Shown piece after piece: positions 1-64,000 of a DNA stretch of 64,000 nt. The notes beneath the pieces were generated by a model. That model saw nothing but the letters and a program-made list of their open reading frames with translations. It was not told where the DNA came from and searched no databases. This DNA is from Olivibacter jilunii (lineage in GTDB: Bacteria; Bacteroidota; Bacteroidia; Sphingobacteriales; Sphingobacteriaceae), in the NCBI RefSeq assembly GCF_900607235.1, contig NZ_LR027849.1:1-64000 (forward strand). Reading direction: 5' to 3'. Within the stretch, counting starts at the first letter, position 1; each line of letters begins with the position of its first letter. The position numbers were made by a program, and so were the translations under genes.

Positions 1-700
1 GAAGGAGGAATGGATACTGATTCATGTAGAAGTACAAGGAAGGTATCAAAAGGATTTCCCCAGGCGTATGTTCACTTACTATTACAGGATATTGGACAAA
101 TACAACCGACGTATCAGTGCCTATGCCGTCTTTACGGACGGATACAAGATGAAGCGACCTGATAGATACGAAACCAGCTATCAAGGAACCAGTTTAACTT
201 ATCGCTTTAATACATACCAGCTGGCGCTGCAGAATGAAGAAGAATTATTGGAAAGTGGTAATCCGTTTGCAATCGCAGTATTGGTAGGAAGGGCAGCATT
301 TATAGGAAGCAAGTACGGAGATAGTCAAGAAAGCGAGGCAGAGCTGATGAGCTTTAAGCTACAATTGCTACGCAAGCTGACTGAAAGAAGGATTAAAAGA
401 AAGAAAATCAGGGCACTGATGAACTTTTTAAGGTATTATGTACGTTTTGAAAATGATGATAATAATGTTAAATTTGAACAAGAAATACAAACGGTTACAG
501 GAAGGAGCGAAGCTATGGGCATAGAAGAATTACTGTTGGATAGAGCTACTAGGCAAGGTGAACAAAAAAAGAGCAAAGAGTTTGTAGAGAATCTATTGCT
601 CGAATTCGGTTTTACCGATGAGCAAGCGGCCAAAGCCGCAAAAGTTTCTATTGAATTCGTTCAAAAAATCCGCGCCAAACTAGATAAGAAAAAGAAATAG
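1..700 (+). CDS. Rpn family recombination-promoting nuclease / putative transposase, 5' end outside window
   Basis: Partial gene: the frame is open to the left edge (codons from base 2), and the first codons match residue 73 onward of the complete 308-residue paralogue at 24486-25412. The visible part keeps the E-V-Q of the PD-(D/E)XK active site (about residues 10-12 of the visible part) and the conserved RR plus tyrosine-rich stretch after it. The C-terminal 60 residues are a charged helix and an HTH-like segment typical of Rpn proteins. Rpn proteins are nucleases linked to RecA-independent DNA exchange. Bases 1-225 match 24701-24925 with one difference, then the two genes diverge until a second conserved block near 490, a mosaic pattern. 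The stop is followed by a hairpin terminator. Confidence 0.85.
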   Translation, partial: KEEWILIHVEVQGRYQKDFPRRMFTYYYRILDKYNRRISAYAVFTDGYKMKRPDRYETSYQGTSLTYRFNTYQLALQNEEELLESGNPFAIAVLVGRAAFIGSKYGDSQESEAELMSFKLQLLRKLTERRIKRKKIRALMNFLRYYVRFENDDNNVKFEQEIQTVTGRSEAMGIEELLLDRATRQGEQKKSKEFVENLLLEFGFTDEQAAKAAKVSIEFVQKIRAKLDKKKK

Positions 701-730
701 ACTAAGACATCTATTTATCATACATATTTA

Positions 731-766
731 AGCCATGCATTAAACAACGTGCATGGCTTTTCTGTT
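731..766 (+). terminator. Rho-independent terminator of the Rpn gene
   Basis: Perfect 9-bp stem AGCCATGCA / TGCATGGCT (731-739 and 750-758) followed by TTTTCTGTTT, 31 bases after the Rpn stop. The same hairpin with its flanks recurs at 2771, 25439 and 27994, each time after an Rpn gene or remnant. Confidence 0.8.
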
Positions 767-828
767 TAAAATACTGTTGGCAGTTCAAACGAGGCTCCCG
801 TGCTAAGAACAGTCTCATGGAATGAAAT

Positions 829-1674
829 CTAACTATTTTTCAGTTCGCTTGGCAATACACCGAATTTACGCTTAAACGCCACGGTAAAATGCTGAGGGTG
901 ATTATATCCTACCTGATCGGCCACCTCGCTAACATAAAGGCCTTCTTCCAGCAGTAGCTGCTTAGCCCTTTCCATTTGCAAATCTCTCACATAACCGAAT
1001 ACCGTGGTGCCGAACAACTCTTTAAAACCGCGTTTCAGTTTGGTTTGATTAATACCGACAATTTTGGCTAAATCAATAATGGAGCAAGGCCTTCGGTAGT
1101 TCCGCTCGATGTAATGCTTTGCTTCATGCAGGCAGTCAATATCCGCAGGTTTTAACGTTGATACTGCACTTTCTGTTTTCATTAGCGTCTGAATCTGTAG
1201 CAACAAAAGCTCACGGGCTTTCGTCTCTAGGTACAATTGTTGCAGCGGCCCGGTAAAAACCTTACTGTCCATAGCGCCAAGACAACTGTACATATCAGGG
1301 ATTATAGGAGAAGCAGGAGCGTTTCTATATTCTTCCTTACCAAAGCGGCTAAATAACTTGTCTGCAAGCAGCTCATCTTCTTCAACGAGCCCGTCTAAAA
1401 AGCTCTTCCGAAAAGCCATTTCAAAGAAGTTATATTGCTGGTTTTTACCTATATATCCGGATTCCGATTGATCCCTGTCTTGATAGTATAGCCGATAGGT
1501 GTTTAGAGAAGGTGCCCAGGGATTCTGCTTTGAGGTATTTAAGGTATCTCCTAGCACAAAATGGGTGACATAAAATGAAGTGTCGAAGTGGATGACAAAG
1601 CTGATATCCTCGTTGGCTGCCTGCCTGCCACGTATTAAATGAAAATCATTTAAAGAGATGTCAGATAATTCCAT
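829..1674 (-). CDS. AraC family transcriptional regulator
   Basis: A 281-residue protein with a C-terminal double HTH domain. The last 100 residues show the AraC pattern: DLAKIVGINQTKLKRGFKEL for the first HTH, then VSEVADQVGYNHPQHFTVAF and KRKFGVLPSELK for the second. The N-terminal 170 residues resemble the ligand-sensing half of PchR/YbtA-like regulators, which often control siderophore transport. The frame reaches a TTG at 1713, but the ATG at 1674 is the better start. It faces a fragment of an ABC transporter gene immediately upstream, which would be a natural partner of a YbtA/PchR-type regulator. Family call is firm; ligand is unknown. Confidence 0.85.
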   Translation of the reverse strand: MELSDISLNDFHLIRGRQAANEDISFVIHFDTSFYVTHFVLGDTLNTSKQNPWAPSLNTYRLYYQDRDQSESGYIGKNQQYNFFEMAFRKSFLDGLVEEDELLADKLFSRFGKEEYRNAPASPIIPDMYSCLGAMDSKVFTGPLQQLYLETKARELLLLQIQTLMKTESAVSTLKPADIDCLHEAKHYIERNYRRPCSIIDLAKIVGINQTKLKRGFKELFGTTVFGYVRDLQMERAKQLLLEEGLYVSEVADQVGYNHPQHFTVAFKRKFGVLPSELKNS

Positions 1675-1680
1675 CGATAG

Positions 1681-1995
1681 CGAATTATCTTCATACGAAA
1701 GCCTATGTTCCAATATGCGCGTATTGTGTTAATAGATGAGGCCGCATCAGCCCTTGACCCGGAAAACGAACAGGCTATCAGCGACGCCATTGCTAATATT
1801 TCCAGCGACCAAAACCGGACCATCATCATCATTGCCCATCGCCCTGCCACTATTCAGGCGGCCAACCATATCGTTGTACTGGAAAACGGCAGTGTCATAG
1901 AGCAGGGAAGCCCTCATGATCTGCTGCTGCAAAACGGCTATTATGCCAAATTCAGGCAGCAGCACAAGCAGCGTAGGGAATGGAAAGTGGAGTAA
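1681..1995 (+). pseudogene. ABC transporter ATP-binding protein, C-terminal fragment
   Basis: The frame encodes only the end of an ABC exporter nucleotide-binding domain: Walker B with D-loop (IVLIDEAASALDPEN), the H-loop region (IIIIAHRPATIQAA) and the closing helices (VLENGSVIEQGSPHDLL). Walker A, the Q-loop and the LSGGQ signature are missing, and the frame is closed by a TAG at 1678-1680, so no active ATPase can be made. Similarity starts abruptly around 1700, right at the upstream side of the AraC gene, so a deletion or insertion probably joined the two. An ATG at 1705 could start a 96-residue peptide. Probably the relic of a YbtPQ/IrtAB-type transporter once controlled by the neighbouring regulator (inference). 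Confidence 0.75.
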
Positions 1996-2072
1996 TTATA
2001 TGACGGCATCATGTTAATCACAAAACCTGAGCATTAAACAGTCATGCTATTTACCAATAGTAAAAAGTTATA

Positions 2073-2639
2073 TTACCGGATATTTTTCCGTATTCGGCTA
2101 AGAGATTGTTGAGTTACTCCTAAATAGGAGGCAATATAAGCCAGTGGAATACGATTGATGAGCGATGGGTAATTTTCCATAAATTCTAAATATCTTGTGG
2201 TAGCATCTTGCGATATTACGGGGCCTTTTCTGGATTTTTGGTACATACATAGTTGCACCATTTTATTCTTAATGTTATCCCAACCAACGATAATATGGGA
2301 GAGTTCTTCCCAATCTTTTTTTGAAAATACAATTAGGTTACAATCTGTAATGGCTTGTAGATACTCAGAAGATGAAGTGTTTGCCTCCAAGTTAACATAA
2401 TCACATACCAAGCTGTTTTCACTAATAAAACAACGTGTAATTTCATCACCCTTATTATTGTAATAACAGCCACGAATAACACCTTCAACTACAAAGCCGA
2501 CCTCCTTTGGCACTTTTCCCGCTTCAGAGAAATAATCCTCTTTTTTTAATTCGCGTGGTTGCGCTTTACTTACGACCAGATCGATTTGCTGTTTATTAAG
2601 GTTGCCAAATCGCAGCATATATTCAATCATTTCTTCCAT
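2073..2639 (-). CDS. Crp/Fnr family transcriptional regulator
   Basis: 188 residues: an N-terminal cyclic-nucleotide-binding-like beta roll (residues about 15-120, including the segment KEVGFVVEGVIRGCYYNNKG) and a C-terminal winged helix with the recognition segment IASYLGVTQQSLSRIRK. This is the short Crp-like type common in Bacteroidota, in which the ligand site is usually not conserved. It starts at an ATG and stands alone between an ABC-transporter fragment and a repeat-containing intergenic region. Function beyond transcription control cannot be read from the sequence. Confidence 0.9.
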   Translation of the reverse strand: MEEMIEYMLRFGNLNKQQIDLVVSKAQPRELKKEDYFSEAGKVPKEVGFVVEGVIRGCYYNNKGDEITRCFISENSLVCDYVNLEANTSSSEYLQAITDCNLIVFSKKDWEELSHIIVGWDNIKNKMVQLCMYQKSRKGPVISQDATTRYLEFMENYPSLINRIPLAYIASYLGVTQQSLSRIRKNIR

Positions 2640-2726
2640 TAAGGCAAGTTAAACATAATATCACTTTACTTATTTACCATTTGATAAAAACTGTAATATG
2701 CCAATATGCTGGTTGAAATTAAACAA

Positions 2727-2860
2727 GAAGAAGAAATAGGCTAAATACATCTATTTATCGTACATATTTGAGCTATGCATTAAACAACGCTCATGGCTTT
2801 CTGTTTAATAATACTATTTGCCGTCCGAACGACGACTTCCCGGCAATAGCAAGCTGGCTT
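2727..2860 (+). pseudogene. Remnant of an Rpn gene 3' end with eroded terminator
   Basis: From 2727 the sequence follows the last codons, stop and 3' flank of the Rpn gene at 682-815: AAGAAGAAGAAATAG, then CATCTATTTATC, a hairpin (2771-2799) and the segment that aligns with the ACGAGGCTCCCG block. The hairpin is partly decayed (AGCTATG against TCATGGCT). No coding region remains upstream, so only the tail of a third copy survives. Confidence 0.65.
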
Positions 2861-2893
2861 TAAGCTCCAGCCATACATAGATTTTGCCCCGCG

Positions 2894-3640
2894 CTATTTA
2901 ACTTTATTTACGATATACTCTATAAACCAGTTTGGAAGTTTCTCTTCTTCCACAAGAATAGTTAGTTGTCCATCTTTTACTTCAGCGACTAGAAGCATGG
3001 TTTGCCCGGAATTGTCAAATAGATACGCCTTTTGTACTAATAGAACTGCTGGTAGAAGATTTTCTAAAGTTCGCGTATATCGTGTGATAATTTTATCTTT
3101 CGGAACAGCATGCCCTCCTTTTTCTACCCTGTTTTGTACGCGAGAAATATTAAGCTGACTATCATCAAGACATATAAAGTAAAGATAAGTTTTATACCCC
3201 AAATCTTTGGCATTTTGAATTTCATCCAATTTTGAAATATGACTCATCACCGTTTCAAAAGAATAGGAAATCCCTTTTTCCAGTAAGTGTTTACGAATGA
3301 AAGAGGTTATAAGTGAAGCTTCATAACTATGTGTATCCCGTGACCTATCAACGATTACGTTTTCTTTAATCCGAATATCAATTTTATGTCCCTCAGCCGC
3401 AGATTTTTCCAGAAGCGATTGCGTATTGGGCTTCCGAAAAAAAGAATGCAAATCCTTTTCCGTAAGGCTTAATCCAAAATTTTCTAAATTAACAAAGCCT
3501 GTCGAACTGATTTCTTTTTCGATAGCGTCTGAATTTACGAAATAGCCTGTATCAAATTGCTGGTTGATATCTTCGAACAAGGTAGATTTGCCAGATCCAT
3601 TCGGGCCCGCAAAAACCCTTAGCCTTTTGGCTTTAGGCAT
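2894..3640 (-). CDS. Zeta toxin-like P-loop kinase
   Basis: 248 residues starting with a Walker A motif GPNGSGKST (residues 12-20), followed by the zeta-type segment ending NSDAIEKEI and the later stretches ETVMSHISKLDEI and YLYFICLDDSQLNISRVQ. Zeta/PezT toxins phosphorylate UDP-N-acetylglucosamine precursors; more distant members have other small-molecule targets, so the substrate is inferred only. Its start overlaps the end of the 86-residue gene upstream by 22 bp, an arrangement typical of toxin-antitoxin modules. Confidence 0.8.
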   Translation of the reverse strand: MPKAKRLRVFAGPNGSGKSTLFEDINQQFDTGYFVNSDAIEKEISSTGFVNLENFGLSLTEKDLHSFFRKPNTQSLLEKSAAEGHKIDIRIKENVIVDRSRDTHSYEASLITSFIRKHLLEKGISYSFETVMSHISKLDEIQNAKDLGYKTYLYFICLDDSQLNISRVQNRVEKGGHAVPKDKIITRYTRTLENLLPAVLLVQKAYLFDNSGQTMLLVAEVKDGQLTILVEEEKLPNWFIEYIVNKVK

Positions 3641-3879
3641 AACGTCGCTCCTTTTTTGAGTTTTATATTACTAGGTGATTTTTTGATTTTTTTAATTGTC
3701 CTAACAGATCCGTCAGCGGACTTTTCGATCAAAGTGCCCTTCATGATTACTTGAACTGGGATCTCTAATGCTTTGGAAATCCTCGCAGCGCGTGACGATG
3801 CTTTCTTTGCCGCTTTGCTGACTGCGTTTCTTTCCATTATACTGGACAACCTATTTGACGATTTTGCTACATTACCCAT
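3619..3879 (-). CDS. Small basic protein, possible partner/antitoxin of the zeta-like kinase
   Basis: 86 residues, strongly basic (many K and R), with an alanine/serine-rich helix (AKKASSRAARISKALEI) followed by a short basic tail. It is the first gene of a two-gene operon and overlaps the kinase gene by 22 bp, so the two are translationally coupled. I do not recognise the family. It does not resemble the classic acidic epsilon antitoxin, so the antitoxin role rests only on position and coupling; a DNA- or RNA-binding role is equally possible. Confidence 0.6.
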   Translation of the reverse strand: MGNVAKSSNRLSSIMERNAVSKAAKKASSRAARISKALEIPVQVIMKGTLIEKSADGSVRTIKKIKKSPSNIKLKKGATLCLKPKG

Positions 3880-3952
3880 TCTATTACCGCTTTGCTCAAA
3901 TTTAATAAAAAAGAACTATATTTTAAACACAGCCGTTATATCACTGGGTTGA

Positions 3953-4028
3953 CCTTATGGAATGAGCGCAAAGATGATTTAGGTTTGTCACAGCCGAAAA
4001 ATTATGTGAAGAAGCGAAGTAGAGGGTA
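3953..4028 (+). repeat. Tail of the Rpn-associated 3' repeat
   Basis: CCTTATGGAATGAGCGCAAA followed by GATGATTTAGG and AAGAAGCGAAGTAG. The same succession is found at 28080-28153 downstream of another Rpn remnant, and shorter versions follow the Rpn genes near 806 and 25527. Here it stands without the hairpin or any gene remnant. Confidence 0.6.
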
Positions 4029-4064
4029 TTGATCTTACATCACCCCGTTCAACAAAAAATACCA

Positions 4065-4451
4065 TCAAGATTTACTTTTTAAGATGGCCTCAATTACCTC
4101 TTTTCTGTTTGAGAGTCCAAACTCGATCAAACTATTCAGAACCGGCCAAATCATCTGCGCATGGGAAGTGAGTTGATAATACGCAATATCTTGCGTAGGC
4201 GTGTATTCGACAACTTTCTGAACAAGTTGGTGTTCCTCCAGAATTGTCAATTCCTTACTTAGGACTTTTGGGGAAATACCCTTTGAAACTTCAAAAAAAT
4301 CCTTAAACCGTAATCGCTCATGATAATAAATATTAAGAAGTAAACAGAACCTCCATTTACCTCCAAATAATTCTAACGTGTCTCGCAATGCCAAAAATCT
4401 TTTATTCAACATTTCTTCATCGTCGATACAGGGCTTTATCTTTTTTTCCAT
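4065..4451 (-). CDS. HxlR family transcriptional regulator
   Basis: 128 residues with the HxlR winged-helix signature: LELFGGKWRFCLLLNIYY (about residues 28-45), then FKDFFEVSKGISPKVLSKEL as recognition region and a beta wing ending in QDIAYYQLT. The usual N-terminal redox cysteine is represented by C8 (KPCIDDEE). Such regulators commonly sense electrophiles or oxidants and control a divergent oxidoreductase. Here the divergent neighbour is the NmrA-like reductase at 4526, with back-to-back promoters between them. Confidence 0.9.
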   Translation of the reverse strand: MEKKIKPCIDDEEMLNKRFLALRDTLELFGGKWRFCLLLNIYYHERLRFKDFFEVSKGISPKVLSKELTILEEHQLVQKVVEYTPTQDIAYYQLTSHAQMIWPVLNSLIEFGLSNRKEVIEAILKSKS

Positions 4452-4477
4452 AGCGCTTTCCTTGAGGAAACTAAACG

Positions 4478-4485
4478 CAAATATA
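4478..4485 (-). promoter_or_regulatory. -7 box of the HxlR gene
   Basis: TATATTTG on the minus strand fits the Bacteroidota -7 consensus TAnnTTTG, 27 bases before the ATG. No convincing -33 TTG was found. Confidence 0.5.
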
Positions 4486-4499
4486 ACGATATCGCGAAC

Positions 4500-4507
4500 T
4501 ACCTTTG
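4500..4507 (+). promoter_or_regulatory. -7 box of the NmrA-like reductase gene
   Basis: TACCTTTG fits TAnnTTTG and lies 18 bases before the ATG at 4526. It is only 14 bases from the oppositely directed -7 box, so one operator could control both genes. Confidence 0.5.
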
Positions 4508-4525
4508 TCCGATATAATACAGAAA

Positions 4526-5422
4526 ATGAAAAAGATTTTTGTTACAGGTGCTACCGGAAATCAAGGAAGCGCCACCGTTTTAGAGTTATTAGATCATGGT
4601 TTCGACGTGACTGCTTTAACCCGAAATCCAAATAGTCCGGAAGCACAGCATTTAAAAAACAAAGGTGCTCATTTATTACAAGGAGATCTGGAAAACATTG
4701 ATGCTTTACGCCCAACGTTGCAAACCATAGACGGACTATATCTTGTGCTGCCACCGGTTTGGATATCCAGCAAAGAGACTGATGAACAGGAAGCAGCGAT
4801 GGGAATTCAGATCTTAGAGGTAGCCAAAGAATGCGGAGTCAATTTCGTTGTATATTCTTCGGTCATGGCATCAGATAAACAAGCAACCTTCCGTCCAAAA
4901 TTCAAATTCAGTATTGAACAATACTTATGGGCCAGCGGGTTAAAGGGTGTGGTTCTCAGGCCAGCATCGTTTATGGAAAATCTTTTGCTGCCAAGTTTCG
5001 GTTTAGGAGAGGGGAAATTTATAAATCCCTTACCTGAAGATCGTGCGATCCCTTATGTTGCCACTAAGGATATAGGAACCTTTGCCAGAATTGTATTTCA
5101 AAACCCAAAACAATTCGAAGGGAAAACGATTGATTTAGGGAGCGACCTGTACATGCCGAAGCAAATTTTACAGCTGCTGGAAAGTAAATTAAACCAATCC
5201 ATCGAGTTTATACAAGTCCCTCAAGAGCTATTATATCAACAAAGCAAAACATTCGCGCAACTGGTTGAAATGATCGAAAAGGAAGGCTACGATCCAATAG
5301 ATTATTCGCTTATTAATCAATGGATGCCAAGCTTGACGACTTTTGATCAATGGATGGATGAGGTTGGCACAAAAAACATCAGGGCGTTACAACATAAAAC
5401 ATCCAACATCTCAAAACAGTGA
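4526..5422 (+). CDS. NmrA-like NAD(P)-binding protein (NAD(P)H:quinone reductase-like)
   Basis: 298 residues from the ATG at 4526; the frame also contains a TTG at 4505 that I do not use because it overlaps the -7 box. The N-terminal dinucleotide-binding motif is VTGATGNQGSATV (residues 5-17), followed by a Rossmann fold and the segments VVYSSVMASD and VVLRPASFMENLL typical of the NmrA/HSCARG atypical SDR family. These proteins lack the YxxxK dyad and act as redox sensors or quinone reductases. Control by the divergent HxlR regulator is likely. Confidence 0.85.
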   Translation: MKKIFVTGATGNQGSATVLELLDHGFDVTALTRNPNSPEAQHLKNKGAHLLQGDLENIDALRPTLQTIDGLYLVLPPVWISSKETDEQEAAMGIQILEVAKECGVNFVVYSSVMASDKQATFRPKFKFSIEQYLWASGLKGVVLRPASFMENLLLPSFGLGEGKFINPLPEDRAIPYVATKDIGTFARIVFQNPKQFEGKTIDLGSDLYMPKQILQLLESKLNQSIEFIQVPQELLYQQSKTFAQLVEMIEKEGYDPIDYSLINQWMPSLTTFDQWMDEVGTKNIRALQHKTSNISKQ

Positions 5423-5860
5423 TATGCCTTCTGCTCCCCCATAAGACCTTTCGCTAGACAGCTTGATACATAAAAGTCTTTATTTTTTGATATTGATTGT
5501 ATAATAAAAGATCATCCATTTTCTAATAACTCGCTAATGAATTGTAGTTGATCCAAATATAGAATCTTTGATAAAGGTACTGGTTGCCAATTTTAGCTTC
5601 GGAGGTGTTTAGTTGTAAGGAATCCCGTCCGTCGGCTACCTAATAAGCTATTTTGGCAACTCTTTTAAGGTGGTGCACCATCAACTATGCTGATCTAATC
5701 TTTGGTAAGCATTTCTGTACCTGTTTTATTAAGGGAAATAAAATCAGGAATATACTGTCCGAATTCATAGCATCATGTTAACCGGGAACCATTTTTGGAA
5801 TAATGAACTTACCTTACTTTAGGTTGTTTTTTGCGGAGAGAAAAAAAACGTAACCCTTCA
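5423..5860. other. Intergenic region, 438 bp
   Basis: Lies between two convergent genes. No gene or remnant was recognised. The only feature noted is a 10-bp perfect palindrome TGGTGCACCA at 5671-5680. Confidence 0.5.
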
Positions 5861-6217
5861 TTACACTCCTTCGGATAAAATCCGCTCTTCTAAAATTTCT
5901 CTGTTTTCTTCTCCCCATCGGGCAGTTGATTCAATAACAGGAATAAGTGATTTGCCTAGTTCCGTCAATTCGTATTCCACTTTAAAGGGTTTGGTGTTAT
6001 AATCTTTCTTTAAAATTAAACCATGTGCTACCAATTGATTCAGCTGTACATCCAACACTCTTCTGGAAGCTTTGGATAGGGTTCTGTGAATTTCTCCCGG
6101 TCGTTTGATGCCGTGGTAAATGCTCCAAAGAAGACTTATTTTCCATTTTCCGCTCATCACTTCCATAAAAAGATGCAGGCCACAATCCAGCATCACCGGT
6201 ATTTTCTTTTGATACAT
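5861..6217 (-). CDS. HxlR family transcriptional regulator
   Basis: 118 residues with the HxlR winged helix: C-terminal part of helix 1 MEVMSGKWKISLLWSIYH (about residues 18-35), HRTLSKASRRVLDVQLNQL as recognition helix and the wing KVEYELTELGKSLIPV. C12 (LDCGLHLF) is the conserved redox-type cysteine position. It is divergent from the aldo/keto reductase gene with 100 bp between the starts, the classical arrangement for control of a detoxifying oxidoreductase. Confidence 0.9.
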   Translation of the reverse strand: MYQKKIPVMLDCGLHLFMEVMSGKWKISLLWSIYHGIKRPGEIHRTLSKASRRVLDVQLNQLVAHGLILKKDYNTKPFKVEYELTELGKSLIPVIESTARWGEENREILEERILSEGV

Positions 6218-6248
6218 AAGGCCAATTGCTAAACGATTCGGATACGGA

Positions 6249-6256
6249 CAAATTTA
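6249..6256 (-). promoter_or_regulatory. -7 box of the HxlR gene at 5861
   Basis: TAAATTTG on the minus strand fits TAnnTTTG, 32 bases before the ATG. Confidence 0.4.
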
Positions 6257-6263
6257 TCCGTTA

Positions 6264-6294
6264 TTGCACACAAAATTACCTTCAGATACTTTTG
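6264..6294 (+). promoter_or_regulatory. Promoter of the aldo/keto reductase gene
   Basis: TTG at 6264-6266, a 20-base spacer, then TACTTTTG at 6287-6294, a full match to the Bacteroidota sigma layout TTTG-N19-21-TAnnTTTG. It lies 24 bases before the ATG and interleaves with the divergent HxlR promoter. Confidence 0.6.
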
Positions 6295-6317
6295 TATAAT
6301 AAAAGTAAACAAAAAAA

Positions 6318-7280
6318 ATGAAGTACAAATTATTCGGCACACGCACCGGTCTGTATGCAAGTGAAATTATTCTAGGCGGAGCCGGTTTGGGCATCCGCAG
6401 CGGTTATGGATCAACTCCGGAGGAAGCACACGGTATCCTAACAAGCTATGCTAAGGCAGGCGGTAACTTTATCGACACTTCCGATAGATACCAGTTGGGC
6501 GAATCGGAAGAAATCATCGGGAGATTTCTGAAAGGCCAACGCCAGAATTTTATTATTTCCACAAAATATACGCAAAGTAGCAGTCCGAATCCTGGTATCA
6601 GCAATTTCGGAAATCATCGTAAAGCGATGCGTCAGGCTGTGGATGCAAGCCTCAAAAGATTGCAAACCGATTATATCGACATTTATATGCCGCATTATGA
6701 CGATGGTTGTACCCCTTGGGAGGAAATTGCCCGCGGATTGGAAGATTTAGTACAATGCGGCAAGGTGCTTTATATGGGGCTAACCAATTTCCCTGCCTGG
6801 AAAACTGCTGCGATTGCCTCCTCGATTCCATTGAACGCCATCCAGATTGAATACAATTTGGTACAACGAACAGCAGATCGGGAATTTCTGGCAATGGCCA
6901 AAGAGTTTGGATTAGGAACCATGCTTTATTCTCCGCTTGCCGGCGGTTTATTAACCGGTAAATACAGGAACGGTGCAACCGGGCGCTTAGCCAAAATAGC
7001 TGATGAAGCGCAACGGGAGGATGATATTACGAAGGAGATCCTTAACTACCTGGAGTTAGTGGCCAAAGAACATGATGCAAAGCCGGGGCAGGTCGCTTTT
7101 GCCTGGGCGTTATCCACTGGTCATTTTCCATTGGCGGGTGCCCGTAATATTAATCATTTGGAAGACAACTTAAAAGCAGCAGAGATAGAATTAAACCCTG
7201 AAGAACTTTCCCGATTGGATGAATTAAGCAAAATCGTGTTAGGCTATCCGCACGACTTGCTAGTAAAAGTAAGAGGGTAG
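6318..7280 (+). CDS. Aldo/keto reductase
   Basis: 320 residues, the usual length for this TIM-barrel NADPH-dependent family. The catalytic tetrad is visible: D and Y in NFIDTSDRYQLGESEEIIG (about residues 51-69), K in ISTKYTQ (about 80) and H in YMPHYDD (about 117). The C-terminal segment LAGARNINHLEDNL matches the NADP-binding motif of AKR proteins. Likely role is reduction of reactive aldehydes or ketones; the exact substrate is not known. Regulation by the divergent HxlR protein is inferred from the shared promoter region. Confidence 0.92.
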   Translation: MKYKLFGTRTGLYASEIILGGAGLGIRSGYGSTPEEAHGILTSYAKAGGNFIDTSDRYQLGESEEIIGRFLKGQRQNFIISTKYTQSSSPNPGISNFGNHRKAMRQAVDASLKRLQTDYIDIYMPHYDDGCTPWEEIARGLEDLVQCGKVLYMGLTNFPAWKTAAIASSIPLNAIQIEYNLVQRTADREFLAMAKEFGLGTMLYSPLAGGLLTGKYRNGATGRLAKIADEAQREDDITKEILNYLELVAKEHDAKPGQVAFAWALSTGHFPLAGARNINHLEDNLKAAEIELNPEELSRLDELSKIVLGYPHDLLVKVRG

Positions 7281-7623
7281 GCTTATTCAGTAAGGGAACC
7301 TGTTGTGTACTCGACGCAGAAGATAATAGAGCATAATTTACGGAAAAATTCCAATTATGGCTATTACTTTGGAAGATTAGCTTAGCCTCGGGAAAAGCAA
7401 AAAAGAGAGCAGCCTCATTTGCTGTGGAAGTCGAATTTATAAAGGTATTTTGAAGGGATGGGAAAGGTGGTGTTGATTGACGTTGAAAGACACACTTGGC
7501 ATTCAAACAATAATTACGGAAGAATTTATTTTGTAAATTTGAAACTAATGCTAACAACTATTTTAAATTCGCATTACGTGTATTTATCAGTTACAGGTAA
7601 CCTGAAGAAATGACAGTGATACA
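7281..7623. other. Intergenic region with one repeated element, 343 bp
   Basis: Contains no credible gene. Bases 7304-7350 match the sequence directly upstream of the MocR gene (see the repeat entry). Confidence 0.5.
7304..7350 (+). repeat. 47-bp repeat, copy 1 (MocR-promoter-like)
   Basis: Differs at only 5 of 47 positions from 19771-19817, the region immediately upstream of the MocR regulator gene. The conserved core is CTCGACGCA with TGTGT upstream, and CATAATTTACGGAAAAATT downstream. It is in the same orientation as the second copy. Possible MocR operator or a relic of a duplicated promoter. Confidence 0.6.
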
Positions 7624-8412
7624 ATGATACAACGAGAATTTGCTGACAAAGCTAAAGAGATTTTAGAGCCGGACGACAACGTGATTGGTTTGGCTGTTGC
7701 CGGTTCGTGGCTGACCAATGAAATAGATGAATTTTCTGACCTCGACCTAATTCTGGTAACGAAACAAAAAATTTCCAACGACAGCAATCGTATGCTCGAC
7801 TATGCAAAAAGATTAGGGGATTTTTTGTCGGGATTTACGGGTGAGCACGTTGGAGAACCGAGATTATTGATTTGTCTTTATGACAATCCTCTTTTGCACG
7901 TAGATATAAAATTTTTAACACTTGACGAATTTCAAGTCCGTATTGAAACTCCAACTTTGCTAATCGACAAAGATAGACAACTTGAAAGAGCAATTCACTG
8001 TACCGAAGCGAAGTTTCCTTACCCGGACTATCAATGGATTGAAGATCGTTTTTGGACTTGGATCCATTACGCATTGCTAAAAATAGGGCGGGGAGAATAT
8101 TTTGAAGCATATGACTTTATGGGATTTTTACGCATGGTTGTTTTTGGACCATTGCTCCATATCAAAAATGACAATTTACCCCGTGGTGTTAGAAAAGTAG
8201 AAACAGAACTGGAATCCGCAGATTTAGAAAAGTTAAAACGCACGATTCCAACCTATGATCGGCAATCCTTATTAGCTAGTTTGAGAAACGGAGTATCCTT
8301 ATACAGACAATTAAGGACGGAACTTTTTGACAGCAAAGTGAGATTACAAAACGACACAGACAAAAAAGTGATGAATTATTTTGATGAAATACAAAAAAAT
8401 AAAACCCTATAA
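7624..8412 (+). CDS. Nucleotidyltransferase domain protein (aminoglycoside adenylyltransferase-like)
   Basis: 262 residues with the polymerase-beta nucleotidyltransferase signature: AVAGSWLTNEIDEFSDLDL (about residues 24-42), giving G-S followed by the metal-binding D-x-D, and a third acidic position at HVDIKF (about 97). The C-terminal half is helical, as in small-molecule adenylyltransferases. Proteins like this are often mis-annotated as oxalate:formate antiporters. The substrate is unknown; resistance to an antibiotic is possible but not shown. The end overlaps the next gene by 29 bp. Confidence 0.8.
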   Translation: MIQREFADKAKEILEPDDNVIGLAVAGSWLTNEIDEFSDLDLILVTKQKISNDSNRMLDYAKRLGDFLSGFTGEHVGEPRLLICLYDNPLLHVDIKFLTLDEFQVRIETPTLLIDKDRQLERAIHCTEAKFPYPDYQWIEDRFWTWIHYALLKIGRGEYFEAYDFMGFLRMVVFGPLLHIKNDNLPRGVRKVETELESADLEKLKRTIPTYDRQSLLASLRNGVSLYRQLRTELFDSKVRLQNDTDKKVMNYFDEIQKNKTL

Positions 8413-9118
8413 AGAATTAGCGCGCTTCATTCATTTTTATTGGGAACTGAAGGGAGCTGAAAATGAAAAGCAATGGGAACGGGTTTTTCCCGATGGCTGT
8501 GCGGGCATTATACTGAATTTAGGAAATAAATGCCTGACAGATAACGGGGCGCTTTCGATGGAATTTGGAAAGACGTACGTAGTGGGTGCCATGAATTCTT
8601 TTAAAGATAGCTTTATTGATAACGATACGCATTTAATTGGTGTGTGCCTAAAACCGGCAACTTTTGCGAATTTCTATCGTCATGCTTCGCAAGACGAATT
8701 GACAAATAACACGGTCGAATTAGAAAAATCCAATTCATTTCGTGTTGATAAAGCATTTGAAAATCCATTCAATTATTTTGACCATTTTTATTCCGAAAGA
8801 ATAAAAACCAAAACCAATCCATTACATGCTGTTATTGACCATATACATTCATCAAACGGAACAGCTAACATTTACGATCTGGCGAAAAGAAATTTTACAA
8901 CCGTAAGACAACTGGAGCGAAATTTTAAAAAGCTCATCGGACTATCACCAAAAGAATATTCGAACATTATTCGTTTTCAGCATGCTTTGTCTTTAATCAA
9001 AGATTCGAAGCAAAACCGCAGCTTGTTCGATATTGCATTTGAATGCGGTTATTATGATCATTCACATCTTAGCAATGACATCAAACGAAATACGGGACTT
9101 TCACCATCATTACTTTAA
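8384..9118 (+). CDS. AraC family transcriptional regulator (DUF6597-type N-terminus)
   Basis: 244 residues from the ATG at 8384 (a TTG lies just before it). The N-terminus KPYKELARFIHFYWELKG followed by RVFPDGCAGIILNLG is typical of regulators with a DUF6597-like sensing domain. The C-terminal AraC domain has the segments YDLAKRNFTTVRQLERNFKK and LFDIAFECGYYDHSHLSNDI. The coding overlap with the nucleotidyltransferase gene points to one transcript and coupled translation. Confidence 0.85.
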   Translation: MKYKKIKPYKELARFIHFYWELKGAENEKQWERVFPDGCAGIILNLGNKCLTDNGALSMEFGKTYVVGAMNSFKDSFIDNDTHLIGVCLKPATFANFYRHASQDELTNNTVELEKSNSFRVDKAFENPFNYFDHFYSERIKTKTNPLHAVIDHIHSSNGTANIYDLAKRNFTTVRQLERNFKKLIGLSPKEYSNIIRFQHALSLIKDSKQNRSLFDIAFECGYYDHSHLSNDIKRNTGLSPSLL

Positions 9119-9329
9119 TTTGTCGCATTTTTACAAAGTGCCAGTCGTAGTGTAAAAGTAATTTGCGGAAATTATTTTTATCTGAATTTTATGCTGTCCT
9201 AAATTTCGTAAACCTACACCGTTATCCGCTTTTGATGGCACCACAATTTTGAATTTCAAGCGCAGTTTTAAAGAATGTTTGTTAAGGTGGAATAGAATGG
9301 TTATGTTTGATTATTGCAAATCGATCAAT

Positions 9330-10259
9330 ATGGAAATCACTACGCTTGAAGGTTTTTATAAGACAGCTTCAGATAATTTAAACAAAGACATCAGCCAGTT
9401 ATTACCCCAGGGGCTTACAAAGGAAGTTGGCCATTTCAATGTATTTGATGTCAGTGAATTGGCAAAACTGATCAAAGTAAAGCCTAATATGACTTACAAC
9501 AGGCGCGCCTACTATAAGATCAACCTAATTGATGGACGCAACCGGGCGGAATATGCTGATAAAGTAATTGATATCGAAACGCAGGCACTGATGTTTACCA
9601 CGCCGAAGGTCCCTTATAACTGGATCGCCAAAGACATGGATCAGCGTGGCTACTTTTGCCTTTTCAGCGCGGATTTTCTTGCACAGTCCAAAAGTGGTGT
9701 TGTACTTGATGAACTGCCTATATTTAAGCCGGGGGGGTATCCCTGCTTCCATATCAATGAACAGGAAAAGGAAGAGATCAAAGCGATTTTCAGAAAGATG
9801 CATAAGGAGATCAATTCCGATTATGCGTATAAATATGACCTGATACGCAACTATTTAATGGAGCTGATCCATTACGGTCAAAAGTTGCAGCCTGCTACTG
9901 ATCTTTACCAGGAGCATAACGCCTCGTCCCGTGTATCCTCATTGTTCGCCGAACTTTTGGAGCGGCAGTTTCCCATCGCCTCGCCATTTCAGGGACTTAA
10001 ACTGCGTACGCCTAAAGACTATGCCGATCAGCTGTCTATCCATGTTAACTATCTGAACCGTGTACTGAAACAGCAGACCGGCCAGACAACAAAAAGCCTG
10101 ATCAGTAACCGGATCATTCAGGAAGCTAAGATATTGCTCAGGCAAACGGAATGGAATGTGTCCGAGATCGCGTTTAGTTTAGGATTTGAAGAGGTCGCAC
10201 ATTTTTCTAACTTTTTCAAAAAGCAGACGGACTGCTCTCCTCTGACTTTCAGAAACTAG
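9330..10259 (+). CDS. AraC family transcriptional regulator
   Basis: 309 residues from the ATG at 9330, where homologous regulators begin (MEITTLEGFYKTASDNL); the frame extends to a TTG at 9249 with ATG codons at 9297 and 9303, so the start is not certain. The C-terminal double HTH is clear: YADQLSIHVNYLNRVLKQQT and VSEIAFSLGFEEVAHFSNFF, closing with CSPLTFRN. The N-terminal domain is a cupin-like AraC sensor. It precedes an SDR gene in the same direction, the first of several AraC/SDR pairs in this window. Confidence 0.85.
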   Translation: MEITTLEGFYKTASDNLNKDISQLLPQGLTKEVGHFNVFDVSELAKLIKVKPNMTYNRRAYYKINLIDGRNRAEYADKVIDIETQALMFTTPKVPYNWIAKDMDQRGYFCLFSADFLAQSKSGVVLDELPIFKPGGYPCFHINEQEKEEIKAIFRKMHKEINSDYAYKYDLIRNYLMELIHYGQKLQPATDLYQEHNASSRVSSLFAELLERQFPIASPFQGLKLRTPKDYADQLSIHVNYLNRVLKQQTGQTTKSLISNRIIQEAKILLRQTEWNVSEIAFSLGFEEVAHFSNFFKKQTDCSPLTFRN

Positions 10260-10350
10260 AGAAAGGTTTCGTTTTTGCAAACATTGTTTTGATTCTTGCA
10301 AAGTCCTCCTGATCCGTTCTTGCCAACTTTGTTCTATTAAATTAAAGAAC

Positions 10351-11127
10351 ATGGAATTAAGCAAGAACACAATTCTGATCACGGGAGGAACAAGTGGCTT
10401 TGGTTTTGAGTTTGCCTCCAGACTCCTTCAACTCGGCAATAGGGTGATCATCACCGGCAGGAACGAACAAAAACTGGAAGAGACAAAAAAGATTCTTCCT
10501 GGCATCCACACTATAAAAAGTGATGTTAGCAAGGTCGAGGATATCAGCTGTCTGTACAAAGAGGTAACAGAAAAGTTTCCCGAGCTGAACATGCTGATCA
10601 ATAATGCCGGGGAGATGCGAAAGATTGCCCTGTATGAAGATCACGACCTGTATGATATTACCCGCGAAATAGAGATCAACCTGATGGGCCCCATTCGTAT
10701 GGCCCAGGAGTTTCTGCCCCACCTTAAAAAACAACAGACCGCTGCCATCCTGAATGTCACCTCCGGTATCGCACTTGGTGCATTCCCGATTGCCCCTGTC
10801 TATAGCGCCAGTAAATCAGGATTACGATCCTTCACGCAATGTCTGCGGGTACAGGTTAAATCTACCAGCATCAAGGTATTCGAACTCATCGCCCCCGGCT
10901 CTACAACACCCCTGAATGAAAAGTTCAGGAATGGCGGCGAAGTTGATACCAAAATGTTAGTCTCACCCGAAAAAATTGTAGACGAAGCTATTAAAGGGAT
11001 GATCAACAATACCTACGAGATCTTTCCCGGCAGTGCCAAGATCATGCGTATCCTGAGCAGGCTTGCCCCCAAATTCATGCTTTCGCAAGCCACTAAGATG
11101 GGCGAGAAAGCCATGTCCGGCAAATAA
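10351..11127 (+). CDS. SDR family oxidoreductase (DltE-like)
   Basis: 258 residues. The cofactor motif TGGTSGFG is at residues 11-18, the NNAG motif at 84-87, the catalytic serine at 138 (NVTSGI) and Y151-SAS-K155. This is the short DltE-like subgroup of classical SDRs; the substrate is unknown. It is followed after 35 bp by an MFS transporter gene and is closely related to the SDR at 14329 (shared INNAGEMR, TREI and YSASK contexts), so both probably come from one duplicated AraC-SDR module. Confidence 0.92.
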   Translation: MELSKNTILITGGTSGFGFEFASRLLQLGNRVIITGRNEQKLEETKKILPGIHTIKSDVSKVEDISCLYKEVTEKFPELNMLINNAGEMRKIALYEDHDLYDITREIEINLMGPIRMAQEFLPHLKKQQTAAILNVTSGIALGAFPIAPVYSASKSGLRSFTQCLRVQVKSTSIKVFELIAPGSTTPLNEKFRNGGEVDTKMLVSPEKIVDEAIKGMINNTYEIFPGSAKIMRILSRLAPKFMLSQATKMGEKAMSGK

Positions 11128-11162
11128 TTTCCCTCAAAAAAATTCTACTCACAATCAAAATC

Positions 11163-12491
11163 ATGGTTATGAACGATCAATTGACTTCAACACCTCCGCT
11201 GAGCCGCTGGCGCAGAACGGCTTTCATTGTTACCTTATTTTTGGTCAGCGCATTCAGCCAGATCGACCGTATATTACCCTTTATCCTTGCAGAGTCCATT
11301 AAAAAAGAATTGCACCTCAGTGATACGCAGTTAGGGCTGATCAATGGGATAGCCTTTGCAGCGATCTATTCTGTGGCCTCCCTGCCGCTTGCACGGTTGG
11401 CTGATCGTGGGGCATCCAGGCAGGTTTTGCTCTGGTGTGTATTGATCTGGAGCATTATGACGGGATTGGGTGGTTTGTCGGCAGGTTTCCTGACAATGGC
11501 GCTTTCGCGCTTTGGCGTAGCCCTTGGAGAAGCCGGAGGAACGCCCGCCAGTCATGCACTGATTGCGGGTAACATCCCAGAGCATCGGCGTGGTCGCGCG
11601 CTCGGCATTTTTTCGATGGGCATCCCTTTGGGTACAATGATAGGGTTTGGTGTCGGCGGCTGGGCAAGTGATCATATAGGCTGGCGTTTTGCTCTTTTTG
11701 TTGCGGGAGGTGTCGGATTACTATTGGTTATCCTGGTGTTGACGTTTACAGGGAAGACGGTCATTACTTCGAAGCAGCCCGGCAGTGCTACCGGCAATAT
11801 CTGGTCCGCCGGCCGCGAGCTGCTGTCGAAACCTGCGTTCCTGTGGATGTTCATTGGCGCGAACTTTTTAGGTTTTGCCGCTGCACCATTTTATGCCTTC
11901 ACTGCACCGTTCCTGATACGGACACACGGCATGACAGCCAGCGAGGTGGGGCTATCCTTCGGCTTGTTACAAGGGCTGATGGGCATCATCGGCACCGTAG
12001 GTGGTGGACGGTTATTTGATAGCGCTTTAAACCGCGAGGCAAGCCGTTTATTGCATCCGCCAGCTATTGTTTTCAGCATCGCCGCAATTGCAACGATTGC
12101 AGGGCTCCTGGCGCCTGAAGGCTGGATGTCCATTGCGCTTTTTGTACCTGCTATGCTAGCCTTTGCGTTTCTGCTTCCATTTGCTTTTGGCGCAGGTCAT
12201 CTTATAGCAGGGGCAGGGAAGCAGGCACTGTCTTCCAGTCTGCTTATGATCGCTTCCGGGTTATTAGGTCCGGCACTATCGCCGCTGCTCGTGGGCATGA
12301 TCAGTGATGCGGTCGGTGCGGCTTATGAGGTAAACGGTTTGCGCTGGGGAATGATGATCGTTCCTGTTGCCAGTTTACTAAGCAGCATTGCCCTATTCAT
12401 CGCCAGCAGAAAGATCAGAGAACACTTCGCCGTACCACCCAGACAAAATGTCCCTGCAGACATGGGCAACCAACTTTCACTTATTAAATAA
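11163..12491 (+). CDS. MFS transporter
   Basis: 442 residues with about 12 predicted membrane helices. The MFS signature between helices 2 and 3 is visible as ARLADRGASRQVLLW (about residues 78-92), and the loop after helix 4 has RGRALGIFSMGIPLG. The overall pattern (SAFSQIDRILPFILAESIKK at the first helix) resembles the spinster-like/hexuronate-type MFS subgroup. ATG codons occur at 11163 and 11169. It is transcribed with the SDR gene; substrate is unknown, export or uptake of the SDR substrate or product is an inference. Confidence 0.9.
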   Translation: MVMNDQLTSTPPLSRWRRTAFIVTLFLVSAFSQIDRILPFILAESIKKELHLSDTQLGLINGIAFAAIYSVASLPLARLADRGASRQVLLWCVLIWSIMTGLGGLSAGFLTMALSRFGVALGEAGGTPASHALIAGNIPEHRRGRALGIFSMGIPLGTMIGFGVGGWASDHIGWRFALFVAGGVGLLLVILVLTFTGKTVITSKQPGSATGNIWSAGRELLSKPAFLWMFIGANFLGFAAAPFYAFTAPFLIRTHGMTASEVGLSFGLLQGLMGIIGTVGGGRLFDSALNREASRLLHPPAIVFSIAAIATIAGLLAPEGWMSIALFVPAMLAFAFLLPFAFGAGHLIAGAGKQALSSSLLMIASGLLGPALSPLLVGMISDAVGAAYEVNGLRWGMMIVPVASLLSSIALFIASRKIREHFAVPPRQNVPADMGNQLSLIK

Positions 12492-12560
12492 CATATTCAC
12501 TGACTATCATGCAAACCTGTGCGTTTGCCATAACGGCTGGTAAAGCTGTGTAAATAGGTA

Positions 12561-13124
12561 TTGTCTGGACCTAGGGCTGGCATACTTGGTAATATTTTCG
12601 AAAAAATGAAAAGTGATCAGTTTTATGCCGAATGGTGGCCATCGGGTCGAAGCGGGAGGGACAGGCTGCTTCCAAACGAAAACACGTTTTACATCTATCT
12701 AAAAATAAGTGCCACCTTAACGGGGCGTCCGGCCCTTGTCTTCTGCAGGTCAAGCGATCTTGAATGGGAAGATCAGGATATGGGTTGTATCACATCGTTT
12801 GAAAAGGCATTTTTTGATAAAGGTGTTTGGTGCAATTTCGAGGCCATCGATCTTTTTAAAGAGCGCAATCCCATAAGCATCGAATTGGATGAGGAAGAAG
12901 TGCTGACACTTGCGCCGATCTTTGATAAGATATGCGGTAGCATGGAATCCAACTATCTCTACAAGTCCGACCTGGTGCGGACTTACGTTTTCCAGATCAT
13001 CCATATTGCGATCAAAATTCACCTTCAAAGGACAAATATCGTCAGATCGCCTGTACGCTACGTACGCCTGACTACCTGCGGCATAGACATGTTCGTCAGG
13101 ATCAGGCTCCGCCATAAAAAATAA
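12561..13124 (+). pseudogene. Truncated AraC family regulator lacking its DNA-binding domain
   Basis: The frame (TTG at 12561, internal ATG at 12606) aligns with the sensor half of the AraC regulator at 9330: the stretch after ELDEEEVLTLAPIFDKI with NYLYKSDLVRTYVFQIIH matches INEQEKEEIKAIFRKM with YKYDLIRNYLMELIH. The C-terminal HTH region is absent: the frame ends about 40 codons later in arginine-rich sequence that, read in another frame, has only a faint trace of the domain start. It cannot bind DNA as an AraC protein. It sits between the MFS gene and the outer membrane protein gene. Confidence 0.7.
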
Positions 13125-13152
13125 TAGTTCCATACAATTAATCTTAGCAATT

Positions 13153-14196
13153 ATGTTTAATCACAATTTTTTAATTTCTAGCGCGCGTCATTCAATAGGA
13201 GCAGCTTTCGGCTATATCCAGGCGCTAACAGTAATCACGTGTATTGCAATGCTGCCCCTCGCCGGTAAGGCGCAGAGCCAGGATAGTCTTGCCAAAAAAG
13301 TCGCTGAATATGAAGCGGATAAGTTTGCCGAACGCAGGCCGTTTAGCATAGACTACAAACAATACGGCAATTACAACTCCTCGTCTACCCTAAGAGGACA
13401 GGATCTTCCGGATGGCGAGTTTACCAAATGGTCACAACTGAGTGCTAGTGCCAATATTAATCTTTTGCAAAACCGCCGATGGTTGGTACAGGCCAATGGT
13501 TTTTACCGATATGTCTCTGCTGAGTACAACTTCCCGACATCCACAACGGCTACATCACAAACGGTCAGCAGAGATCTTCATTATCATACAGAGGGGCTGA
13601 ACGTTGTCTATTTCTCGAAACTCTTTGGAAAGACCGTCATCTATAGCGGCAGTGTCAATGTTGATTGGAGTGAACGTTCGCTGGAAAGGGTTCGCGGGCT
13701 GTTTACCGGCGCTATTGTTCTGAAAGCGAACAATAGAACGAAGATCAATGTCGGAATTTTATACACTACCGATCCTGGTACATTTATCCGTGTGATTCCA
13801 ACATTCCTTTTAGAGCATAAGTTCAATGAGCGCCTGATGGCAGATGTTTTTCTGCCACGGTATGCCTACCTGCGAAAAAAAGTGTTTAGCAATGGCAGGC
13901 TTTCCGCAGGTTGGGAACTCGACCCGCAAACCACTTTCTTTCTGAACGATCTTGACGAAAACGGCACAACCTATCAGTATCGCCAGGTTGACGTGAACAC
14001 GGGACTGCTTTATGAGCACATTTTACCGGGAAGCATCACTCTTTCGTTGCGGGCCGGTGTCCGTATAAATCCATACGCACGCACGTTTGAAAAAGACCGT
14101 TCGTTCACCGATTACACTTGGGAAGGCAGAGCTGACGCGGCGCCTTACGCCAACATCGGATTTTCTTTTAACCCCTTTTCGAAGCGAAAGAAGTAA
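13153..14196 (+). CDS. Probable outer membrane beta-barrel protein
   Basis: 347 residues with an N-terminal signal peptide (hydrophobic stretch about residues 17-40, cleavage likely after LAGKAQ). The mature part has alternating amphipathic strands rich in aromatic residues, such as WLVQANGFYRY, NVVYFSKLFGKTVIYSG and NIGFSFNPF at the C-terminus, the usual end of an outer membrane barrel. It resembles the DUF6268-type barrel proteins of Bacteroidota, a call I make with limited certainty. It sits between the MFS and second SDR genes of this block. Confidence 0.7.
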   Translation: MFNHNFLISSARHSIGAAFGYIQALTVITCIAMLPLAGKAQSQDSLAKKVAEYEADKFAERRPFSIDYKQYGNYNSSSTLRGQDLPDGEFTKWSQLSASANINLLQNRRWLVQANGFYRYVSAEYNFPTSTTATSQTVSRDLHYHTEGLNVVYFSKLFGKTVIYSGSVNVDWSERSLERVRGLFTGAIVLKANNRTKINVGILYTTDPGTFIRVIPTFLLEHKFNERLMADVFLPRYAYLRKKVFSNGRLSAGWELDPQTTFFLNDLDENGTTYQYRQVDVNTGLLYEHILPGSITLSLRAGVRINPYARTFEKDRSFTDYTWEGRADAAPYANIGFSFNPFSKRKK

Positions 14197-14328
14197 GTTT
14201 TTAGACAATTTCGTTCCCGCTGAAATTACGCTATCAAGCAAATGGTGTTTTTACTACAACCTCGCGACTTTTGGATACATCTGCTCATCGATATTGGCTG
14301 AACTTTGCATCAACAACAGTGAGAAAAT

Positions 14329-15111
14329 ATGGACTTAAAGAATAGCACCATCCTGATCACAGGAGGAACCAGCGGTATAGGTTTGGAACTTGTCAGGCAA
14401 CTTACCCGGCAGGGATCAACCATCATCGTTACAGGTCGTAAACAAGAAGCTTTAAATGATACCAAAAGGCGTTTCCCAAAAATACACGTCTTTCAGAGCG
14501 ATGTAAGCGATCCGCTGGATATTGAGCGCCTTTACGAGGAGGTGACGCAACAATATCCTGATCTGAATATCATAATCAACAATGCAGGTGAAATGCGGTT
14601 GCTTGACGTTCAGGATGCCGGCAAAGACTTGGAAAACGTCACCCGTGAGATCGATATTAATCTCACGGGACCGATACGGATGGTTCATCAGTTCTTACCG
14701 CACCTGATCAAAAAGCCTGCTGCGGCAATTGTGAACGTCTCTTCTGCCATTGCTTTTATGCCTTATTCTACCGCTCCGGTTTATAGCGCTTCAAAAGCCG
14801 GAATTCATGCGTACACGCAAGCCCTACGCCTTCAATTGAACAAAACCAGTGTCAAGGTATTCGAACTGGTTCCTCCGGGGGTGAATACTAATCTTCAGCA
14901 TGATTGGGTGCTGCCACCGAACCCAAGCCAAATGATGGATGTGGATAAACTGGTCAGTGTAGCCATCAAAGGACTTCTGAACGATACACCTGAGATCAAG
15001 CCATTTCTGGTGAATGTGATAAAATTTCTAAGCAGACTGGTGCCTAACCAACTGATGCAGTTAGGACACAGGGAATTTAAAAAATTTAAAAAACTGAATA
15101 ATCAACAATAA
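14329..15111 (+). CDS. SDR family oxidoreductase (DltE-like)
   Basis: 260 residues, paralogue of the SDR at 10351 along the whole length. Cofactor motif TGGTSGIG at residues 11-18, NNAGEMR at 84-90, catalytic serine near 138-139 (NVSSAI), Y152 and K156 in VYSASKAG. Followed after 10 bp by a DUF2147 gene, then two small membrane protein genes and an AraC regulator, which look like one transcription unit. Substrate unknown. Confidence 0.92.
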   Translation: MDLKNSTILITGGTSGIGLELVRQLTRQGSTIIVTGRKQEALNDTKRRFPKIHVFQSDVSDPLDIERLYEEVTQQYPDLNIIINNAGEMRLLDVQDAGKDLENVTREIDINLTGPIRMVHQFLPHLIKKPAAAIVNVSSAIAFMPYSTAPVYSASKAGIHAYTQALRLQLNKTSVKVFELVPPGVNTNLQHDWVLPPNPSQMMDVDKLVSVAIKGLLNDTPEIKPFLVNVIKFLSRLVPNQLMQLGHREFKKFKKLNNQQ

Positions 15112-15121
15112 ATAATCAGCT

Positions 15122-15556
15122 ATGAGAAAATCAATTTTAGCCGTGTTCGCACTGCTGTTATCAATAACCTCTTTCGCACAGAAATTACCTGCTGACCGGA
15201 TCACAGGGGTGTGGCAATGTGATGATTACAAGATCGAGGTATTCAAAGCGGGCAACACCTATTCCGCCAAACTTTTATGGTCGAAAGAGATGTTCGAAGC
15301 AGATGGCAAAACATCAAAGAAGGACGTTAAAAATCCGAATGAAAAACTCCGGAGCAGGTCTGTGCAAGGTTTGACGCATATCACCGGCCTTGTCTATAAG
15401 GACGGCGAATACGTGGATGGTACCTTGTATAGCGTACAGGATGGCAACACGTATGGTCTCAAAGGTAAACTGAAAGGCCCTAATGACCTGGAAACCCGGG
15501 GTTACAAAGGTGTCCCATTGATGGGCAAATCATTTAAATGGAAAAGAGTTCAGTAA
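15122..15556 (+). CDS. DUF2147 domain-containing secreted protein
   Basis: 144 residues with a signal peptide (MRKSILAVFALLLSITSFAQ). The mature domain shows the DUF2147 pattern: ITGVWQCDDYKIEVFKAGNTY, the K-D-x-K-N-P-N segment (KKDVKNPNEKLRSR), and YKDGEYVDGTLYSVQDG before G-Y-K-G near the end. The family is a lipocalin-like small periplasmic or outer-membrane-facing barrel of unknown function. It lies in an operon-like series with the SDR and DoxX-like genes. Confidence 0.88.
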   Translation: MRKSILAVFALLLSITSFAQKLPADRITGVWQCDDYKIEVFKAGNTYSAKLLWSKEMFEADGKTSKKDVKNPNEKLRSRSVQGLTHITGLVYKDGEYVDGTLYSVQDGNTYGLKGKLKGPNDLETRGYKGVPLMGKSFKWKRVQ

Positions 15557-15574
15557 ACTATAAAAACAACGCTC

Positions 15575-15772
15575 ATGAAAGATAATAAAGACAGGCTGTC
15601 GAGGTTTTGGTTTGTCGCTTCCAATGCCCTTCCCCCTATAGGATTTTTCCTTTATTTCAGACACAGAAAGGCACATCCAAATAAGGCTAGAAAAGCTTTA
15701 ACAAGTGCAATGATCGGTGTGCCGATAGCGATAATCGGAGGTTACATCATGAACACTTTTGTCCTCAACTAA
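15575..15772 (+). CDS. Small two-helix membrane protein
   Basis: 65 residues: short basic N-terminus, a hydrophobic helix (FWFVASNALPPIGFFLYF, about 12-29), a basic loop (RHRKAHPNKARKA) and a second helix (IGVPIAIIGGYIM). I do not recognise a named family, though similar small proteins accompany DoxX-like genes in Bacteroidota. It is 18 bp after the DUF2147 gene and 3 bp before the DoxX-like gene, so it is probably a real member of this operon. Confidence 0.7.
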   Translation: MKDNKDRLSRFWFVASNALPPIGFFLYFRHRKAHPNKARKALTSAMIGVPIAIIGGYIMNTFVLN

Positions 15773-15775
15773 ACT

Positions 15776-16132
15776 ATGATAAGAATCATTATTTCCGCAG
15801 CACTGCTGTTCATTTCGGTAACGCTTAGTTTTAAACATGCCTGGGATACCGTATACTACAAAAGCAATCCGGAATCCGTTAAGATGATGGAAAGCTTAGG
15901 AATTAGCGAAACGTTCATTCCATATCTTGCTTGTGCAGCCATAGCGGTTGGCGTACTTTTACTCATCCCACGCACTTTTTTTCTGGGCAATATGCTAAAT
16001 GCGGCCCTGATTGTTATGATTATGGGGTTGGCGCTACGAGCAGGAAATTACCGCATCGCGTTGATAGAAATCCCGTTTTTAGTTATGCCATTAATTATGA
16101 TATGGCTGAAGTATCCGTTCAAATTTAAGTAA
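15776..16132 (+). CDS. DoxX-like integral membrane protein
   Basis: 118 residues with four hydrophobic helices (about 1-18, 48-66, 72-88, 96-112). The first loop has KHAWDTVYYKSNPESVKMM and the second helix starts IPYLACAAIAVGVLLLI, as in small DoxX-like proteins. DoxX family members are often linked with redox or quinone metabolism, but this subgroup has no known reaction. Genes on both sides are only 3 and 7 bp away, so it is co-transcribed with the small membrane protein and the AraC regulator. Confidence 0.75.
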   Translation: MIRIIISAALLFISVTLSFKHAWDTVYYKSNPESVKMMESLGISETFIPYLACAAIAVGVLLLIPRTFFLGNMLNAALIVMIMGLALRAGNYRIALIEIPFLVMPLIMIWLKYPFKFK

Positions 16133-16139
16133 ATGTAGT

Positions 16140-17048
16140 ATGACAAACAGGAAACCCTACCGAATCAGTTCCATAACGGAGATACACCGTTTAATGGGAC
16201 TACCGAAACCCCATCATCCGCTGATCAGCATCGTGGATCTGAAAGGCCTGAAAAATGACACAGGAATAGAGGCGGTCGTTTTCGACTTGTATGTGATATC
16301 TATGAAAAGAGGTTGCGACGGTTTACATTACGGGCAACAGAAATACGATTTCGACGAAGGCCTTATGGCCTTTATGGCGCCCGGCCAGATCCTGCGTGGT
16401 GAAGCGAGCGGTGTGCCGCCTGATCTGGAAGGTTGGATGCTTTTCGTACACCCCGACTTTCTTTGGAACACATCACTTGCTGTCAAGATCAAGCGTTTTG
16501 ATTACTTTGGCTATGCTACCAGTGAAGCGCTTTTCCTTTCTGATAAGGAGGAAATAGTGATCAATGACCTGGTCAAAAATATTAAAACTGAATATCATTC
16601 CAATATGGATAGATTCAGCCAAGATATTATTATCTCCAACCTGGAGACGTTGCTGCAGTACGCCGAGCGTTTTTACCAACGTCAGTTCATCACCCGAAAG
16701 ATCACTAACCATCACGTCTTAAATCGGGTGGAAGAGATCTTAACAAGCTATTTTAAGAACGAAGTGCTGCTTTCTAAAGGGCTGCCAAGCGTGCAATACT
16801 TTGCTGAAGCTTTGAACCTATCGGCTAAGTATTTAAGTAGCCTGTTGAAACAACTGACCGGTCAGACGATGCAACAGATCATCCATGAGAAGCTGATCGA
16901 AAAGGCCAAAGAGAAATTATCTACGACGCAGATGTCTGTAAGTGAGATCGCCTACCAACTCGGGTTTGAGCATCCTCAGTCTTTCAATAAATTATTTAAA
17001 AGCAAGACTAAGCAAAGCCCATTGGATTTCAGGCAATCCTTCAACTGA
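16140..17048 (+). CDS. AraC family transcriptional regulator
   Basis: 302 residues, paralogue of the regulator at 25695-26606 (shared HHPLIS/KHPLFS start, RGCDGLHYGQQKYDFDEG, PDFLW, and the C-terminal FEHPQSFNKLFKSKT). The C-terminal AraC domain is complete: ALNLSAKYLSSLLKQLTGQT then VSEIAYQLGFEHPQSFNKLF and QSPLDFRQSF. It ends the SDR-DUF2147-DoxX operon, and its paralogue also neighbours an SDR gene, so control of the SDR genes is likely. Confidence 0.9.
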   Translation: MTNRKPYRISSITEIHRLMGLPKPHHPLISIVDLKGLKNDTGIEAVVFDLYVISMKRGCDGLHYGQQKYDFDEGLMAFMAPGQILRGEASGVPPDLEGWMLFVHPDFLWNTSLAVKIKRFDYFGYATSEALFLSDKEEIVINDLVKNIKTEYHSNMDRFSQDIIISNLETLLQYAERFYQRQFITRKITNHHVLNRVEEILTSYFKNEVLLSKGLPSVQYFAEALNLSAKYLSSLLKQLTGQTMQQIIHEKLIEKAKEKLSTTQMSVSEIAYQLGFEHPQSFNKLFKSKTKQSPLDFRQSFN

Positions 17049-17385
17049 AATGCACAGGTAATTCGGGCCAGTATGCAACAGTAAAATTCTGCCTGGACTT
17101 GTAACCAAATGACTGTAGCCGGTTCGTCGGAAGCATTAGGTCGGGTCTTTTTCTATACATTAATCACTTCGATAACACTACTTTTCCTAACTGGCCGTAG
17201 TATCCAGTGATATTTTCGTTATTCTATTTAGTTGAATGCAAAAGCTGGACTGTCGCAAATCCGAATATTGGATGGTCATCTCTATCTGTTTTATATCGTA
17301 TTTTGTAAATAAACAAGGCAGTAGCTTCGCATTTATAATCGGCGTCTGTTTTTGTTTGATTAAGTTTTATTTAAATAAATGAATC
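17049..17385. other. Intergenic region holding a gene remnant, 337 bp
   Basis: Apart from the 91-bp remnant at 17131-17221 nothing was recognised. Confidence 0.5.
17131..17221 (-). pseudogene. Remnant of the junction of a two-gene unit (copy at 30024-30114)
   Basis: On the minus strand the end of the small ORF (NENITGYYGQLGKVVLSK, stop) is followed by the start of the next gene, MYRKRPDLML. These match the intact unit at 29421-30227 (ENFTGHYSHLGRVVLPK and MYRKRPNLML). After ten codons the similarity stops abruptly. The spacing between the stop and the next ATG is also kept. Confidence 0.75.
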
Positions 17386-18132
17386 ATGAAAATCTTAGTA
17401 ATCGGAGGAACCGGCCTTGTGGGCAAAGGAGTAAGTAAAAAATTGGAAAGTATGGGGAATGAGGTAATTGTTGGAGCGCCCTCATCCGGCATCAATATCC
17501 TGACGGGGGAAGGACTGGCAAAAGCCTTGATGGGAACTGAAATCGTAATCGATCTTTCTAATTCTCAATCGCCAGATGATCAAATCGCTTTGGATTTTTT
17601 TCGTACCGCCGCTGAACATCTAATTAAAGCTGAAAAGCTTGCAGCTATTAAGCACCACCTAGTACTTTCTATTGTCGGAACAGATCGCGCACAACATATA
17701 GGGTATCTGCAAGCAAAAAAGTATCAGGAAGATGCCGTAATCGAATCAGGCATACCCTATACTATCATCCGTTCAACACAATTTCATGAGCATGTAAGCA
17801 CCATCATCGCTGTTCAGGGCGAAGGCCGGAACGTCCATGTTTCAACAATTGACTATCAACCGATCGCATTGCAGGATGTTGTAGATTATGTGGTAATGTT
17901 CGCTTTGGAACAGCCTAAAAATAAGATCGTTGAAATAGCAGGGCCTGACCGCGGATTGATGAACAACTTCGTGGAAAACTATTTGAAGGTGAAAGGTGAA
18001 GATAAAGTTGTGGTAGCTAACGAGGATGACAAATACATGTTCCATAGCATGCCAAAGTCAGGATTAGTTCCTGCCGGCGATTTCTATCCAGGTAAGATAA
18101 GGTTCGATGATTGGACAAGAAAGTCATCATAA
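17386..18132 (+). CDS. NAD(P)H-binding SDR-like protein (NmrA family)
   Basis: 248 residues beginning with a Rossmann motif VIGGTGLVGKGVSKKL (residues 4-19). The segments LAAIKHHLVLSIVGTDR and PYTIIRSTQFHEH are typical of atypical SDRs that act as NADPH-dependent quinone reductases or sugar nucleotide-type reductases without a YxxxK dyad. It stands alone, downstream of an AraC regulator and convergent with a MocR gene. Substrate unknown. Confidence 0.88.
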   Translation: MKILVIGGTGLVGKGVSKKLESMGNEVIVGAPSSGINILTGEGLAKALMGTEIVIDLSNSQSPDDQIALDFFRTAAEHLIKAEKLAAIKHHLVLSIVGTDRAQHIGYLQAKKYQEDAVIESGIPYTIIRSTQFHEHVSTIIAVQGEGRNVHVSTIDYQPIALQDVVDYVVMFALEQPKNKIVEIAGPDRGLMNNFVENYLKVKGEDKVVVANEDDKYMFHSMPKSGLVPAGDFYPGKIRFDDWTRKSS

Positions 18133-18285
18133 TACATTGAGGACCTTTACAAAATCTATCGGATTATATTATTGAAATCTTTCTGTTATTGTTGTGACAT
18201 TCCGGCTTTCAGCGGAAATGAGGCTCCACTTTAAGCATAGAGCTAAGCCTTCCATTAGATTGCCTTAATATAATTGCAGGGATGT

Positions 18286-19761
18286 TTATCGGGATCGTTT
18301 TAGTGCATTTGCGAAAGATTGCATTTCACTCATATTCAGCGAGGCAAAGCCAAACCTTATTCCATTGACGTCATGCTTATATTTATAGATGCTGCCATCG
18401 TTCATGTATATACCTTGGGTAGCAAGCCTTTCTGAGAGTTGGGGTATGGAGTATTCAGGATCAAATAAAGTCCAAACTGCCATACCCCCATTAGGAGTAC
18501 TGAAATTGGCAATATCTCCCAAAGAAGAATTTAATAGTTCGCAGAACTCATCCCGCCTTCTTTTGTATAGTTTTACAGATCTTCTCAAATGTCTTTGCAT
18601 TTCGCCGATGTTGAAAAGATGAGCAACAGATTCTTCGAATAATACATCACCACGAATATCTAGAACTTGTTTTAGCTTCGATGCTTGCCATATAAAATCT
18701 TCACTGCCAACTAAATATCCCAGCCTGATAGTTGGAGCCAATGTTTTAGAAATTGAGCCAATGTAAAGAACGTAGCCATCGTGTTCAGCACTGGCTAAAG
18801 GTAATATAGGGGCGCTTGCGTAGTGAAAATCATAGTCATAATCATCTTCGATTACAGGAAGACGATAGCGGCGAATAATGTCTAAAAGTTTGACTCGCCT
18901 TTCGGCACTGAGCGTAACCGTTGTGGGGTGGTGGTGGTGCGGAATGATGTAAAGCAGACTCGGTGTTGATTGCTTGCAGATATTTTCAATTGCATCGACA
19001 TCAATACCATCCTGATCAACCTTAACTTTTATAAGCTTAGCGCCTAGCTGTTCAAAAAGCCTATCTGCCAAGACGTAATTAAGGTCGCCTACAACAACGG
19101 TACTACCAGGCTGGAGTATCATACTGGCCGCGACAGCTATTGCCAATTGTGCACCATGAGTAATCAGCACTTGCTCAGGGATAATATCGAGGGCTCTGGT
19201 CTTCGACAAAAAAAGAGCAAGCTCAGTTCTTAACGATATACTACCCTTTGAACCGTCAGCTAATAACCTATCATGAACATTCGTTTTTCTTGATAAAAAT
19301 TTGTACCGATCAACGATCAGGTCTACCGGTGCAATTCTGGCATCAGGATAACCATCATTAATCATTAGCTGGTAAGGTTTTAGCTGCCTGATTATTGGTT
19401 TTCGAATAGCCACCTGTCGATAAAAGATCTCTTGGTCCTTTGATTGAAATTTCGCTGAGGTGCCCATGTCGAACGACTTGGGGCTCATTACCGGTAACTG
19501 CTGCGCAATGAAGTTGCCTTTCCGCCCTATCGCTTCAAGCCAACCCTGAGCCTGCAGTTCTTCATAGGCAGCAACTACCGTTGTACGGTTTAATGTTAGC
19601 ATTGACGCCATATCCCGACTTGCCGGTAATTGATACCCCGGTTTTAGTTTTCCATTCTTTATCAGTTCCACCAAACTATTTGCAACCTGTCTGAAAATAG
19701 GTATTGCGGACTGTCTGTCAACAGCGATGAGGGTACTAAAAGGTAATGTTTGAACTGCCAT
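18286..19761 (-). CDS. MocR-like PLP-dependent transcriptional regulator (GntR/aminotransferase fusion)
   Basis: 491 residues from the ATG at 19761 (MAVQTLPFSTLIAVD); the frame also extends to 19788. Residues about 15-85 form a GntR winged helix (KLKPGYQLPASRDMASMLTL, NRTTVVAAYEELQAQGW). Residues 130 onward form a fold-type I aminotransferase domain with VIEDDYDYDFHY and the PLP lysine in YIGSISKTLAPTIRLGY. MocR proteins respond to PLP, GABA, taurine or related amines. The region just upstream carries a 47-bp element repeated at 7304, a candidate operator. Confidence 0.9.
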   Translation of the reverse strand: MAVQTLPFSTLIAVDRQSAIPIFRQVANSLVELIKNGKLKPGYQLPASRDMASMLTLNRTTVVAAYEELQAQGWLEAIGRKGNFIAQQLPVMSPKSFDMGTSAKFQSKDQEIFYRQVAIRKPIIRQLKPYQLMINDGYPDARIAPVDLIVDRYKFLSRKTNVHDRLLADGSKGSISLRTELALFLSKTRALDIIPEQVLITHGAQLAIAVAASMILQPGSTVVVGDLNYVLADRLFEQLGAKLIKVKVDQDGIDVDAIENICKQSTPSLLYIIPHHHHPTTVTLSAERRVKLLDIIRRYRLPVIEDDYDYDFHYASAPILPLASAEHDGYVLYIGSISKTLAPTIRLGYLVGSEDFIWQASKLKQVLDIRGDVLFEESVAHLFNIGEMQRHLRRSVKLYKRRRDEFCELLNSSLGDIANFSTPNGGMAVWTLFDPEYSIPQLSERLATQGIYMNDGSIYKYKHDVNGIRFGFASLNMSEMQSFANALKRSR

Positions 19762-19770
19762 ATTTAAAGG

Positions 19771-19817
19771 TGTGTGCTCGACGCACAAAATAATGGAACA
19801 TAATTTACGGAAAAATT
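19771..19817 (+). repeat. 47-bp repeat, copy 2, in the MocR promoter
   Basis: Matches 7304-7350 at 42 of 47 positions, in the same orientation, 12.4 kb away. Here it lies 10-56 bases upstream of the MocR ATG, where an autoregulatory operator is expected. The central part TGTGTGCTCGACGCACA is nearly an inverted repeat. Confidence 0.65.
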
Positions 19818-20224
19818 TTGTTTCTATCTAAAAGTATCATGATTTAAGGCATAATCAACTACATTAGGGGTAATCAAAACCAATAGGTCTGCAGCATGTC
19901 TAAATCCAAACAAGTTCGTATAGTCACTAACAGATGTAATCTTTACGTCAATAGATAAAACGTGCGTAATTTTTTTGTGTTTCTACCTTCGAACAATTGA
20001 AGCGTAGTAATTACTCATTATATGGCAGTATTTAGTATTGAAGTTCCTTAATGATCTTCTGTGCTATTATTTGCAGGACTCTCTTTTTATTAATTGTTTT
20101 CTCTATAGTATTGATATGTAGCGCATGGGCAAGATACCTGGTTTTGTCAGCTTATCATTTTGATATAGGAAAGCATGCGTATTAACGATTTCTTCAAATC
20201 TCATGTTTTTAGTAAATTTGTAAT
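19818..20224. other. Intergenic region, 407 bp
   Basis: Between the divergent MocR and VapB-like genes. A possible -7 box TAAATTTG at 20213-20220 lies directly before the VapB-like start, which would make a very short leader. Nothing else recognised. Confidence 0.4.
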
Positions 20225-20440
20225 ATGGAGAAGTTGACTATCAATATACCGGAAAATAAAACTGCTTTAGTAAAGCAGATTCTGAAAGAACTAGGAGTAG
20301 TTATTCAGCAGGAAAAAAGAACAGATGTGGCAGAGGCGAAATCGAAGCTGGCAGAGGTGTCCGTATGGTCTGATGACGATTTGAAAATTTTTGAGGAGAG
20401 CAAAAAGGCTTTTGATAGTTTAAAACCACAGCAATGGTAG
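20225..20440 (+). CDS. VapB-like antitoxin
   Basis: 71 residues: an N-terminal beta strand and helix (KLTINIPENKTALVKQILKE) as in ribbon-helix-helix or Phd-like antitoxins, then an acidic, flexible C-terminus (WSDDDLKIFEESKKAF) of the kind that wraps a PIN toxin. The stop overlaps the start of the PIN gene by 7 bp, so the pair is translationally coupled. Its last 23 codons are duplicated with no change at 29281, along with the start of the toxin. Confidence 0.75.
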   Translation: MEKLTINIPENKTALVKQILKELGVVIQQEKRTDVAEAKSKLAEVSVWSDDDLKIFEESKKAFDSLKPQQW

Positions 20441-20805
20441 TTGATACAGGAGTTTTTATCGAACACTTGCGGGCAAAAGATAAACTATCAACCACACTGT
20501 ATAAGATCTCTGCGGATAATGGTCTTTATACCTCGGCTGTTACGCTGTATGAACTCTATATGGGAGCTACTACGAGCGATAAAATAAGAGATGTGGAAGC
20601 TATCACGGCATACTTTACTGTACTTCCCTTTACAGATTCGGTAGCACAAAAGGCGGCTCAGTTATATCATGAGTTAAGACTAAAGAATAAGATGATTGAA
20701 TTTAGAGACATTTTTATCGCTGCTACCTGTTTGGTTCATGAAATGCCGATTGTTACACTGAACAAAAAACATTTCAAGCGCATTGAGAACTTAGAAATCC
20801 TCTAA
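20434..20805 (+). CDS. vapC: PIN domain ribonuclease toxin (VapC-like)
   Basis: 123 residues, the usual PIN toxin length. The acidic active-site residues are visible: D4 in VVDTGVFIEHL, E40 in TLYELYMGA and D92 in EFRDIFIAAT. VapC toxins are Mg-dependent RNases that cleave tRNA or rRNA and are neutralised by the upstream VapB protein. The gene follows its antitoxin gene with an overlap. A nearly identical fragment of this junction occurs at 29281-29375. Confidence 0.88.
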   Translation: MVVDTGVFIEHLRAKDKLSTTLYKISADNGLYTSAVTLYELYMGATTSDKIRDVEAITAYFTVLPFTDSVAQKAAQLYHELRLKNKMIEFRDIFIAATCLVHEMPIVTLNKKHFKRIENLEIL

Positions 20806-20926
20806 TATCTTAGTTCTGCAAAAACTTCTAGAAGAGCATTATTTATCAAGAAACATCGAAATTAAATCTGCATGCTGGTAGGCAGGGAGGAACGTATGGC
20901 GTACGAAGTACGCCTCTAAAATCCAA

Positions 20927-22333
20927 TTATTGCAACAGTTGCAAATCCTGCAATACATTATTTAATTCCTCCCCGCGTATATCCTTTCGTACAATTTTAC
21001 CCTTTGGATCAATCAGTACAGTGGTAGGGTAAGAATAAATGTCATAGCCTTCCATGGTTGTGCCGGTTCCCATCTTAAGTGTAGGCCAGGGAAGTTCATG
21101 TTTCCTCATCAATTCCTGAAGGCTAGCTCCACGACGCTCATCAACCACAGCAATGAACTCAACCCTGCTTTTATCCACCGTTCCGTACAGCTTTTTCAGA
21201 TTTGGAAACTCCTCTATGCATGGGCCGCAGGTAGTGCTCCAGAAGTCGATAAAAACCCAGCGGTCCCTGAGGCTATCGGTATTGATCTTTTTGTTATCGA
21301 TTATATTTGTACCTGCTACCGTTGGGGCGATAAAACCTACTTGATTTCTCACAGATTTCGTATCGATATCTGCGCGGGTTACATCTGCGTATCCGGGCTG
21401 CTGTTGACCGATCTGAATGGCGCCTAGGCCTTTCCCTTCCAAACGTATTATCCTGCCGTGACTCAAACTATTTTTGAAAATAAATGAATTACCATTTAAT
21501 TGGATCAGATCGCCCAATCTGTAACCTTTGTCCCTCTGCATTGGACTGAAATTCGGTTGTTCCGGCACGACATACAATCTAAGCGGATCACCGATTGAAC
21601 GCCCACAGCATAAGTAATAAGGGATCCCGTTACTGTATATTTTTCGGTAATAAAACTCAGGATACGTTATAGTAAGCATGGGTTTACCCTCACTGTCCTT
21701 TTCGTGGCTTGCTAAAATTATATGCACTGTATCTTTAAGAATTTGACCGCTTTCACTGTAATCCACCGGAACGGGAATCGGCGACGCCCCATACGTTAAA
21801 TGAGCTAAACTCGATAAGCGTTTTATCGCATCATCAGAGAAATCATTATTCCCATTAATATCTGCAATAAAAATGGCTTCACCTTTGTCGTTTAAACCCG
21901 TAACAAATTGCAGTACACACCGCAGGGGTTCGCGAGAAAGGAACAGGGTATCCTTTAAATCCCATCCGGCTTTTTTTGCTTCCTGCAGGAAATAAGTTTT
22001 AGGCATTTTTCCTGCAATATAATTTTGAAAATAGAATTGAAAATTATCCAATATTAAAAAGGAAGCAGTTGCCTGGCGAATGCTTTCCGGAATACCGGTG
22101 ACATTACGGTTACAGACCTTTATTTCTTCAGGATAATCCATTTGTACCCCTATTGAAAAGGATATGTTGCCATCAGGGCCGCTACCGAGCATTTTCTGCA
22201 TTCTTATAGAAATGACACTATCCTCAATAGCCGTAAATTTTACAGAATCGTCTTCCTGCGCTGAGACAAGCAGACAGTTTAACAGCAGATGAGAAATAAG
22301 TACGGTACTTAACAGACTTATTCGTTGTATCAT
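20927..22333 (-). CDS. Secreted TlpA-like thioredoxin-fold protein
   Basis: 468 residues with a signal peptide (about 25 residues, ending VSAQ). The C-terminal 135 residues form a thioredoxin-like fold with the redox pair in FWSTTCGPCIEEFP, followed by VEFIAVVDERRG and the cis-proline loop YSYPTTVLIDPKG. The N-terminal 300 residues have no recognised domain, a layout common for periplasmic TlpA proteins of Bacteroidota. Likely a periplasmic or outer-membrane-associated thiol-disulfide oxidoreductase. No operon partner is adjacent. Confidence 0.85.
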   Translation of the reverse strand: MIQRISLLSTVLISHLLLNCLLVSAQEDDSVKFTAIEDSVISIRMQKMLGSGPDGNISFSIGVQMDYPEEIKVCNRNVTGIPESIRQATASFLILDNFQFYFQNYIAGKMPKTYFLQEAKKAGWDLKDTLFLSREPLRCVLQFVTGLNDKGEAIFIADINGNNDFSDDAIKRLSSLAHLTYGASPIPVPVDYSESGQILKDTVHIILASHEKDSEGKPMLTITYPEFYYRKIYSNGIPYYLCCGRSIGDPLRLYVVPEQPNFSPMQRDKGYRLGDLIQLNGNSFIFKNSLSHGRIIRLEGKGLGAIQIGQQQPGYADVTRADIDTKSVRNQVGFIAPTVAGTNIIDNKKINTDSLRDRWVFIDFWSTTCGPCIEEFPNLKKLYGTVDKSRVEFIAVVDERRGASLQELMRKHELPWPTLKMGTGTTMEGYDIYSYPTTVLIDPKGKIVRKDIRGEELNNVLQDLQLLQ

Positions 22334-22615
22334 AAAATAGGAAGTTATAATTGGTATGAAGTTAAGTTATTTTTTAAAAGTTTCAAACGTAATAGCGTAG
22401 ATACACTTGCCAAATCGTCGATAGGAGGAAATTTATACTTTCCTAAATCTTCTCATTTTTTTAAAATCAAAAATCTTTTTCTAACTCTTCATAGCTCAAT
22501 AGAATTATGACGGCTAATGAACTTGCTGTTTTCGTCAGTTTTAACGGATCAATAATGTATCTTTAATGGTATATAGAAAAATTTGTATTAATTAAATCAT
22601 ATCCTAAATCTATGA
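22334..22615. other. Intergenic region, 282 bp
   Basis: Divergent region between the TlpA-like gene and the DUF2975 frame. No promoter of good quality was found for the latter. Confidence 0.3.
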
Positions 22616-23032
22616 ATTTATTCGGTTAATAGCGGAACCTATGTTTTCAATTCGGATAATATTATTGACAGAATACTGTATCAACACGTTAAAGGTTATC
22701 ACGATTTCCCCTCTTCGCTGTTTACATTCACGATCTGTGTACTTTTATTGTCCACCGTTAGCAAACTTAATCTGGCCAATCCTTTTACAATAGGAATAAC
22801 AAAGCGAATTACGTTGATTGGATGTTTATATCTCGTTTATGGAATACTAAAAATCGGTATCGCCCTATACAGTTGGCAAAGATTAAATCATTTTGCAAAT
22901 GACGTTGTAACCTCTTTCCCTAGCTTTCGCTATGATTTGGCAGATATCAAGATTGGTATATTTGTACTGATATTGGCATTTATCTATAAAGTAGGCACTA
23001 TGATTCAGGAGGAGCAACGATTAACTATTTAA
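22616..23032 (+). pseudogene. DUF2975-type membrane protein, no clear start codon
   Basis: The frame is open from 22616 (after a TGA at 22613-22615) to 23032, 138 codons, and codes for a protein with several hydrophobic helices (LFTFTICVLLL, LIGCLYLVYGILKIGIALYS, IGIFVLILAFIYKV) ending in QEEQRL, the pattern of the last three helices of DUF2975 proteins. There is no ATG or GTG at a suitable position; the first usable codon is TTG at 22748. Either the 5' end was lost by mutation or an unusual start is used. It is 5 bp from an HTH gene, the normal partner of DUF2975. Confidence 0.6.
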
Positions 23033-23037
23033 CAGAG

Positions 23038-23247
23038 ATGGCTATAGTAGTAAACTTGGATGTGATGATGGCCAAACGTAAAATGTCCCTCAACGAACTG
23101 CAATCAAAAGTAGGTATTACCTTGGCCAACTTGTCAATATTGAAGACAGGCAAAGCGAAAGCAATAAGGTTCGAAACTTTGGAAGCCATATGCAAGGCCT
23201 TGGAATGTCAGCCAGGGGATATACTGGCATATGTTAACGACGATTAA
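23038..23247 (+). CDS. YozG-like HTH (XRE) regulator
   Basis: 69 residues made almost entirely of a Cro/C1-type HTH: MAKRKMSLNELQSKVGITLA (about residues 10-29), NLSILKTGKAKAIRFETLEA as recognition helix region and LECQPGDILAYV. This is the short HTH type that always accompanies DUF2975 membrane proteins in bacteria, and the two genes here are 5 bp apart. Probable role is control of its own operon. Confidence 0.88.
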   Translation: MAIVVNLDVMMAKRKMSLNELQSKVGITLANLSILKTGKAKAIRFETLEAICKALECQPGDILAYVNDD

Positions 23248-23337
23248 TCGCTAATGATCGGATATTCTTTACCATACTGCCTTTCGTACAAGACTACTGA
23301 GCAACAAGCGAATTGCCGACAATTTTAAAAAATACCT

Positions 23338-23345
23338 TATATTTG
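23338..23345 (+). promoter_or_regulatory. -7 box before the 74-codon ORF
   Basis: TATATTTG fits TAnnTTTG, 37 bases before the ATG at 23383. A -33 element was not identified. Confidence 0.4.
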
Positions 23346-23382
23346 CCTAAGTGACTGCTATTTAGACGTCTGATTTTAGATT

Positions 23383-23607
23383 ATGAAAAGTATAACCGAT
23401 TTCTACGAAAAGAGTGGTGACTGGCTATTCAATCTAGGTGATCCCACTTCAAATGCAAGTGATTCAGCTTGCGAAATTAAATCGACTTCAGAGGAAGCCG
23501 GAGGGAGTAAGCTCCGCAAGCTGATTCGAAGATTATTTAGGTCCATAAAAAAACAGGAAGAGAAAATGAAGAGGCTTCATGCAATCCAAAGTTATCCTCC
23601 AATATGA
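23383..23607 (+). CDS. Hypothetical protein, 74 aa
   Basis: A small protein with an acidic, serine-rich first half (after MKSITDFYEKSGDWLFNLGD) and a basic second half (SKLRKLIRRLFRSIKKQEEK). I do not recognise a family. It has an ATG start and a good -7 box in front of it, which favours a real gene, but no partner gene or conserved motif supports it. It could also be chance coding in an intergenic region. Confidence 0.4.
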   Translation: MKSITDFYEKSGDWLFNLGDPTSNASDSACEIKSTSEEAGGSKLRKLIRRLFRSIKKQEEKMKRLHAIQSYPPI

Positions 23608-23746
23608 TGGGCTTAAAAAAGTAGTATATAAATGATTAACTTTGGAAAATAATTGCTGACTAGCAATGTAAACTAAGGATACAATTCCAGAGGATTGCGG
23701 GAAAGCAGATTTTAATATTCCGTTTAGCTTTCGATTAAAGAAATAA

Positions 23747-24337
23747 ATGTGTGTGTTATTAAAATTAGATAGGGTTTTTCGCAGATTACAGTGTTGCTGC
23801 CTATTGGCAACTATTATTGTCTCCTCGTGTTCCGATACTAAAACGCTCAACTTTGAATCTTTCAGTATTGAAGTCCCGAAAACATGGGAACCTGTACAGG
23901 CGGAAGGGATCGATTCTTATGTAGGACAGATTGCTATTGATAAGCAAGATACCTTGTCTTTTGATTTAGGATTCTACTCCAATTCATTAGAAGAATCAAT
24001 TGTACTAATACCTAAATCTTCCACCCGGTATTTTGATAAAAGGCTGCTGAAAGAGCCTTATATACATATTGTCGCGGAGGTTGATACAAGTAAGAATCCA
24101 GATGAGTTTTATGTAAACAACTATTCTCAATTTGAAGTTAATGGACGAACCGCTAAAATCGTAGAACCAAAGCAAGCTGGCAATGGCATAACGGGGGTCT
24201 ATTTCGATAGCTTATGGGCTGTAGGTAACAACAACGTCCGATTCCAGTTAAGTGGACATGATTTAAAGCCAGAGAATCAGAAAGCAGTTTTAGAAGCCGT
24301 TAAGACGCTGAAATTTGTTAAAAAGCAAAATGACTAA
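23747..24337 (+). CDS. Putative lipoprotein
   Basis: 196 residues with a lipoprotein signal: hydrophobic stretch followed by the lipobox VSSC at residues 25-28. The mature part (FESFSIEVPKTWEP, later NGRTAKIVEPKQAG and AVLEAVKTLKF) resembles secreted proteins with a PsbP-like fold, built around a FSI.vP..W motif. Function is unknown. A frameshifted fragment of the last 35 codons occurs at 30380-30486, so the gene has been duplicated within the window. Confidence 0.75.
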   Translation: MCVLLKLDRVFRRLQCCCLLATIIVSSCSDTKTLNFESFSIEVPKTWEPVQAEGIDSYVGQIAIDKQDTLSFDLGFYSNSLEESIVLIPKSSTRYFDKRLLKEPYIHIVAEVDTSKNPDEFYVNNYSQFEVNGRTAKIVEPKQAGNGITGVYFDSLWAVGNNNVRFQLSGHDLKPENQKAVLEAVKTLKFVKKQND

Positions 24338-24451
24338 TTCTCTTTTTGAGTAACACAATTAAATAAAACAGATTTGCGAAGGGATTGAATATTGTTAATA
24401 CCTTGTAAATGTTTTGTGCTAAAAATATTAGTAATATTCAGTTGTTTTCAG

Positions 24452-24459
24452 TATCTTTG
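24452..24459 (+). promoter_or_regulatory. -7 box of the complete Rpn gene
   Basis: TATCTTTG fits TAnnTTTG, 26 bases before the ATG. Just upstream lies an interrupted palindrome (TGCTAA..TTAGTAA, 24417-24435) that recurs in perfect form upstream of the Rpn remnant at 27814. Confidence 0.5.
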
Positions 24460-24485
24460 CCATAGAACCAAAGCCGAACCTGTCG

Positions 24486-25412
24486 ATGGCAAAAAAAGAC
24501 GATCTGTTATGGAAGGGGATATTGGAAGAGATCTTCGATGACTTCCTTCGTTTCATGCATCCCGAGGCTGATGATATATACGACCTGAAAAAGGGCATCG
24601 CCTTTCTCGATAAAGAACTCGAGCAGTTATTCCCGCCCGAAGAAGATGAATTTTCGCCGAAGGTTGTGGACAAGCTGGCAAGAGTAAACACCTGGGAAGG
24701 GAAGGAGGAATGGATACTGATTCATGTAGAAGTACAAGGAAGGTATCAAAAGGATTTCCCCAGGCGTATGTTCACTTACTATTACAGGATATTGGACAAA
24801 TACAACCGACGTATCAGTGCCTATGCCATCTTTACGGACGGATACAAGATGAAGCGACCTGATAGATACGAAACCAGCTATCAAGGAACCAGTTTAACTT
24901 ATCGCTTTAATACATACCAGCTGGCTCATTCTAATGAGCAAGAGTTACTACAGAGTGATAATCCCTTTGCTCTTGCGGTACTGGTTGGTAGGAGCGCTTT
25001 TGTTGGCAATAGGGCAGAGGACAGCGAGAAAAGAGATAGCGAGCTGCTGGAATTCAAAGGAACGCTATTGCGAAAGTTGGCGAAGGCACAGCTTAGCAGT
25101 AAGAAGATCAGAGCATTAATGAATTTTTTGAAGTATTATGTGCATTTTGATAATCAGTATAATAATGTTATTTTTGATAAACAAATACAAACGGTTAAAG
25201 GAAGGAGCGAAGCTATGGGCATAGAAGAACTGATGCTTGATAGAGCAACAAAAGAAGGAATACAAAAGGGCGAACAAAAAAAGAGTAAAGAGTTTGTAGA
25301 AAATCTATTGCTTGAGTTCGGCTTTACCGATGAGCAAGCCGCCAGAGCCGCAAAGGTATCAATTGAATTCGTTCAAAAAATTCGCGCCAAACTAGATAAT
25401 AAGAATAAATAG
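24486..25412 (+). CDS. Rpn family recombination-promoting nuclease / putative transposase
   Basis: 308 residues, full length. The N-terminal helix DLLWKGILEEIFDDFLRFMH is typical of this group. The PD-(D/E)XK nuclease centre is D62 in VVDKLARV and E82-V-Q84 in ILIHVEVQG, followed by R93-R94 and tyrosines of the conserved MFTYYYRILDKY. The C-terminus is a coiled charged region plus an HTH-like end (FTDEQAARAAKVSIEFVQKI). Such proteins are site-poor DNA nucleases associated with horizontal DNA exchange. The gene shares long identical blocks with the copy at 1-700 and is followed by the same hairpin terminator. Confidence 0.9.
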   Translation: MAKKDDLLWKGILEEIFDDFLRFMHPEADDIYDLKKGIAFLDKELEQLFPPEEDEFSPKVVDKLARVNTWEGKEEWILIHVEVQGRYQKDFPRRMFTYYYRILDKYNRRISAYAIFTDGYKMKRPDRYETSYQGTSLTYRFNTYQLAHSNEQELLQSDNPFALAVLVGRSAFVGNRAEDSEKRDSELLEFKGTLLRKLAKAQLSSKKIRALMNFLKYYVHFDNQYNNVIFDKQIQTVKGRSEAMGIEELMLDRATKEGIQKGEQKKSKEFVENLLLEFGFTDEQAARAAKVSIEFVQKIRAKLDNKNK

Positions 25413-25438
25413 ACTAATCTATTTATCATACATATTTA

Positions 25439-25475
25439 AGCCATGCACCGAAAAAAAATGTGCATGGCTTTTGTG
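25439..25475 (+). terminator. Rho-independent terminator of the Rpn gene
   Basis: 10-bp perfect stem AGCCATGCAC / GTGCATGGCT (25439-25448 and 25460-25469) followed by TTTGTGTT. Member of the four-copy terminator family (731, 2771, 25439, 27994). Confidence 0.8.
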
Positions 25476-25561
25476 TTCAATTACAACAGATAAGTCAAAC
25501 GAGGCTCTCGTGCGATCGCAGAACAGCCTTATGGAATGAGCGTAAAATAATAAGAACTTCC

Positions 25562-25622
25562 AGCACTCCCACAGAAAGTTGATCTTCTGTTCACTTTCCT
25601 ATAACCCCGAACACAATTCGCG
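25562..25622. repeat. Dispersed repeat, short copy (family with 27631 and 31805)
   Basis: AGCACTCCCACAGAAAGTTG followed by TCTTCTGTTCACTTTC and ACACAATTCG. The first 60 bases match the start of the two longer copies. Confidence 0.65.
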
Positions 25623-25694
25623 CTGAGTCAATAACTATAGGTTTTCGAATCCGAGGAATGCGTATTCAGGAGCGCGTGATATTTGAAGTAGTTA

Positions 25695-26606
25695 TCAGTT
25701 AAAGTTTTGCCGGAACGCTAAAGGCGACATTTCGGTTTTTTGTTTAAATAATTTACTGAATGATTGCGGATAATCAAAACCCAATTGATACGCTATTTCA
25801 CTTACTGAAAGTCCGGTGCTTGTCAGTTTTTCTTTAGCATTTTCAATCAATTTGTCGTGAATATGCTGTTGTGCGGTTTGACCTGTGAGTTGTTTTAAAC
25901 AATCGCTCAAATACTTTGGTGATAAATTAAGTTTAGAAGCGAAATAGTTTACAGTCGGTAAACCGTTTTCCGTTTCCGTAAAATAAGCATTTAGCAAGCT
26001 TTCAAATTTGCTTAAAAGTTCACTACTATTTTGTTTTCGTGTAATGAACTGTCTATGATAGTAACGATTGCAGTACGTAAGCAATAAATCAATGTTTGAA
26101 ATAATTACATCCTGACTAAATTTGTCTATCGGTAAGCTTGTTTCTTTTTCTATCTGTAAAAAAATGGCTTCAATGGACTTTTGTTCTTCATCTGACAATA
26201 TCAATGCTTCGTTAACAGCATAATGAAAAAAGTCATACGTTTTTGTCTTTTGCGATAAGGGATAACCTCTCAAAAAATCGGGATGTACGGACAGCAACCA
26301 ACCCGTTTGCGGAATAAAATTGCCTACTTCTAAAATGTTCACTTGCTTCGGAGAAAAGAAAGACATGACCCCCTCGTCAAAATCGTATTGCGTTTGCCCG
26401 TATTGCGTTTTGCAAGGGCAATCTTTTTTAAGCGTGATCTGATATAAATCCGAAACTAATTTTGTGCGTTGTTCCACTTCATTTTTTGGGAAATCTTCAA
26501 ATCGCAGTAAACTAAACAAAGGATGTTTCGGTTTCGCTAAACCCAATAGCTGATGTTGTTGTGCCAATGACCGAATATTTACCGTTGCAACTTCCTGCTT
26601 GTTCAT
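25695..26606 (-). CDS. AraC family transcriptional regulator
   Basis: 303 residues. N-terminal sensor domain with CPCKTQYGQTQYDFDEGVM and LLSVHPDFLRGYPLS; C-terminal AraC domain with KLNLSPKYLSDCLKQLTGQT and VSEIAYQLGFDYPQSFSKLF, ending MSPLAFRQNF. It is closely related to the regulator at 16140. It lies 11 bp after the SDR gene upstream on the same strand, so the two form an operon. Base composition is a little more AT-rich than in the 9-16 kb block. Confidence 0.92.
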   Translation of the reverse strand: MNKQEVATVNIRSLAQQHQLLGLAKPKHPLFSLLRFEDFPKNEVEQRTKLVSDLYQITLKKDCPCKTQYGQTQYDFDEGVMSFFSPKQVNILEVGNFIPQTGWLLSVHPDFLRGYPLSQKTKTYDFFHYAVNEALILSDEEQKSIEAIFLQIEKETSLPIDKFSQDVIISNIDLLLTYCNRYYHRQFITRKQNSSELLSKFESLLNAYFTETENGLPTVNYFASKLNLSPKYLSDCLKQLTGQTAQQHIHDKLIENAKEKLTSTGLSVSEIAYQLGFDYPQSFSKLFKQKTEMSPLAFRQNFN

Positions 26607-26623
26607 AAGTTCAAATTTATAAA

Positions 26624-27418
26624 TTACAATCCCATTTCTTTTCTTTTTCGTTGAGCAAAAACGCTCGTAATAGTAGAGTATGGAATTAAAGACCCTATTT
26701 TTGCTAACATTGCATTTTGAAATCCTGAAACATGAAATGTTTTTTTCTTTTCCAATGCTTTTATCATTTCTGCGGCAACTTGTTCAGGTGTCTGTGTATA
26801 CGCACCTTTTACAAGTATTTTTCCCCATTCATTATTGTTGGCAGCAGTATTCATAAAATTGGAACTCGTAAATCCCGGACAAAACAGCATTACATTTACT
26901 CCATAAGGTTTGCATTCTTCGGTCAATGCCTGGGTAAATGAACGTACAAACATTTTGGAAGCCGCATAAACACTCATATATGGACTTGGAAAAAAGGAAG
27001 CCATAGAACCGACATTTATAATAGTTCCATTTTTGTTGTTTTTCATTTCGGGCAGGAAAAGATGACAAAGTGCTACCAATGAAGAATTATTTAATTGCAA
27101 CATTTCTAACTCGGACTGCAAATTGTTGTTTACAAACTCTCCACTTGAACCAATTCCTGCATTATTCACCAGAACGTTTACCGACAAGTTTCTCTTTTTA
27201 GCCTCTTCAAAAACATAATATGCGGTTTCGGGTTTGCTCAAATCTGCAACAATGTAACTTGCGGTAATTCCGTTTTGGTTTGATAGTTGTTCGCATTGCT
27301 GTTTCAGTTTTTGTTCATTTCGTGCAACCAGAAGCAGGTTGCGTTTTTTCTTTGCTAGTCGGTATGCTAATGCTTCACCAATTCCGCTTGTTGCACCTGT
27401 AATCAATATTACTTCCAT
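26624..27418 (-). CDS. SDR family NAD(P)-dependent oxidoreductase
   Basis: 264 residues from the ATG at 27418 (a TTG is three codons upstream). Cofactor motif TGATSGIGEALA near the N-terminus, NNAGIGSSG, catalytic serine in NVGSMASF and Y-x-x-x-K in SVYAASKMF. This group (DltE/YqjQ-like) acts on lipids or small alcohols, without a known substrate here. First gene of an operon with the AraC regulator at 25695. Confidence 0.93.
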   Translation of the reverse strand: MEVILITGATSGIGEALAYRLAKKKRNLLLVARNEQKLKQQCEQLSNQNGITASYIVADLSKPETAYYVFEEAKKRNLSVNVLVNNAGIGSSGEFVNNNLQSELEMLQLNNSSLVALCHLFLPEMKNNKNGTIINVGSMASFFPSPYMSVYAASKMFVRSFTQALTEECKPYGVNVMLFCPGFTSSNFMNTAANNNEWGKILVKGAYTQTPEQVAAEMIKALEKKKTFHVSGFQNAMLAKIGSLIPYSTITSVFAQRKRKEMGL

Positions 27419-27630
27419 CTTCTTCAAATTTTATGTGGCAAAATTGCGACTGTTTGAAAAATTAAAAGTGTTCAAATGTCGGCATGTTGTATTTAAATGT
27501 CGGGGCGGCTATTGTTTTTACACGATGAAAGCAAGAAAAAGTTTAAAAAGAACTGGAAAGCCGTCGAAGGAATACTTCGGTTTCTAGACTAGTTTTTCGA
27601 TAATATGTTAGACTAAAGAATCAAAACTAC

Positions 27631-27810
27631 AGGCGCTCCCGCAGAAAGTTGTCTTCTATTCACTTTCATATAACCCGAGATCTAATTCGTGAAACAGTTT
27701 CATGCTCTATTTAACAATCGTGAAATTTAGAGAAAAATCGAATCAATGTCCAGGCTAAGGAATATGATTGTTTCACTTTTTCGTTTTATTATTTGAAACA
27801 AAAGAATATT
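27631..27810. repeat. Dispersed repeat, long copy 1
   Basis: About 180 bp matching 31805-31989: GGCGCTCCCGCAGAAAGTTG, TTCACTTTCATATAA, AATTCGTGAAA, AAATCGAATCAATGT and ATATGATTGTT occur in the same order and spacing. It directly precedes the Rpn remnant. Confidence 0.7.
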
Positions 27811-27824
27811 TTTTGCTAAAATAT

Positions 27825-27972
27825 TAGCAAATCGGCTACAGAAAAAGAACGTGCAAAGGCAGATCAAGAGAAGCTGGATTCAGCTAAATCTTTAAAAGAA
27901 ACAGAACTTTTAAGCAACGAGCAAATTGCTAAAAGTCTGAAACTATCTTTGGAAGTAGTTGAAAAGCTATAG
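27825..27972 (+). pseudogene. Remnant of an Rpn gene (C-terminal 48 codons)
   Basis: The frame NISKSATEKERAKADQEK to the C-terminal segment LLSNEQIAKSLKLSLEVVEK and a TAG stop is the charged linker and HTH-like end of a different Rpn subtype (the common ...QIAK.LGLSLEEIEK pattern). The nuclease domain is missing; a palindrome like that in the Rpn promoter (TTGCTAA-AATA-TTAGCAA, 27814-27831) abuts it, so the promoter side and gene end have been joined by an internal deletion. Confidence 0.7.
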
Positions 27973-27993
27973 AGTATACAGCATAAGTTAAGA

Positions 27994-28029
27994 AGCCATG
28001 CACAAAAAAAACGTGCATGGCTTTTTTGT
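27994..28029 (+). terminator. Rho-independent terminator of the Rpn remnant
   Basis: Perfect 10-bp stem AGCCATGCAC / GTGCATGGCT (27994-28003, 28013-28022) followed by TTTTTTGTTT. Confidence 0.8.
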
Positions 28030-28079
28030 TTAGGATATCGTCAGACCCGAACGGGGCTCTCGTGCAATGGCAATGACGG

Positions 28080-28153
28080 CCTTATGAAATGAGCGTTAAA
28101 ATGATTTAGTCTTGTTGGGGCCTAAAAATCATGTTAAGAAGCGAAGTAGGGGT
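28080..28153 (+). repeat. Tail of the Rpn-associated 3' repeat
   Basis: CCTTATGAAATGAGCGTTAA, then ATGATTTAG and AAGAAGCGAAGTAG, matching 3953-4028. Confidence 0.6.
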
Positions 28154-28245
28154 TAGCGGGTAGAGCGGCTCAACAGGATTGCGTATACGAGCTGAATCAT
28201 TTAGCGAAGTTCATACAGCCTTATATCATAGCGAAATAACTAAAA

Positions 28246-28674
28246 CTAAGTGTTTATTTTCGACTTTAACAATTCATTCGGACTGATAACCGGCAGTATA
28301 AAATCTTTAAGTGCGGTGTCAGCTAATTTCGTATGCAATATGCCTCTTAGTGTGGAATAAGCGATAGTAAGTAATGTGCTTATAAGAAGGCCTGAGAATA
28401 GAGGCTTCTCATCTTTTTGAAGAACATATTCTTCTAAATTTTCTACCTGAAAAATAAAGTCATAAAGATAATCTGCAATTTTCTGGCCCTCATATTCTAG
28501 GAAAAGGGAAAGCGAAATTTTAAAGGATTTTTTTTCCGAATTATGTTTTGTTGATTGCGCAACATTAAGTTTTAACTCTTTATCTGCAATCGCGTATTGA
28601 TAGTCAAAGTATTCTCTGGAAGGAAGTATCCGTACTAAGTGAATTTTTTCTGCGATGATTGTCCGTTTTTCCAT
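28246..28674 (-). CDS. SecB-like chaperone
   Basis: 142 residues. The pattern matches the SecB fold: an early strand with FKISLSLFLEYEG, then LENLEEYVL-type turn, the helix LLISTLLTIAYSTLRGILHT (about residues 100-119) and the ending KDFILPVISPNELL, comparable with the SecB C-terminus (YARE.is.l..rG.fP...L.PVnF). Stand-alone SecB-like proteins downstream of an HTH antitoxin are the chaperone part of TAC (toxin-antitoxin-chaperone) modules, where they fold and protect the antitoxin. The HTH gene is 8 bp upstream. Confidence 0.75.
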   Translation of the reverse strand: MEKRTIIAEKIHLVRILPSREYFDYQYAIADKELKLNVAQSTKHNSEKKSFKISLSLFLEYEGQKIADYLYDFIFQVENLEEYVLQKDEKPLFSGLLISTLLTIAYSTLRGILHTKLADTALKDFILPVISPNELLKSKINT

Positions 28675-28682
28675 GGTATTCG

Positions 28683-29099
28683 TTAAGCAGAAACCTCTTC
28701 ATATAATGAATCCTCAAAAATATCTTCTTGGATGGCAGGTTGAATATCTTCAACACGTACATAGGCAGTAAAGTAAACATTTCTTACGCTCGGCTCGATA
28801 TGAATAATGTCTTGAGCTAACACCTCTTCTATTTTTGTAATCGTTTTGGTGGTAAAAGTATGCTGACCCGATAGCCATTTTGATACCTCCGAACGCTGTT
28901 TTCCCATGGCGGCGGCTAAATCAGCAGGTTTCATACCCTTTGATTCTAAAAGCGAAGCGATCTTGTTCGCGATAGCTAGGTTTTTCTTAACGAGGCGTTC
29001 AATAGCAGGGTCACCATTATCCTTTAGCCAATTGTCTATAACATTGATTTCCAGCTGTCCGTTTTGCTCCTTATTAATTTTTTTTCTTGATATTTTCAT
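28683..29099 (-). CDS. HTH (XRE) antitoxin of a TAC-like module
   Basis: 138 residues from the ATG at 29099 (a TTG at 29111 is also in frame). The HTH lies in the middle: IASLLESKGMKPADLAAAMG and KQRSEVSKWLSGQHTFTTKT, as in HigA-type antitoxins. The C-terminal 35 residues (VYFTAYVRVEDIQPAIQEDI) are hydrophobic and acidic, suitable as a chaperone-addiction tail. The ATG lies one base after the stop of the upstream truncated gene, and the SecB-like gene follows. Confidence 0.85.
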   Translation of the reverse strand: MKISRKKINKEQNGQLEINVIDNWLKDNGDPAIERLVKKNLAIANKIASLLESKGMKPADLAAAMGKQRSEVSKWLSGQHTFTTKTITKIEEVLAQDIIHIEPSVRNVYFTAYVRVEDIQPAIQEDIFEDSLYEEVSA

Positions 29100-29100
29100 G

Positions 29101-29373
29101 TCAAAATACAATTTTCAAATTCTGTTCGTAAATGATATCCAAATAGTCATCATCCCATTCAATATCTCCGTCTCTAAGCGCATTGTCAATCGCCAATGCT
29201 AACGTATTTGCAAGATTAAAATGCGGTGCTACTTGAGGACAATTTTGCGCTTGGTCTGTTGTTTTTATATCCGCATCAAATGACGATTTGAAAATTTTTG
29301 AGGAGAGCAAAAAGGCTTTTGATAGTTTAAAACCACAGCAATGGTAGTTGATACGGGCGTTTTCATCGAACAT
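29101..29373 (-). pseudogene. N-terminally truncated gene upstream of the HTH antitoxin
   Basis: A frame of 90 codons whose last 57 residues (from ADIKTTDQAQNCPQVAPHFN to EWDDDYLDIIYEQNLKIVF) look like a real protein end, while the first 33 codons are read antisense through the VapBC fragment at 29281-29375. The original N-terminus has therefore been replaced. Position (first in the operon, toxin before antitoxin) suggests that this was the toxin-side gene of the TAC-like module, but the remaining sequence does not show a HigB/RelE motif. Confidence 0.55.
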
Positions 29374-29375
29374 TT
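29281..29375 (+). pseudogene. Fragment of a VapB/VapC junction
   Basis: 29281-29354 is identical over 74 bases to 20374-20447 (end of the VapB-like gene, overlap, start of vapC), and similarity continues to about 29375 (MVVDTGVFIEHL codons). Both ends are abrupt. The high identity means the duplication is recent or maintained by conversion. Confidence 0.85.
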
Positions 29376-29420
29376 ACTTCAGCTCCAATGTTCGTCTCTA
29401 TCCGGGTTTTTTTAGATTTT

Positions 29421-30053
29421 TTAAGGAAACTTCGATTCCTTACGAGGAATGAAAAAGCCCTTTATGCAATTCAGATTTCTTATGCAAATCTGAATATGAT
29501 TCTTTTTTTGAATACCAGCGCCGTCAAAAGCAGGGCCACCTTCGGTAAATACACCCCTCACTGTATCGAAGTGTTTATAGTTAGTGAATTTCTTTGTTTT
29601 CAGATCTAGCTGTATCTGTTCATCAACTTTCTGATGGAGATATTCAATAACCGCACAATCCAATTCTCTTAATATTAAATCGTGATATTTGTCTTTAGGC
29701 AAGTCTTTATTCTGAGGTAATTTCTTTCCTGCAAACTCCAAATCCCCTTTCATTAGGTCGTAGTAAGTGGCAAGAATATCAATAAATTCGGAATCAGTGA
29801 AGTCTAAACAATAATCTAGTTGGTAAACAACACCCACAACAGATGGTGTTGAGAGAGTCCCCCTAGCTTTTTTATCCTCAGCCCACTTTAAAGCTCTTGC
29901 ATAGTTGTTTTCCCAGATATAAAAGCCATTTCTCAACCAATCAAAAGATTCATTGCTTTTTTTTACAAGGTCCAGTTTTCTTACTAGCTCGTCCCTCACA
30001 GACTGGTCACATCCATGAAAGCCAAGCATTAGGTTAGGTCTTTTTCTATACAT
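29421..30053 (-). CDS. Hypothetical protein, possible ADP-ribosyltransferase-like fold
   Basis: 210 residues. Key stretches are LMLGFHGCDQSVRDELVRKL (about 8-27), DWLRNGFYIWENNYARALKW (about 38-57) and the C-terminal RGVFTEGGPAFDGAGI with HIQICIRN. The order H-G, then G-F-Y with tryptophan/asparagine, then a late acidic site resembles the H-Y-E arrangement of DUF3990/ART-like proteins, but this is inference from pattern only. I know similar Bacteroidota proteins only as hypothetical. The start is 3 bp after a 56-codon ORF, with which it forms a duplicated unit (remnant at 17131). Confidence 0.7.
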   Translation of the reverse strand: MYRKRPNLMLGFHGCDQSVRDELVRKLDLVKKSNESFDWLRNGFYIWENNYARALKWAEDKKARGTLSTPSVVGVVYQLDYCLDFTDSEFIDILATYYDLMKGDLEFAGKKLPQNKDLPKDKYHDLILRELDCAVIEYLHQKVDEQIQLDLKTKKFTNYKHFDTVRGVFTEGGPAFDGAGIQKKNHIQICIRNLNCIKGFFIPRKESKFP

Positions 30054-30056
30054 TTA

Positions 30057-30227
30057 TTATTTCGGTAGCACTACTCTTCCCAAATGGCTGTAGTGTCCAG
30101 TAAAATTTTCGTTTTTGGTCAAAATTTTTGCAGACTGAAAAGAGGCAACAACTTTATCACGTTCTTTCTTTTCAGACTTTATCTTTTTTGCTAAAGATAC
30201 CAAAAGCTTAACTTGATTGGTCTCCAT
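30057..30227 (-). CDS. Small protein (56 aa), first gene of a two-gene unit
   Basis: ATG at 30227, stop at 30057-30059, 3 bases before the ATG of the next gene. The protein is lysine-rich and helical (QVKLLVSLAKKIKSEKKERD) with the end NFTGHYSHLGRVVLPK. That C-terminal part is conserved as protein in the remnant at 17131-17221 (NENITGYYGQLGKVVLSK), which supports real coding. Function is unknown; an antitoxin or immunity role would fit the position. A promoter with both boxes lies directly upstream. Confidence 0.7.
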   Translation of the reverse strand: METNQVKLLVSLAKKIKSEKKERDKVVASFQSAKILTKNENFTGHYSHLGRVVLPK

Positions 30228-30254
30228 GGCTCAACTCTTTTTGATGGTGTTGTG

Positions 30255-30284
30255 CAAATATAAAAAAATAGTGTTTTTCACCAA
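30255..30284 (-). promoter_or_regulatory. Promoter of the 56-aa/ART-like unit
   Basis: On the minus strand TTG (30284-30282), 19-base spacer, TATATTTG (30262-30255), matching TTTG-N19-21-TAnnTTTG. The ATG follows 27 bases later. Confidence 0.6.
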
Positions 30285-30379
30285 TTGTGAAATGCTATGC
30301 ATTAAGGTTATAGACTAGCATTTCACTTTTAACTCGCAATCTCTTTATCACAATGTTAAAAATTTATTACTGCCTCAGT

Positions 30380-30486
30380 AACGATGTTCGATTTCAATTA
30401 AGTGGACTAATCTTCAGTCTAAAAATCAACAGGCAGTTTTGGAAGCCGTCAAGACCTTGAAGTTTTATAAAAGGGAAAGGCATTAA
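30380..30486 (+). pseudogene. Remnant of the 3' end of the lipoprotein gene at 23747
   Basis: The start reads NDVRFQLSGL (compare NNVRFQLSGH in the intact gene); after a one-base shift it continues NQQAVLEAVKTLKFYKR and a TAA stop (compare NQKAVLEAVKTLKFVKK). Both ends of the similarity are sharp. Frameshifted and without a start, so not functional. Confidence 0.75.
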
Positions 30487-30546
30487 TTTATGAAACGATA
30501 TGTCCTATCATTCAATAGGCCGATGGAGACTTTGAGTTATGCGTAT

Positions 30547-30906
30547 TCAAAGGTTATTTTTTTCAAATGACGATTGGGCTTTTTTTCCCAAACGATTAGC
30601 CGCTGTTTGAATATCATCCATTTTGGTTTCACCCTTTTCCAACTCCAATAGTTCCCTTTGCATATTCAACTTGTCAATAAAATTAATTAGTTCAAGCTTA
30701 TTCTGCTTTGAAGAAGCGAGGCGTAACTCTACCAATTGTTCTATAAAAGAAGAGAACGCATCAATCAGCTTTTCCTTTTTTTCTAACTGAATGGCGGTTT
30801 TATAGCTACCCTTAATTAAAATCGAATCAAACACAATATTTGAAAGAGTATCAAAGTCCTGTTTTTCAATTTTATTCTTATCCCGTATCTCCTGTATAGC
30901 TGTCAT
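30547..30906 (-). CDS. Hypothetical protein, putative partner of the ART toxin
   Basis: 119 residues, almost entirely helical and rich in E, K, L and I (for example VFDSILIKGSYKTAIQLEKK and FIDKLNMQRELLELEKGETK). No recognised family. It starts at an ATG 1 bp after the stop of the ADP-ribosyltransferase gene, so the two are co-translated. An immunity or antitoxin role is the natural reading, but only by position. Confidence 0.6.
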   Translation of the reverse strand: MTAIQEIRDKNKIEKQDFDTLSNIVFDSILIKGSYKTAIQLEKKEKLIDAFSSFIEQLVELRLASSKQNKLELINFIDKLNMQRELLELEKGETKMDDIQTAANRLGKKAQSSFEKNNL

Positions 30907-30907
30907 A

Positions 30908-31465
30908 TTAAACTTCCTCCATTGTTATAGTAATCCGTGACACTTCCTCCTTGATTTCTAATACTCTAAATGCTCTATTTGGCCTGAATAGTACTTCCTT
31001 TTCATCCGGGGGATTGTGTATCCCAAATTTAGCGATTTTTTCAATAGCTTTTCCTGTTTTGGAGAATATTCTGAATAGTGTATTTCCATTGAAAGCCATC
31101 GCTATCAACCGAGATTTACTTGTTGACAAAAAAGTTGGTTCTGTAATTAGATGGCTTGAAACCAACGCCCGTGCGTATTTCTCAAGCTCGGATTTGCTTA
31201 AATTAATGCTTCTGTAAACCACCCCCTCATAATTGGCTAACTTTGATAAACATTTTATTAACAGTTCACCAAATTCTGTGTTTATCCTGCCTTGGCTTTT
31301 ACGTAAAATTTCGTTAACACCTTCATAACCGTCTTCCGAATACTTATAGATAAATGCTTTCTCATACAACGTTAATTCCAGATGTTCTTCAATACGTCTA
31401 CTTTTCCGTATTTCGGTTACCTCTTTCGCTAAGTGCTGACGGGCATATTGTTCGGCTCTTCTCAA
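30908..31465 (-). CDS. ADP-ribosyltransferase (R-S-E class) toxin domain protein, possibly N-terminally truncated
   Basis: 185 residues. The R-S-E signature of arginine/asparagine-type ARTs is visible: R85 in GVVYRSINLS, S-T-S at 114-116 in PTFLSTSKS, and E155-x-E157 in PPDEKEVLF. The fold start is LTLYEKAFIYKYSEDGYEGV. The only start codon is TTG at 31465 (stop TAA a few codons upstream), and residues 1-30 (RAEQYARQHLAKEVTEI) look like the linker of a longer protein, as in phage MuF-ART or polymorphic toxins. Such domains use NAD to modify a target protein. The next gene may be its immunity protein. Confidence 0.8.
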   Translation of the reverse strand: MRRAEQYARQHLAKEVTEIRKSRRIEEHLELTLYEKAFIYKYSEDGYEGVNEILRKSQGRINTEFGELLIKCLSKLANYEGVVYRSINLSKSELEKYARALVSSHLITEPTFLSTSKSRLIAMAFNGNTLFRIFSKTGKAIEKIAKFGIHNPPDEKEVLFRPNRAFRVLEIKEEVSRITITMEEV

Positions 31466-31804
31466 AACGTTCTGATTTAGTTAAAGGTTTGAATTCTTTT
31501 ACTTCGCTAATGAGATATGTTCTGCATTTCTGTGTGTTAAGGGGATATTTTTATTTGGGAAAATTATATATCGTTTTAAGGATTACATTATACCTTCTTT
31601 TTATAGTAAGGGAGGGCGGATGACAAAAGCTGATTTTAATATTTTGATTACCATCCACGGCAGATGATGTGTTTTTAAATTTTGATCTTTCCAATAAAGT
31701 ATAACGCATAAAAATGGTGCTTAGGTTTAGTGTCAATAATATTAGCTAAGGTAAGAAATACTGTCTAAATATGTGCTATCAATCTCGTATTTTCACAAAT
31801 TCAT

Positions 31805-31989
31805 AGTGCTCCTACAGAAAGTTGATCTTCTATTCACTTTCATATAATCCAAAACACAATTCGTGAAAATAGTTTCCTGTTCTATAGGGTAGTCGTAAAA
31901 TTTGGAGAAAATCGAATCAATGTACAAGTTAAGTGATATGATTGTTCTCACTTTTTTATTTTTATTTGTGAAATCAAAAAATATTTTTC
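31805..31989. repeat. Dispersed repeat, long copy 2
   Basis: Matches 27631-27810 over its full length with scattered differences; the first 60 bases also match 25562-25622. Confidence 0.7.
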
Positions 31990-32281
31990 TAACTTTCCAT
32001 AATCAGAATAATACATTAAACAAACTAAGCCAAAGTCAGGAAACTAAAAATTAGCTATCGATAGTCGAAGGAAATAACCCTTCAATAAGGAAAAAAGCGA
32101 CCTCGAAATGTTCGGGTAGTAGAGGCTAAGTAACAGCAGAGCCGATCAAAGAAGATTTTTTATTGTCTTATTTGTTTTTGAAGGCAATAAAGCTTGCTAA
32201 AGCAGGTCAAGTCGCGAGGTTATTCACAAGAGATCGAAATTAAAGGAGTTCATGAGCGCGTCGCAATGCTCCTTGGTTTTG

Positions 32282-32305
32282 TTTCTTTTGGCGGTCCAAA
32301 AGAAA
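32282..32305. repeat. Perfect hairpin element
   Basis: TTTCTTTTGG - CGGT - CCAAAAGAAA, a 10-bp perfect stem with a 4-base loop and A-rich 3' side. Resembles the interspersed TTTCTTTTGG hairpins common in Sphingobacteriales genomes; could act as a terminator. Confidence 0.5.
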
Positions 32306-32477
32306 AAAGAAAAGGTCAAACTAAAACATTAAACAAAATCAACCAACGGAATAGGAATGCAGCATTTCTATAACCTATAGAATCAGAACAAAAAACAATA
32401 AATGAAAAATGTAATGGGTTCGTGTGAGACGCGGACAACTAACAACCTAAAAACAGGCTCAGTAGCTATGTACATCG

Positions 32478-32557
32478 GAACCAACAACCAATAACGAGTA
32501 ACCAATAACGAATAACCAATAACGAATAACCAATAACTAACAATCAACCAATAACCA
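32478..32557 (+). repeat. Heptad tandem array AAC(C/G)AAT, copy 1
   Basis: Alternating AACGAAT and AACCAAT units, preceded by TACATCGGAACCAACAACC, ending at the ATG of the DUF805 gene. A second array with the same lead-in precedes the HsdR-N-like gene (32961-33020). Confidence 0.75.
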
Positions 32558-32559
32558 AA

Positions 32560-32937
32560 ATGTTCAGAGCACCCTTTTCATTTGAAGGCCGTATTAGAAG
32601 GTTAGAATACGGTATCAGCTTTTTGATCTATCTTATCTTCATAATCTTCATCAACATCGTAATAGGTGATGACGAAGATTCTATTTATAACCTTTTGGGA
32701 TTAGGAGCTGTACCACTTTTGTGGTTTTTGTGGGCACAGGGTGCAAAAAGATGCCATGATCTTGGCAGTAATGGTTGGTATCAAATAGTTCCCTTCTATT
32801 TTTTGGTATTGATATTCCGGCAGGGCGAAGAAGGTGAGAACTATTACGGAGACGATCCGCGTGTACCAAAAGGAGAGCCGACTTATATCCGGCCAGAAGT
32901 TATAGTCAATCAAGACGAATCGAATAATGAAATATAA
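32560..32937 (+). CDS. DUF805 domain membrane protein
   Basis: 125 residues: FSFEGRIRRLEYGISFLIYL (residues 5-24) is the R-x-x-x-x-E/W start of DUF805, followed by three membrane helices and the motif GAKRCHDLGSNGWYQIVPF (about residues 66-84) that is diagnostic for the family. DUF805 proteins are small inner membrane proteins of unknown function. The C-terminal tail is acidic and polar. The gene is preceded and followed by heptad repeat arrays, an unusual setting. Confidence 0.9.
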   Translation: MFRAPFSFEGRIRRLEYGISFLIYLIFIIFINIVIGDDEDSIYNLLGLGAVPLLWFLWAQGAKRCHDLGSNGWYQIVPFYFLVLIFRQGEEGENYYGDDPRVPKGEPTYIRPEVIVNQDESNNEI

Positions 32938-32960
32938 ATTAAAGTAAACTGAAGGAGACG

Positions 32961-33020
32961 TACATTGGAACAACCAATAACCAATAACGAATAACTAATA
33001 ACGAGTAACCAACAACCAAA
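32961..33020 (+). repeat. Heptad tandem array AAC(C/G)AAT, copy 2
   Basis: TACATTGGAACAACCAATAA followed by further AACGAAT/AACTAAT/AACGAGT units. Same lead-in and units as 32478-32557, here 100 bp before the HsdR-N-like gene. Confidence 0.7.
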
Positions 33021-33120
33021 ACAGAAATACGGGAAACCGTAAAAAAGCGAAAATATTAATATTTAACTATGCCTAAAGTTTAACGAATAAAACAACAAGT
33101 CAAACACTAAAATAAACAGC

Positions 33121-34185
33121 ATGGACTTCAAAGACGAAATTCAGCAATTTGCCAAGCGGGTAGATCGCTTGCTGCCACAGATCAAAACCGAAGAGGCTAC
33201 CAAAACCTCCCTAATTATGCCTTTCTTACGGATACTCGGTTACGATGTATTCGATCCCTTCGAAGTACACCCCGAATTTGTAGCCGATATCGGCATAAAA
33301 AAAGGGGAGAAGGTAGATTACGCCATTCTCAAAGACGAAAAACCCGTCATCCTGATCGAATGTAAACACTATGCCGATGGGCTCGATCCGCACAATTCAC
33401 AGTTGTTCCGTTATTTCCATACCACGGAGGCAAAGTTCAGTTTACTCACCAATGGCTTGGAGTATCGCTTTTATACCGATCTGGTATCAGCCAATAAGAT
33501 GGACGAGAAACCATTCTTTGAGTTTAAGATTACCGAGATGCGCGATAATGAAATTGCCGAACTCCGTAAATTCCATAAATCCGTTTTTGATCTGGAGAGC
33601 ATATCCAATACCGCAAGCGATCTGAAGTATTTCAATGAAGTCAAGATCCTTATTAATGCGGAGATGTATAATCCGAAGGAAGAATTCGTTCGGTATTTTG
33701 CGAAGCAGGTTCATCAAGGTTTGGTAACAGCAAAAGTGCTCGATCAGTTTACCGCATTAACCAAAAGAGTATTCAGCCAGATCGTGAACGATCAGATCAG
33801 CGAAAGGCTCAAAAGCGCTTTAAAGAAAGAAACAGAATCGGTGGAAGAAACTACGCCAGCTCCCGTAGAAGCAGAATCTTTAGTGGTTACCTCTCAGGAT
33901 GAAATCGATGCCTACCTCATGATCAAATCCATTTTGCGTAAAGATGTTGAAGTAGGGCGGATCTACATGCGCGATACCCAATCTTACTGTGGCGTACTGT
34001 TGGATGATAATAACCGGAAACCGATATGCCGTTTTTACTTTACCGCTAATAGATTAAGAATCGGATTGTTTGATAAGGATAAGAAGGAAATCAAGCATGA
34101 TATCGTGCGTTTGGATGATATCTATAATTTCTCGGAAGATATTGCACTGAGTATCGGATATTATGAGAAGGAGAAGGCTGCTTAA
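33121..34185 (+). CDS. Type I restriction enzyme HsdR N-terminal-like nuclease domain protein
   Basis: 354 residues. The first 160 residues form a PD-(D/E)XK domain: EATKTSLIMPFLRILGYDVF, then the acid in GEKVDYAILKDEKPVILIEC followed by K (D-x(n)-E-x-K), and HNSQLFRYFHTTEAKFSLLT with the NGLEYRFYTDL motif as in HsdR N-terminal nuclease domains. There is no helicase domain. The C-terminal 100 residues (after AYLMIKSILRKDVEVGRIYM) carry an unknown domain common to this orphan family. It lies 200 bp before QatA, so it may be part of the same defence locus. Confidence 0.85.
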   Translation: MDFKDEIQQFAKRVDRLLPQIKTEEATKTSLIMPFLRILGYDVFDPFEVHPEFVADIGIKKGEKVDYAILKDEKPVILIECKHYADGLDPHNSQLFRYFHTTEAKFSLLTNGLEYRFYTDLVSANKMDEKPFFEFKITEMRDNEIAELRKFHKSVFDLESISNTASDLKYFNEVKILINAEMYNPKEEFVRYFAKQVHQGLVTAKVLDQFTALTKRVFSQIVNDQISERLKSALKKETESVEETTPAPVEAESLVVTSQDEIDAYLMIKSILRKDVEVGRIYMRDTQSYCGVLLDDNNRKPICRFYFTANRLRIGLFDKDKKEIKHDIVRLDDIYNFSEDIALSIGYYEKEKAA

Positions 34186-34216
34186 GAAATCTGACTATAA
34201 AAAAATGTAAATCTAA

Positions 34217-34345
34217 ATGGACTTCGATTCATTATTAAAACAATTCCAGGATTGGATAAATGAAATTTCCTTAATTATATTGAGAGGTGGAGTATCTGCG
34301 CCTTTTGGTTCACCATGTCAGCTTTCTCTGCCGCATAGGTGGTGA
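34217..34345 (+). CDS. Possible small ORF between the nuclease gene and qatA
   Basis: A 42-codon frame with an ATG (MDFDSLLKQFQDWINEISLI) ending in TGA. It could be a small protein or the start of a broken gene. No homology recognised. Confidence 0.2.
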   Translation: MDFDSLLKQFQDWINEISLIILRGGVSAPFGSPCQLSLPHRW

Positions 34346-34385
34346 AAAATATTTTTACCGCTTACAAACTAAATAAAAAAATCAA

Positions 34386-36218
34386 ATGTGGAGTGACAAC
34401 GAATCTTTATCAGACTATATTGATTATAGTCATTTATTGCATGCAGTAACAGGTTTAATCGATAATCCTAATCTTCTACCTTGTAGTATTGGTATTTACG
34501 GTGACTGGGGAAGTGGGAAATCAAGTTTAATGAAGATGATCGAGCATCACTATCGAAGTGACAAAGATGTTCTAATAATCAGATTTAATGGATGGCTTTT
34601 CGAAGGTTATGAAGATGCAAAAACGGTATTGATGGCTAGTATTATTGACGAGATTATCGCAAAGCGAAAGTTTACCGAGAAGGCAATAAAATGTGCCTCG
34701 AAGCTATTGAAGCGAATCGATTGGATAAAGGCAGCAGGATCCGCCTCAAAACATGCAATCGCATATGCCACGTTGGGCCCATTAGGCTCTTTAGGAGTTG
34801 CTGCAACAGAAGCCATAGCTAATCTCAAAGATGTCGATTATGAAAATTATATTAAGACGAAGCAGGAGAAAAAAGAGGACGATCCAGACGATACACTAAG
34901 GAGCAATATTCAAGAATTTCATAAAAACTTTGAAGATCTTATCAGCGAAACCAAGATTGCTAAGATAATCGTACTCATTGACGATCTTGACCGCTGTTCG
35001 CCAGATACCGTGATTGGGACCCTAGAAGCCATAAAATTGTTTCTGTTTACAAAAAATACAGCGTTTGTTATAGGAGCAGATGAGCGATTGATTAAATATT
35101 CAGTGAAAAGGAGGTTCCCTGAGGTTCCAGGTGAGAATATGGAAGTTGGGCGAGATTATTTGGAGAAACTCATTCAGTTTCCGATCCGGATACCAGAGAT
35201 GAACACTGTTGAGATGACCACTTATATTAATCTTTTATTTTCGAAGTTGTATGTCAATGATGAGATGTTTGAAGAAAAACGTAACGAGGTAATTCTTGCC
35301 AAAAGGGCTAAGGGCTTCGGTTTTATGTTTGATCAAAATAGTTTAAATGATTTTTTTAGCTCACCTGATACTGAATTTGTAGATGCGATTGCATTATCTT
35401 CACAGATAGTGCCTGTTCTGAGTAGAGGTCTAAATGGAAATCCCAGGCAAACAAAACGTTTTCTTAATACACTATTGATTCGCATGCAAATGGGTGCCTC
35501 CAAAGGAATGAATCTGAAAAGAAGGGTATTAGCCAAATTGATGTTATTAGAGTATTTTAAACCGGAAACATTTACCAGTTTTCATGATTTTCAGGCCAAC
35601 AATGATGGGATGCTCACTTTGTTAGCACCGCTGGAAATTTCTGCTCCAACAGATCAAGAGCGGACAGAATTAAGCGAGGAACAAAAACTTATCCTTGAAG
35701 ATCAATGGCTTGCAGAGTGGGTGAGAACTGAGCCTAGGCTCTCGGGAGAAAATCTCCAACCCTACTTTTACTTTTCACGAGAAAAGCTCGGGATTACCTC
35801 GGTTAATCTACAGCGAATGACACCGAAAGCTCAGGAAGTACTTCAAGGTCTTTTGAGTGAATCGCAAACTATTCAAAACAAAACAGTAAAGGTAATCTCA
35901 GCGGTTTCTGGCAGCGAAGCTGCATCGGTTTTTGAGGCTCTAACACAGAAAATTAGACAGCGAGAAACTGCAAAAGACAATACAGCTACCCTTAAAATGT
36001 TATTTGAATTGTGCAGATTGAAACCTGAACTTACCTCGCAGCTTATCACTTTTCTCGGTAAGGTAAGTGAAAAAACATTACCACTAACAGTGATAACATT
36101 ATCTGAGGGATTTTTAAAAATGTCACATCCTCAGCCGTTCAAAACACTCCTAAAAAAATGGTCTGAGTCAACAGTTACGAATCTGTCTAGGCTAGCCAAA
36201 ACAAAATTAGAAAAATAA
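34386..36218 (+). CDS. qatA: QatA: KAP-type P-loop NTPase of the Qat anti-phage system
   Basis: 610 residues. Walker A GDWGSGKSS at residues 39-47, a long helical insertion (about 95-150, with small hydrophobic stretches) and Walker B IIVLIDDLDRCSPD at about 194-207, the hallmark of KAP ATPases. The downstream half is helical with no known domain. It starts a tight operon (3-bp gap, 4-bp overlap, 3-bp gap) with QatB, QatC and QatD, the order known from the QatABCD anti-phage system. The role of the ATPase in the system is not resolved; it probably senses phage infection or drives the complex. Confidence 0.92.
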   Translation: MWSDNESLSDYIDYSHLLHAVTGLIDNPNLLPCSIGIYGDWGSGKSSLMKMIEHHYRSDKDVLIIRFNGWLFEGYEDAKTVLMASIIDEIIAKRKFTEKAIKCASKLLKRIDWIKAAGSASKHAIAYATLGPLGSLGVAATEAIANLKDVDYENYIKTKQEKKEDDPDDTLRSNIQEFHKNFEDLISETKIAKIIVLIDDLDRCSPDTVIGTLEAIKLFLFTKNTAFVIGADERLIKYSVKRRFPEVPGENMEVGRDYLEKLIQFPIRIPEMNTVEMTTYINLLFSKLYVNDEMFEEKRNEVILAKRAKGFGFMFDQNSLNDFFSSPDTEFVDAIALSSQIVPVLSRGLNGNPRQTKRFLNTLLIRMQMGASKGMNLKRRVLAKLMLLEYFKPETFTSFHDFQANNDGMLTLLAPLEISAPTDQERTELSEEQKLILEDQWLAEWVRTEPRLSGENLQPYFYFSREKLGITSVNLQRMTPKAQEVLQGLLSESQTIQNKTVKVISAVSGSEAASVFEALTQKIRQRETAKDNTATLKMLFELCRLKPELTSQLITFLGKVSEKTLPLTVITLSEGFLKMSHPQPFKTLLKKWSESTVTNLSRLAKTKLEK

Positions 36219-36221
36219 ATT

Positions 36222-37127
36222 ATGGGAACTTCCGCTTCAAATGGCGGGCCTAAGGGCACGCCGCCACTTTTGCCGCCATGGTATAATGATAGTGATTCGC
36301 CGGCGCCCGGGCCGAATCCTGACGCACCTGCACCGGAAGGTCCACCATCTGGTCCTCCTGATGATGTATCTCTACAACCATCCCGGGACCAAAATCAAGT
36401 TATTAATAACAATGCTACGCCTCTGGCGGCACCCGAAGTTCCCGTAGTGGATGGTTCCTCCAAAAATTGGGGCGGTGCAAAAGGTGCGATGACTAGAGTT
36501 TCTAACAACACTACTGGAGCTTCATTCGGAAAAGCTGGCAAAAAATATGTTAGTAGCCTGGGTGGATCAAAGTCGGCAACAAGAGCAGCATCCCAGGGTA
36601 TTAGGGTAGGCAGTAGATATGCTTCTTTTCTAGGATCGTTGTCTTCCCTTGGCTTTGCTGAGACATTGCATAGCTTCGGGTTATCTGATTTTATAGGGAA
36701 ATCGATAGAAGAGACTTGCTTGGCCATTGCAAATGTGCTTGCACCAGTTGGTTCTACAAATGACGAAGCAATTGCACGCGAGGCCATGATTTCTACGCTT
36801 GATACTCTGTACACAAAAATGGAGGACAACAATATCAATGCGTTAGAAAATATGACTTCCGAGCTTGTGAAAGAAACACTAATCGAATATGTGAGCAATT
36901 ATGTGTTCAGCAAATGGATGTACGAATTGGGAAGTACTATTGAGAAAGGAAATGTTAGTGAGCAAGCGGCGGTCGAACTTGAGGGTGCCGTGAAAGATCT
37001 AATCTACGCTGAGACAACTGAGCAATATAGGACTGTTACTATAGAGACAAATACGTTACAAGATGTGTCAACATCGAGAATTATAGAAAATATTTTTTTA
37101 ACTGCTTATTCATTATTGGAAATATGA
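36222..37127 (+). CDS. qatB: QatB: second component of the Qat anti-phage system
   Basis: 301 residues. The start MGTSASNGGPKGTPPLLPPW is the characteristic N-terminus of QatB proteins (M-G-T-S-x-S-x-x-G-P-K-G), followed by a proline-rich disordered segment to about residue 60 and a mostly helical rest. There is no enzyme motif. In Qat loci this gene always lies between the ATPase and the QueC-like gene. It overlaps qatC by 4 bp (ATGA). Confidence 0.9.
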   Translation: MGTSASNGGPKGTPPLLPPWYNDSDSPAPGPNPDAPAPEGPPSGPPDDVSLQPSRDQNQVINNNATPLAAPEVPVVDGSSKNWGGAKGAMTRVSNNTTGASFGKAGKKYVSSLGGSKSATRAASQGIRVGSRYASFLGSLSSLGFAETLHSFGLSDFIGKSIEETCLAIANVLAPVGSTNDEAIAREAMISTLDTLYTKMEDNNINALENMTSELVKETLIEYVSNYVFSKWMYELGSTIEKGNVSEQAAVELEGAVKDLIYAETTEQYRTVTIETNTLQDVSTSRIIENIFLTAYSLLEI

Positions 37128-38464
37128 GTATCAAACACATTATTGTAAAGATCAATCAGGCAGAGACGCCAGAATTGCTATTGCCTGAAGGAGAAACGTC
37201 GATGACTGTTTCTTTGGACCAAGGGGATGACAACAGAATGTTGCGTTCGTCGATTCTAACTGAGATGGATAGAGCACGACTCATATTGAACAATTCGATG
37301 TACGACCTTTTGAACTTTGCACTTGGCCTTTACACTATTGACCAGACTGTTTCTAGAAGTTTAAACGGTTTTCAAGGTTGGAGTAGGTATCTGATTGTAC
37401 ATTTTGCGGTACACGATGTGGACTTATGGAATAACGTAAAGGAATCTCTCGAAAATTATATAGGATTTTTAAGCGGGGACAAATGGATCTTTAATTTTAG
37501 AAAACATATTGATGATCGTGAGGTTGTGATCGATGTCCACAGAAATGCTGACGGATTTACGAAGGTTAGCCTTTTATCAGGTGGTTTAGATTCTTTTATT
37601 GGAGCCATCGACCTTTTAGGAAGTGATAATGAAAAGCCCTTTTTTGTGAGCCATTATAAAACAGGTACCGAAAGCAGCGCTCAAGAAAAAGTGCTGCAGG
37701 GATTAATAACCAAATTTGGATCCGATAAATTTGCATCAAGTCGGTTTTACGTTCAGCCGAACCAGAAAAATGTTGCTGCTCAAAAAGAAAACTCATCAAG
37801 AGCGAGATCTTTGCTATTCATTTGCCTCGGTTTAGCCGTTGCCAATTCGTTAGGGGATGATATTCCGTTGATTCTTCCTGAAAATGGTCTTATATCATTA
37901 AACATCCCACTAACGAAGACACGATTGAGTAGTCATAGCACCAGAACTACCCATCCTTATTTTGTAGGTGGCCTCAATCACATTTTTGGATCACTTGGAG
38001 TAGCCAATAAAATCATTAACCCTTATAAATTTAAAACTAAAGGAGAAATGATGCTGAATTGTAAAGATAGAGAATTTTTACATCTCTATGCCAGAGAAAC
38101 GATATCCTGTTCGCATCCAGAAAATAGTCGTTATGCCAGAAAAGCACCAGGTCTAAATTGTGGATACTGTGTACCATGTATTATCCGGCAGTCCGCCGAA
38201 AAGAAATTTGGTGAGATATCTACAGCCTACGCTCTGGACGATGTTAGGAAAGAACCTCCTTCGCAGAAAACAAAAAAAGGTGCCGACTATCGCGCATTCA
38301 AAATGGCCATTGAAAAACTAGATGGTATGTCTGCTCGACATTCACTAGCTTTGCAGATTAGCAGATCTGGTCCGATACCTTATGAAAACAGCGAATCATT
38401 GGATGAATACATCTCTGTTTATGTACGTGGAATGAACGAGGTTAAAGACTTTTTAAATAGTTAA
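37124..38464 (+). CDS. qatC: QatC: QueC-like enzyme of the Qat anti-phage system
   Basis: 446 residues. The PP-loop ATP pyrophosphatase motif SLLSGGLDSFIGAIDL is at about 149-164, and a zinc-binding C-x-x-C with neighbouring cysteine (LNCGYCVPCIIRQSAEKKF, about 343-361) follows, as in QueC, the 7-cyano-7-deazaguanine synthase. QueC converts carboxy-deazaguanine to preQ0 amide/nitrile; QatC is believed to act in a modification reaction, but the exact product in Qat defence is not something I can read here. Third gene of the qat operon. Confidence 0.92.
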   Translation: MSIKHIIVKINQAETPELLLPEGETSMTVSLDQGDDNRMLRSSILTEMDRARLILNNSMYDLLNFALGLYTIDQTVSRSLNGFQGWSRYLIVHFAVHDVDLWNNVKESLENYIGFLSGDKWIFNFRKHIDDREVVIDVHRNADGFTKVSLLSGGLDSFIGAIDLLGSDNEKPFFVSHYKTGTESSAQEKVLQGLITKFGSDKFASSRFYVQPNQKNVAAQKENSSRARSLLFICLGLAVANSLGDDIPLILPENGLISLNIPLTKTRLSSHSTRTTHPYFVGGLNHIFGSLGVANKIINPYKFKTKGEMMLNCKDREFLHLYARETISCSHPENSRYARKAPGLNCGYCVPCIIRQSAEKKFGEISTAYALDDVRKEPPSQKTKKGADYRAFKMAIEKLDGMSARHSLALQISRSGPIPYENSESLDEYISVYVRGMNEVKDFLNS

Positions 38465-38467
38465 TTA

Positions 38468-39205
38468 ATGCTTTTTGATACTCATTTTCATTTGGATTTA
38501 GTTGAGGATAATTTTAGTTTAGTACAAAGATTGGAGAAGATGAAGATATACACAATTGCCGTAACAAATCTTCCAAAACTTTTTGATCACACCGAAAAAT
38601 TGTGTAAAGGCCTTAAATACATTAGGCCTGCTTTGGGATACCATCCTGAACTAGCCTCACGGTACAAAAATCAGCTTCCTTTATTCAGGAATTTGATTGG
38701 CCGTACTCGCTATATAGGTGAAGTTGGTTTAGATAATCTCAGCAAAACACCTCAGGATTTCAATGATCAAAAGGAAGTTTTTAGCTCAATTATGAATCTT
38801 TGCGCAGAAGATGGTAATAAGATTTTGACAATACATTCCCGTAGAGCGGAAAAACAAGTAATTTCAATGATTGGAAATAATTTTCCAGGAAAAATAGTTC
38901 TTCACTGGTATTCAGGTTCGCTTAAAGACCTTGAGATGGCGTTATTCTATGGCTTCTACTTTTCGATAAATTACAGCATGACCCAATCGGTCAATGGAGC
39001 AAAGATTATTGAAGCTTTACCCTTCGAACGAATTCTTTTGGAGACCGATGGTCCCTTCACAATGTTGGACAATGTGCCATTTACACCATTGAAGGTAGAA
39101 ATTATTATTAATGAGATCATTCGAATCAAAAAAAATAAGGCGCCAGCACCAAAAATAGACGCTTGGACGTTTTATAACAATTTTAAAACCTTCCTGTCGA
39201 ACTAG
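38468..39205 (+). CDS. qatD: QatD: TatD-family metal-dependent hydrolase of the Qat anti-phage system
   Basis: 245 residues, a TIM-barrel amidohydrolase-like fold. Metal ligands are visible: H-x-H in DTHFHLD (residues 4-10), E in IGEVGLDN (about 92), H in LTIHSRRAE (about 124), H in VLHWYSGS (about 146), and D in LLETDGPF (about 195). TatD proteins are metal-dependent DNases. Last gene of the qat operon, 3 bp after qatC. With all four components and catalytic motifs intact, the system is likely functional. Confidence 0.93.
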   Translation: MLFDTHFHLDLVEDNFSLVQRLEKMKIYTIAVTNLPKLFDHTEKLCKGLKYIRPALGYHPELASRYKNQLPLFRNLIGRTRYIGEVGLDNLSKTPQDFNDQKEVFSSIMNLCAEDGNKILTIHSRRAEKQVISMIGNNFPGKIVLHWYSGSLKDLEMALFYGFYFSINYSMTQSVNGAKIIEALPFERILLETDGPFTMLDNVPFTPLKVEIIINEIIRIKKNKAPAPKIDAWTFYNNFKTFLSN

Positions 39206-39389
39206 CAGAAATATATTTTTCTTCACAAGAAAGTTTAAACAAACCAATCCCTAATAAACCAAGATACATGAAACGAAAACGTTTTATTAACAAGAGTATA
39301 TTTAGACGCATTTCTTACTTCCAAGCAGGATGGTATCCTTAACAGAGTGTTGATCACGACACGGTTTATATATAGCATTAGCAAAAAAA

Positions 39390-39842
39390 ATGTATATGAA
39401 ATTCAAAGATTTTAAGTTGTTTACTTTGATTGACGAGCAAAACAGGTTTGTCGTAAGTTATTGTGTAGAAGGTGTAGAAAAAATTCAGTTAGAAGCATAT
39501 ATGAATAATGGCGAATTAGTGTTTGTGTTGAAGATATTAGATGAGGCCCTTCGCTGTAAAGGTATCGGCCGAGAAGTTTTTCTTACTATAGTGGAAAAGT
39601 TTGGGTCAGATAATATTAGATCTATCAGAGGGAGTTGGCATGCAGATGCTGAGTTTAGTGAATTTGAAGATGGCATGTCAACAAATCTCTTGATTTTTAA
39701 GAGTAAACTTGGAATTTTTACTCCAGAGGAAGCGGCATTTTGTACTCCGACCGGTAAGTGGGCGGGGTCGATTGGGTTTCAAAAAGTAAAAGTTCTTGTG
39801 AACACTGTTAAATCTGTAGAAGTTCAGTTTTTGAAAGGTTAA
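39390..39842 (+). CDS. Hypothetical protein, 150 aa
   Basis: Starts at the ATG at 39390 or at 39396. The sequence has a strand-rich first half (FKLFTLIDEQNRFVVSYCVE) and a second half with RGSWHADAEFSEFEDGMSTN and PTGKWAGSIGFQKVKV, which look like a conserved GNAT-less small domain; the last part (FCTPTGKWAGSIGF) resembles the acceptor-site end of acetyltransferase-like or toxin-immunity proteins, but I do not recognise a family. It stands alone between qatD and the next operon. Confidence 0.6.
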   Translation: MYMKFKDFKLFTLIDEQNRFVVSYCVEGVEKIQLEAYMNNGELVFVLKILDEALRCKGIGREVFLTIVEKFGSDNIRSIRGSWHADAEFSEFEDGMSTNLLIFKSKLGIFTPEEAAFCTPTGKWAGSIGFQKVKVLVNTVKSVEVQFLKG

Positions 39843-39991
39843 ATTTCTTTCCAAAAATAAGTGTGTGATGAAGACACCGCCAGCGGTATCGTCCATAAAA
39901 AGGGGAACTTCAAGTAACGTTAAACAATATAATAGAATTAAGAGGAATTAGGTGTATTCAAGAGATATCATAAAAAGTCAGATTTTGTCAT

Positions 39992-40468
39992 ATGAGCCAC
40001 GAAATAGAAAACATAAAAATAGCGGATAAGTTAGAAAAGTTGAAAATACAGCTTCCAAACGGTTTGATTTTTTTACCGGAAAATTTTGAAACAGCCGAAA
40101 ACAAAGACCAGTTTATTTTCACTGAGAGTATGGTTAACCTAGCTAAGATATTTCGGCAACGCAATATCGAAACCTTCGCATTGGGCGGCGACACAGAACA
40201 ATACCGGAGTCGTAAAAATGCAGATATTTATTTTCCTTTGATCTTATTTAGCGCCTCTCAGATTTCACAGAACCCTGATTTCATTTCTGTTTGTTTAAAT
40301 ATTCTGTCGGATTATATCTCCGATCACTTCAAAGGTGTTTTTGGTCAAAAAAAAGTCTACGCCGACTTTTATGTTGAAACAAAGGAAAAGGGAAAGATAA
40401 AAAGGCTGAGTTACAAAGGTGATGTTCAAGGTCTAAAAGAACTACCCAAAATTTTAAAAAATTTATGA
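39992..40468 (+). CDS. Hypothetical protein, first gene of a RES-domain operon
   Basis: 158 residues. The start KIADKLEKLKIQLPNGLIFL and the later LGGDTEQYRSRKNADIYFPL and FSASQISQNPDFISVCLNIL look like a compact alpha/beta protein; no known motif. The stop overlaps the start of the next gene (ATGATGA), so both are translationally coupled. I do not recognise the family; proteins of this kind are typically only known as hypothetical genes of defence islands. Confidence 0.7.
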   Translation: MSHEIENIKIADKLEKLKIQLPNGLIFLPENFETAENKDQFIFTESMVNLAKIFRQRNIETFALGGDTEQYRSRKNADIYFPLILFSASQISQNPDFISVCLNILSDYISDHFKGVFGQKKVYADFYVETKEKGKIKRLSYKGDVQGLKELPKILKNL

Positions 40469-41166
40469 TGAAAGTATTTATTGAGAATCCTAATCTCCTC
40501 ATTGCTGAATTCAATGAAATAGCTGGAATAGTACAAAAGAAGGCCTTTATAACCGTCGGGACAGAAATACAAAAAGAGGAAGTGGAAACCTTGAAAAAAT
40601 ATCGTGAGGACTTGAAAAATCTGAAAAAAGACTTCGTGAGTCGGAAATTGGAAAACGAAGCGAATCTCGTCTATTGTCTGGACAACTCATTGCTTGCTCT
40701 ACAGTGTGAATTGGAGATGCTAATATGTCTTAAGGAAGACAAAATGGATGAGGCTTGGGCAAAATTAGTCAAAGCCCAAGTAGTATATGGTACCGTCATA
40801 AGGAATTGTCCGGCTGATTTTCAAACTCCAAATGGGTACATTGAAAGGCTGAATCAGTATGAAAAGCTGTTGTTTCCTAATCTTTTTTTTCATAGTACCG
40901 GAGGAATAATAAAGAAGAGTCATTGTTCAATTTGCGGGCAAAGCCTCAGTAAATGCCACCATATTAAAGGAAAACTCTATATGGGCGAAATGTGTACCCG
41001 CGTCATCACAGAAATGGAACTAGAGGAGATTTCTTTGGTGGAAGATCCAGCAAATAAGCTTTGTAGGGTATTAACGATTGAAACGGACGGCAGAATGATA
41101 GACATTTTAACCCTACGAGAAATAAAAGTGGAACCGATAAGCAAAGATCTTGCGGATAGTATCTAG
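40465..41166 (+). CDS. Hypothetical protein with a C-terminal zinc-binding motif
   Basis: 233 residues (ATG at 40465, or 40468). The first 110 residues are helical (EVETLKKYREDLKNLKKDF). The C-terminal part carries SHCSICGQSLSKCHHIKG followed by YMGEMC, a set of four cysteines and two histidines spaced like a zinc ribbon, then EISLVEDPANKLCRVLTIET. The C-x-x-C...C-x-H...G-x-x-C pattern is found in several uncharacterised bacterial proteins. It is the second gene of the operon, 58 bp before the RES-domain gene. Confidence 0.7.
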   Translation: MMKVFIENPNLLIAEFNEIAGIVQKKAFITVGTEIQKEEVETLKKYREDLKNLKKDFVSRKLENEANLVYCLDNSLLALQCELEMLICLKEDKMDEAWAKLVKAQVVYGTVIRNCPADFQTPNGYIERLNQYEKLLFPNLFFHSTGGIIKKSHCSICGQSLSKCHHIKGKLYMGEMCTRVITEMELEEISLVEDPANKLCRVLTIETDGRMIDILTLREIKVEPISKDLADSI

Positions 41167-41224
41167 AAAAAAACACGCATTTGGTATTATATAAATTAAA
41201 ATTATACTTGTCAACAGAAAAAGT

Positions 41225-42688
41225 ATGACAATTGAGCATAAATATCCGATTCAAATAGTTCAATGGAAGCATGAGACATTTGAAAAATTTTTCGGTAAGA
41301 ACGAGGAAAAACTTGAATATGGATTAAATTTATCTCAGATCGATATTTTTAATCGCTGTCTATATTTCCATGTGAAAATTCTTCATAAACATTATAATGA
41401 TTGTAATGGAATTGTTTTTTCTACCGAAACAGTATCAAGTTTTCGGTTAAAGTACGAACCGACGCTTATAAAAGCTGAACCACTTTTTGAACTTATTCAT
41501 CAAGCTGGTTATGAATATGCAAAAATCTTCCATCATAAAACTCAAAACACAAATTTATATCACCATAAAATTAGCAGACCAAGTTTCAAAGAATTTTCGC
41601 CAGAATTAAATAGCATAGTAGACGATTGGAATAGCAAGCATCATTTTCCATTTGTTCATAAAAGAAAGATAATAATTGATTTCCCGGGCCTGCCAAATAT
41701 ACCGCTACATAAGCGTTATGATGAAACCAAAATGACACTCGAACAGCGTATTTCTTACAAGTTGTTCAAAGGCCAACGGATTTCGGAGGAAGAAGAACAG
41801 ATATTCAGTAACTTACCATCTTTCTATAATGAATTGAATAATTCACTTTTAAATTTAGATTATTCTTCATTTAAGCAGGTTGATATAGATGATTTCAAAG
41901 CGTATTTGTCGTATGCGTTTAACTATACGCCTTTAATAACCAATCAAATAGAAGTTAATCGACTATACCGTCTTGTCATCAATGAATCTGTTTCTGGCAA
42001 AAATGTACGTATTGTGGATACAAAATATATGAAGTATCCGAATCTACAGATCGTCACTGAAAAAAACGTATTTAATAGATGTAGTACCTCAAAAAGTACC
42101 CTGTTTTATTTGACAGAAGATATAGATACCGCAATCAGGGAAACAAAACCACCTATAAACAGATTGGTGACTGTAGGTGCCTGGAAGCCGAAAAAGGGTA
42201 AGAAATTTACAAGCTATCCGATAATCTATGATGAGAAAGCAATCGCAGCGAATCCTAATATTCAAGAGGCTTACGCATCTGTTAAGGAAATTGAGGACAG
42301 CTATAATCCATTGCTGTCAGGATATCTCCGCAGCTATTTGAAATTGCTTTGCCGTGAGTATTCAAAGCCAATAAAATCTAAACTTGAATATTTAATATCA
42401 GCGCTTTTTAGTGAATCTATTTTGGAACTGGAGTCGGATAATACAGACTTTAATTTTGACTGCATATTATACCCTAGTGTTGGAAATAAGTTTAAAACAA
42501 TAAATATTGCTTTCAAACCCAATGTTGCAGATCAAGATTTTTTCCTAGAAAAAGTTATCGAATTCGAAATCGAAAGCTATAGTGATCACTATGTGTCAAA
42601 AACTGATCCCGAAGAAATTTCCGTTGCTCGAGTCTGTAATTTGGCAGTTACCAATAGAATTCAAACAACAGGTGAAATTCTATGGTAG
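41225..42688 (+). CDS. RES domain protein (NAD-degrading toxin-like)
   Basis: 487 residues. The last 240 residues match the RES domain: LYRLVINES with R249, R285 in FNRCST, Y295 in STLFYLTED, E306 in TAIRETKPP and S418 in CILYPSVG, the R-Y-E-S positions used for NAD(+) phosphorolysis/hydrolysis in RES toxins. The N-terminal 240 residues are longer than in small RES toxins (about 150 residues) and have no recognised domain. It lacks an Xre-type antitoxin directly upstream; instead two unknown proteins precede it in an operon. Likely an NAD-depleting effector. Confidence 0.78.
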   Translation: MTIEHKYPIQIVQWKHETFEKFFGKNEEKLEYGLNLSQIDIFNRCLYFHVKILHKHYNDCNGIVFSTETVSSFRLKYEPTLIKAEPLFELIHQAGYEYAKIFHHKTQNTNLYHHKISRPSFKEFSPELNSIVDDWNSKHHFPFVHKRKIIIDFPGLPNIPLHKRYDETKMTLEQRISYKLFKGQRISEEEEQIFSNLPSFYNELNNSLLNLDYSSFKQVDIDDFKAYLSYAFNYTPLITNQIEVNRLYRLVINESVSGKNVRIVDTKYMKYPNLQIVTEKNVFNRCSTSKSTLFYLTEDIDTAIRETKPPINRLVTVGAWKPKKGKKFTSYPIIYDEKAIAANPNIQEAYASVKEIEDSYNPLLSGYLRSYLKLLCREYSKPIKSKLEYLISALFSESILELESDNTDFNFDCILYPSVGNKFKTINIAFKPNVADQDFFLEKVIEFEIESYSDHYVSKTDPEEISVARVCNLAVTNRIQTTGEILW

Positions 42689-42769
42689 TTTGGATTTACA
42701 CACAGTATTATCGTTTCTGCTAGTCGGTGACAATGGGATATATTTGGATCCCTTTTATCTTTAAAAGAG

Positions 42770-43054
42770 TTAATCCTTATTTGGTTTGTCTTCACTGCCT
42801 TCGTAATACGAAATTGTATATATAGTGCGGCTATAAGTCCCGATATTGTAGTTTGTACTGTCAGATACACCTAAAATATGTTTGGGATCAATTCCATAAT
42901 ATGCCCCTAGTTTACCTGCTTGATCGAACGAAGGTTTGACAACTCCACTCTCAATGAGCTCATATTCGGAGATAGACACATCTATTAAAGCCGCAATTTG
43001 GTCTTTTTCACATTCGTTTTCGATTCTCAGATTTTCCAATAAAGTTTTGGTCAT
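42770..43054 (-). CDS. HTH (XRE) regulator
   Basis: 94 residues. HTH with CEKDQIAALIDVSISEYELI and ESGVVKPSFDQAGKLGAYYG; C-terminus YNIGTYSRTIYTISYYEGSE. It is a paralogue of the next gene: both share a Y-N-x-G-x-x-S-R-T-I motif after the HTH. Convergent with the RES-domain operon, which ends 81 bp away, and 56 bp after the paralogue. Possibly regulates the neighbouring operons. Confidence 0.82.
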   Translation of the reverse strand: MTKTLLENLRIENECEKDQIAALIDVSISEYELIESGVVKPSFDQAGKLGAYYGIDPKHILGVSDSTNYNIGTYSRTIYTISYYEGSEDKPNKD

Positions 43055-43110
43055 GATATTTTATGTTTTCGAGTGTTAAAGTTAAAAAACTATTTCAATA
43101 ACGTTATCCA

Positions 43111-43521
43111 TTAAGGCGTCTTATCATTAATAAGATGGGATAATAACCTTTCGTTCTCCTTGGATAATTTCTCATTTTGCTTTTTCAAAGCTTCGATTTG
43201 CTCGTCTTTCTCTTTTATAAACCGCTCGTATAGTTTAATGACGGTTTTGTGTTCGGATTCATTGTATTCCTGCGTGCTAATGATCGTTCGGCTGTGTGAT
43301 CCCGTATTATAATTCACTACGGGTAAATCCTCTGAAAGAAAGATGTCCGCGGGGACATTATATAGTTCTGCTAGTTTCTTCATCCTGTCAATTGTTAAAC
43401 GGATTTGACCATTTTCGATTTTTGAGTAGGTATTCTGACTTATTTTCAAATAGGATGCTGTGTATTCTTGACTGTACCCATTTGCCTCTCTCAGGATTTT
43501 CATAATTTTTAATTCGGTCAT
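43111..43521 (-). CDS. HTH (XRE) regulator with coiled-coil tail
   Basis: 136 residues. HTH in residues about 5-60 (MKILREANGYSQEYTASYLK and ISQNTYSKIENGQIRLTIDR), then YNTGSHSRTII and a coiled coil (ERFIKEKDEQIEALKKQNEK). This structure is common among Bacteroidota SHSRTII-type regulators found beside mobile or defence genes. Probably dimeric. It is the first of the two-gene HTH unit. Confidence 0.85.
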   Translation of the reverse strand: MTELKIMKILREANGYSQEYTASYLKISQNTYSKIENGQIRLTIDRMKKLAELYNVPADIFLSEDLPVVNYNTGSHSRTIISTQEYNESEHKTVIKLYERFIKEKDEQIEALKKQNEKLSKENERLLSHLINDKTP

Positions 43522-43700
43522 ACTTTAGAGGTTTAAGTGATAAGATAATACTCTGGATGATTATTTAGTAGCGCGAAAAATAGCACTTTTTCAAATTGAA
43601 TATTAACTTTGTTGCTATACCAAAGATAACAAAAATATGTTTAAAAACGATATATAAATTATTTTATATACTTAAAAGAAGGTGTTAACTAAAGAGTCTT

Positions 43701-43860
43701 GCCGTCACATTTCTCACGCCACGACGCAAGGCAGCAGATTAAACATCCATGTCTATACTATTATGCTATATTTGCGTAACAGATAGATGTGGGTCTGCTG
43801 TAATTCCGTGTCGTGTAAGGCGTGAGAACTTTATTGTGACGACGGTTTGCAGGCCCACAT
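43701..43860 (+). promoter_or_regulatory. Nested inverted repeat spanning the SusC operon promoter
   Basis: Left arm GTCACA, TTCTCACGCC, ACGAC (43704-43726) pairs with right arm GTCGTG, GGCGTGAGAA, TGTGAC (43810-43840) with small bulges. Inside, CAGCAGA (43733-43739) pairs with TCTGCTG (43794-43800), and ATGTGGGTCTGC (43788-43799) alternatively pairs with GCAGGCCCACAT (43849-43860). The second pairing competes with the first, as in an RNA switch. Confidence 0.55.
43767..43774 (+). promoter_or_regulatory. -7 box of the SusC-SusD-TlpA operon
   Basis: TATATTTG fits TAnnTTTG. If used, the transcript starts near 43781 and carries a leader of about 240 bases before the SusC ATG. No clear -33 box. 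Confidence 0.45.
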
Positions 43861-44020
43861 GTATTAAATAGGCCACTCTCCAACAGGGCTCGTTAAATAA
43901 AAACGAGTTATGAAAATTGAACCTAAACACACCAATCAGTTAATTATTACAGCTCCCGAGTAGTTTGTTGAAGCATTTCAATCAGCAATTAGAAAAATCT
44001 TTAACAACCTATTCAAAAAA

Positions 44021-47000
44021 ATGAACAACAAAATTGTAATGGAAGAGGTATGCCCCGCCAGTACCTCTCTTCTAGTCGGCTTCGGAGATTCCTGCGACCT
44101 TGGTCGGGACTCAATAGGCACTCGTGGCGAGCTCCATGGGGAAATTTCCCATCGAGTGCACCTTCAGTGCCGCTCAAGTTGGCTAGCAGGGGAGAGGACA
44201 GGGAGGAGAGAGGTAGGCCGTGCAAAGGTTATCCAGCGCGCCCTTAAACCCTACACCATATACCTTACAGCCTTAAACGTCTTGTTCTGTGTTTGTTTGG
44301 CACACGCCCGGCAGTTCTCCTCCCCGGAGGCTGCCCACGGCGTGGCTTTCCAGTCGCGCTATCCCATTACAGGTATGGTGCTGAATGCCGCCGATGACAC
44401 CCCTTTGGATGGCGCAACGATTAGCATCAAAGGTCGGCAGAATACGGTATTGACCAATGCGGAAGGCAAATTCCGTATCCTTGCAACAGATAGCACAGGT
44501 GTTCTGATGATCAGTTATGTAGGCTACCAAACAGCGGAGATACCATTTACTAATAGCAACAACAATCCGTTAACCATCCGTCTCGAAAGCAACGGTACCC
44601 AACTGGAGGAAGTGCAGGTAAGCACCGGGTACCAAACCCTGCCAAAAGAACGGGCAACAGGTAGTTTTGTACAGATTGATAGTACATTATTGCATCGAAG
44701 CGTATCCACGAATATCCTTGATCGGCTGGAAGGAGTTACAAACGGATTAATCTTTAATAAAAGTCTTACCAATCAAGGTAACAATGCCGGTATTTCCATA
44801 AGGGGCAGAAGCACCTTGTTTGCCAATCCTGAACCGTTGATCGTGGTCGATAATTTTCCTTATGACGGAGATATAAGTAATATTAATCCCGCAGATATTG
44901 AGTCGATAACCGTGCTTAAGGATGCCGCCGCGGCAAGTATCTGGGGAGTGAGGGCCGGCAATGGTGTAATTGTAATCACGACACGAAAGGGTAAATATGA
45001 TGTAAAACCCGTAATCGCTTTTACATCCAATTTTACGTTCAAAAGAAGGCCGGATCAGTATTATTTACCGCGTTTGAGCTCTGCTGAATATATAGATGTC
45101 GAGCAATATTTATTTGAGAGAGGAGCCTACAACACTATAATCGGTAATGGTTATGGTGCAATTTCGGAAGTTGTTGACATTCTAAACCGGAAGACCAACG
45201 GAGACATAACGGAAATGGAAGCGGTTTCCGCAATTAATGTGCTTAGAAACCAAGATAACAGAGGTGATATAAGTAAATATCTATTTAGGGAAAGCTTTTT
45301 TCAACAGTATCAGGCGAACATGAGCGGAGGTGGGCGGAACAACCGATATTTTATCTCAGCCGCCTATGACAATAATAAAGGTGCTGCTGTAAGCGATCAG
45401 TTTGAGCGGGTTACCATCATGGCAAACAATACATTCCGAGTGAAGGATAGACTGGAGTTATTTACGGGCCTTACATTTACGAACAGTTTATCTAACAGCA
45501 ATTCGAATCCATATTCAGCCTTTACACCCTACGAAAGATTTATGGATGAAGAGGGGAACTCACTACCTGTTTTCGGTGGTAGGCAGTTGCTCCGTAAAGC
45601 TTATGTCGATACGGTTGGCGGCGGGGATTTATTGGATTGGAATTATAGACCGCTGGATGAACGTTATGCAAACGTCAAAGACGCACTTACCGATTATCGG
45701 GTAAATGTGAATATAAAATATCGTTTACTGGACGGGCTTGATATTTCGACGAATTATCAATATGAAAAGGCAGATGGAGTGAGAGACAATCTGAATACCG
45801 CCAATTCATTTTTCACACGCGATATAATCAATACGTTTAGTCAGGGAAATGAACAGACCGGTGAGATCCGAAGAATCATTCCATTGGGAGATATACTGGA
45901 ACGCAGGAACAATGCTTTCGCTTCACACTATGGGCGTTTTCAATTGAATTTCAATAAAAAAATCCATCAAAATCACGATGTAACCGCACTTGCGGGATTT
46001 GAGATAAAAAATTATAAATCTTCTTACGATTCCAATACGCTGTATGGTTATGACAGACCAACGGCTTCCAATCAAAATGCTTCCATCAACTTCACAGCGC
46101 TGTACCCCTTGTACTATAATCCGGTACGGTCGGGCAGAATTCCTTTCGAACAGTTCGGACAATGGACGTTAGATAGGTACGTGTCCTACTATTTTAATGC
46201 TTCTTACGGTTTTAAAAACCGTTATATATTTTCTCTCAGTGCGAGAAAAGATCAGTCAAATTTATTCGGTGTCGATTCAAACCAAAAAGGTGTGCCACTT
46301 TGGTCGACAGGCTTTCTCTACAAGCTGAGCGATGAGCCTTTTTACCCCATTCCCTGGCTTGCCAAACTGGCACTTCGGGCAACCTTCGGTTACAATGGAA
46401 ATGTGGATAAAAGTGTTTCTGCCCTTTTTACCTCGACGCTGTTTACGTACAATATGTACAATGCGCTATACGCGAGGGTAGTAAATCCACCTAATCCTTC
46501 GTTGCGGTGGGAAAAAGTAGCCAATGTTAATATCGGACTTGATTTCGCTCTAAAGAGCAACAAGTTATCGGGAAGTATTGAATATTATCAAAAAAAAGGG
46601 CTCGATCTCATTGGCAGCGCCATGATCGCCCCACAAACGGGGATTTCGAGTTTTAGAGGAAATACAGCTAATATTATCACCAGAGGTGTCGATCTGATGT
46701 TGCACGCAAATGTGATCGACCGAATTATCCGTTGGGATACTGATTTCCTGTTAACTCATGTTAAGGATAAGGTTACCAAATATGATTTCAGGCAGTCGAC
46801 CAATTTATCAGTCGTCCGAAGCAATCCCCAAAATCCCATGGTCGGGTATCCATACTACGGCCTGTTCGGTTTTGTTTGGGGCGGTCTGAACGGCGAAGGC
46901 AATCCGGTCGGTCTTATTGAAAATACTGAAAGTACCAATTATGCTGCAATATTGAATTCAACAAATACCGATGAATTGGTTTACGTTGGTAACGCCACAC

Positions 47001-47488
47001 CCACTTTCTTCGGCTCGCTTCGGAACAGTTTTTCCTTCAAAAGGGCAACGCTGTCTGTAAATATAACCTATAAGCTCGGTTACTTCTTCAGGCGTAGCTC
47101 CATTAATTACTCGGCGCTCTTGAATGGCGGTATAAACGCGTATCAGCAGGCAGATTTTGCTTCGAGATGGCTGCAGCCCGGTGATGAACAGCATACAACC
47201 GTTCCCGCCTTTGTTTATCCCGCAAACACCAATAGGGACAATTTTTATCAATACTCCACCGCCTTGATCGAAAAGGCCGATCATATCCGGCTTCAGGATG
47301 TTCAATTAAGCTATCTTCTTAAGATCGGTGAACGTATTCCCATGAAAAATGTCCGATTGGTCTGTTACGCCAGAAACCTCGGTATCATATGGAAATCCAC
47401 AAGGTATAGCATAGACCCGGATTACAGCTACGGTACGGGTATGCCTGATCCATTCAGTGTATCGATAGGTATAAATTTTAATATATAA
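44021..47488 (+). CDS. SusC/RagA family TonB-linked outer membrane protein
   Basis: 1155 residues. Order of domains: an unusual 70-residue GC-rich N-terminal extension, a signal-type hydrophobic segment (YTIYLTALNVLFCVCLAHA, about 79-97), a carboxypeptidase-D-regulatory-like domain (ITGMVLNAADDTPLDGATIS), the TonB plug (GNNAGISIRGRSTLF, DIESITVLKDAAAASIWGVR and NGVIVITTRKG) and a 22-strand barrel. Substrate of this subtype is unknown; with a SusD and a TlpA partner it may import peptides or other oligomers. No ATG lies between codon 7 and codon 117, so the extension is probably translated. Confidence 0.92.
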   Translation: MNNKIVMEEVCPASTSLLVGFGDSCDLGRDSIGTRGELHGEISHRVHLQCRSSWLAGERTGRREVGRAKVIQRALKPYTIYLTALNVLFCVCLAHARQFSSPEAAHGVAFQSRYPITGMVLNAADDTPLDGATISIKGRQNTVLTNAEGKFRILATDSTGVLMISYVGYQTAEIPFTNSNNNPLTIRLESNGTQLEEVQVSTGYQTLPKERATGSFVQIDSTLLHRSVSTNILDRLEGVTNGLIFNKSLTNQGNNAGISIRGRSTLFANPEPLIVVDNFPYDGDISNINPADIESITVLKDAAAASIWGVRAGNGVIVITTRKGKYDVKPVIAFTSNFTFKRRPDQYYLPRLSSAEYIDVEQYLFERGAYNTIIGNGYGAISEVVDILNRKTNGDITEMEAVSAINVLRNQDNRGDISKYLFRESFFQQYQANMSGGGRNNRYFISAAYDNNKGAAVSDQFERVTIMANNTFRVKDRLELFTGLTFTNSLSNSNSNPYSAFTPYERFMDEEGNSLPVFGGRQLLRKAYVDTVGGGDLLDWNYRPLDERYANVKDALTDYRVNVNIKYRLLDGLDISTNYQYEKADGVRDNLNTANSFFTRDIINTFSQGNEQTGEIRRIIPLGDILERRNNAFASHYGRFQLNFNKKIHQNHDVTALAGFEIKNYKSSYDSNTLYGYDRPTASNQNASINFTALYPLYYNPVRSGRIPFEQFGQWTLDRYVSYYFNASYGFKNRYIFSLSARKDQSNLFGVDSNQKGVPLWSTGFLYKLSDEPFYPIPWLAKLALRATFGYNGNVDKSVSALFTSTLFTYNMYNALYARVVNPPNPSLRWEKVANVNIGLDFALKSNKLSGSIEYYQKKGLDLIGSAMIAPQTGISSFRGNTANIITRGVDLMLHANVIDRIIRWDTDFLLTHVKDKVTKYDFRQSTNLSVVRSNPQNPMVGYPYYGLFGFVWGGLNGEGNPVGLIENTESTNYAAILNSTNTDELVYVGNATPTFFGSLRNSFSFKRATLSVNITYKLGYFFRRSSINYSALLNGGINAYQQADFASRWLQPGDEQHTTVPAFVYPANTNRDNFYQYSTALIEKADHIRLQDVQLSYLLKIGERIPMKNVRLVCYARNLGIIWKSTRYSIDPDYSYGTGMPDPFSVSIGINFNI
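44045..44225 (+). other. GC-rich, hairpin-rich segment inside the SusC 5' coding region
   Basis: Codons 9-68 are far more GC-rich than the rest of the gene and carry stems GAGGTA/TACCTC (44045-44069), GCACTCG/CGAGTGC enclosing ATGGG/CCCAT (about 44117-44161). The encoded residues have no similarity to a signal peptide. Confidence 0.5.
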
Positions 47489-47499
47489 TCCAGTGTACT

Positions 47500-48882
47500 A
47501 TGAAAAAGCAGTTTTCCAATATAGCATCTATTTTCGTAACATTATCGGTTTTGGGATGCAGTGGATATTTAGATGAAAAGCCTTCTTCGGGTCTCACAAT
47601 ACCTGCCAAGGTGCAGGAGTTCCGGAATCTATTGGACAATATGGGGGTAATGAATATAACAAACCCCTTACCCCAGCTTTCGGCTGACGAATATTTCATA
47701 AAAGATGAAAAAATCTACGATGCGCTGAATACGCTTACGGAAAAAAACGCCTATCTGTGGAACAGGGATGTATACGGGGGAGAGCTGAATTTTCAGGGAT
47801 GGAATGTCCCGTATTCAGCTATTTTTTATGTAAACAATGTACTGTCAGGTCTGGATAAAATCAAAGATGATGTTGCCGACAGACAAGAATGGAACGCTGT
47901 TTATGGCAGTGCCTTCTTTTATCGCGCTTACGCCTATTTCGATCTTGTGCGCAACTTCTGTGAGGTCTATAACGAATCGACCGCTGATAGCAGCCCGGGG
48001 CTTCCACTGAAGTTGGATCCGGGTATCGATAAGCTGGAGCAACGATCAAGCCTAAAAGACACCTATGGCCGGATAATAAGTGATTTACATTCGGCATCTA
48101 CTTTTCTTTCGGAGACCGGTAGACCGGTAACGCACCTGAACAGGCCATCCAAACCCGCTGTTTTTGCGCTCTTTGCACGGCTTTATCTTGATATGCGGCA
48201 TTATGAACTGGCTGAAGCGTATGCTGACAGTACGCTGGCGATATACAATGCGCTTATCGATTATAAAGCAGTTGACACCGAAAGTGCAAACCCCTTTATG
48301 AATCTGACATCGGAAACGCTGTTTTACACCACGCAGGCAAATGTATACGGCTTTACTACTTTTCCCGGGCTGAATAATCTGCAGGCAACAATTGATACCA
48401 ATCTCATCAAGCTGTATGAGCCCGATGATCTTCGCTTTTCCATTTTTTATACAGAGCGATCTCCCGGTGAATTCTATATTAAAAAGGGATATTCTACAGG
48501 ATATCCGTTTACGGGACTTGCTACAGATGAAATGTTTCTGATCAAGGCCGAATGTGCCGTCAGAAACGGCAAAGTAGCAGAAGGAATTGCGGTTCTGAAT
48601 TATTTACTGGAGAATCGATACGATACTTCCTTTGAGCCCATTGTCGTAACAGATCGAGAGGATGCACTGCATACTGTATTGTTGGAAAGAAGAAAAGAAC
48701 TCGTATGGCGTGCGCTGAGATGGCAAGACCTGAAGAGGTTGAACCGGGAAGGACATAACTTGAGCATAGAAAGGAGACTGAACGGGAAGCGTTACATACT
48801 TCCTCCCAACGATCCCAAATATGTTTTTCCCATTCCGGATGACGAGATTGCATTGAGCGGTATCAGACAAAATGAACGATAA
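47500..48882 (+). CDS. SusD/RagB family nutrient-binding outer membrane lipoprotein
   Basis: 460 residues. Lipoprotein signal with lipobox VLGCSG (C20), then SGYLDEKPSSGLTIP as the typical SusD start. The TPR-like segments (SAFFYRAYAYFDLVRNF, about residues 130-145) and the SusD C-terminus (LERRKELVWRALRWQDLKRL and KRYILPPNDPKYVFPIPDDE) are present. It forms the lid of the neighbouring SusC pore and binds the substrate. It follows SusC by 11 bp and precedes the TlpA-type gene by 14 bp, hence one operon. Confidence 0.92.
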   Translation: MKKQFSNIASIFVTLSVLGCSGYLDEKPSSGLTIPAKVQEFRNLLDNMGVMNITNPLPQLSADEYFIKDEKIYDALNTLTEKNAYLWNRDVYGGELNFQGWNVPYSAIFYVNNVLSGLDKIKDDVADRQEWNAVYGSAFFYRAYAYFDLVRNFCEVYNESTADSSPGLPLKLDPGIDKLEQRSSLKDTYGRIISDLHSASTFLSETGRPVTHLNRPSKPAVFALFARLYLDMRHYELAEAYADSTLAIYNALIDYKAVDTESANPFMNLTSETLFYTTQANVYGFTTFPGLNNLQATIDTNLIKLYEPDDLRFSIFYTERSPGEFYIKKGYSTGYPFTGLATDEMFLIKAECAVRNGKVAEGIAVLNYLLENRYDTSFEPIVVTDREDALHTVLLERRKELVWRALRWQDLKRLNREGHNLSIERRLNGKRYILPPNDPKYVFPIPDDEIALSGIRQNER

Positions 48883-48896
48883 TAAATAATCCCCAA

Positions 48897-50348
48897 ATGA
48901 AAATTTTACCATTATTATTGACTTGCCTGATATGGTCGATCAATTGTGGCATTATGCCGTTGCAGGCAAGCGGATTGCCTAACGATAGCATTGTCATATG
49001 TGGAAGAACCGCTATGATTTCAGGTGCTCCATCCATTTTCCTGGTTGAGGATTATCAAGCTGCCGTGCCATTAACACAAAAAGAACGTTCGTTACCTATT
49101 CGATTGATAGCAGACTCATTCTATGTTTCTGTTCCGGTAAAAAACCGTATAAACTATATCCGGTTTCGAAATCTGAAACCGTTTCGCAGCATTAATAATT
49201 ATCTGTTATCCGCAGGTGACAGTGTTCATATTGACGGTGTGACCAATGCGGTTTTAACAACTTCGATCGAGCCCGTGAAATTGCTTGAATGTCAGTTGAA
49301 ACTGGATAGCATAAACGCATTGGATCCGATAGCGGGACGTGATACGGTTACCTACTCAAAAAGATTGCTGCGCAGGGCCGAGCTTAATTTTGAGAGAGGA
49401 AAGCATCTTATACGGGAATACAGGGGCGATATCGGAGATAACCTGCTAGATGTGCTGGAGATCAATTTTTTTCTCCGAACTCATAGTATATTTTACGCAG
49501 TTTGGAAAAGCGATGGCTTGGCTGATAGTAATAAGTTCGATCCGGTACGCGTGTTGGCCAAGCTTGCTCATGATGTAAATCTGGAAGTTGACGAAACGGT
49601 ATGGCTGTTAAGCGATAAATATATCGAATATAGGGCTTTTGTGCTGATGGGTTATTTTGAGTTGTTGTCGAAAAGAGGGAAGCTAACGAACAGTCCCTAT
49701 AAAGAAGCATATGAATATGTACAAAAAAACTTTGATGGTCTTTTGAAAGATCGGATCACTTCCTATCTGTTGATAAAATCCATTCAGCGTGATCCGCATA
49801 TCGTTCCGCAGTTGCCGAAGGTTATCAATTCGCTTTCGGATAGCCTGGCCAAGCATACCTTGCTTAACGCTTATGAAAGTGTTAAACCGGGAGAAAAGGC
49901 TTTCAGCTTCAATCTGTCAGATGATAAAGGTAGAAGGCACTGTCTGTCCGATTATAAGGGGAAAGTTGTAATTATGAAGTTCTGGTTTACCGGGTGTTTG
50001 GGCTGTGCTGAGATAAAGGAGAATATGGGGATTGTCAAGCAAGCATACAAAGAGGATAAAGAGGTACTTTTTCTAAATGTCAATATGAGTAAAAAACGGG
50101 ATGTCTGGCTGTCCGGTTTGGCCAGTGGCAAGTACACAGATAAAGATGAGATCAACCTGTTCACGGACGGGGAGGGTATTGAACATCCTTTGGTGAAACA
50201 CTATCAATTTGCCAGTGCACCCCAACTGTTGATTATCGACAAAAGAGGAAATGTGTTCTCGGCGAATCCCCCGCTTCCCTATACAGAAGAACAAACTGAA
50301 GAATTGATAAAATTTATCAATGATGCACGAAAAAAAGAGCGGAATTAA
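48897..50348 (+). CDS. TlpA-like thioredoxin-fold protein
   Basis: 483 residues with a signal peptide (about 25 residues). The C-terminal 150 residues form a thioredoxin fold: EKAFSFNLSDDKGRRHCLSD, the redox pair in MKFWFTGCLGCAEIKENM, and the cis-proline region SAPQLLIIDKRGN. The N-terminal 300 residues have a DUF4369-like beta region and helices, common in Bacteroidota TlpA proteins. Third gene of the SusC-SusD-TlpA operon, and convergent with the DUF6520-MauE unit. It may reduce disulfides of an imported substrate. Confidence 0.88.
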   Translation: MKILPLLLTCLIWSINCGIMPLQASGLPNDSIVICGRTAMISGAPSIFLVEDYQAAVPLTQKERSLPIRLIADSFYVSVPVKNRINYIRFRNLKPFRSINNYLLSAGDSVHIDGVTNAVLTTSIEPVKLLECQLKLDSINALDPIAGRDTVTYSKRLLRRAELNFERGKHLIREYRGDIGDNLLDVLEINFFLRTHSIFYAVWKSDGLADSNKFDPVRVLAKLAHDVNLEVDETVWLLSDKYIEYRAFVLMGYFELLSKRGKLTNSPYKEAYEYVQKNFDGLLKDRITSYLLIKSIQRDPHIVPQLPKVINSLSDSLAKHTLLNAYESVKPGEKAFSFNLSDDKGRRHCLSDYKGKVVIMKFWFTGCLGCAEIKENMGIVKQAYKEDKEVLFLNVNMSKKRDVWLSGLASGKYTDKDEINLFTDGEGIEHPLVKHYQFASAPQLLIIDKRGNVFSANPPLPYTEEQTEELIKFINDARKKERN

Positions 50349-50361
50349 TCCGCTCTTTTTT
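50331..50361. terminator. Bidirectional terminator between the TlpA and DUF6520 genes
   Basis: AAAAAAGAGCGG and CCGCTCTTTTTT form a perfect stem with an AATTAAT loop, overlapping the TlpA stop codon. A-run on one side and T-run on the other allow use from both directions, which fits the convergent genes. Confidence 0.85.
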
Positions 50362-50364
50362 GCA

Positions 50365-50676
50365 TTACTGCCATGCACCGTTTTCGGTACTTTCAATTCC
50401 TCCGGGAGGTAAATCCTCGAAGGAGTTGTATTGATCAGCCGATTGAGCTGAGCTGTAACTGACCGTGCACGGGTTCTCCTGTGGAGTACAATTGGAGCCG
50501 GGCGGCTGATTGCGAGTGTAAGAACCATCAGGTAGTTGATGATAAACAAAAGCTTGCCTTTTTGCTTCCACTGATTTATTTGTAAAGGCGCTGGCACCAG
50601 CGCCGAATCCGATAACCGCCAAGCCTAGGGCGATTTGGGATATTATTTTTTTTGTTTCCATTTCTTTAAGTTTCAT
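50365..50676 (-). CDS. DUF6520 family secreted small protein
   Basis: 103 residues (ATG at 50676, alternative at 50661). A hydrophobic N-terminal helix (IISQIALGLAVIGFGAGASAF) is a signal peptide or anchor; the rest is polar with two cysteines in SNCTPQENPCTVSY, which could form a disulfide. DUF6520 proteins are frequent, short, secreted proteins of Bacteroidota without known function. It overlaps the end of the MauE-like gene by 4 bp, so it belongs to that operon, and lies end-to-end with the TlpA gene. Confidence 0.8.
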   Translation of the reverse strand: MKLKEMETKKIISQIALGLAVIGFGAGASAFTNKSVEAKRQAFVYHQLPDGSYTRNQPPGSNCTPQENPCTVSYSSAQSADQYNSFEDLPPGGIESTENGAWQ

Positions 50677-51128
50677 TGTTTACGCTTTTTGAGACGGAGT
50701 GTCCAAAGGCCCAATCCGGTAAGCGCCAGATTGAACAGCAAATGTTCAACCCATCCCATGGATTCAATGACACCGCCACAGTGGCACATGCGCTTTTCGG
50801 CAAAGGCAAGCATAAGGGCCAGGTAAAGCGTGAATAGGCTCATTAAGCCGGTGGCTAACTGTAAGCCCTGCTTATTGCTTTTCGGAATGATAAGCAACGC
50901 GCTGATCAGCAGTTCGGCAAGGGGCACACCCCAAGCGATCCACCCATGCATATTGGCCACGACGGGGATTTTACCAATGCCCCTGCTGAACTGCTCTAAA
51001 TGCCTCAGCTTATCGATGGCCGTATAACTGAACAGGAAAACAAAGAGCATGCTGATAATAAAAATAATCCGCTCTTTCGCAGGTCGAGCTAGTTTCCATT
51101 GTTTTCTTTGTTTCAGTAAGCGTTCCAT
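50673..51128 (-). CDS. MauE/DoxX-type redox-associated membrane protein
   Basis: 151 residues from the ATG at 51128; the frame extends to 51242 but that would overlap the upstream gene and lacks homologous character. Four membrane helices (RIIFIISMLFVFLFSYTAID onwards) and the segment AEKRMCHCGGVIESMGWVEH (about residues 108-127) with C-x-C are typical of MauE-like proteins, which handle disulfide formation in periplasmic proteins. Together with the small Cys-containing DUF6520 protein and the TlpA gene nearby this suggests a thiol-oxidation unit. Confidence 0.82.
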   Translation of the reverse strand: MERLLKQRKQWKLARPAKERIIFIISMLFVFLFSYTAIDKLRHLEQFSRGIGKIPVVANMHGWIAWGVPLAELLISALLIIPKSNKQGLQLATGLMSLFTLYLALMLAFAEKRMCHCGGVIESMGWVEHLLFNLALTGLGLWTLRLKKRKQ

Positions 51129-51223
51129 ATACTTAGTGTTATGTGATTGAATCCCTTGATTATATTGCCTTGTAGCTGGCAGGGCTGATGCTGCGGGCTG
51201 CTCCCAGCCTTTGCACCCTTTTA

Positions 51224-51466
51224 TCAGGCCATCCACGGCCATCGGGGGAATACGGCAAATTTACGTCGGTACAACCATCGGTGAATAAAACGCGTAAAGG
51301 GGAGGTGAAAGGCCAATACAGGATAACCTGGAATAAGCATCAGGCGAACTAACAAAGAGAGGTAATACCTGAAAAAGGTAAGGAGCAGGGATGCTACGAT
51401 AGCTGCCACCCACTGCGTGTTGATGTTTTCCTGTCTTTGAGTCCACCTGTTTAATAGCTTTTCCAT
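51224..51466 (-). CDS. Small membrane-associated protein, 80 aa
   Basis: An N-terminal polar segment (MEKLLNRWTQRQENINTQW) then a hydrophobic helix (VAAIVASLLLTFFRYYLSLL) and a basic, aromatic end (HRWLYRRKFAVFPRWPWMA). I do not recognise a family. It lies upstream of the MauE-like gene on the same strand (about 95 bp between stop and start), so it may be the first gene of that unit. Coding support is only moderate. Confidence 0.5.
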   Translation of the reverse strand: MEKLLNRWTQRQENINTQWVAAIVASLLLTFFRYYLSLLVRLMLIPGYPVLAFHLPFTRFIHRWLYRRKFAVFPRWPWMA

Positions 51467-51479
51467 GTTGCCTACATTT

Positions 51480-51740
51480 TGTTTTTCCTACACAGTGCCG
51501 CCTCGCAGCTACTGCCCTTGTTTAATTGATCTCCGGCGCTTATCGCCGCGCCCGGCGTCCCTTGCTGCCGTACCGCTATAGCGTTCGCCTATAGAGGCTC
51601 TCCAGCACCTTCGGTATTCCCTTTAGCTAAGGCTTGCATGCCGGGGCGCCTTAGCTGGGTTCGGCACGCTGTTCTCGACAGCTGGCTTTCTACTGCGGGG
51701 GAACCGCAGGCTATGATCGAGGTACTCCCCGGTGCGATAT
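51480..51740. ncRNA. Chain of GC-rich hairpins, possible structured RNA or repeat element
   Basis: At least four stable stems in series: CTATAG/CTATAG around CGTTCGC (51576-51594), AGCTAAGGC/GCCTTAGCT (51625-51656, perfect 9 bp), GCTGT/ACAGC (51669-51683) and CTGCGG/CCGCAG (51693-51709). GC content is markedly above the surroundings, and no open frame makes sense. It lies upstream of the 80-aa/MauE/DUF6520 unit, so it could also be its leader (minus strand). Confidence 0.4.
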
Positions 51741-51870
51741 CTTATTTTAATTGTCTTTGGTAAAGGTAGTAGATCAGCAAGGAGGCTTATGCTGCCTAGG
51801 TAGCATTTGAAGCGGATCTAGGTAGCATTTTACTGTGATCTAAATCACAGCTTTGGGTTTCGCTCGTGCA
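51741..51870. other. Short region between hairpins and Crp gene
   Basis: Contains two near-identical GGTAGCATTT motifs (51798-51830, CTAGGTAGCATTTGAAG and CTAGGTAGCATTTTAC) 24 bases apart and the palindromic TGTGATCTAAATCACA at 51833-51848, which looks like a Crp/Fnr-type operator (TGTGA-N6-TCACA) directly downstream of the Crp gene end. Confidence 0.5.
51833..51848. promoter_or_regulatory. Crp/Fnr-like operator palindrome
   Basis: TGTGATCTAAATCACA, a perfect TGTGA-N6-TCACA inverted repeat, the E. coli CRP half-site architecture. It lies 23 bp from the stop of the Crp/Fnr-type gene at 51871 and upstream (in minus-strand sense) of the 80-aa/MauE/DUF6520 genes, so the regulator could control these. 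Confidence 0.55.
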
Positions 51871-52464
51871 TCAGCGAAGCTCTTTTAAACAGGTATTAAA
51901 AGTGCGCCGATCGATATGGAGGTAGTGTGCCAATAGTTCTTGCTTTACTTTACTATGTACGCCCGGGTAGCTACGTAAAAGGTAGGCGACGCGGTCGACC
52001 GCCGGATAACGTAAGGCAATGTTATGCATGGCCATTCGCCTGAGCCGCAAACTGTAAACACGGAGGAGAAGGGAGTTGAAGTTTGGGTAATCTTTCAACA
52101 AATGATGTAGTTTTGAATACGAAATGCCAATAAGTACGCCATCATCCCAGAGGTGAATACTTTCCTGTAGCTCCTTTCTTTCGAAAAAGCTTTCCGGTTG
52201 AAAAATGATATCGCCTTTTTTCCAAAGAAGTAGGGCCTGTTCTTGATCGGTATATTGATCGTATTTTACACTAACAGCAACACCTTGAACGAGATACCAT
52301 AGATAACCATCGCTATCATCGCCTTCAAACTCGATAACGCTCATCTTCGGTTGCCTAACTAGTTTCGATATCTGCAACAAACGACTGTGCAGCTCACCCG
52401 GAATGTACATTATGGAAGCGAGCCTATCCATAGCAACTTGAATGTATTTTCGTTTCTCTTGCAT
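51871..52464 (-). CDS. Crp/Fnr family transcriptional regulator
   Basis: 197 residues: beta-roll sensor in residues about 20-130 (SVIEFEGDDSDGYLWYLVQG, GDIIFQPESFFERKELQESI) and a short C-terminal HTH (LLAHYLHIDRRTFNTCLKEL). It starts at the ATG at 52464. A canonical TGTGA-N6-TCACA site lies just downstream of its stop, on the promoter side of the 80-aa/MauE operon, making these genes likely targets. Ligand unknown. Confidence 0.88.
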   Translation of the reverse strand: MQEKRKYIQVAMDRLASIMYIPGELHSRLLQISKLVRQPKMSVIEFEGDDSDGYLWYLVQGVAVSVKYDQYTDQEQALLLWKKGDIIFQPESFFERKELQESIHLWDDGVLIGISYSKLHHLLKDYPNFNSLLLRVYSLRLRRMAMHNIALRYPAVDRVAYLLRSYPGVHSKVKQELLAHYLHIDRRTFNTCLKELR

Positions 52465-52702
52465 AGCATCACTCTATGTTTATTATATTTTGAACAGGGA
52501 CTCCGTGTGAAATTTACGACCTTTATATCTGCTAAATACTCCAAAGCTATTGGAGATTTTATAAACCGATCTTTACCACAAATGCTATATTCATTTTTAC
52601 TTTGCTATACCGCATATAGCGAACAATTCATATACCTCACGATTGATACTTGATATATTTTACGCTCTTTTCAGAAAAGATCTGAGATCTTCCAATAAGT
52701 TA

Positions 52703-53614
52703 CTATACGGCCGAAGGTGAAAAACCGTGATATTTTTTAAACTGTACGGAAAAACTATGCTGATCAATATAGCCCACTTGTGGCAAAACCTCGTTTACGG
52801 GAACTCTTTCTTTTAACAGCTGTAAAGCTTTTTCCATCCGTTTGGCGGTAATATAGCTTTTGATCGTTGACCCATATGCTTCTTGAAATTTTCGTTGCAG
52901 GGTGCGCGCACTTCCTATAAACTGATCGGTGAGTTGTCGTACTTGCAAGTTTGGATTATGCAGGTTCTCGTCGATATAAATTTTCATCAATATAGGCGCT
53001 GATAGGGCAGGGCTACTTAATAAATTGGAAAGATCTTCATGATGTTGGCTCACCAACTGGAGAATGAGATGATTGATCTTATTGTTCAACTTGTTCTTGT
53101 CGTCGAGATTTAAATGAAATAAGGTCTCGATTGTCTTTCTTGTACGTGCGCGTATTTTTACGGCAGGTAATGATTTAATGCCTTGGAGATTTTTAATCAT
53201 GGCTTCAACTACCGGATAAATAGAGGGAAATAATAATTGATTATCTTCTTTATGTATTAAAATCTGCGGTTGAAACACGAGGGTAACTGCTTCCACTTCT
53301 CCCGGATAAACACGTAGCTTATAGTCGCCCTGATTGTGATACGTACAAAGACTTTCTCCGGCCTTTATGTCGTATTGTTCTTCTGCTTCCGTTTGCATGG
53401 CAATACGGCCGTCTAACATAAATAGCATAAAAAAGTGAGGGTACTTTACACGATATGAGCCGTTGCGCTCGATGTCATTGTGTGTTCGGTAGCGATGGCA
53501 TCGCGCATCCTGAAATACTCTGGATTGGTGTTCTACAGTCGGTCCGTTGGTACCTTTGGCTTGGTCATTCTTTTTTGGATTTTTGTTTTTTAATTGTGGT
53601 AAATCTTCTTCCAT
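52703..53614 (-). CDS. AraC family transcriptional regulator
   Basis: 303 residues. The N-terminal cupin-like domain (PHFFMLFMLDGRIAMQTEAE, KAGESLCTYHNQGDYKLRVY) is followed by an AraC domain with VRQLTDQFIGSARTLQRKFQ and VNEVLPQVGYIDQHSFSVQF, ending HGFSPSAV. The first 25 residues (KNKNPKKNDQAKGTNG) are lysine-rich. It lies alone between a Crp-like gene and the array region. Targets unknown. Confidence 0.9.
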   Translation of the reverse strand: MEEDLPQLKNKNPKKNDQAKGTNGPTVEHQSRVFQDARCHRYRTHNDIERNGSYRVKYPHFFMLFMLDGRIAMQTEAEEQYDIKAGESLCTYHNQGDYKLRVYPGEVEAVTLVFQPQILIHKEDNQLLFPSIYPVVEAMIKNLQGIKSLPAVKIRARTRKTIETLFHLNLDDKNKLNNKINHLILQLVSQHHEDLSNLLSSPALSAPILMKIYIDENLHNPNLQVRQLTDQFIGSARTLQRKFQEAYGSTIKSYITAKRMEKALQLLKERVPVNEVLPQVGYIDQHSFSVQFKKYHGFSPSAV

Positions 53615-53737
53615 GTCATGATGAATTTAAATTCATAATTGTTGATTAATTGTATTCGTAAAAATGCGGCATTCTATGCATGGTTAAAAGCAAAAAAGCG
53701 TCATTTTTTGAAAGTAAAAATAGGCCTTAAGAATTTT

Positions 53738-53768
53738 AAAAAATGGGTCACTGGCTGACCATTTTTTC
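53738..53768. terminator. Bidirectional terminator
   Basis: AAAAAATGG..TCA and TGA..CCATTTTTT with the loop CTGGC (53738-53768): symmetric, A-run in front and T-run behind. It can end minus-strand transcripts from the truncated gene at 54115 and separates them from the AraC gene. Confidence 0.7.
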
Positions 53769-53803
53769 TTAATTATTTTTCGTATGGAAGATGGAATTTT
53801 TTA

Positions 53804-53983
53804 AATCCCCTTTTTTGACACTAAAAGCTACTACGAACCTACTAAAAATACACTGAAACTTACTGGCTTCACACTGGTTTGACACTCATTTGGTACTGCC
53901 GTGACACTGGTTTAGCACTATTTTTACACTTGTTTCTTACTAGCTTGATTATACCTTGGTACTTGTTAAGCACTACAGAAGTG
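53804..53983. repeat. 11-bp-phased ACT array, copy 1
   Basis: The trinucleotide ACT recurs at 53820, 53830, 53841, 53852, 53862, 53873, 53884, 53895, 53906, 53917, 53928, 53939, (53950 as ATA), 53961 and 53972: steps of 11 bp with three of 10. Units look like GACACTGGTTT. The whole 180 bp recurs without gaps at 55629-55808 (roughly 90 % identical). Confidence 0.9.
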
Positions 53984-53996
53984 TGAATAGATATAG

Positions 53997-54086
53997 ACTT
54001 TCCTTACATCATGATTACCCTTTGTTTACCTTTCCTTTAGGTATGCTTTACCTTTTCTATACCCTTTCTTTACCTCTTGTTTACCC
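53997..54086. repeat. 11-bp-phased TTTAC array
   Basis: TTAC or close variants end at 54007, 54018, 54029, 54040 (TTAG), 54051, 54062 (TATAC), 54073 and 54084, exactly 11 bp apart each time; units look like CTTTCTTTAC. It follows the ACT array almost in phase but is absent from the second copy. Confidence 0.88.
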
Positions 54087-54114
54087 GGGAAGTATAGGAT
54101 GGGTAACAATAGTA

Positions 54115-54630
54115 CTATATTTTATCAGAATAGACCGCTTTTGCGGGATGTCCGTTTTCGAACAACCTTCCACGCGGATCAATATGCGATTCGTTAAATA
54201 GGATAACCTGATGCTTGTGGGCAATCGAATCGATTTCATCTACAGCATTCAGGGCCGTATAGTTGGAATCTTCCACAATGTCGGTGTCCCAATGCCTGGA
54301 ATTATTGTAGGCGGATTCATTTTCTTTTACATCGCCTGCAAATGAGCTGAAGGTGGTAAGCATGGTTCTATAACCGAAATATAGAGCTTGATCGGCTGAA
54401 TCAACCTTGATATGCCTGCTAAGGTAATAGGGGACTAAATAATTATAGCTACTCGTTTCATAGCTTTTTAGTATATGAGTCATTGGATCTTGCTGCGCTT
54501 TTTGAAGATATAAGGCAATTGAATCCTGTGTGAAATGTTCTATGTTTGATGTGGAGGGTTGTGCCATACAGATGTTTAATCCACAAAACGCCAGGAGGGT
54601 AAACAAAAGAGAGGAGCTGCTGATCTGCAT
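54115..54630 (-). pseudogene. Secreted erythromycin-esterase/ChaN-like protein, C-terminally truncated
   Basis: 171 codons with a signal peptide (about 23 residues, ending NICMAQ). The middle region (ALNAVDEIDSIAHKHQVILF) leads into NESHIDPRGRLFENGHP, the beginning of a ChaN/erythromycin-esterase-like catalytic motif (E-x-H). Proteins of this type continue for more than 200 further residues, but here the frame stops 15 codons later, right at the edge of the array. The missing part has been lost by deletion or array insertion, so this is likely non-functional. Confidence 0.65.
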
Positions 54631-54717
54631 AATCGAGGTATTAATCTAATGCAAATGTATAACTAAATTTTTAGTTTAAAAAAAATATTCTAATTTGTAG
54701 GTTTAAGGATCAATCAT

Positions 54718-55485
54718 CTACTCGATAGCAAAATATAGCGTTGCTTCCATTTTGAAATTAGTTATACTGCCCTCCGCGATTGCGGGTTTCCAGGGGAGAC
54801 TTTTAACCGCGGCTATAACAGCTTCTTCACAGCCGTAACCGATGCCTCTTCTGATACGGAAGTTGACTGGCTTTCCTTCCTTGCTGATTTCGAATGTGAC
54901 ACTGACAAGCCCTTCAATACCCTGATCCAAAGCTTCTTGTGGATAGATAACATGTTCTTTGAGGTGCTTTTGAAAACCTGGAATGCCACCAGCAGGTGTT
55001 GGCGGGAAATAGAATGAACAGTTAAATGCATTCATCACTTTTGTCTGATAAAGAACAGGTGATTTCGTTTTTTTGGCTTTAGCCTTACCATTGACTTGTA
55101 TGGTGTCTATCGTTTGGTTGCTATTGTCATTTATGGTTAGATTGATGATGCGGCTGCCCATCACAGGCACGGTTTGCCGAAAATATAGTCCCGTTATTTG
55201 GAGGGTATCGCCAGGCTCAATATATTCAATATGGTAATTTCCTAAACTGTCTGTAACGCTTTTAGGTGTCTCATCATAAAAATACTTTGTCGATCTAAGC
55301 CAAACCGTAATTCCTATTGCCGGCTCCCCATCGGGTGTGGTGAGTTTACCGCGTACATGGATCGTATCGGGTATTGAATATGTTTTGATAGTGTAATGTG
55401 CACTGTCTTTTCTGGAAATAAGCTGCGCTAGTGATGGCAAAGCTAAGGTCTGTAAGAAAGTAAAAAGTATAAATAGGATTTTCAT
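54718..55485 (-). CDS. TonB family energy-transducing protein with CarboxypepD_reg-like domain
   Basis: 255 residues: signal peptide (about 20 residues, ending SLAQ), a CarboxypepD_reg-like beta sandwich (VRGKLTTPDGEPAIGITVWL) and a TonB C-terminal domain (FQKHLKEHVIYPQEALDQGI, EGLVSVTFEISKEGKPVNFR and CEEAVIAAVKSLPWKPAI). It lacks the N-terminal membrane anchor of classical TonB, so it is probably a periplasmic, secreted relative rather than a true energy transducer. It stands between the truncated gene and the second array copy. Confidence 0.85.
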   Translation of the reverse strand: MKILFILFTFLQTLALPSLAQLISRKDSAHYTIKTYSIPDTIHVRGKLTTPDGEPAIGITVWLRSTKYFYDETPKSVTDSLGNYHIEYIEPGDTLQITGLYFRQTVPVMGSRIINLTINDNSNQTIDTIQVNGKAKAKKTKSPVLYQTKVMNAFNCSFYFPPTPAGGIPGFQKHLKEHVIYPQEALDQGIEGLVSVTFEISKEGKPVNFRIRRGIGYGCEEAVIAAVKSLPWKPAIAEGSITNFKMEATLYFAIE

Positions 55486-55628
55486 GGTGTGCTATTTATG
55501 GCTTTGATGCATAAATGAACCAATTTCCATAAGAACCGGATAGCAAAAGGAGCATTACACATTTTTACAATGACGGTTGGATACCAGAGTCTCTACCGGG
55601 AAGTTTTATTGCCAATGAAGGTTGTTGT

Positions 55629-55808
55629 AATCCCCTTTTTTGACACTAAAAGCTACTACAAACCTACTGAAACCACTCTGAAACCTACTGGCTTCACACA
55701 GGTTTGACACTCATTTGGTACTGCCGTGACACTGGTTTAGTACTATTTTCGCACTAGTTTCGTACTAGCTTGGTTATACCTTAGTACTTGTTAAGTACTA
55801 CAGAAGTG
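55629..55808. repeat. 11-bp-phased ACT array, copy 2
   Basis: ACT at 55645, 55655, 55666, 55687, 55709, 55720, 55731, 55742, 55753, 55764, 55786 and 55797; missing positions are mutated (ACA at 55698, ATA at 55775). Matches 53804-53983 base for base in register, offset 1825. Confidence 0.9.
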
Positions 55809-55838
55809 CGGGTTATAGACGAGCTGGTAATTGGTGAT

Positions 55839-55870
55839 AGCTAGCCGTGACCTGTACGGCTAGCTTTTTG
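55839..55870 (+). terminator. Hairpin with T-run after the second array copy
   Basis: AGCTAGCCGT (55839-55848) and ACGGCTAGCT (55856-55865), perfect 10-bp stem, followed by TTTTT on the plus strand. No plus-strand gene precedes it, so if it is a terminator it would end a transcript of the array itself. Confidence 0.6.
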
Positions 55871-55885
55871 GGAAGGTTGTTTGAC

Positions 55886-57118
55886 TTATTTGCCGTTTTT
55901 TTTCGATAAATTCCTGTAGCGCATAAGGGCTTCTACATAATAATAGTCAGCATATGATAAAGGCACATCCACTTCGCTATTGCCAGGTAAATTGCCCACG
56001 GAATGCTTCAAAAGAAAACCCCCATTAGTACCAATGGCTGCGCGGTATGTGGGTGAAGCAAGCTGTTGGATGATTTGCTCTGCAAAGTTGACATATTTGG
56101 CGGCCGTATCCTTCGGAGCGTAAGTGCTTAATTCCAGTAAAGCCGAAGCGCTTATTGCAGCCGCAGATGCATCCCGAGGGCTGTTGGGAATATCTTTTGC
56201 ATTATAGTCCCAGTACGGAATCTTATCCGATGGCAAGTTGGGGTGGTTCATTAAATAGGAAGCGATATGCATGGCTTGCTGTAGGTAAGCTTCGTGGCGG
56301 GTATCTCGGTACATCATGGTATAACCATATAAACCCCATGCTTGTCCACGGGCCCATGCAGATTCATCGAAAGCGCCCTGTGCGGTTTGTTTGTGCCGTA
56401 TTGCGCCCGTAGCGGGGGCGTAATCGACCACGTGATACGAACTGTTATCTTGACGGAAATGGTTTTTCAATGTGGTGTTTGCGTGTGTTCGGGCAATCTC
56501 AGCATAGCGTTCATTATTTGATACCCTATTTGCCCAGTTCAATAGTTCCAGGTTCATCATATTATCGATGATGACAGGAAATTCCCATTTATCTTGATGA
56601 TGATCCCAAGATCGGATGCAGCCTACCTGCGGGTTGAATCGGCTGATCAACGAAGTAGCTCCTTGGAGCAATACTTCTTGATAATGTGAATTTCCGGTGA
56701 GCCGCAAACCATTTCCAAAACTACAATAAAGCATAAAGCCCAGATCATGGGTACCCTTGTTATATTGTTCTTTTTCCAGGTCTTTCATCCGGCTCTCGGC
56801 TTCTTTCCTTAAGCTTTCATCTCCGCTGAACTCGTACAAATACCACAATGTGCCGGGATAGAATCCGGATATCCATGAGTTACTTTTACTAACCAACAGA
56901 CTATCGTGTTCGTAAGTGCGAGGAAATACGCCTTTTGGTAGGTGCTGCCGAAGCGTTTTGTACTGGGTTACGGCTTGGCTTAGTTGCTCGTTAATGAACG
57001 CCTGATTGAGCTTGTATCCGTACGACTTGTTTGTTTGTCCATTAAGGGGTGCAAATCCTGCCAACAGAATAAAGAGCAAATAAATACTGCTTTGGAGCGT
57101 GTTTTTTGATGTTAACAT
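55886..57118 (-). CDS. GH88 family unsaturated glucuronyl/rhamnogalacturonyl hydrolase
   Basis: 410 residues with signal peptide (about 27 residues, ending LNGQ). The alpha/alpha-barrel motifs of GH88/GH105 are visible: SWISGFYPGTLWYLYEFSGD (about 62-81), FPVIIDNMMNLELLNWANRV with the catalytic aspartate (about 180-199), AFDESAWARGQAWGLYGYTM and VPLSYADYYYVEALMRY. The enzyme removes 4,5-unsaturated uronic acids from oligosaccharides released by polysaccharide lyases. Last gene of the PUL here, downstream of the permease. Confidence 0.92.
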   Translation of the reverse strand: MLTSKNTLQSSIYLLFILLAGFAPLNGQTNKSYGYKLNQAFINEQLSQAVTQYKTLRQHLPKGVFPRTYEHDSLLVSKSNSWISGFYPGTLWYLYEFSGDESLRKEAESRMKDLEKEQYNKGTHDLGFMLYCSFGNGLRLTGNSHYQEVLLQGATSLISRFNPQVGCIRSWDHHQDKWEFPVIIDNMMNLELLNWANRVSNNERYAEIARTHANTTLKNHFRQDNSSYHVVDYAPATGAIRHKQTAQGAFDESAWARGQAWGLYGYTMMYRDTRHEAYLQQAMHIASYLMNHPNLPSDKIPYWDYNAKDIPNSPRDASAAAISASALLELSTYAPKDTAAKYVNFAEQIIQQLASPTYRAAIGTNGGFLLKHSVGNLPGNSEVDVPLSYADYYYVEALMRYRNLSKKNGK

Positions 57119-57154
57119 ATGCTTGATTTTTGTTAAAGGGATTCATGATGAATT

Positions 57155-58708
57155 TTAAGGTGTTGCATAACTGTCTAATACGGGGATCATATTTTTAAAA
57201 ACGTATGCCTGTAACAACACGATAAGGCAGATAATCCCTAATAGTATAAAACTGTGTTTGAGTGTATAGCGCAATAAATGTGATTCGCTACCGGTTAAAC
57301 CACTGCCTGCCGCTGCTACGGCGATAGATTGTGGGGAAATCATTTTACCTAAGACACCTCCGGAAGCATTGGCGGCTACCATGGTGAGTGGATTAAGCCC
57401 GATACGCTGGGCTGTTTCAAACTGTAATTTGCCGAACAGTGCATTGGAGGAAGTGTCAGAGCCGGTTATAAAGACCCCGAGCCAACCGAGTATTGGTGCG
57501 AAAAGTGGATAAAGCGCACCGGTATTAGCCATGGCAGCTGCTAAGGTTAGGGTAATACCTGCATCATTCAGCAGGTAGGCAAAGCCCATGATCGTAGCAA
57601 TGGTGAGTATGGCATAGCGGAGCTGTTTAAGGGTCTTGCCGTAAATGCCGGCTGCTTTTAGGAAGGAGAGTCCGGTAAGTGGTATCGAACATAGAGCGGC
57701 TAACAGAATAGCCGTACCTGGAGTGGAAAGGTAGGGAATAGGCACCTCTGTTAAACCGATGTTGATTTTGGCTTGCGCCCACTCATCGAACGCTCGTTTT
57801 AATGTGGGTATGCCCCAGAGTATAATGAATAGCGTAAGTAGTAAAAACGGACTGAAAGCGCGGAGTACGCCACCTTCTGCTTGCTCTTTTTCTGTTGATA
57901 TCTTGCGGAAGCGCAAGTAGCCCCATAGGGCAAGCAAGGAGCCGAGCCCTGCGATGATATCGGGCAGCGTGGGGCCAATGAAACTGGCGGAGAACCATTG
58001 CAACAAAGCAAAAGAGCCACCCGAAACGAGCAGTGCGGGAAGTATGGCTACCATCTGCTTCCAACCGGCCAAGGTGATGATGAGATACATGGGCATCATC
58101 AAAGATAGAAAGGGTAAAGTGCGCCCGACAGTCTGCGATATGGCCATCTCCGGTAAACCGGAGATATCGGCCAAAACGGTAATGGGGATACCTACGGCGC
58201 CAAAGGCTACCGGCGCCGTATTGGCAATCAGGCAAATGCCGGCAGCTTGTAAGGGTTGGAAGCCCAGACCTACTAACATGGCTGCCGTAATGGCTACGGG
58301 TGCACCATAGCCGGCAGTGCCTTCTAGGAACGCGCCGAAAGAAAAGGCTACCAGTAGTACCTGTAAACGCGGATCGGGCGTGATAGCGGCAATGTACTGT
58401 TTGATTGTCTTGAATTGACCACTTTCTACGCTCAGATTAAAAAGAAATAGCGTGTTGATTACTATCCAAGATATAGGAAATAAACCATAGAGCATACCGC
58501 GGACACTGGAAAAAGCAATCGTTTGCATCGGTACATGAAAGACGCTATAAGCTATTAAACAGGCAAATGCAAGAGCGAATAGGCTTGCCCAATGTCCTTT
58601 CCATTTAGCAAATACCAGTGCCCAGAATATCGCGAGTATGGGCAGGGCCGCAGCTCCTACCTGTACCAGCTTCCAGACATTACTGTTTGTAAAAAGACTA
58701 CAGATCAT
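57155..58708 (-). CDS. L-lactate permease family (LctP) transporter
   Basis: 517 residues with about 12-13 membrane helices. Family segments: FSFGAFLEGTAGYGAPVAIT (about 125-144), CLIANTAPVAFGAVGIPITV, GWLGVFITGSDTSSNALFGK and VVAANASGGVLGKMISPQSI, all diagnostic for LctP. These carriers import L-lactate or glycolate with protons. In this locus it may instead carry a hydroxy-acid sugar product, an inference. It overlaps the BNR_4 gene by 4 bp (ATGA), hence one transcript. Confidence 0.93.
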   Translation of the reverse strand: MICSLFTNSNVWKLVQVGAAALPILAIFWALVFAKWKGHWASLFALAFACLIAYSVFHVPMQTIAFSSVRGMLYGLFPISWIVINTLFLFNLSVESGQFKTIKQYIAAITPDPRLQVLLVAFSFGAFLEGTAGYGAPVAITAAMLVGLGFQPLQAAGICLIANTAPVAFGAVGIPITVLADISGLPEMAISQTVGRTLPFLSLMMPMYLIITLAGWKQMVAILPALLVSGGSFALLQWFSASFIGPTLPDIIAGLGSLLALWGYLRFRKISTEKEQAEGGVLRAFSPFLLLTLFIILWGIPTLKRAFDEWAQAKINIGLTEVPIPYLSTPGTAILLAALCSIPLTGLSFLKAAGIYGKTLKQLRYAILTIATIMGFAYLLNDAGITLTLAAAMANTGALYPLFAPILGWLGVFITGSDTSSNALFGKLQFETAQRIGLNPLTMVAANASGGVLGKMISPQSIAVAAAGSGLTGSESHLLRYTLKHSFILLGIICLIVLLQAYVFKNMIPVLDSYATP

Positions 58709-60174
58709 GGCGTTTTATTTATCGGCTGTGCCTTTATGAACTTTTTGTTGAACACGCGTGGCATCTGGTAAACGGTGCCATTTTTGCCCAGGTAATATAA
58801 ATGCGAAATAGAGGGCTTCCGTGCATTGCCATCGGCCCAAATGGCATAAAAGTCGGGTTGCGCATTACGCGGTTTCCGCACGTAACTGTGATTCATCTCG
58901 CTATGGGCCGTTAGTTGTTTAACCTGAGCCCAGTTTTTACCGGTATGGGTGCTCCGCCAAATGGCGATTTCCCCGCCTGGATTATAGGTTTGCGGGCCGT
59001 CTGCAGTGGGCCCGATGATATAGATGCCATCCTTATTCAGGTAGATAGAGCCCATATCGTAATTACTGTCAGACTGTGTGATGGTGTCGGCAATCCACTG
59101 CCCATCAAATGTAGAGAGTGTCCAATTCCTCGGTGCGTTTTTAGGGCCGGCTTCATAGCCTTTACTGGTAATCGTGAGGATAAAGGGTTTTCCCGCCTCG
59201 TCTAAATCAATGTCTAAAAGATAGCTGTTGCGTTGCGGGTTGCTGTAATCATGTACCAAAGCTGCATTTTGTATTTCCTGAAGGGGAAGGCTAACGGGCT
59301 TTCCTGCGGCGGTCGTCCACGTTTTTCCGAAATCAGCAGTCTCCAGGTAATATAAATTGGTACGGTAATTCAATCCTTTACCTTTAGGATGGTAGTCAAA
59401 GGCAACGCCAATCTTCCCGTTTCGCTCGGCACTTACTTGGTAATGCCCGTCTTCTATATGTGCCAAGACCTGCCATTCGCTCCAGCTGCGCCCATCTGCG
59501 CTGGTGTTAAAACCAATAACCCGGTGCCCTTGCTTATTGTACTTGGTAAATAAAGCAATAAAACCCTTACCTGTAAGATGATAAACTTGGAAATAAGAAA
59601 AGTTATGGAAGGGTTTTGTTTCGCCATCAACTATTTCTGTCGCCTGGATGGATTCAAATTGATCAATGTGATAAGGTGTTTTGGATTTAGAGATATAGGA
59701 CGGACGGGACGTGCCATGAGAGGTGGAAAAAACCCAAATATAGCCGTCGTCATCCATTGAAATAACCGGATTATCATGGGCATCGGTTGTCTTTTTATCT
59801 AAAATGATGGTGGGATTGGCGAGTTTTTTCCGTTGATGATCATAATAGGAAACATTGTGGTATAAGGTGCTGTTTTCGTCATCGCTTCCGCCAAAACAAA
59901 AAAAAGTTTTCCGCACCTTTGGGGCATAGATAGCAAAAGGCCGATGGTTAGCGGGGTAGGTGGCCATACCGCCACTGTATTTATATGCATATTCGTCATC
60001 GGAAGGCTGATTCATGTACCAAATGCCTTTAAAGCCATTTGCTTTTTGTCCGATGATATTCGCTTCGGCAAATTGGGCATCGGGATGTATGCGCTGTTGC
60101 GCCCATATTTCGCCCGGAAAGGAGAGGAGCGTACTTATCAGTATGGTGATCAGCACAATGTTATATCTTTTCAT
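58705..60174 (-). CDS. BNR_4 beta-propeller protein, polysaccharide-lyase-like
   Basis: 489 residues from the ATG at 60174 (MKRYNIVLITILISTLLSFP as signal peptide); the frame reaches 60198. The BNR_4 core is clear: KGIWYMNQPSDDEYAYKYSG, GGMATYPANHRPFAIYAPKV, DKKTTDAHDNPVISMDDDGY and WVFSTSHGTSRPSYISKSKT. This seven-bladed propeller is the fold of ulvan-type lyases (PL24/PL25) and related proteins with His and Tyr catalysis. A lyase role would fit the GH88 neighbour, which acts on unsaturated uronic ends. Substrate unproven. Confidence 0.85.
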   Translation of the reverse strand: MKRYNIVLITILISTLLSFPGEIWAQQRIHPDAQFAEANIIGQKANGFKGIWYMNQPSDDEYAYKYSGGMATYPANHRPFAIYAPKVRKTFFCFGGSDDENSTLYHNVSYYDHQRKKLANPTIILDKKTTDAHDNPVISMDDDGYIWVFSTSHGTSRPSYISKSKTPYHIDQFESIQATEIVDGETKPFHNFSYFQVYHLTGKGFIALFTKYNKQGHRVIGFNTSADGRSWSEWQVLAHIEDGHYQVSAERNGKIGVAFDYHPKGKGLNYRTNLYYLETADFGKTWTTAAGKPVSLPLQEIQNAALVHDYSNPQRNSYLLDIDLDEAGKPFILTITSKGYEAGPKNAPRNWTLSTFDGQWIADTITQSDSNYDMGSIYLNKDGIYIIGPTADGPQTYNPGGEIAIWRSTHTGKNWAQVKQLTAHSEMNHSYVRKPRNAQPDFYAIWADGNARKPSISHLYYLGKNGTVYQMPRVFNKKFIKAQPINKTP

Positions 60175-60222
60175 TTTATTCGTTTTTGGTAAATACATGC
60201 TATTAAAGGATAGCGAATATTG

Positions 60223-61659
60223 TTAATAGCCCGGATTTTGCTTGAGGACGTCTGGATTGATATCGATCTGTTCTTGTGGTATCGGAAATAGCAGCTGATG
60301 GTCTTTTATGGCTATCCCCTTAGCACGCAGCACCTCCACTGCGCGGCCTGTGCGCACTAAGTCGAACCAACGATGGTTTTCAAAAGCAAGTTCTACCCGC
60401 CTTTCGTGTTCGAGGGCTGCTCGGAAGCTTTCCTGATTACCAAGCGCAGCACTGCTAAGCGAGGCTAAACCAGCACGTTTGCGGATGCTGTTAAGCAGTT
60501 CGAAAGCTTCCCCGTCCGGGGTGTATCCAAGCTCATTGAGTGCCTCTGCGCGCATGAGTAAAATATCGGCATAGCGTAATACCGGCCAGTTATTGTCGGC
60601 ATCACCGGCACTAAAAGGGGCAGGATCCAGGTATTTCTTGATATAGCGTACCGCAATAAATTGGTTGCCCTGCTGATAACCATCTGCCATGGAGACGGCG
60701 CGCCTTTGATCACCTCCTTCATAGCTATTGGCCATGTCGGCAGTAGGTTGGTTCTGTCCACCTCCGGCGCCAATAGTGGTTACAATCTGTCCGGATAAGC
60801 GGGGTGCAAATGCATTGTTGAATGGACTGCCAAGTCCGAATCCTCCCTTTTTATATTGGACTTCAAAAAGGGATTCTGCGTTGTTTTTATTGGCTATCGC
60901 AAATACGCCCTCGTAGGTAGGCATGAGCTGATAAATACCTAGGTTCATCACAGCCTTTGTTTGCTCGGCGGCTTCTTGCCATCTTTGCAGGGTTAAATAG
61001 ACTTTGGCGAGTAAGCCTCGGGCAGCTCCTGCGGTAGCTCGACCGACATCTGCAGAACCATAGCTGTTGGGAAGCGTAGCAGCGGATTGTTCCAAATCGG
61101 CAATGATCTGCTCATACACGGTTTCCTTTGGGCTGCGTGGGAAGGCATAACCTTCTTGCACATCCACAATTTCTTTAGTTATCAAAGGGATGTCTCCAAA
61201 GGTTCTAACCATATTAAAGTACATGAGTGATCGGAGAAATAAACATTCACTTACATAGCGTGCTTTTAGCGTTTCGTCCATATCCACGGCAGGAATACGA
61301 TCAATAACGGCATTACAGGCGAGTATGCCCTTGTAGTGCGCATTCCACATGGTCCTGAGGATGCCATTGTTGGTGATGGTGGTAAAGGCGTCTATCTGGC
61401 TAATATCGATACCGGATTGGGCATCTAAGATTTCTGTATTATCGGATGCTACTTCACCGATGGCGTATAGGGCAGCATTGTATTGTCCGCTGTTTTGTAA
61501 GGAGGCATAAGCTGCATTTACGGCATTGAGCATGTCCCCGGCGGTACGATAGAAATTGACGGTATTGGTGTCCGATATGGGCGCCAAATCTAGAAAGCCC
61601 TTCTTGCAAGAAGTGATCAGCAAGAGGAGGCAGGTGCTGTATATAATAATCTTTTTCAT
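60223..61659 (-). CDS. SusD/RagB family nutrient-binding outer membrane lipoprotein
   Basis: 478 residues from the ATG at 61659 (alternative 61665). Lipoprotein signal with C17-type lipobox (LLLLITSCKKGFLDLAP), SusD core (LNAVNAAYASLQNSG, CLFLRSLMYFNMVRTFGDIP) and the C-terminus ALEHERRVELAFENHRWFDL and QLLFPIPQEQIDINPD. Pairs with the SusC gene 17 bp upstream on the minus strand and binds the polysaccharide at the cell surface. Precedes the BNR_4 gene by about 50 bp. Confidence 0.93.
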   Translation of the reverse strand: MKKIIIYSTCLLLLITSCKKGFLDLAPISDTNTVNFYRTAGDMLNAVNAAYASLQNSGQYNAALYAIGEVASDNTEILDAQSGIDISQIDAFTTITNNGILRTMWNAHYKGILACNAVIDRIPAVDMDETLKARYVSECLFLRSLMYFNMVRTFGDIPLITKEIVDVQEGYAFPRSPKETVYEQIIADLEQSAATLPNSYGSADVGRATAGAARGLLAKVYLTLQRWQEAAEQTKAVMNLGIYQLMPTYEGVFAIANKNNAESLFEVQYKKGGFGLGSPFNNAFAPRLSGQIVTTIGAGGGQNQPTADMANSYEGGDQRRAVSMADGYQQGNQFIAVRYIKKYLDPAPFSAGDADNNWPVLRYADILLMRAEALNELGYTPDGEAFELLNSIRKRAGLASLSSAALGNQESFRAALEHERRVELAFENHRWFDLVRTGRAVEVLRAKGIAIKDHQLLFPIPQEQIDINPDVLKQNPGY

Positions 61660-61676
61660 TGACATAAGCTGTTTGG

Positions 61677-64000
61677 TTAAAATCCCAGGTTTAAACCCAG
61701 TGTGAATGTTTTGGCAATGGGATAACCGCCATAGTCTACTCCCGGAGTTAAGGAGCTGATGCCATTTACACTTACTTCCGGATTATAACCGGTATAGTTG
61801 GTAATCGTAAACAGGTTTTGTGCCTGGGCGTAGATCCGGACGTTCCGCAATTTCCATTTTTGCAGAATCTGGCCGGGTAGGTTATAAGCCAGCGATATAT
61901 TGCGTAAACGGATGAAGGAGCCATCTTCGATGTGCGTGGATGATATGTTGGCACTGGCATTGCTGCTGCTATAGCGGGACAAGTCGCGGTTGGCTCTAGG
62001 GGTAAATCCATTACCCGGATTTTCCTCTGAACGCCAGCGGTTATTCAACTCCTTTAATCCGTTAGCAGTTCCGGCGAAGTTGGCATAAAAACGGCGGCCT
62101 AAATGCATAATTTCGTTACCTTGAACACCTTGTATCAAAAAGCTCAATTCGAGATTTTTGTAGCGAAAGGCATTGGTGATGCCGAAGACATAGTCGGGTT
62201 GGGGATTGCCCAGAATGGTGCGGTCGTCTACACTTAGTATTCCGTCGCCATTAACATCTGCAAAACGGAATTGCCCCGGCTTTGAATCGGCAAAAGAGGC
62301 ATTCTGATCAATTTCCTGCTGATTTTGGAAGATGCCAATTACCTCGTAGCCATAGAAATTTCCCATGGGCTTTCCGATTTCGGTAATATGACTATTGGTA
62401 AGCTGATAATTGCTGAATAGGGGCTCGCCACTGGGGCCGAGGGCCAGTACTTTGTTCCGGTTAAAGGACAGGTTGATATCGGTTGTCCATTTAAGGGCTT
62501 TTGTTAGATTTTGGCTGCGCAGATCAAATTCCCACCCTTGATTCTCTACACGACCGATATTTTGGGTAGCTATGGTGTAACCGGTGAGTGATGGCACGGG
62601 TACATTCAATAACAGATCGGAGGTTATCTTGCGGTAATAATCAGCAACGAAGAATAAGCGCCCGCCAAATAATCCCAGCTCCAGGGCTAGATCCAGTTGC
62701 TTGTTCTTTTCCCAACTCAGGTTGGCGTTGCTTACGGTATTGGGCCCTAGGCCATGGGCAATGGCGCCGCCACTGCTGCCGAATACGTAATTGCTATTGC
62801 TGAGTAGGCCAATATGATCATAATTGCCAATAAAGTTGTTGCCCGTAAAACCATAACTGGCCCGTAGTTTCAGTTCATTGATGGCAGTAAGGTTGGCCAT
62901 AAAATCCTCTTGAGAAAGACGCCATCCACCTGAAAACGAAGGGAAAACACCCCAACGGTTGTTGGCACCAAAACGCGAAGATCCGTCTGTTCGAAGGGTG
63001 GCTGTAAAGAGGTATTTGCCAGCGTAATCGTAATTGAGTCTGCCCAGATAGGAGAGTAAAGACCACTCCAGCGCAGTAGTGCTAGCGCCCGAAACCACTC
63101 CTGCGTTGATCGTCTGTACCAAGTCGTTCGGGAAATTCGTGGCGTTGATACTAGCCATATCAGACCGCACTTTTTGTGCAGTAAAGCCCGCTAAAGCATC
63201 AACATGGTGATCTCCGAAGAATTTGTTATAGCTGAGGGTATGTTCAATTAACCAATTATAAGATTCCTGTGAACTGTAAGAGGCACTCGGAATAACCGGT
63301 GCCGGATTACCGTCGCGTCCAACAGTGGATGGGTTGAAGGTGTTAGACTTCATGTGTTGCAAATCGGTGCCAATTAGCAATTTGTATTTCAACTCGTCCG
63401 TAAACGCGTATTCCGCAAAAGTTGTACCCAATAGTCTGAAATTAGTGCGGTGGTTCACCAGCTCGCGGGCAACTTTTACGGGGTTTTCCAGACTGCTGAA
63501 TCCATTTCCGAGGGAGATGCCGGAGCTATAGCTTCCATCCGGATTATAAACCGGTAAATTTGGTGGCATCATCAATGCGCTCAACACAACGGCGCCATCT
63601 GCAAAATGGCCTTCTGCCCTAACAGGGTTGCTTACCGTGTAAGTGGGGCTCAGGTTTAAACCTATCCGGAATTTTTTTGAGGTATTGGCATCGAGGTTTA
63701 CGCGAAAAGAATAGCGCTCAAAATCGGAGTTTAGGATGATGCCTTCTTGTTTAAAATAGCCCGCACTGGTCAGGTAATTGACCTGTTCGTTACCCCCGGA
63801 GAAAGTGAGCTGAATATTATGCATGGGTGCCGTACGGAATATTTCTTTCTGCCAGTTAGTGCCTTCTCCGAGTGTTTCAGGATGCTGAAGCTCAGGTAAA
63901 ATTTGATAGATGGCGCTGCGCTCCTCATTGGGTGCATTGATGTCGCCGCCCATATCTACCCAAGCGTTGTTGCGCGAATCGACGATATAGGAAGCAAATT
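61677..64000 (-). CDS. SusC/RagA family TonB-linked outer membrane protein, 5' end outside window
   Basis: C-terminal part of 774 codons up to the right edge, where the frame is still open (ASYIVDSRNNAWVDMGGD upstream of the first internal ATG at 63953). The barrel strands and end (PGVDYGGYPIAKTFTLGLNL with GF) match SusC. Typical conserved segments include TATLRTDGSSRFGANNRWGV and FPSFSGGWRLSQEDFM, the latter with ELKLRASYGFTGNNFIGNY. The plug and TonB box lie outside. First gene of the PUL operon with SusD, BNR_4, LctP-like and GH88. Confidence 0.93.
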   Translation of the reverse strand, partial: FASYIVDSRNNAWVDMGGDINAPNEERSAIYQILPELQHPETLGEGTNWQKEIFRTAPMHNIQLTFSGGNEQVNYLTSAGYFKQEGIILNSDFERYSFRVNLDANTSKKFRIGLNLSPTYTVSNPVRAEGHFADGAVVLSALMMPPNLPVYNPDGSYSSGISLGNGFSSLENPVKVARELVNHRTNFRLLGTTFAEYAFTDELKYKLLIGTDLQHMKSNTFNPSTVGRDGNPAPVIPSASYSSQESYNWLIEHTLSYNKFFGDHHVDALAGFTAQKVRSDMASINATNFPNDLVQTINAGVVSGASTTALEWSLLSYLGRLNYDYAGKYLFTATLRTDGSSRFGANNRWGVFPSFSGGWRLSQEDFMANLTAINELKLRASYGFTGNNFIGNYDHIGLLSNSNYVFGSSGGAIAHGLGPNTVSNANLSWEKNKQLDLALELGLFGGRLFFVADYYRKITSDLLLNVPVPSLTGYTIATQNIGRVENQGWEFDLRSQNLTKALKWTTDINLSFNRNKVLALGPSGEPLFSNYQLTNSHITEIGKPMGNFYGYEVIGIFQNQQEIDQNASFADSKPGQFRFADVNGDGILSVDDRTILGNPQPDYVFGITNAFRYKNLELSFLIQGVQGNEIMHLGRRFYANFAGTANGLKELNNRWRSEENPGNGFTPRANRDLSRYSSSNASANISSTHIEDGSFIRLRNISLAYNLPGQILQKWKLRNVRIYAQAQNLFTITNYTGYNPEVSVNGISSLTPGVDYGGYPIAKTFTLGLNLGF

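Follow-up and report, generated by a model that had tools for sequence, protein, structure and literature searches.

Repeats of the REP and MITE type are short, intergenic and dispersed, and they can be present in one species and absent from another. Rows of direct repeats that are read by a protein provide a second point of reference, and two such systems come close to the arrays described here. BldC, a MerR-like winged-helix protein of Streptomyces, binds direct repeats head to tail, and its filaments are reported to place one DNA turn between molecules on a long operator (PMC5859096, PMC11963761). The BldC repeats are 9 bp long, AATTXXXX(C), and number two to four in the examples. The parC site of plasmid R1 consists of 11-bp direct repeats upstream of its operon, and ParR of R1 is reported to require at least two of these repeats (PMC9426499). 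Like BldC operators, the arrays that we describe are rows of direct repeats in variable number, but they hold 8–15 units of 11 bp, and the unit differs from locus to locus. Like parC, they are made of direct repeats of 11 bp and occupy an upstream region, but they are chromosomal, occur at many loci with many units per genome, and have recurrent neighbours without ParM or ParR. Their short, intergenic, dispersed and variably present character recalls REP and MITE sequences, from which they differ in their 11-bp units, their conserved core, their tie to a gene superfamily and their persistence at some orthologous places. To our knowledge, no system has gene-linked arrays of one-turn units together with further arrays of the same unit elsewhere. 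As far as defining features could be compared, the system as a whole matches no known family; its presumed mode of binding has parallels.

The window, a stretch of 64,000 nucleotides from Olivibacter jilunii (genome G000 in what follows), carries two adjacent arrays on the forward strand. Array A (53804..53983, +) is an element of about 180 bp, its limits taken from the match to a second copy, with 15 slots of about 11 bp and an ACT core. ACT occurs at 53820, 53830, 53841, 53852 and 53862, then every 11 bp to 53939, and again at 53961 and 53972; there are thus 14 ACTs in 15 slots, with two steps of 10 bp and the rest of 11. The original prediction, ACT at 11-bp and occasionally 10-bp steps for 15 units between 53820 and 53972, holds for the spacing and the number of slots but not for the odd slot near 53950, which reads TAT. 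Array B (54000..54088, +) has 8 units of 11 bp with a T(T/A)AC-type core. The description of this array as eight units of TTTAC spaced exactly 11 bp apart (54007–54084) was too strong, since exact TTTAC is found in 4 of the 8 (at 54025, 54047, 54069 and 54080), but the phase is indeed held across all eight. Autocorrelation gave the expected 11-bp excess over dinucleotide shuffles in both arrays: lag-11 identity was 0.489 against a shuffle mean of 0.266 for array A (z 6.2) and 0.625 against 0.323 for array B (z 6.1), and 0 of 2000 shuffles scored as high in either. Identity at lags 22 and 33 was likewise raised in A and B, with 3 of 2000 shuffles matching array A at lag 33.

A second copy of array A, absent from the earlier account, lies at 55629..55808 (+) and is 92% identical. 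These two copies were the only non-coding arrays of period 11 in an unbiased scan of 1.164 Mb of G000 that included the window; the other non-coding periods recovered were 5 (1), 6 (1), 7 (18), 8 (11), 10 (1), 21 (2) and 39 (1). At a laxer score of 0.46, a scan of 1.184 Mb of the same genome returned 14 non-coding stretches of period 11, many of them AT-rich, and 3–7 at periods 9, 10, 12 and 13; at a score of 0.50 there were three period-11 stretches, all within the window. Two diverged 7-bp arrays with the unit AACCAAT were also seen in the window, at 32479–32558 and 32972–33019. Elsewhere in G000 (L094:11861–11963) there is a weak period-11 array whose unit is like GGTGAGTCCAG and resembles that of an array of G091 in L036.

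Array A lies about 190 bp upstream of the start of an AraC-type regulator gene (52703..53614, −), and its second copy about 145 bp upstream of the start of a gene for a TonB C-terminal-domain protein (PF03544; 54718..55485, −). Between array B and the latter gene is a 171-aa ORF (54115..54630, −), a fragment of a protein of about 430 aa whose residues 1–158/159 it matches; the full frames in G003, a congener, and G004 are 430 and 437 aa. The cut end of this ORF is about 65 bp from array B. In G003 the order is TonB C-terminal-domain gene, about 10 bp, array A, then the AraC gene, and 20 bp of G003 stand in place of 753 bp of the window that contain array B and the 171-aa ORF. In G004, the homology that precedes the AraC gene stops at about 53816, where array A has its left edge, and the place carries no array.

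Matches to array A were found in 2 of 60 genomes, its own included, at three places in G000 and five in G003. The third G000 copy, at G000:C3:640314, is 77% identical and has no counterpart in the orthologous gap of either G004 or G002. A 10-bp direct repeat flanks this copy, one of the seven examined; no comparable repeat was found at the other six, the nearest being of 8 bp at L009. Absence from orthologous gaps and the differences around the window locus suggest that such arrays come and go. The copies are collinear, with their first units alike and, in most, a TTATACC-like slot near the end. The idea of a mobile array thus draws partial support from dispersed collinear copies and from the empty orthologous gap.

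Comparison of the copies indicated which positions are held. Variation across the seven longer copies is 2–9% at the three positions of the core and 17–31% at the remaining eight. In three non-overlapping pairs (six copies), differences fell on 13 of 135 ACT core positions vs 109 of 354 others (Fisher p ~4e-7); the core count omits L011, with 48 bp only, and the three summed contrasts omit the copy at 55629..55808. That the core differs far less than the rest makes the motif look selected, and sparing of one phase would not be expected from neutral decay. The claim of selection was borne out in this form, for the motif, by conservation of ACT between homologous copies. The accompanying argument, that decay of a tandem duplication does not leave the phase intact, is weak by itself, because substitutions without indels would keep the phase.

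The 11-bp period recurs in relatives. A five-unit YACT pattern matched 10 of 150 genomes, and in these the period stays at 11 and the units differ, for example TACTAGACGTA in G008 and G071 and CACTGTTCAAC in G020. The reversed control pattern was present in 3 of 150 (G105, G067 and G091), which makes G067 and G091 doubtful, as both are among the ten. With a six-unit pattern in a named genome collection, 48 of 80 loci among the matches listed were Bacteroidota by title, a raw count without a base rate by phylum, and 61 of 80 among the matches listed were non-coding; several arrays from other phyla among them were near-exact tandem repeats. In the search of relatives, arrays with other units were found more widely than array A itself, which among the 60 genomes was seen in G000 and G003 only; the absence of similar arrays from all relatives, named beforehand as a refutation, was thus not observed. 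Judged from unit sequence, intrinsic curvature, one of the proposals made at the outset, appears a poor explanation: the conserved core is ACT, and units without A-tracts, such as TACTAGACGTA, hold the same period in relatives. Instead, the candidate sites, their conserved core and the recurring period would best be read as an array of binding sites, as had also been proposed. Of the arrays recovered by pattern, 27 lie in tandem, 6 in convergent and 4 in divergent gaps, vs 2465, 635 and 839 for random places, a distribution that gives no support to a general role at promoters.

Several of these arrays have unusual surroundings. In G008, the arrays of TACTAGACGTA units at L163, L164, L165, L171 and L173 stop about 100 bp from contig ends, and three of them (L039, L054 and L057) run into one shared sequence, as if an insertion-sequence-like repeat adjoins them. 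In G071, a sequence of about 397 bp is present in three tandem copies at L053:1–1100, and every copy contains an 11-bp array as well as CTTCGACTGCGCTCAG-like pieces.

Small proteins of similar appearance recurred as neighbours of the arrays. They include DUF6266 (PF19781), which we take to be a family without an assigned function, and two look-alike families. Upstream of DUF6266 genes (500 bp, periods 5–20), the best period was 11 in 47 of 70 and 10 in 11 of 70, and 23 of the 70 had a best period other than 11. The 70 are a selection from more than 150 places, mostly first genes of tandem pairs; when genes were weighted by protein cluster (53 clusters at 60% identity), the fraction with best period 11 was 0.67. 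The period-11 score reached at least 0.45 in 45 of 70 and at least 0.5 in 27 of 70, and control ORFs, drawn from random stretches of two genomes (G000 and G002), had best period 11 in 51 of 835, with 9 scoring at least 0.45 and 0 at least 0.5. Other ORFs inside the DUF6266 loci, some of which share one gap, reached these scores in 10 and 7 of 146. One DUF6266 gene, L316/L383, is counted once among the 70 and twice in the first, folding and HTH_17 counts. The two look-alike families behaved in a similar way, with 10 of 19 and 6 of 10 genes, counts that omit loci that were partial, weak or close to the end of a contig (11 of 30 for the LIKLEG type, 20 of 30 for the VLFRQ type), and look-alike genes were present in 6 of 119 loci fetched solely by the DNA pattern. 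From array end to start codon the distance has a median of 148 bp, with quartiles of 119 and 213 (DUF6266, score at least 0.45). No paper on DUF6266 by name was found in one open-access library, nor, with a limited set of terms in the same kind of search, one on such arrays.

Unlike these DUF6266-linked arrays, which have the gene downstream, arrays A and B in the window are orphans without a linked DUF6266-type gene nearby: an HMM search at E 10 found no such gene or remnant in 51501–57500. Their relatives are linked to such genes elsewhere. Array B matches an array at G000:C1:1257956 (75% over 75 bp), which is flanked by an HTH_17-like gene and a DUF6266 gene (G000:C1:1258310), so that B shares its unit with a gene-linked array. 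For array A, the match lies at G003:C110 (68% over 111 bp), in an array that precedes a look-alike gene; G000 has no detectable copy of this A-linked gene, though it carries A at three places. The flanking genes of G000:C1:1257956 and G003:C110 are similar, which suggests that at this site neither the gene nor the unit is shared by the two congeners. In G002, the array that precedes the DUF6266 gene at C1:838973 shares its unit with an orphan at C1:1168265 (84% over 79 bp), between convergent glyA (SHMT) and phosphoribosyltransferase genes, and G004 has a weaker match at the orthologous place (38 bp, E 0.0014).

In G000, G002 and G003 alike, the unit ACGRTAAATTT is found in an array before a DUF6266 gene and in a further two or three orphans, and an orphan upstream of ybeY holds an orthologous place in these three species. 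G004 has two ACGAT arrays, which look like copies of one repeat, and the regions upstream of DUF6266 genes that were read in that genome, five in number, do not show the ACGAT unit. Across all 12 arrays read, the ratio of ACGGT to ACGAT is 1:22 in G000, 14:8 in G002, 11:4 in G003 and 2:12 in G004. At the ybeY place alone it is 0:5 vs 8:3 (p 0.026, with the grouping of genomes chosen post hoc); such p-values are rough, because sites in one array are not independent. For 7 of the 10 ACGRTAAATTT arrays compared, the best BLAST partner lies in another genome, suggesting that simple copying does not explain the shared core letter. A core letter that differs between genomes fits a trans-acting reader with a preference that varies in the same way. 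Arrays without a linked gene would mean either that the linked protein is not the sole reader or that genes were lost before arrays.

Taken together, the arrays, their conserved core, the association with one gene superfamily, the same-unit orphans and the core letter that varies between genomes lead us to hypothesize, with a probability of about 0.5, that the arrays offer about one site per helical turn to a DNA-binding protein acting in trans, and that they form part of DUF6266-superfamily systems, the linked protein being the first candidate for the binder. A sequence-specific DNA-binding protein would occupy each array at about one site per turn, its molecules probably side by side. A gene of the superfamily (PF19781 and the two look-alike families) would usually have an array of its own unit about 100–300 bp upstream, and further orphans of that unit could occur elsewhere in the genome. 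Autoregulation would be the simplest role for the gene-linked array, and regulation, anchoring or titration are candidate roles for the orphans. The DUF6266-type protein itself may bind through its basic N-terminal part: in 68, 17 and 10 proteins of DUF6266 and the look-alikes, the first 80 residues have a median pI of 10.3–10.7 and the last 100 one of 4.3–4.6. A nucleic-acid-binding N-terminus that reads the array one site per turn would be the simplest model. The AF2 model of a VLFRQ-type look-alike (4 sequences; mean pLDDT 65.8, below 50 to residue 39) has a beta-rich C-terminal half and leaves the N-terminus unresolved; its best PDB matches are generic and Ig-like, none at E <= 0.001. The LIKLEG-type model is poor (pLDDT 52.2). 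Against this explanation stand the arrays of A and of ACGAT that are kept in G000 and G004 with no linked gene detected, the lack of concentration at promoters, the G002 orphan between convergent genes, and the 23 of 70 DUF6266 genes with another best period.

A different binder would account for much of the same evidence. On this alternative, which we consider unlikely while granting it a real chance, a small winged-helix HTH_17 protein, BldC-like or excisionase-like and often encoded just upstream, would sit head to tail on the array at about one turn each, and DUF6266 would be its target. The one-turn spacing of BldC filaments lends it a precedent, HTH_17 proteins at syntenic L014 (unit B) and L160 (unit A) differ in their helix-turn-helix region, and HTH_17 matches numbered 29 in 72 DUF6266 loci (357 kb) vs 1 in 60 controls (1.2 Mb), with an HMM seeded in those loci. 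Yet the frequency of arrays is the same whether an HTH_17 gene lies nearby (17 of 24) or not (33 of 47), in flanks of 1.5–4 kb that would miss distant genes, and HTH_17 as a necessary partner was rejected on this ground. No HTH_17 gene lies beside the window arrays. It is less probable, though not negligibly so, that no reader exists and that the arrays are dispersed selfish repeats, MITE-like or REP-like, which spread from positions close to DUF6266-type genes and share units by copying. Collinear copies of A, the G000 array with its 10-bp direct repeat that is missing from the orthologous gap, and the G008 arrays that stop near contig ends all suit this picture; conservation of the core in diverged copies, orthologous orphans in three species, a core letter common within a genome despite best partners in another, and the six A copies without a comparable direct repeat all speak against it.

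The remaining explanations are improbable to differing degrees. Action of the array as RNA, within a leader transcript that folds or is bound by protein, would fit the inverted repeats in some arrays and the folding z below −3 in 11 of 49 arrays (one gene counted twice) vs 3 of 55 controls, with L389 reaching −11, but the medians are −0.73 and −0.33, array orientation towards genes is mixed, and folding in the window was no better than shuffles (A +1.2/+1.6, B −0.95/−0.75, the A copy −1.0/−2.5); with 0 Rfam matches at the gathering threshold in the window and neither A nor B among the unusual folders, an RNA element was set aside as improbable. Functionless tandem repeats, made by slippage and still in phase for lack of indels, have company in the many other diverged non-coding arrays of G000 at periods 7 and 8. 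We nonetheless judge decay of this kind very improbable, because substitutions avoid the ACT core, the unit recurs elsewhere in the same genome, and the tie to one gene superfamily extends across many genera. Least credible is a centromere-like partition site after the pattern of parC, for which the 11-bp repeats and their position upstream of an operon would speak: no ParM/ParR pair appeared among the recurrent neighbours of DUF6266 loci that were examined or among the window ORFs scanned, and the arrays occupy many chromosomal loci with units that differ within a genome.

Returning to a binder encoded within DUF6266-superfamily systems, a bolder form of this reading, which we put forward tentatively and with more doubt than confidence, is that units act as private addresses. 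Each DUF6266-superfamily protein would then be a new DNA-binder of its own one-turn unit, at its own gene and at a few orphans. Such systems would, with similar reservation, extend across Bacteroidota, reader and unit diverging together, with many mutually blind systems per genome. If unit and protein do diverge together, they would form a natural set of separate protein–DNA pairs for studying the evolution of specificity. More generally, DUF6266 gains a testable function through a recognisable cis element, target sites become predictable for each genome, and the link may account for a class of odd intergenic arrays.

Origin from a phage or plasmid was considered and rejected. The window stretch has no DNA match in phage and plasmid collections, and three query proteins had no PHROG match and no viral-contig relative in a search for close relatives. 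The cluster around DUF6266 nevertheless resembles a lysis-type or phage-derived cassette. Recurrent neighbours of DUF6266 genes are an HTH_17 gene upstream, a second DUF6266 gene, DUF5675, a protein of about 120 aa without a Pfam match and, downstream, a CHAP-domain protein, and in L405, L406 and L415 they form clusters of HTH_17, two DUF6266 genes, the ~120-aa protein and CHAP or DUF5675.
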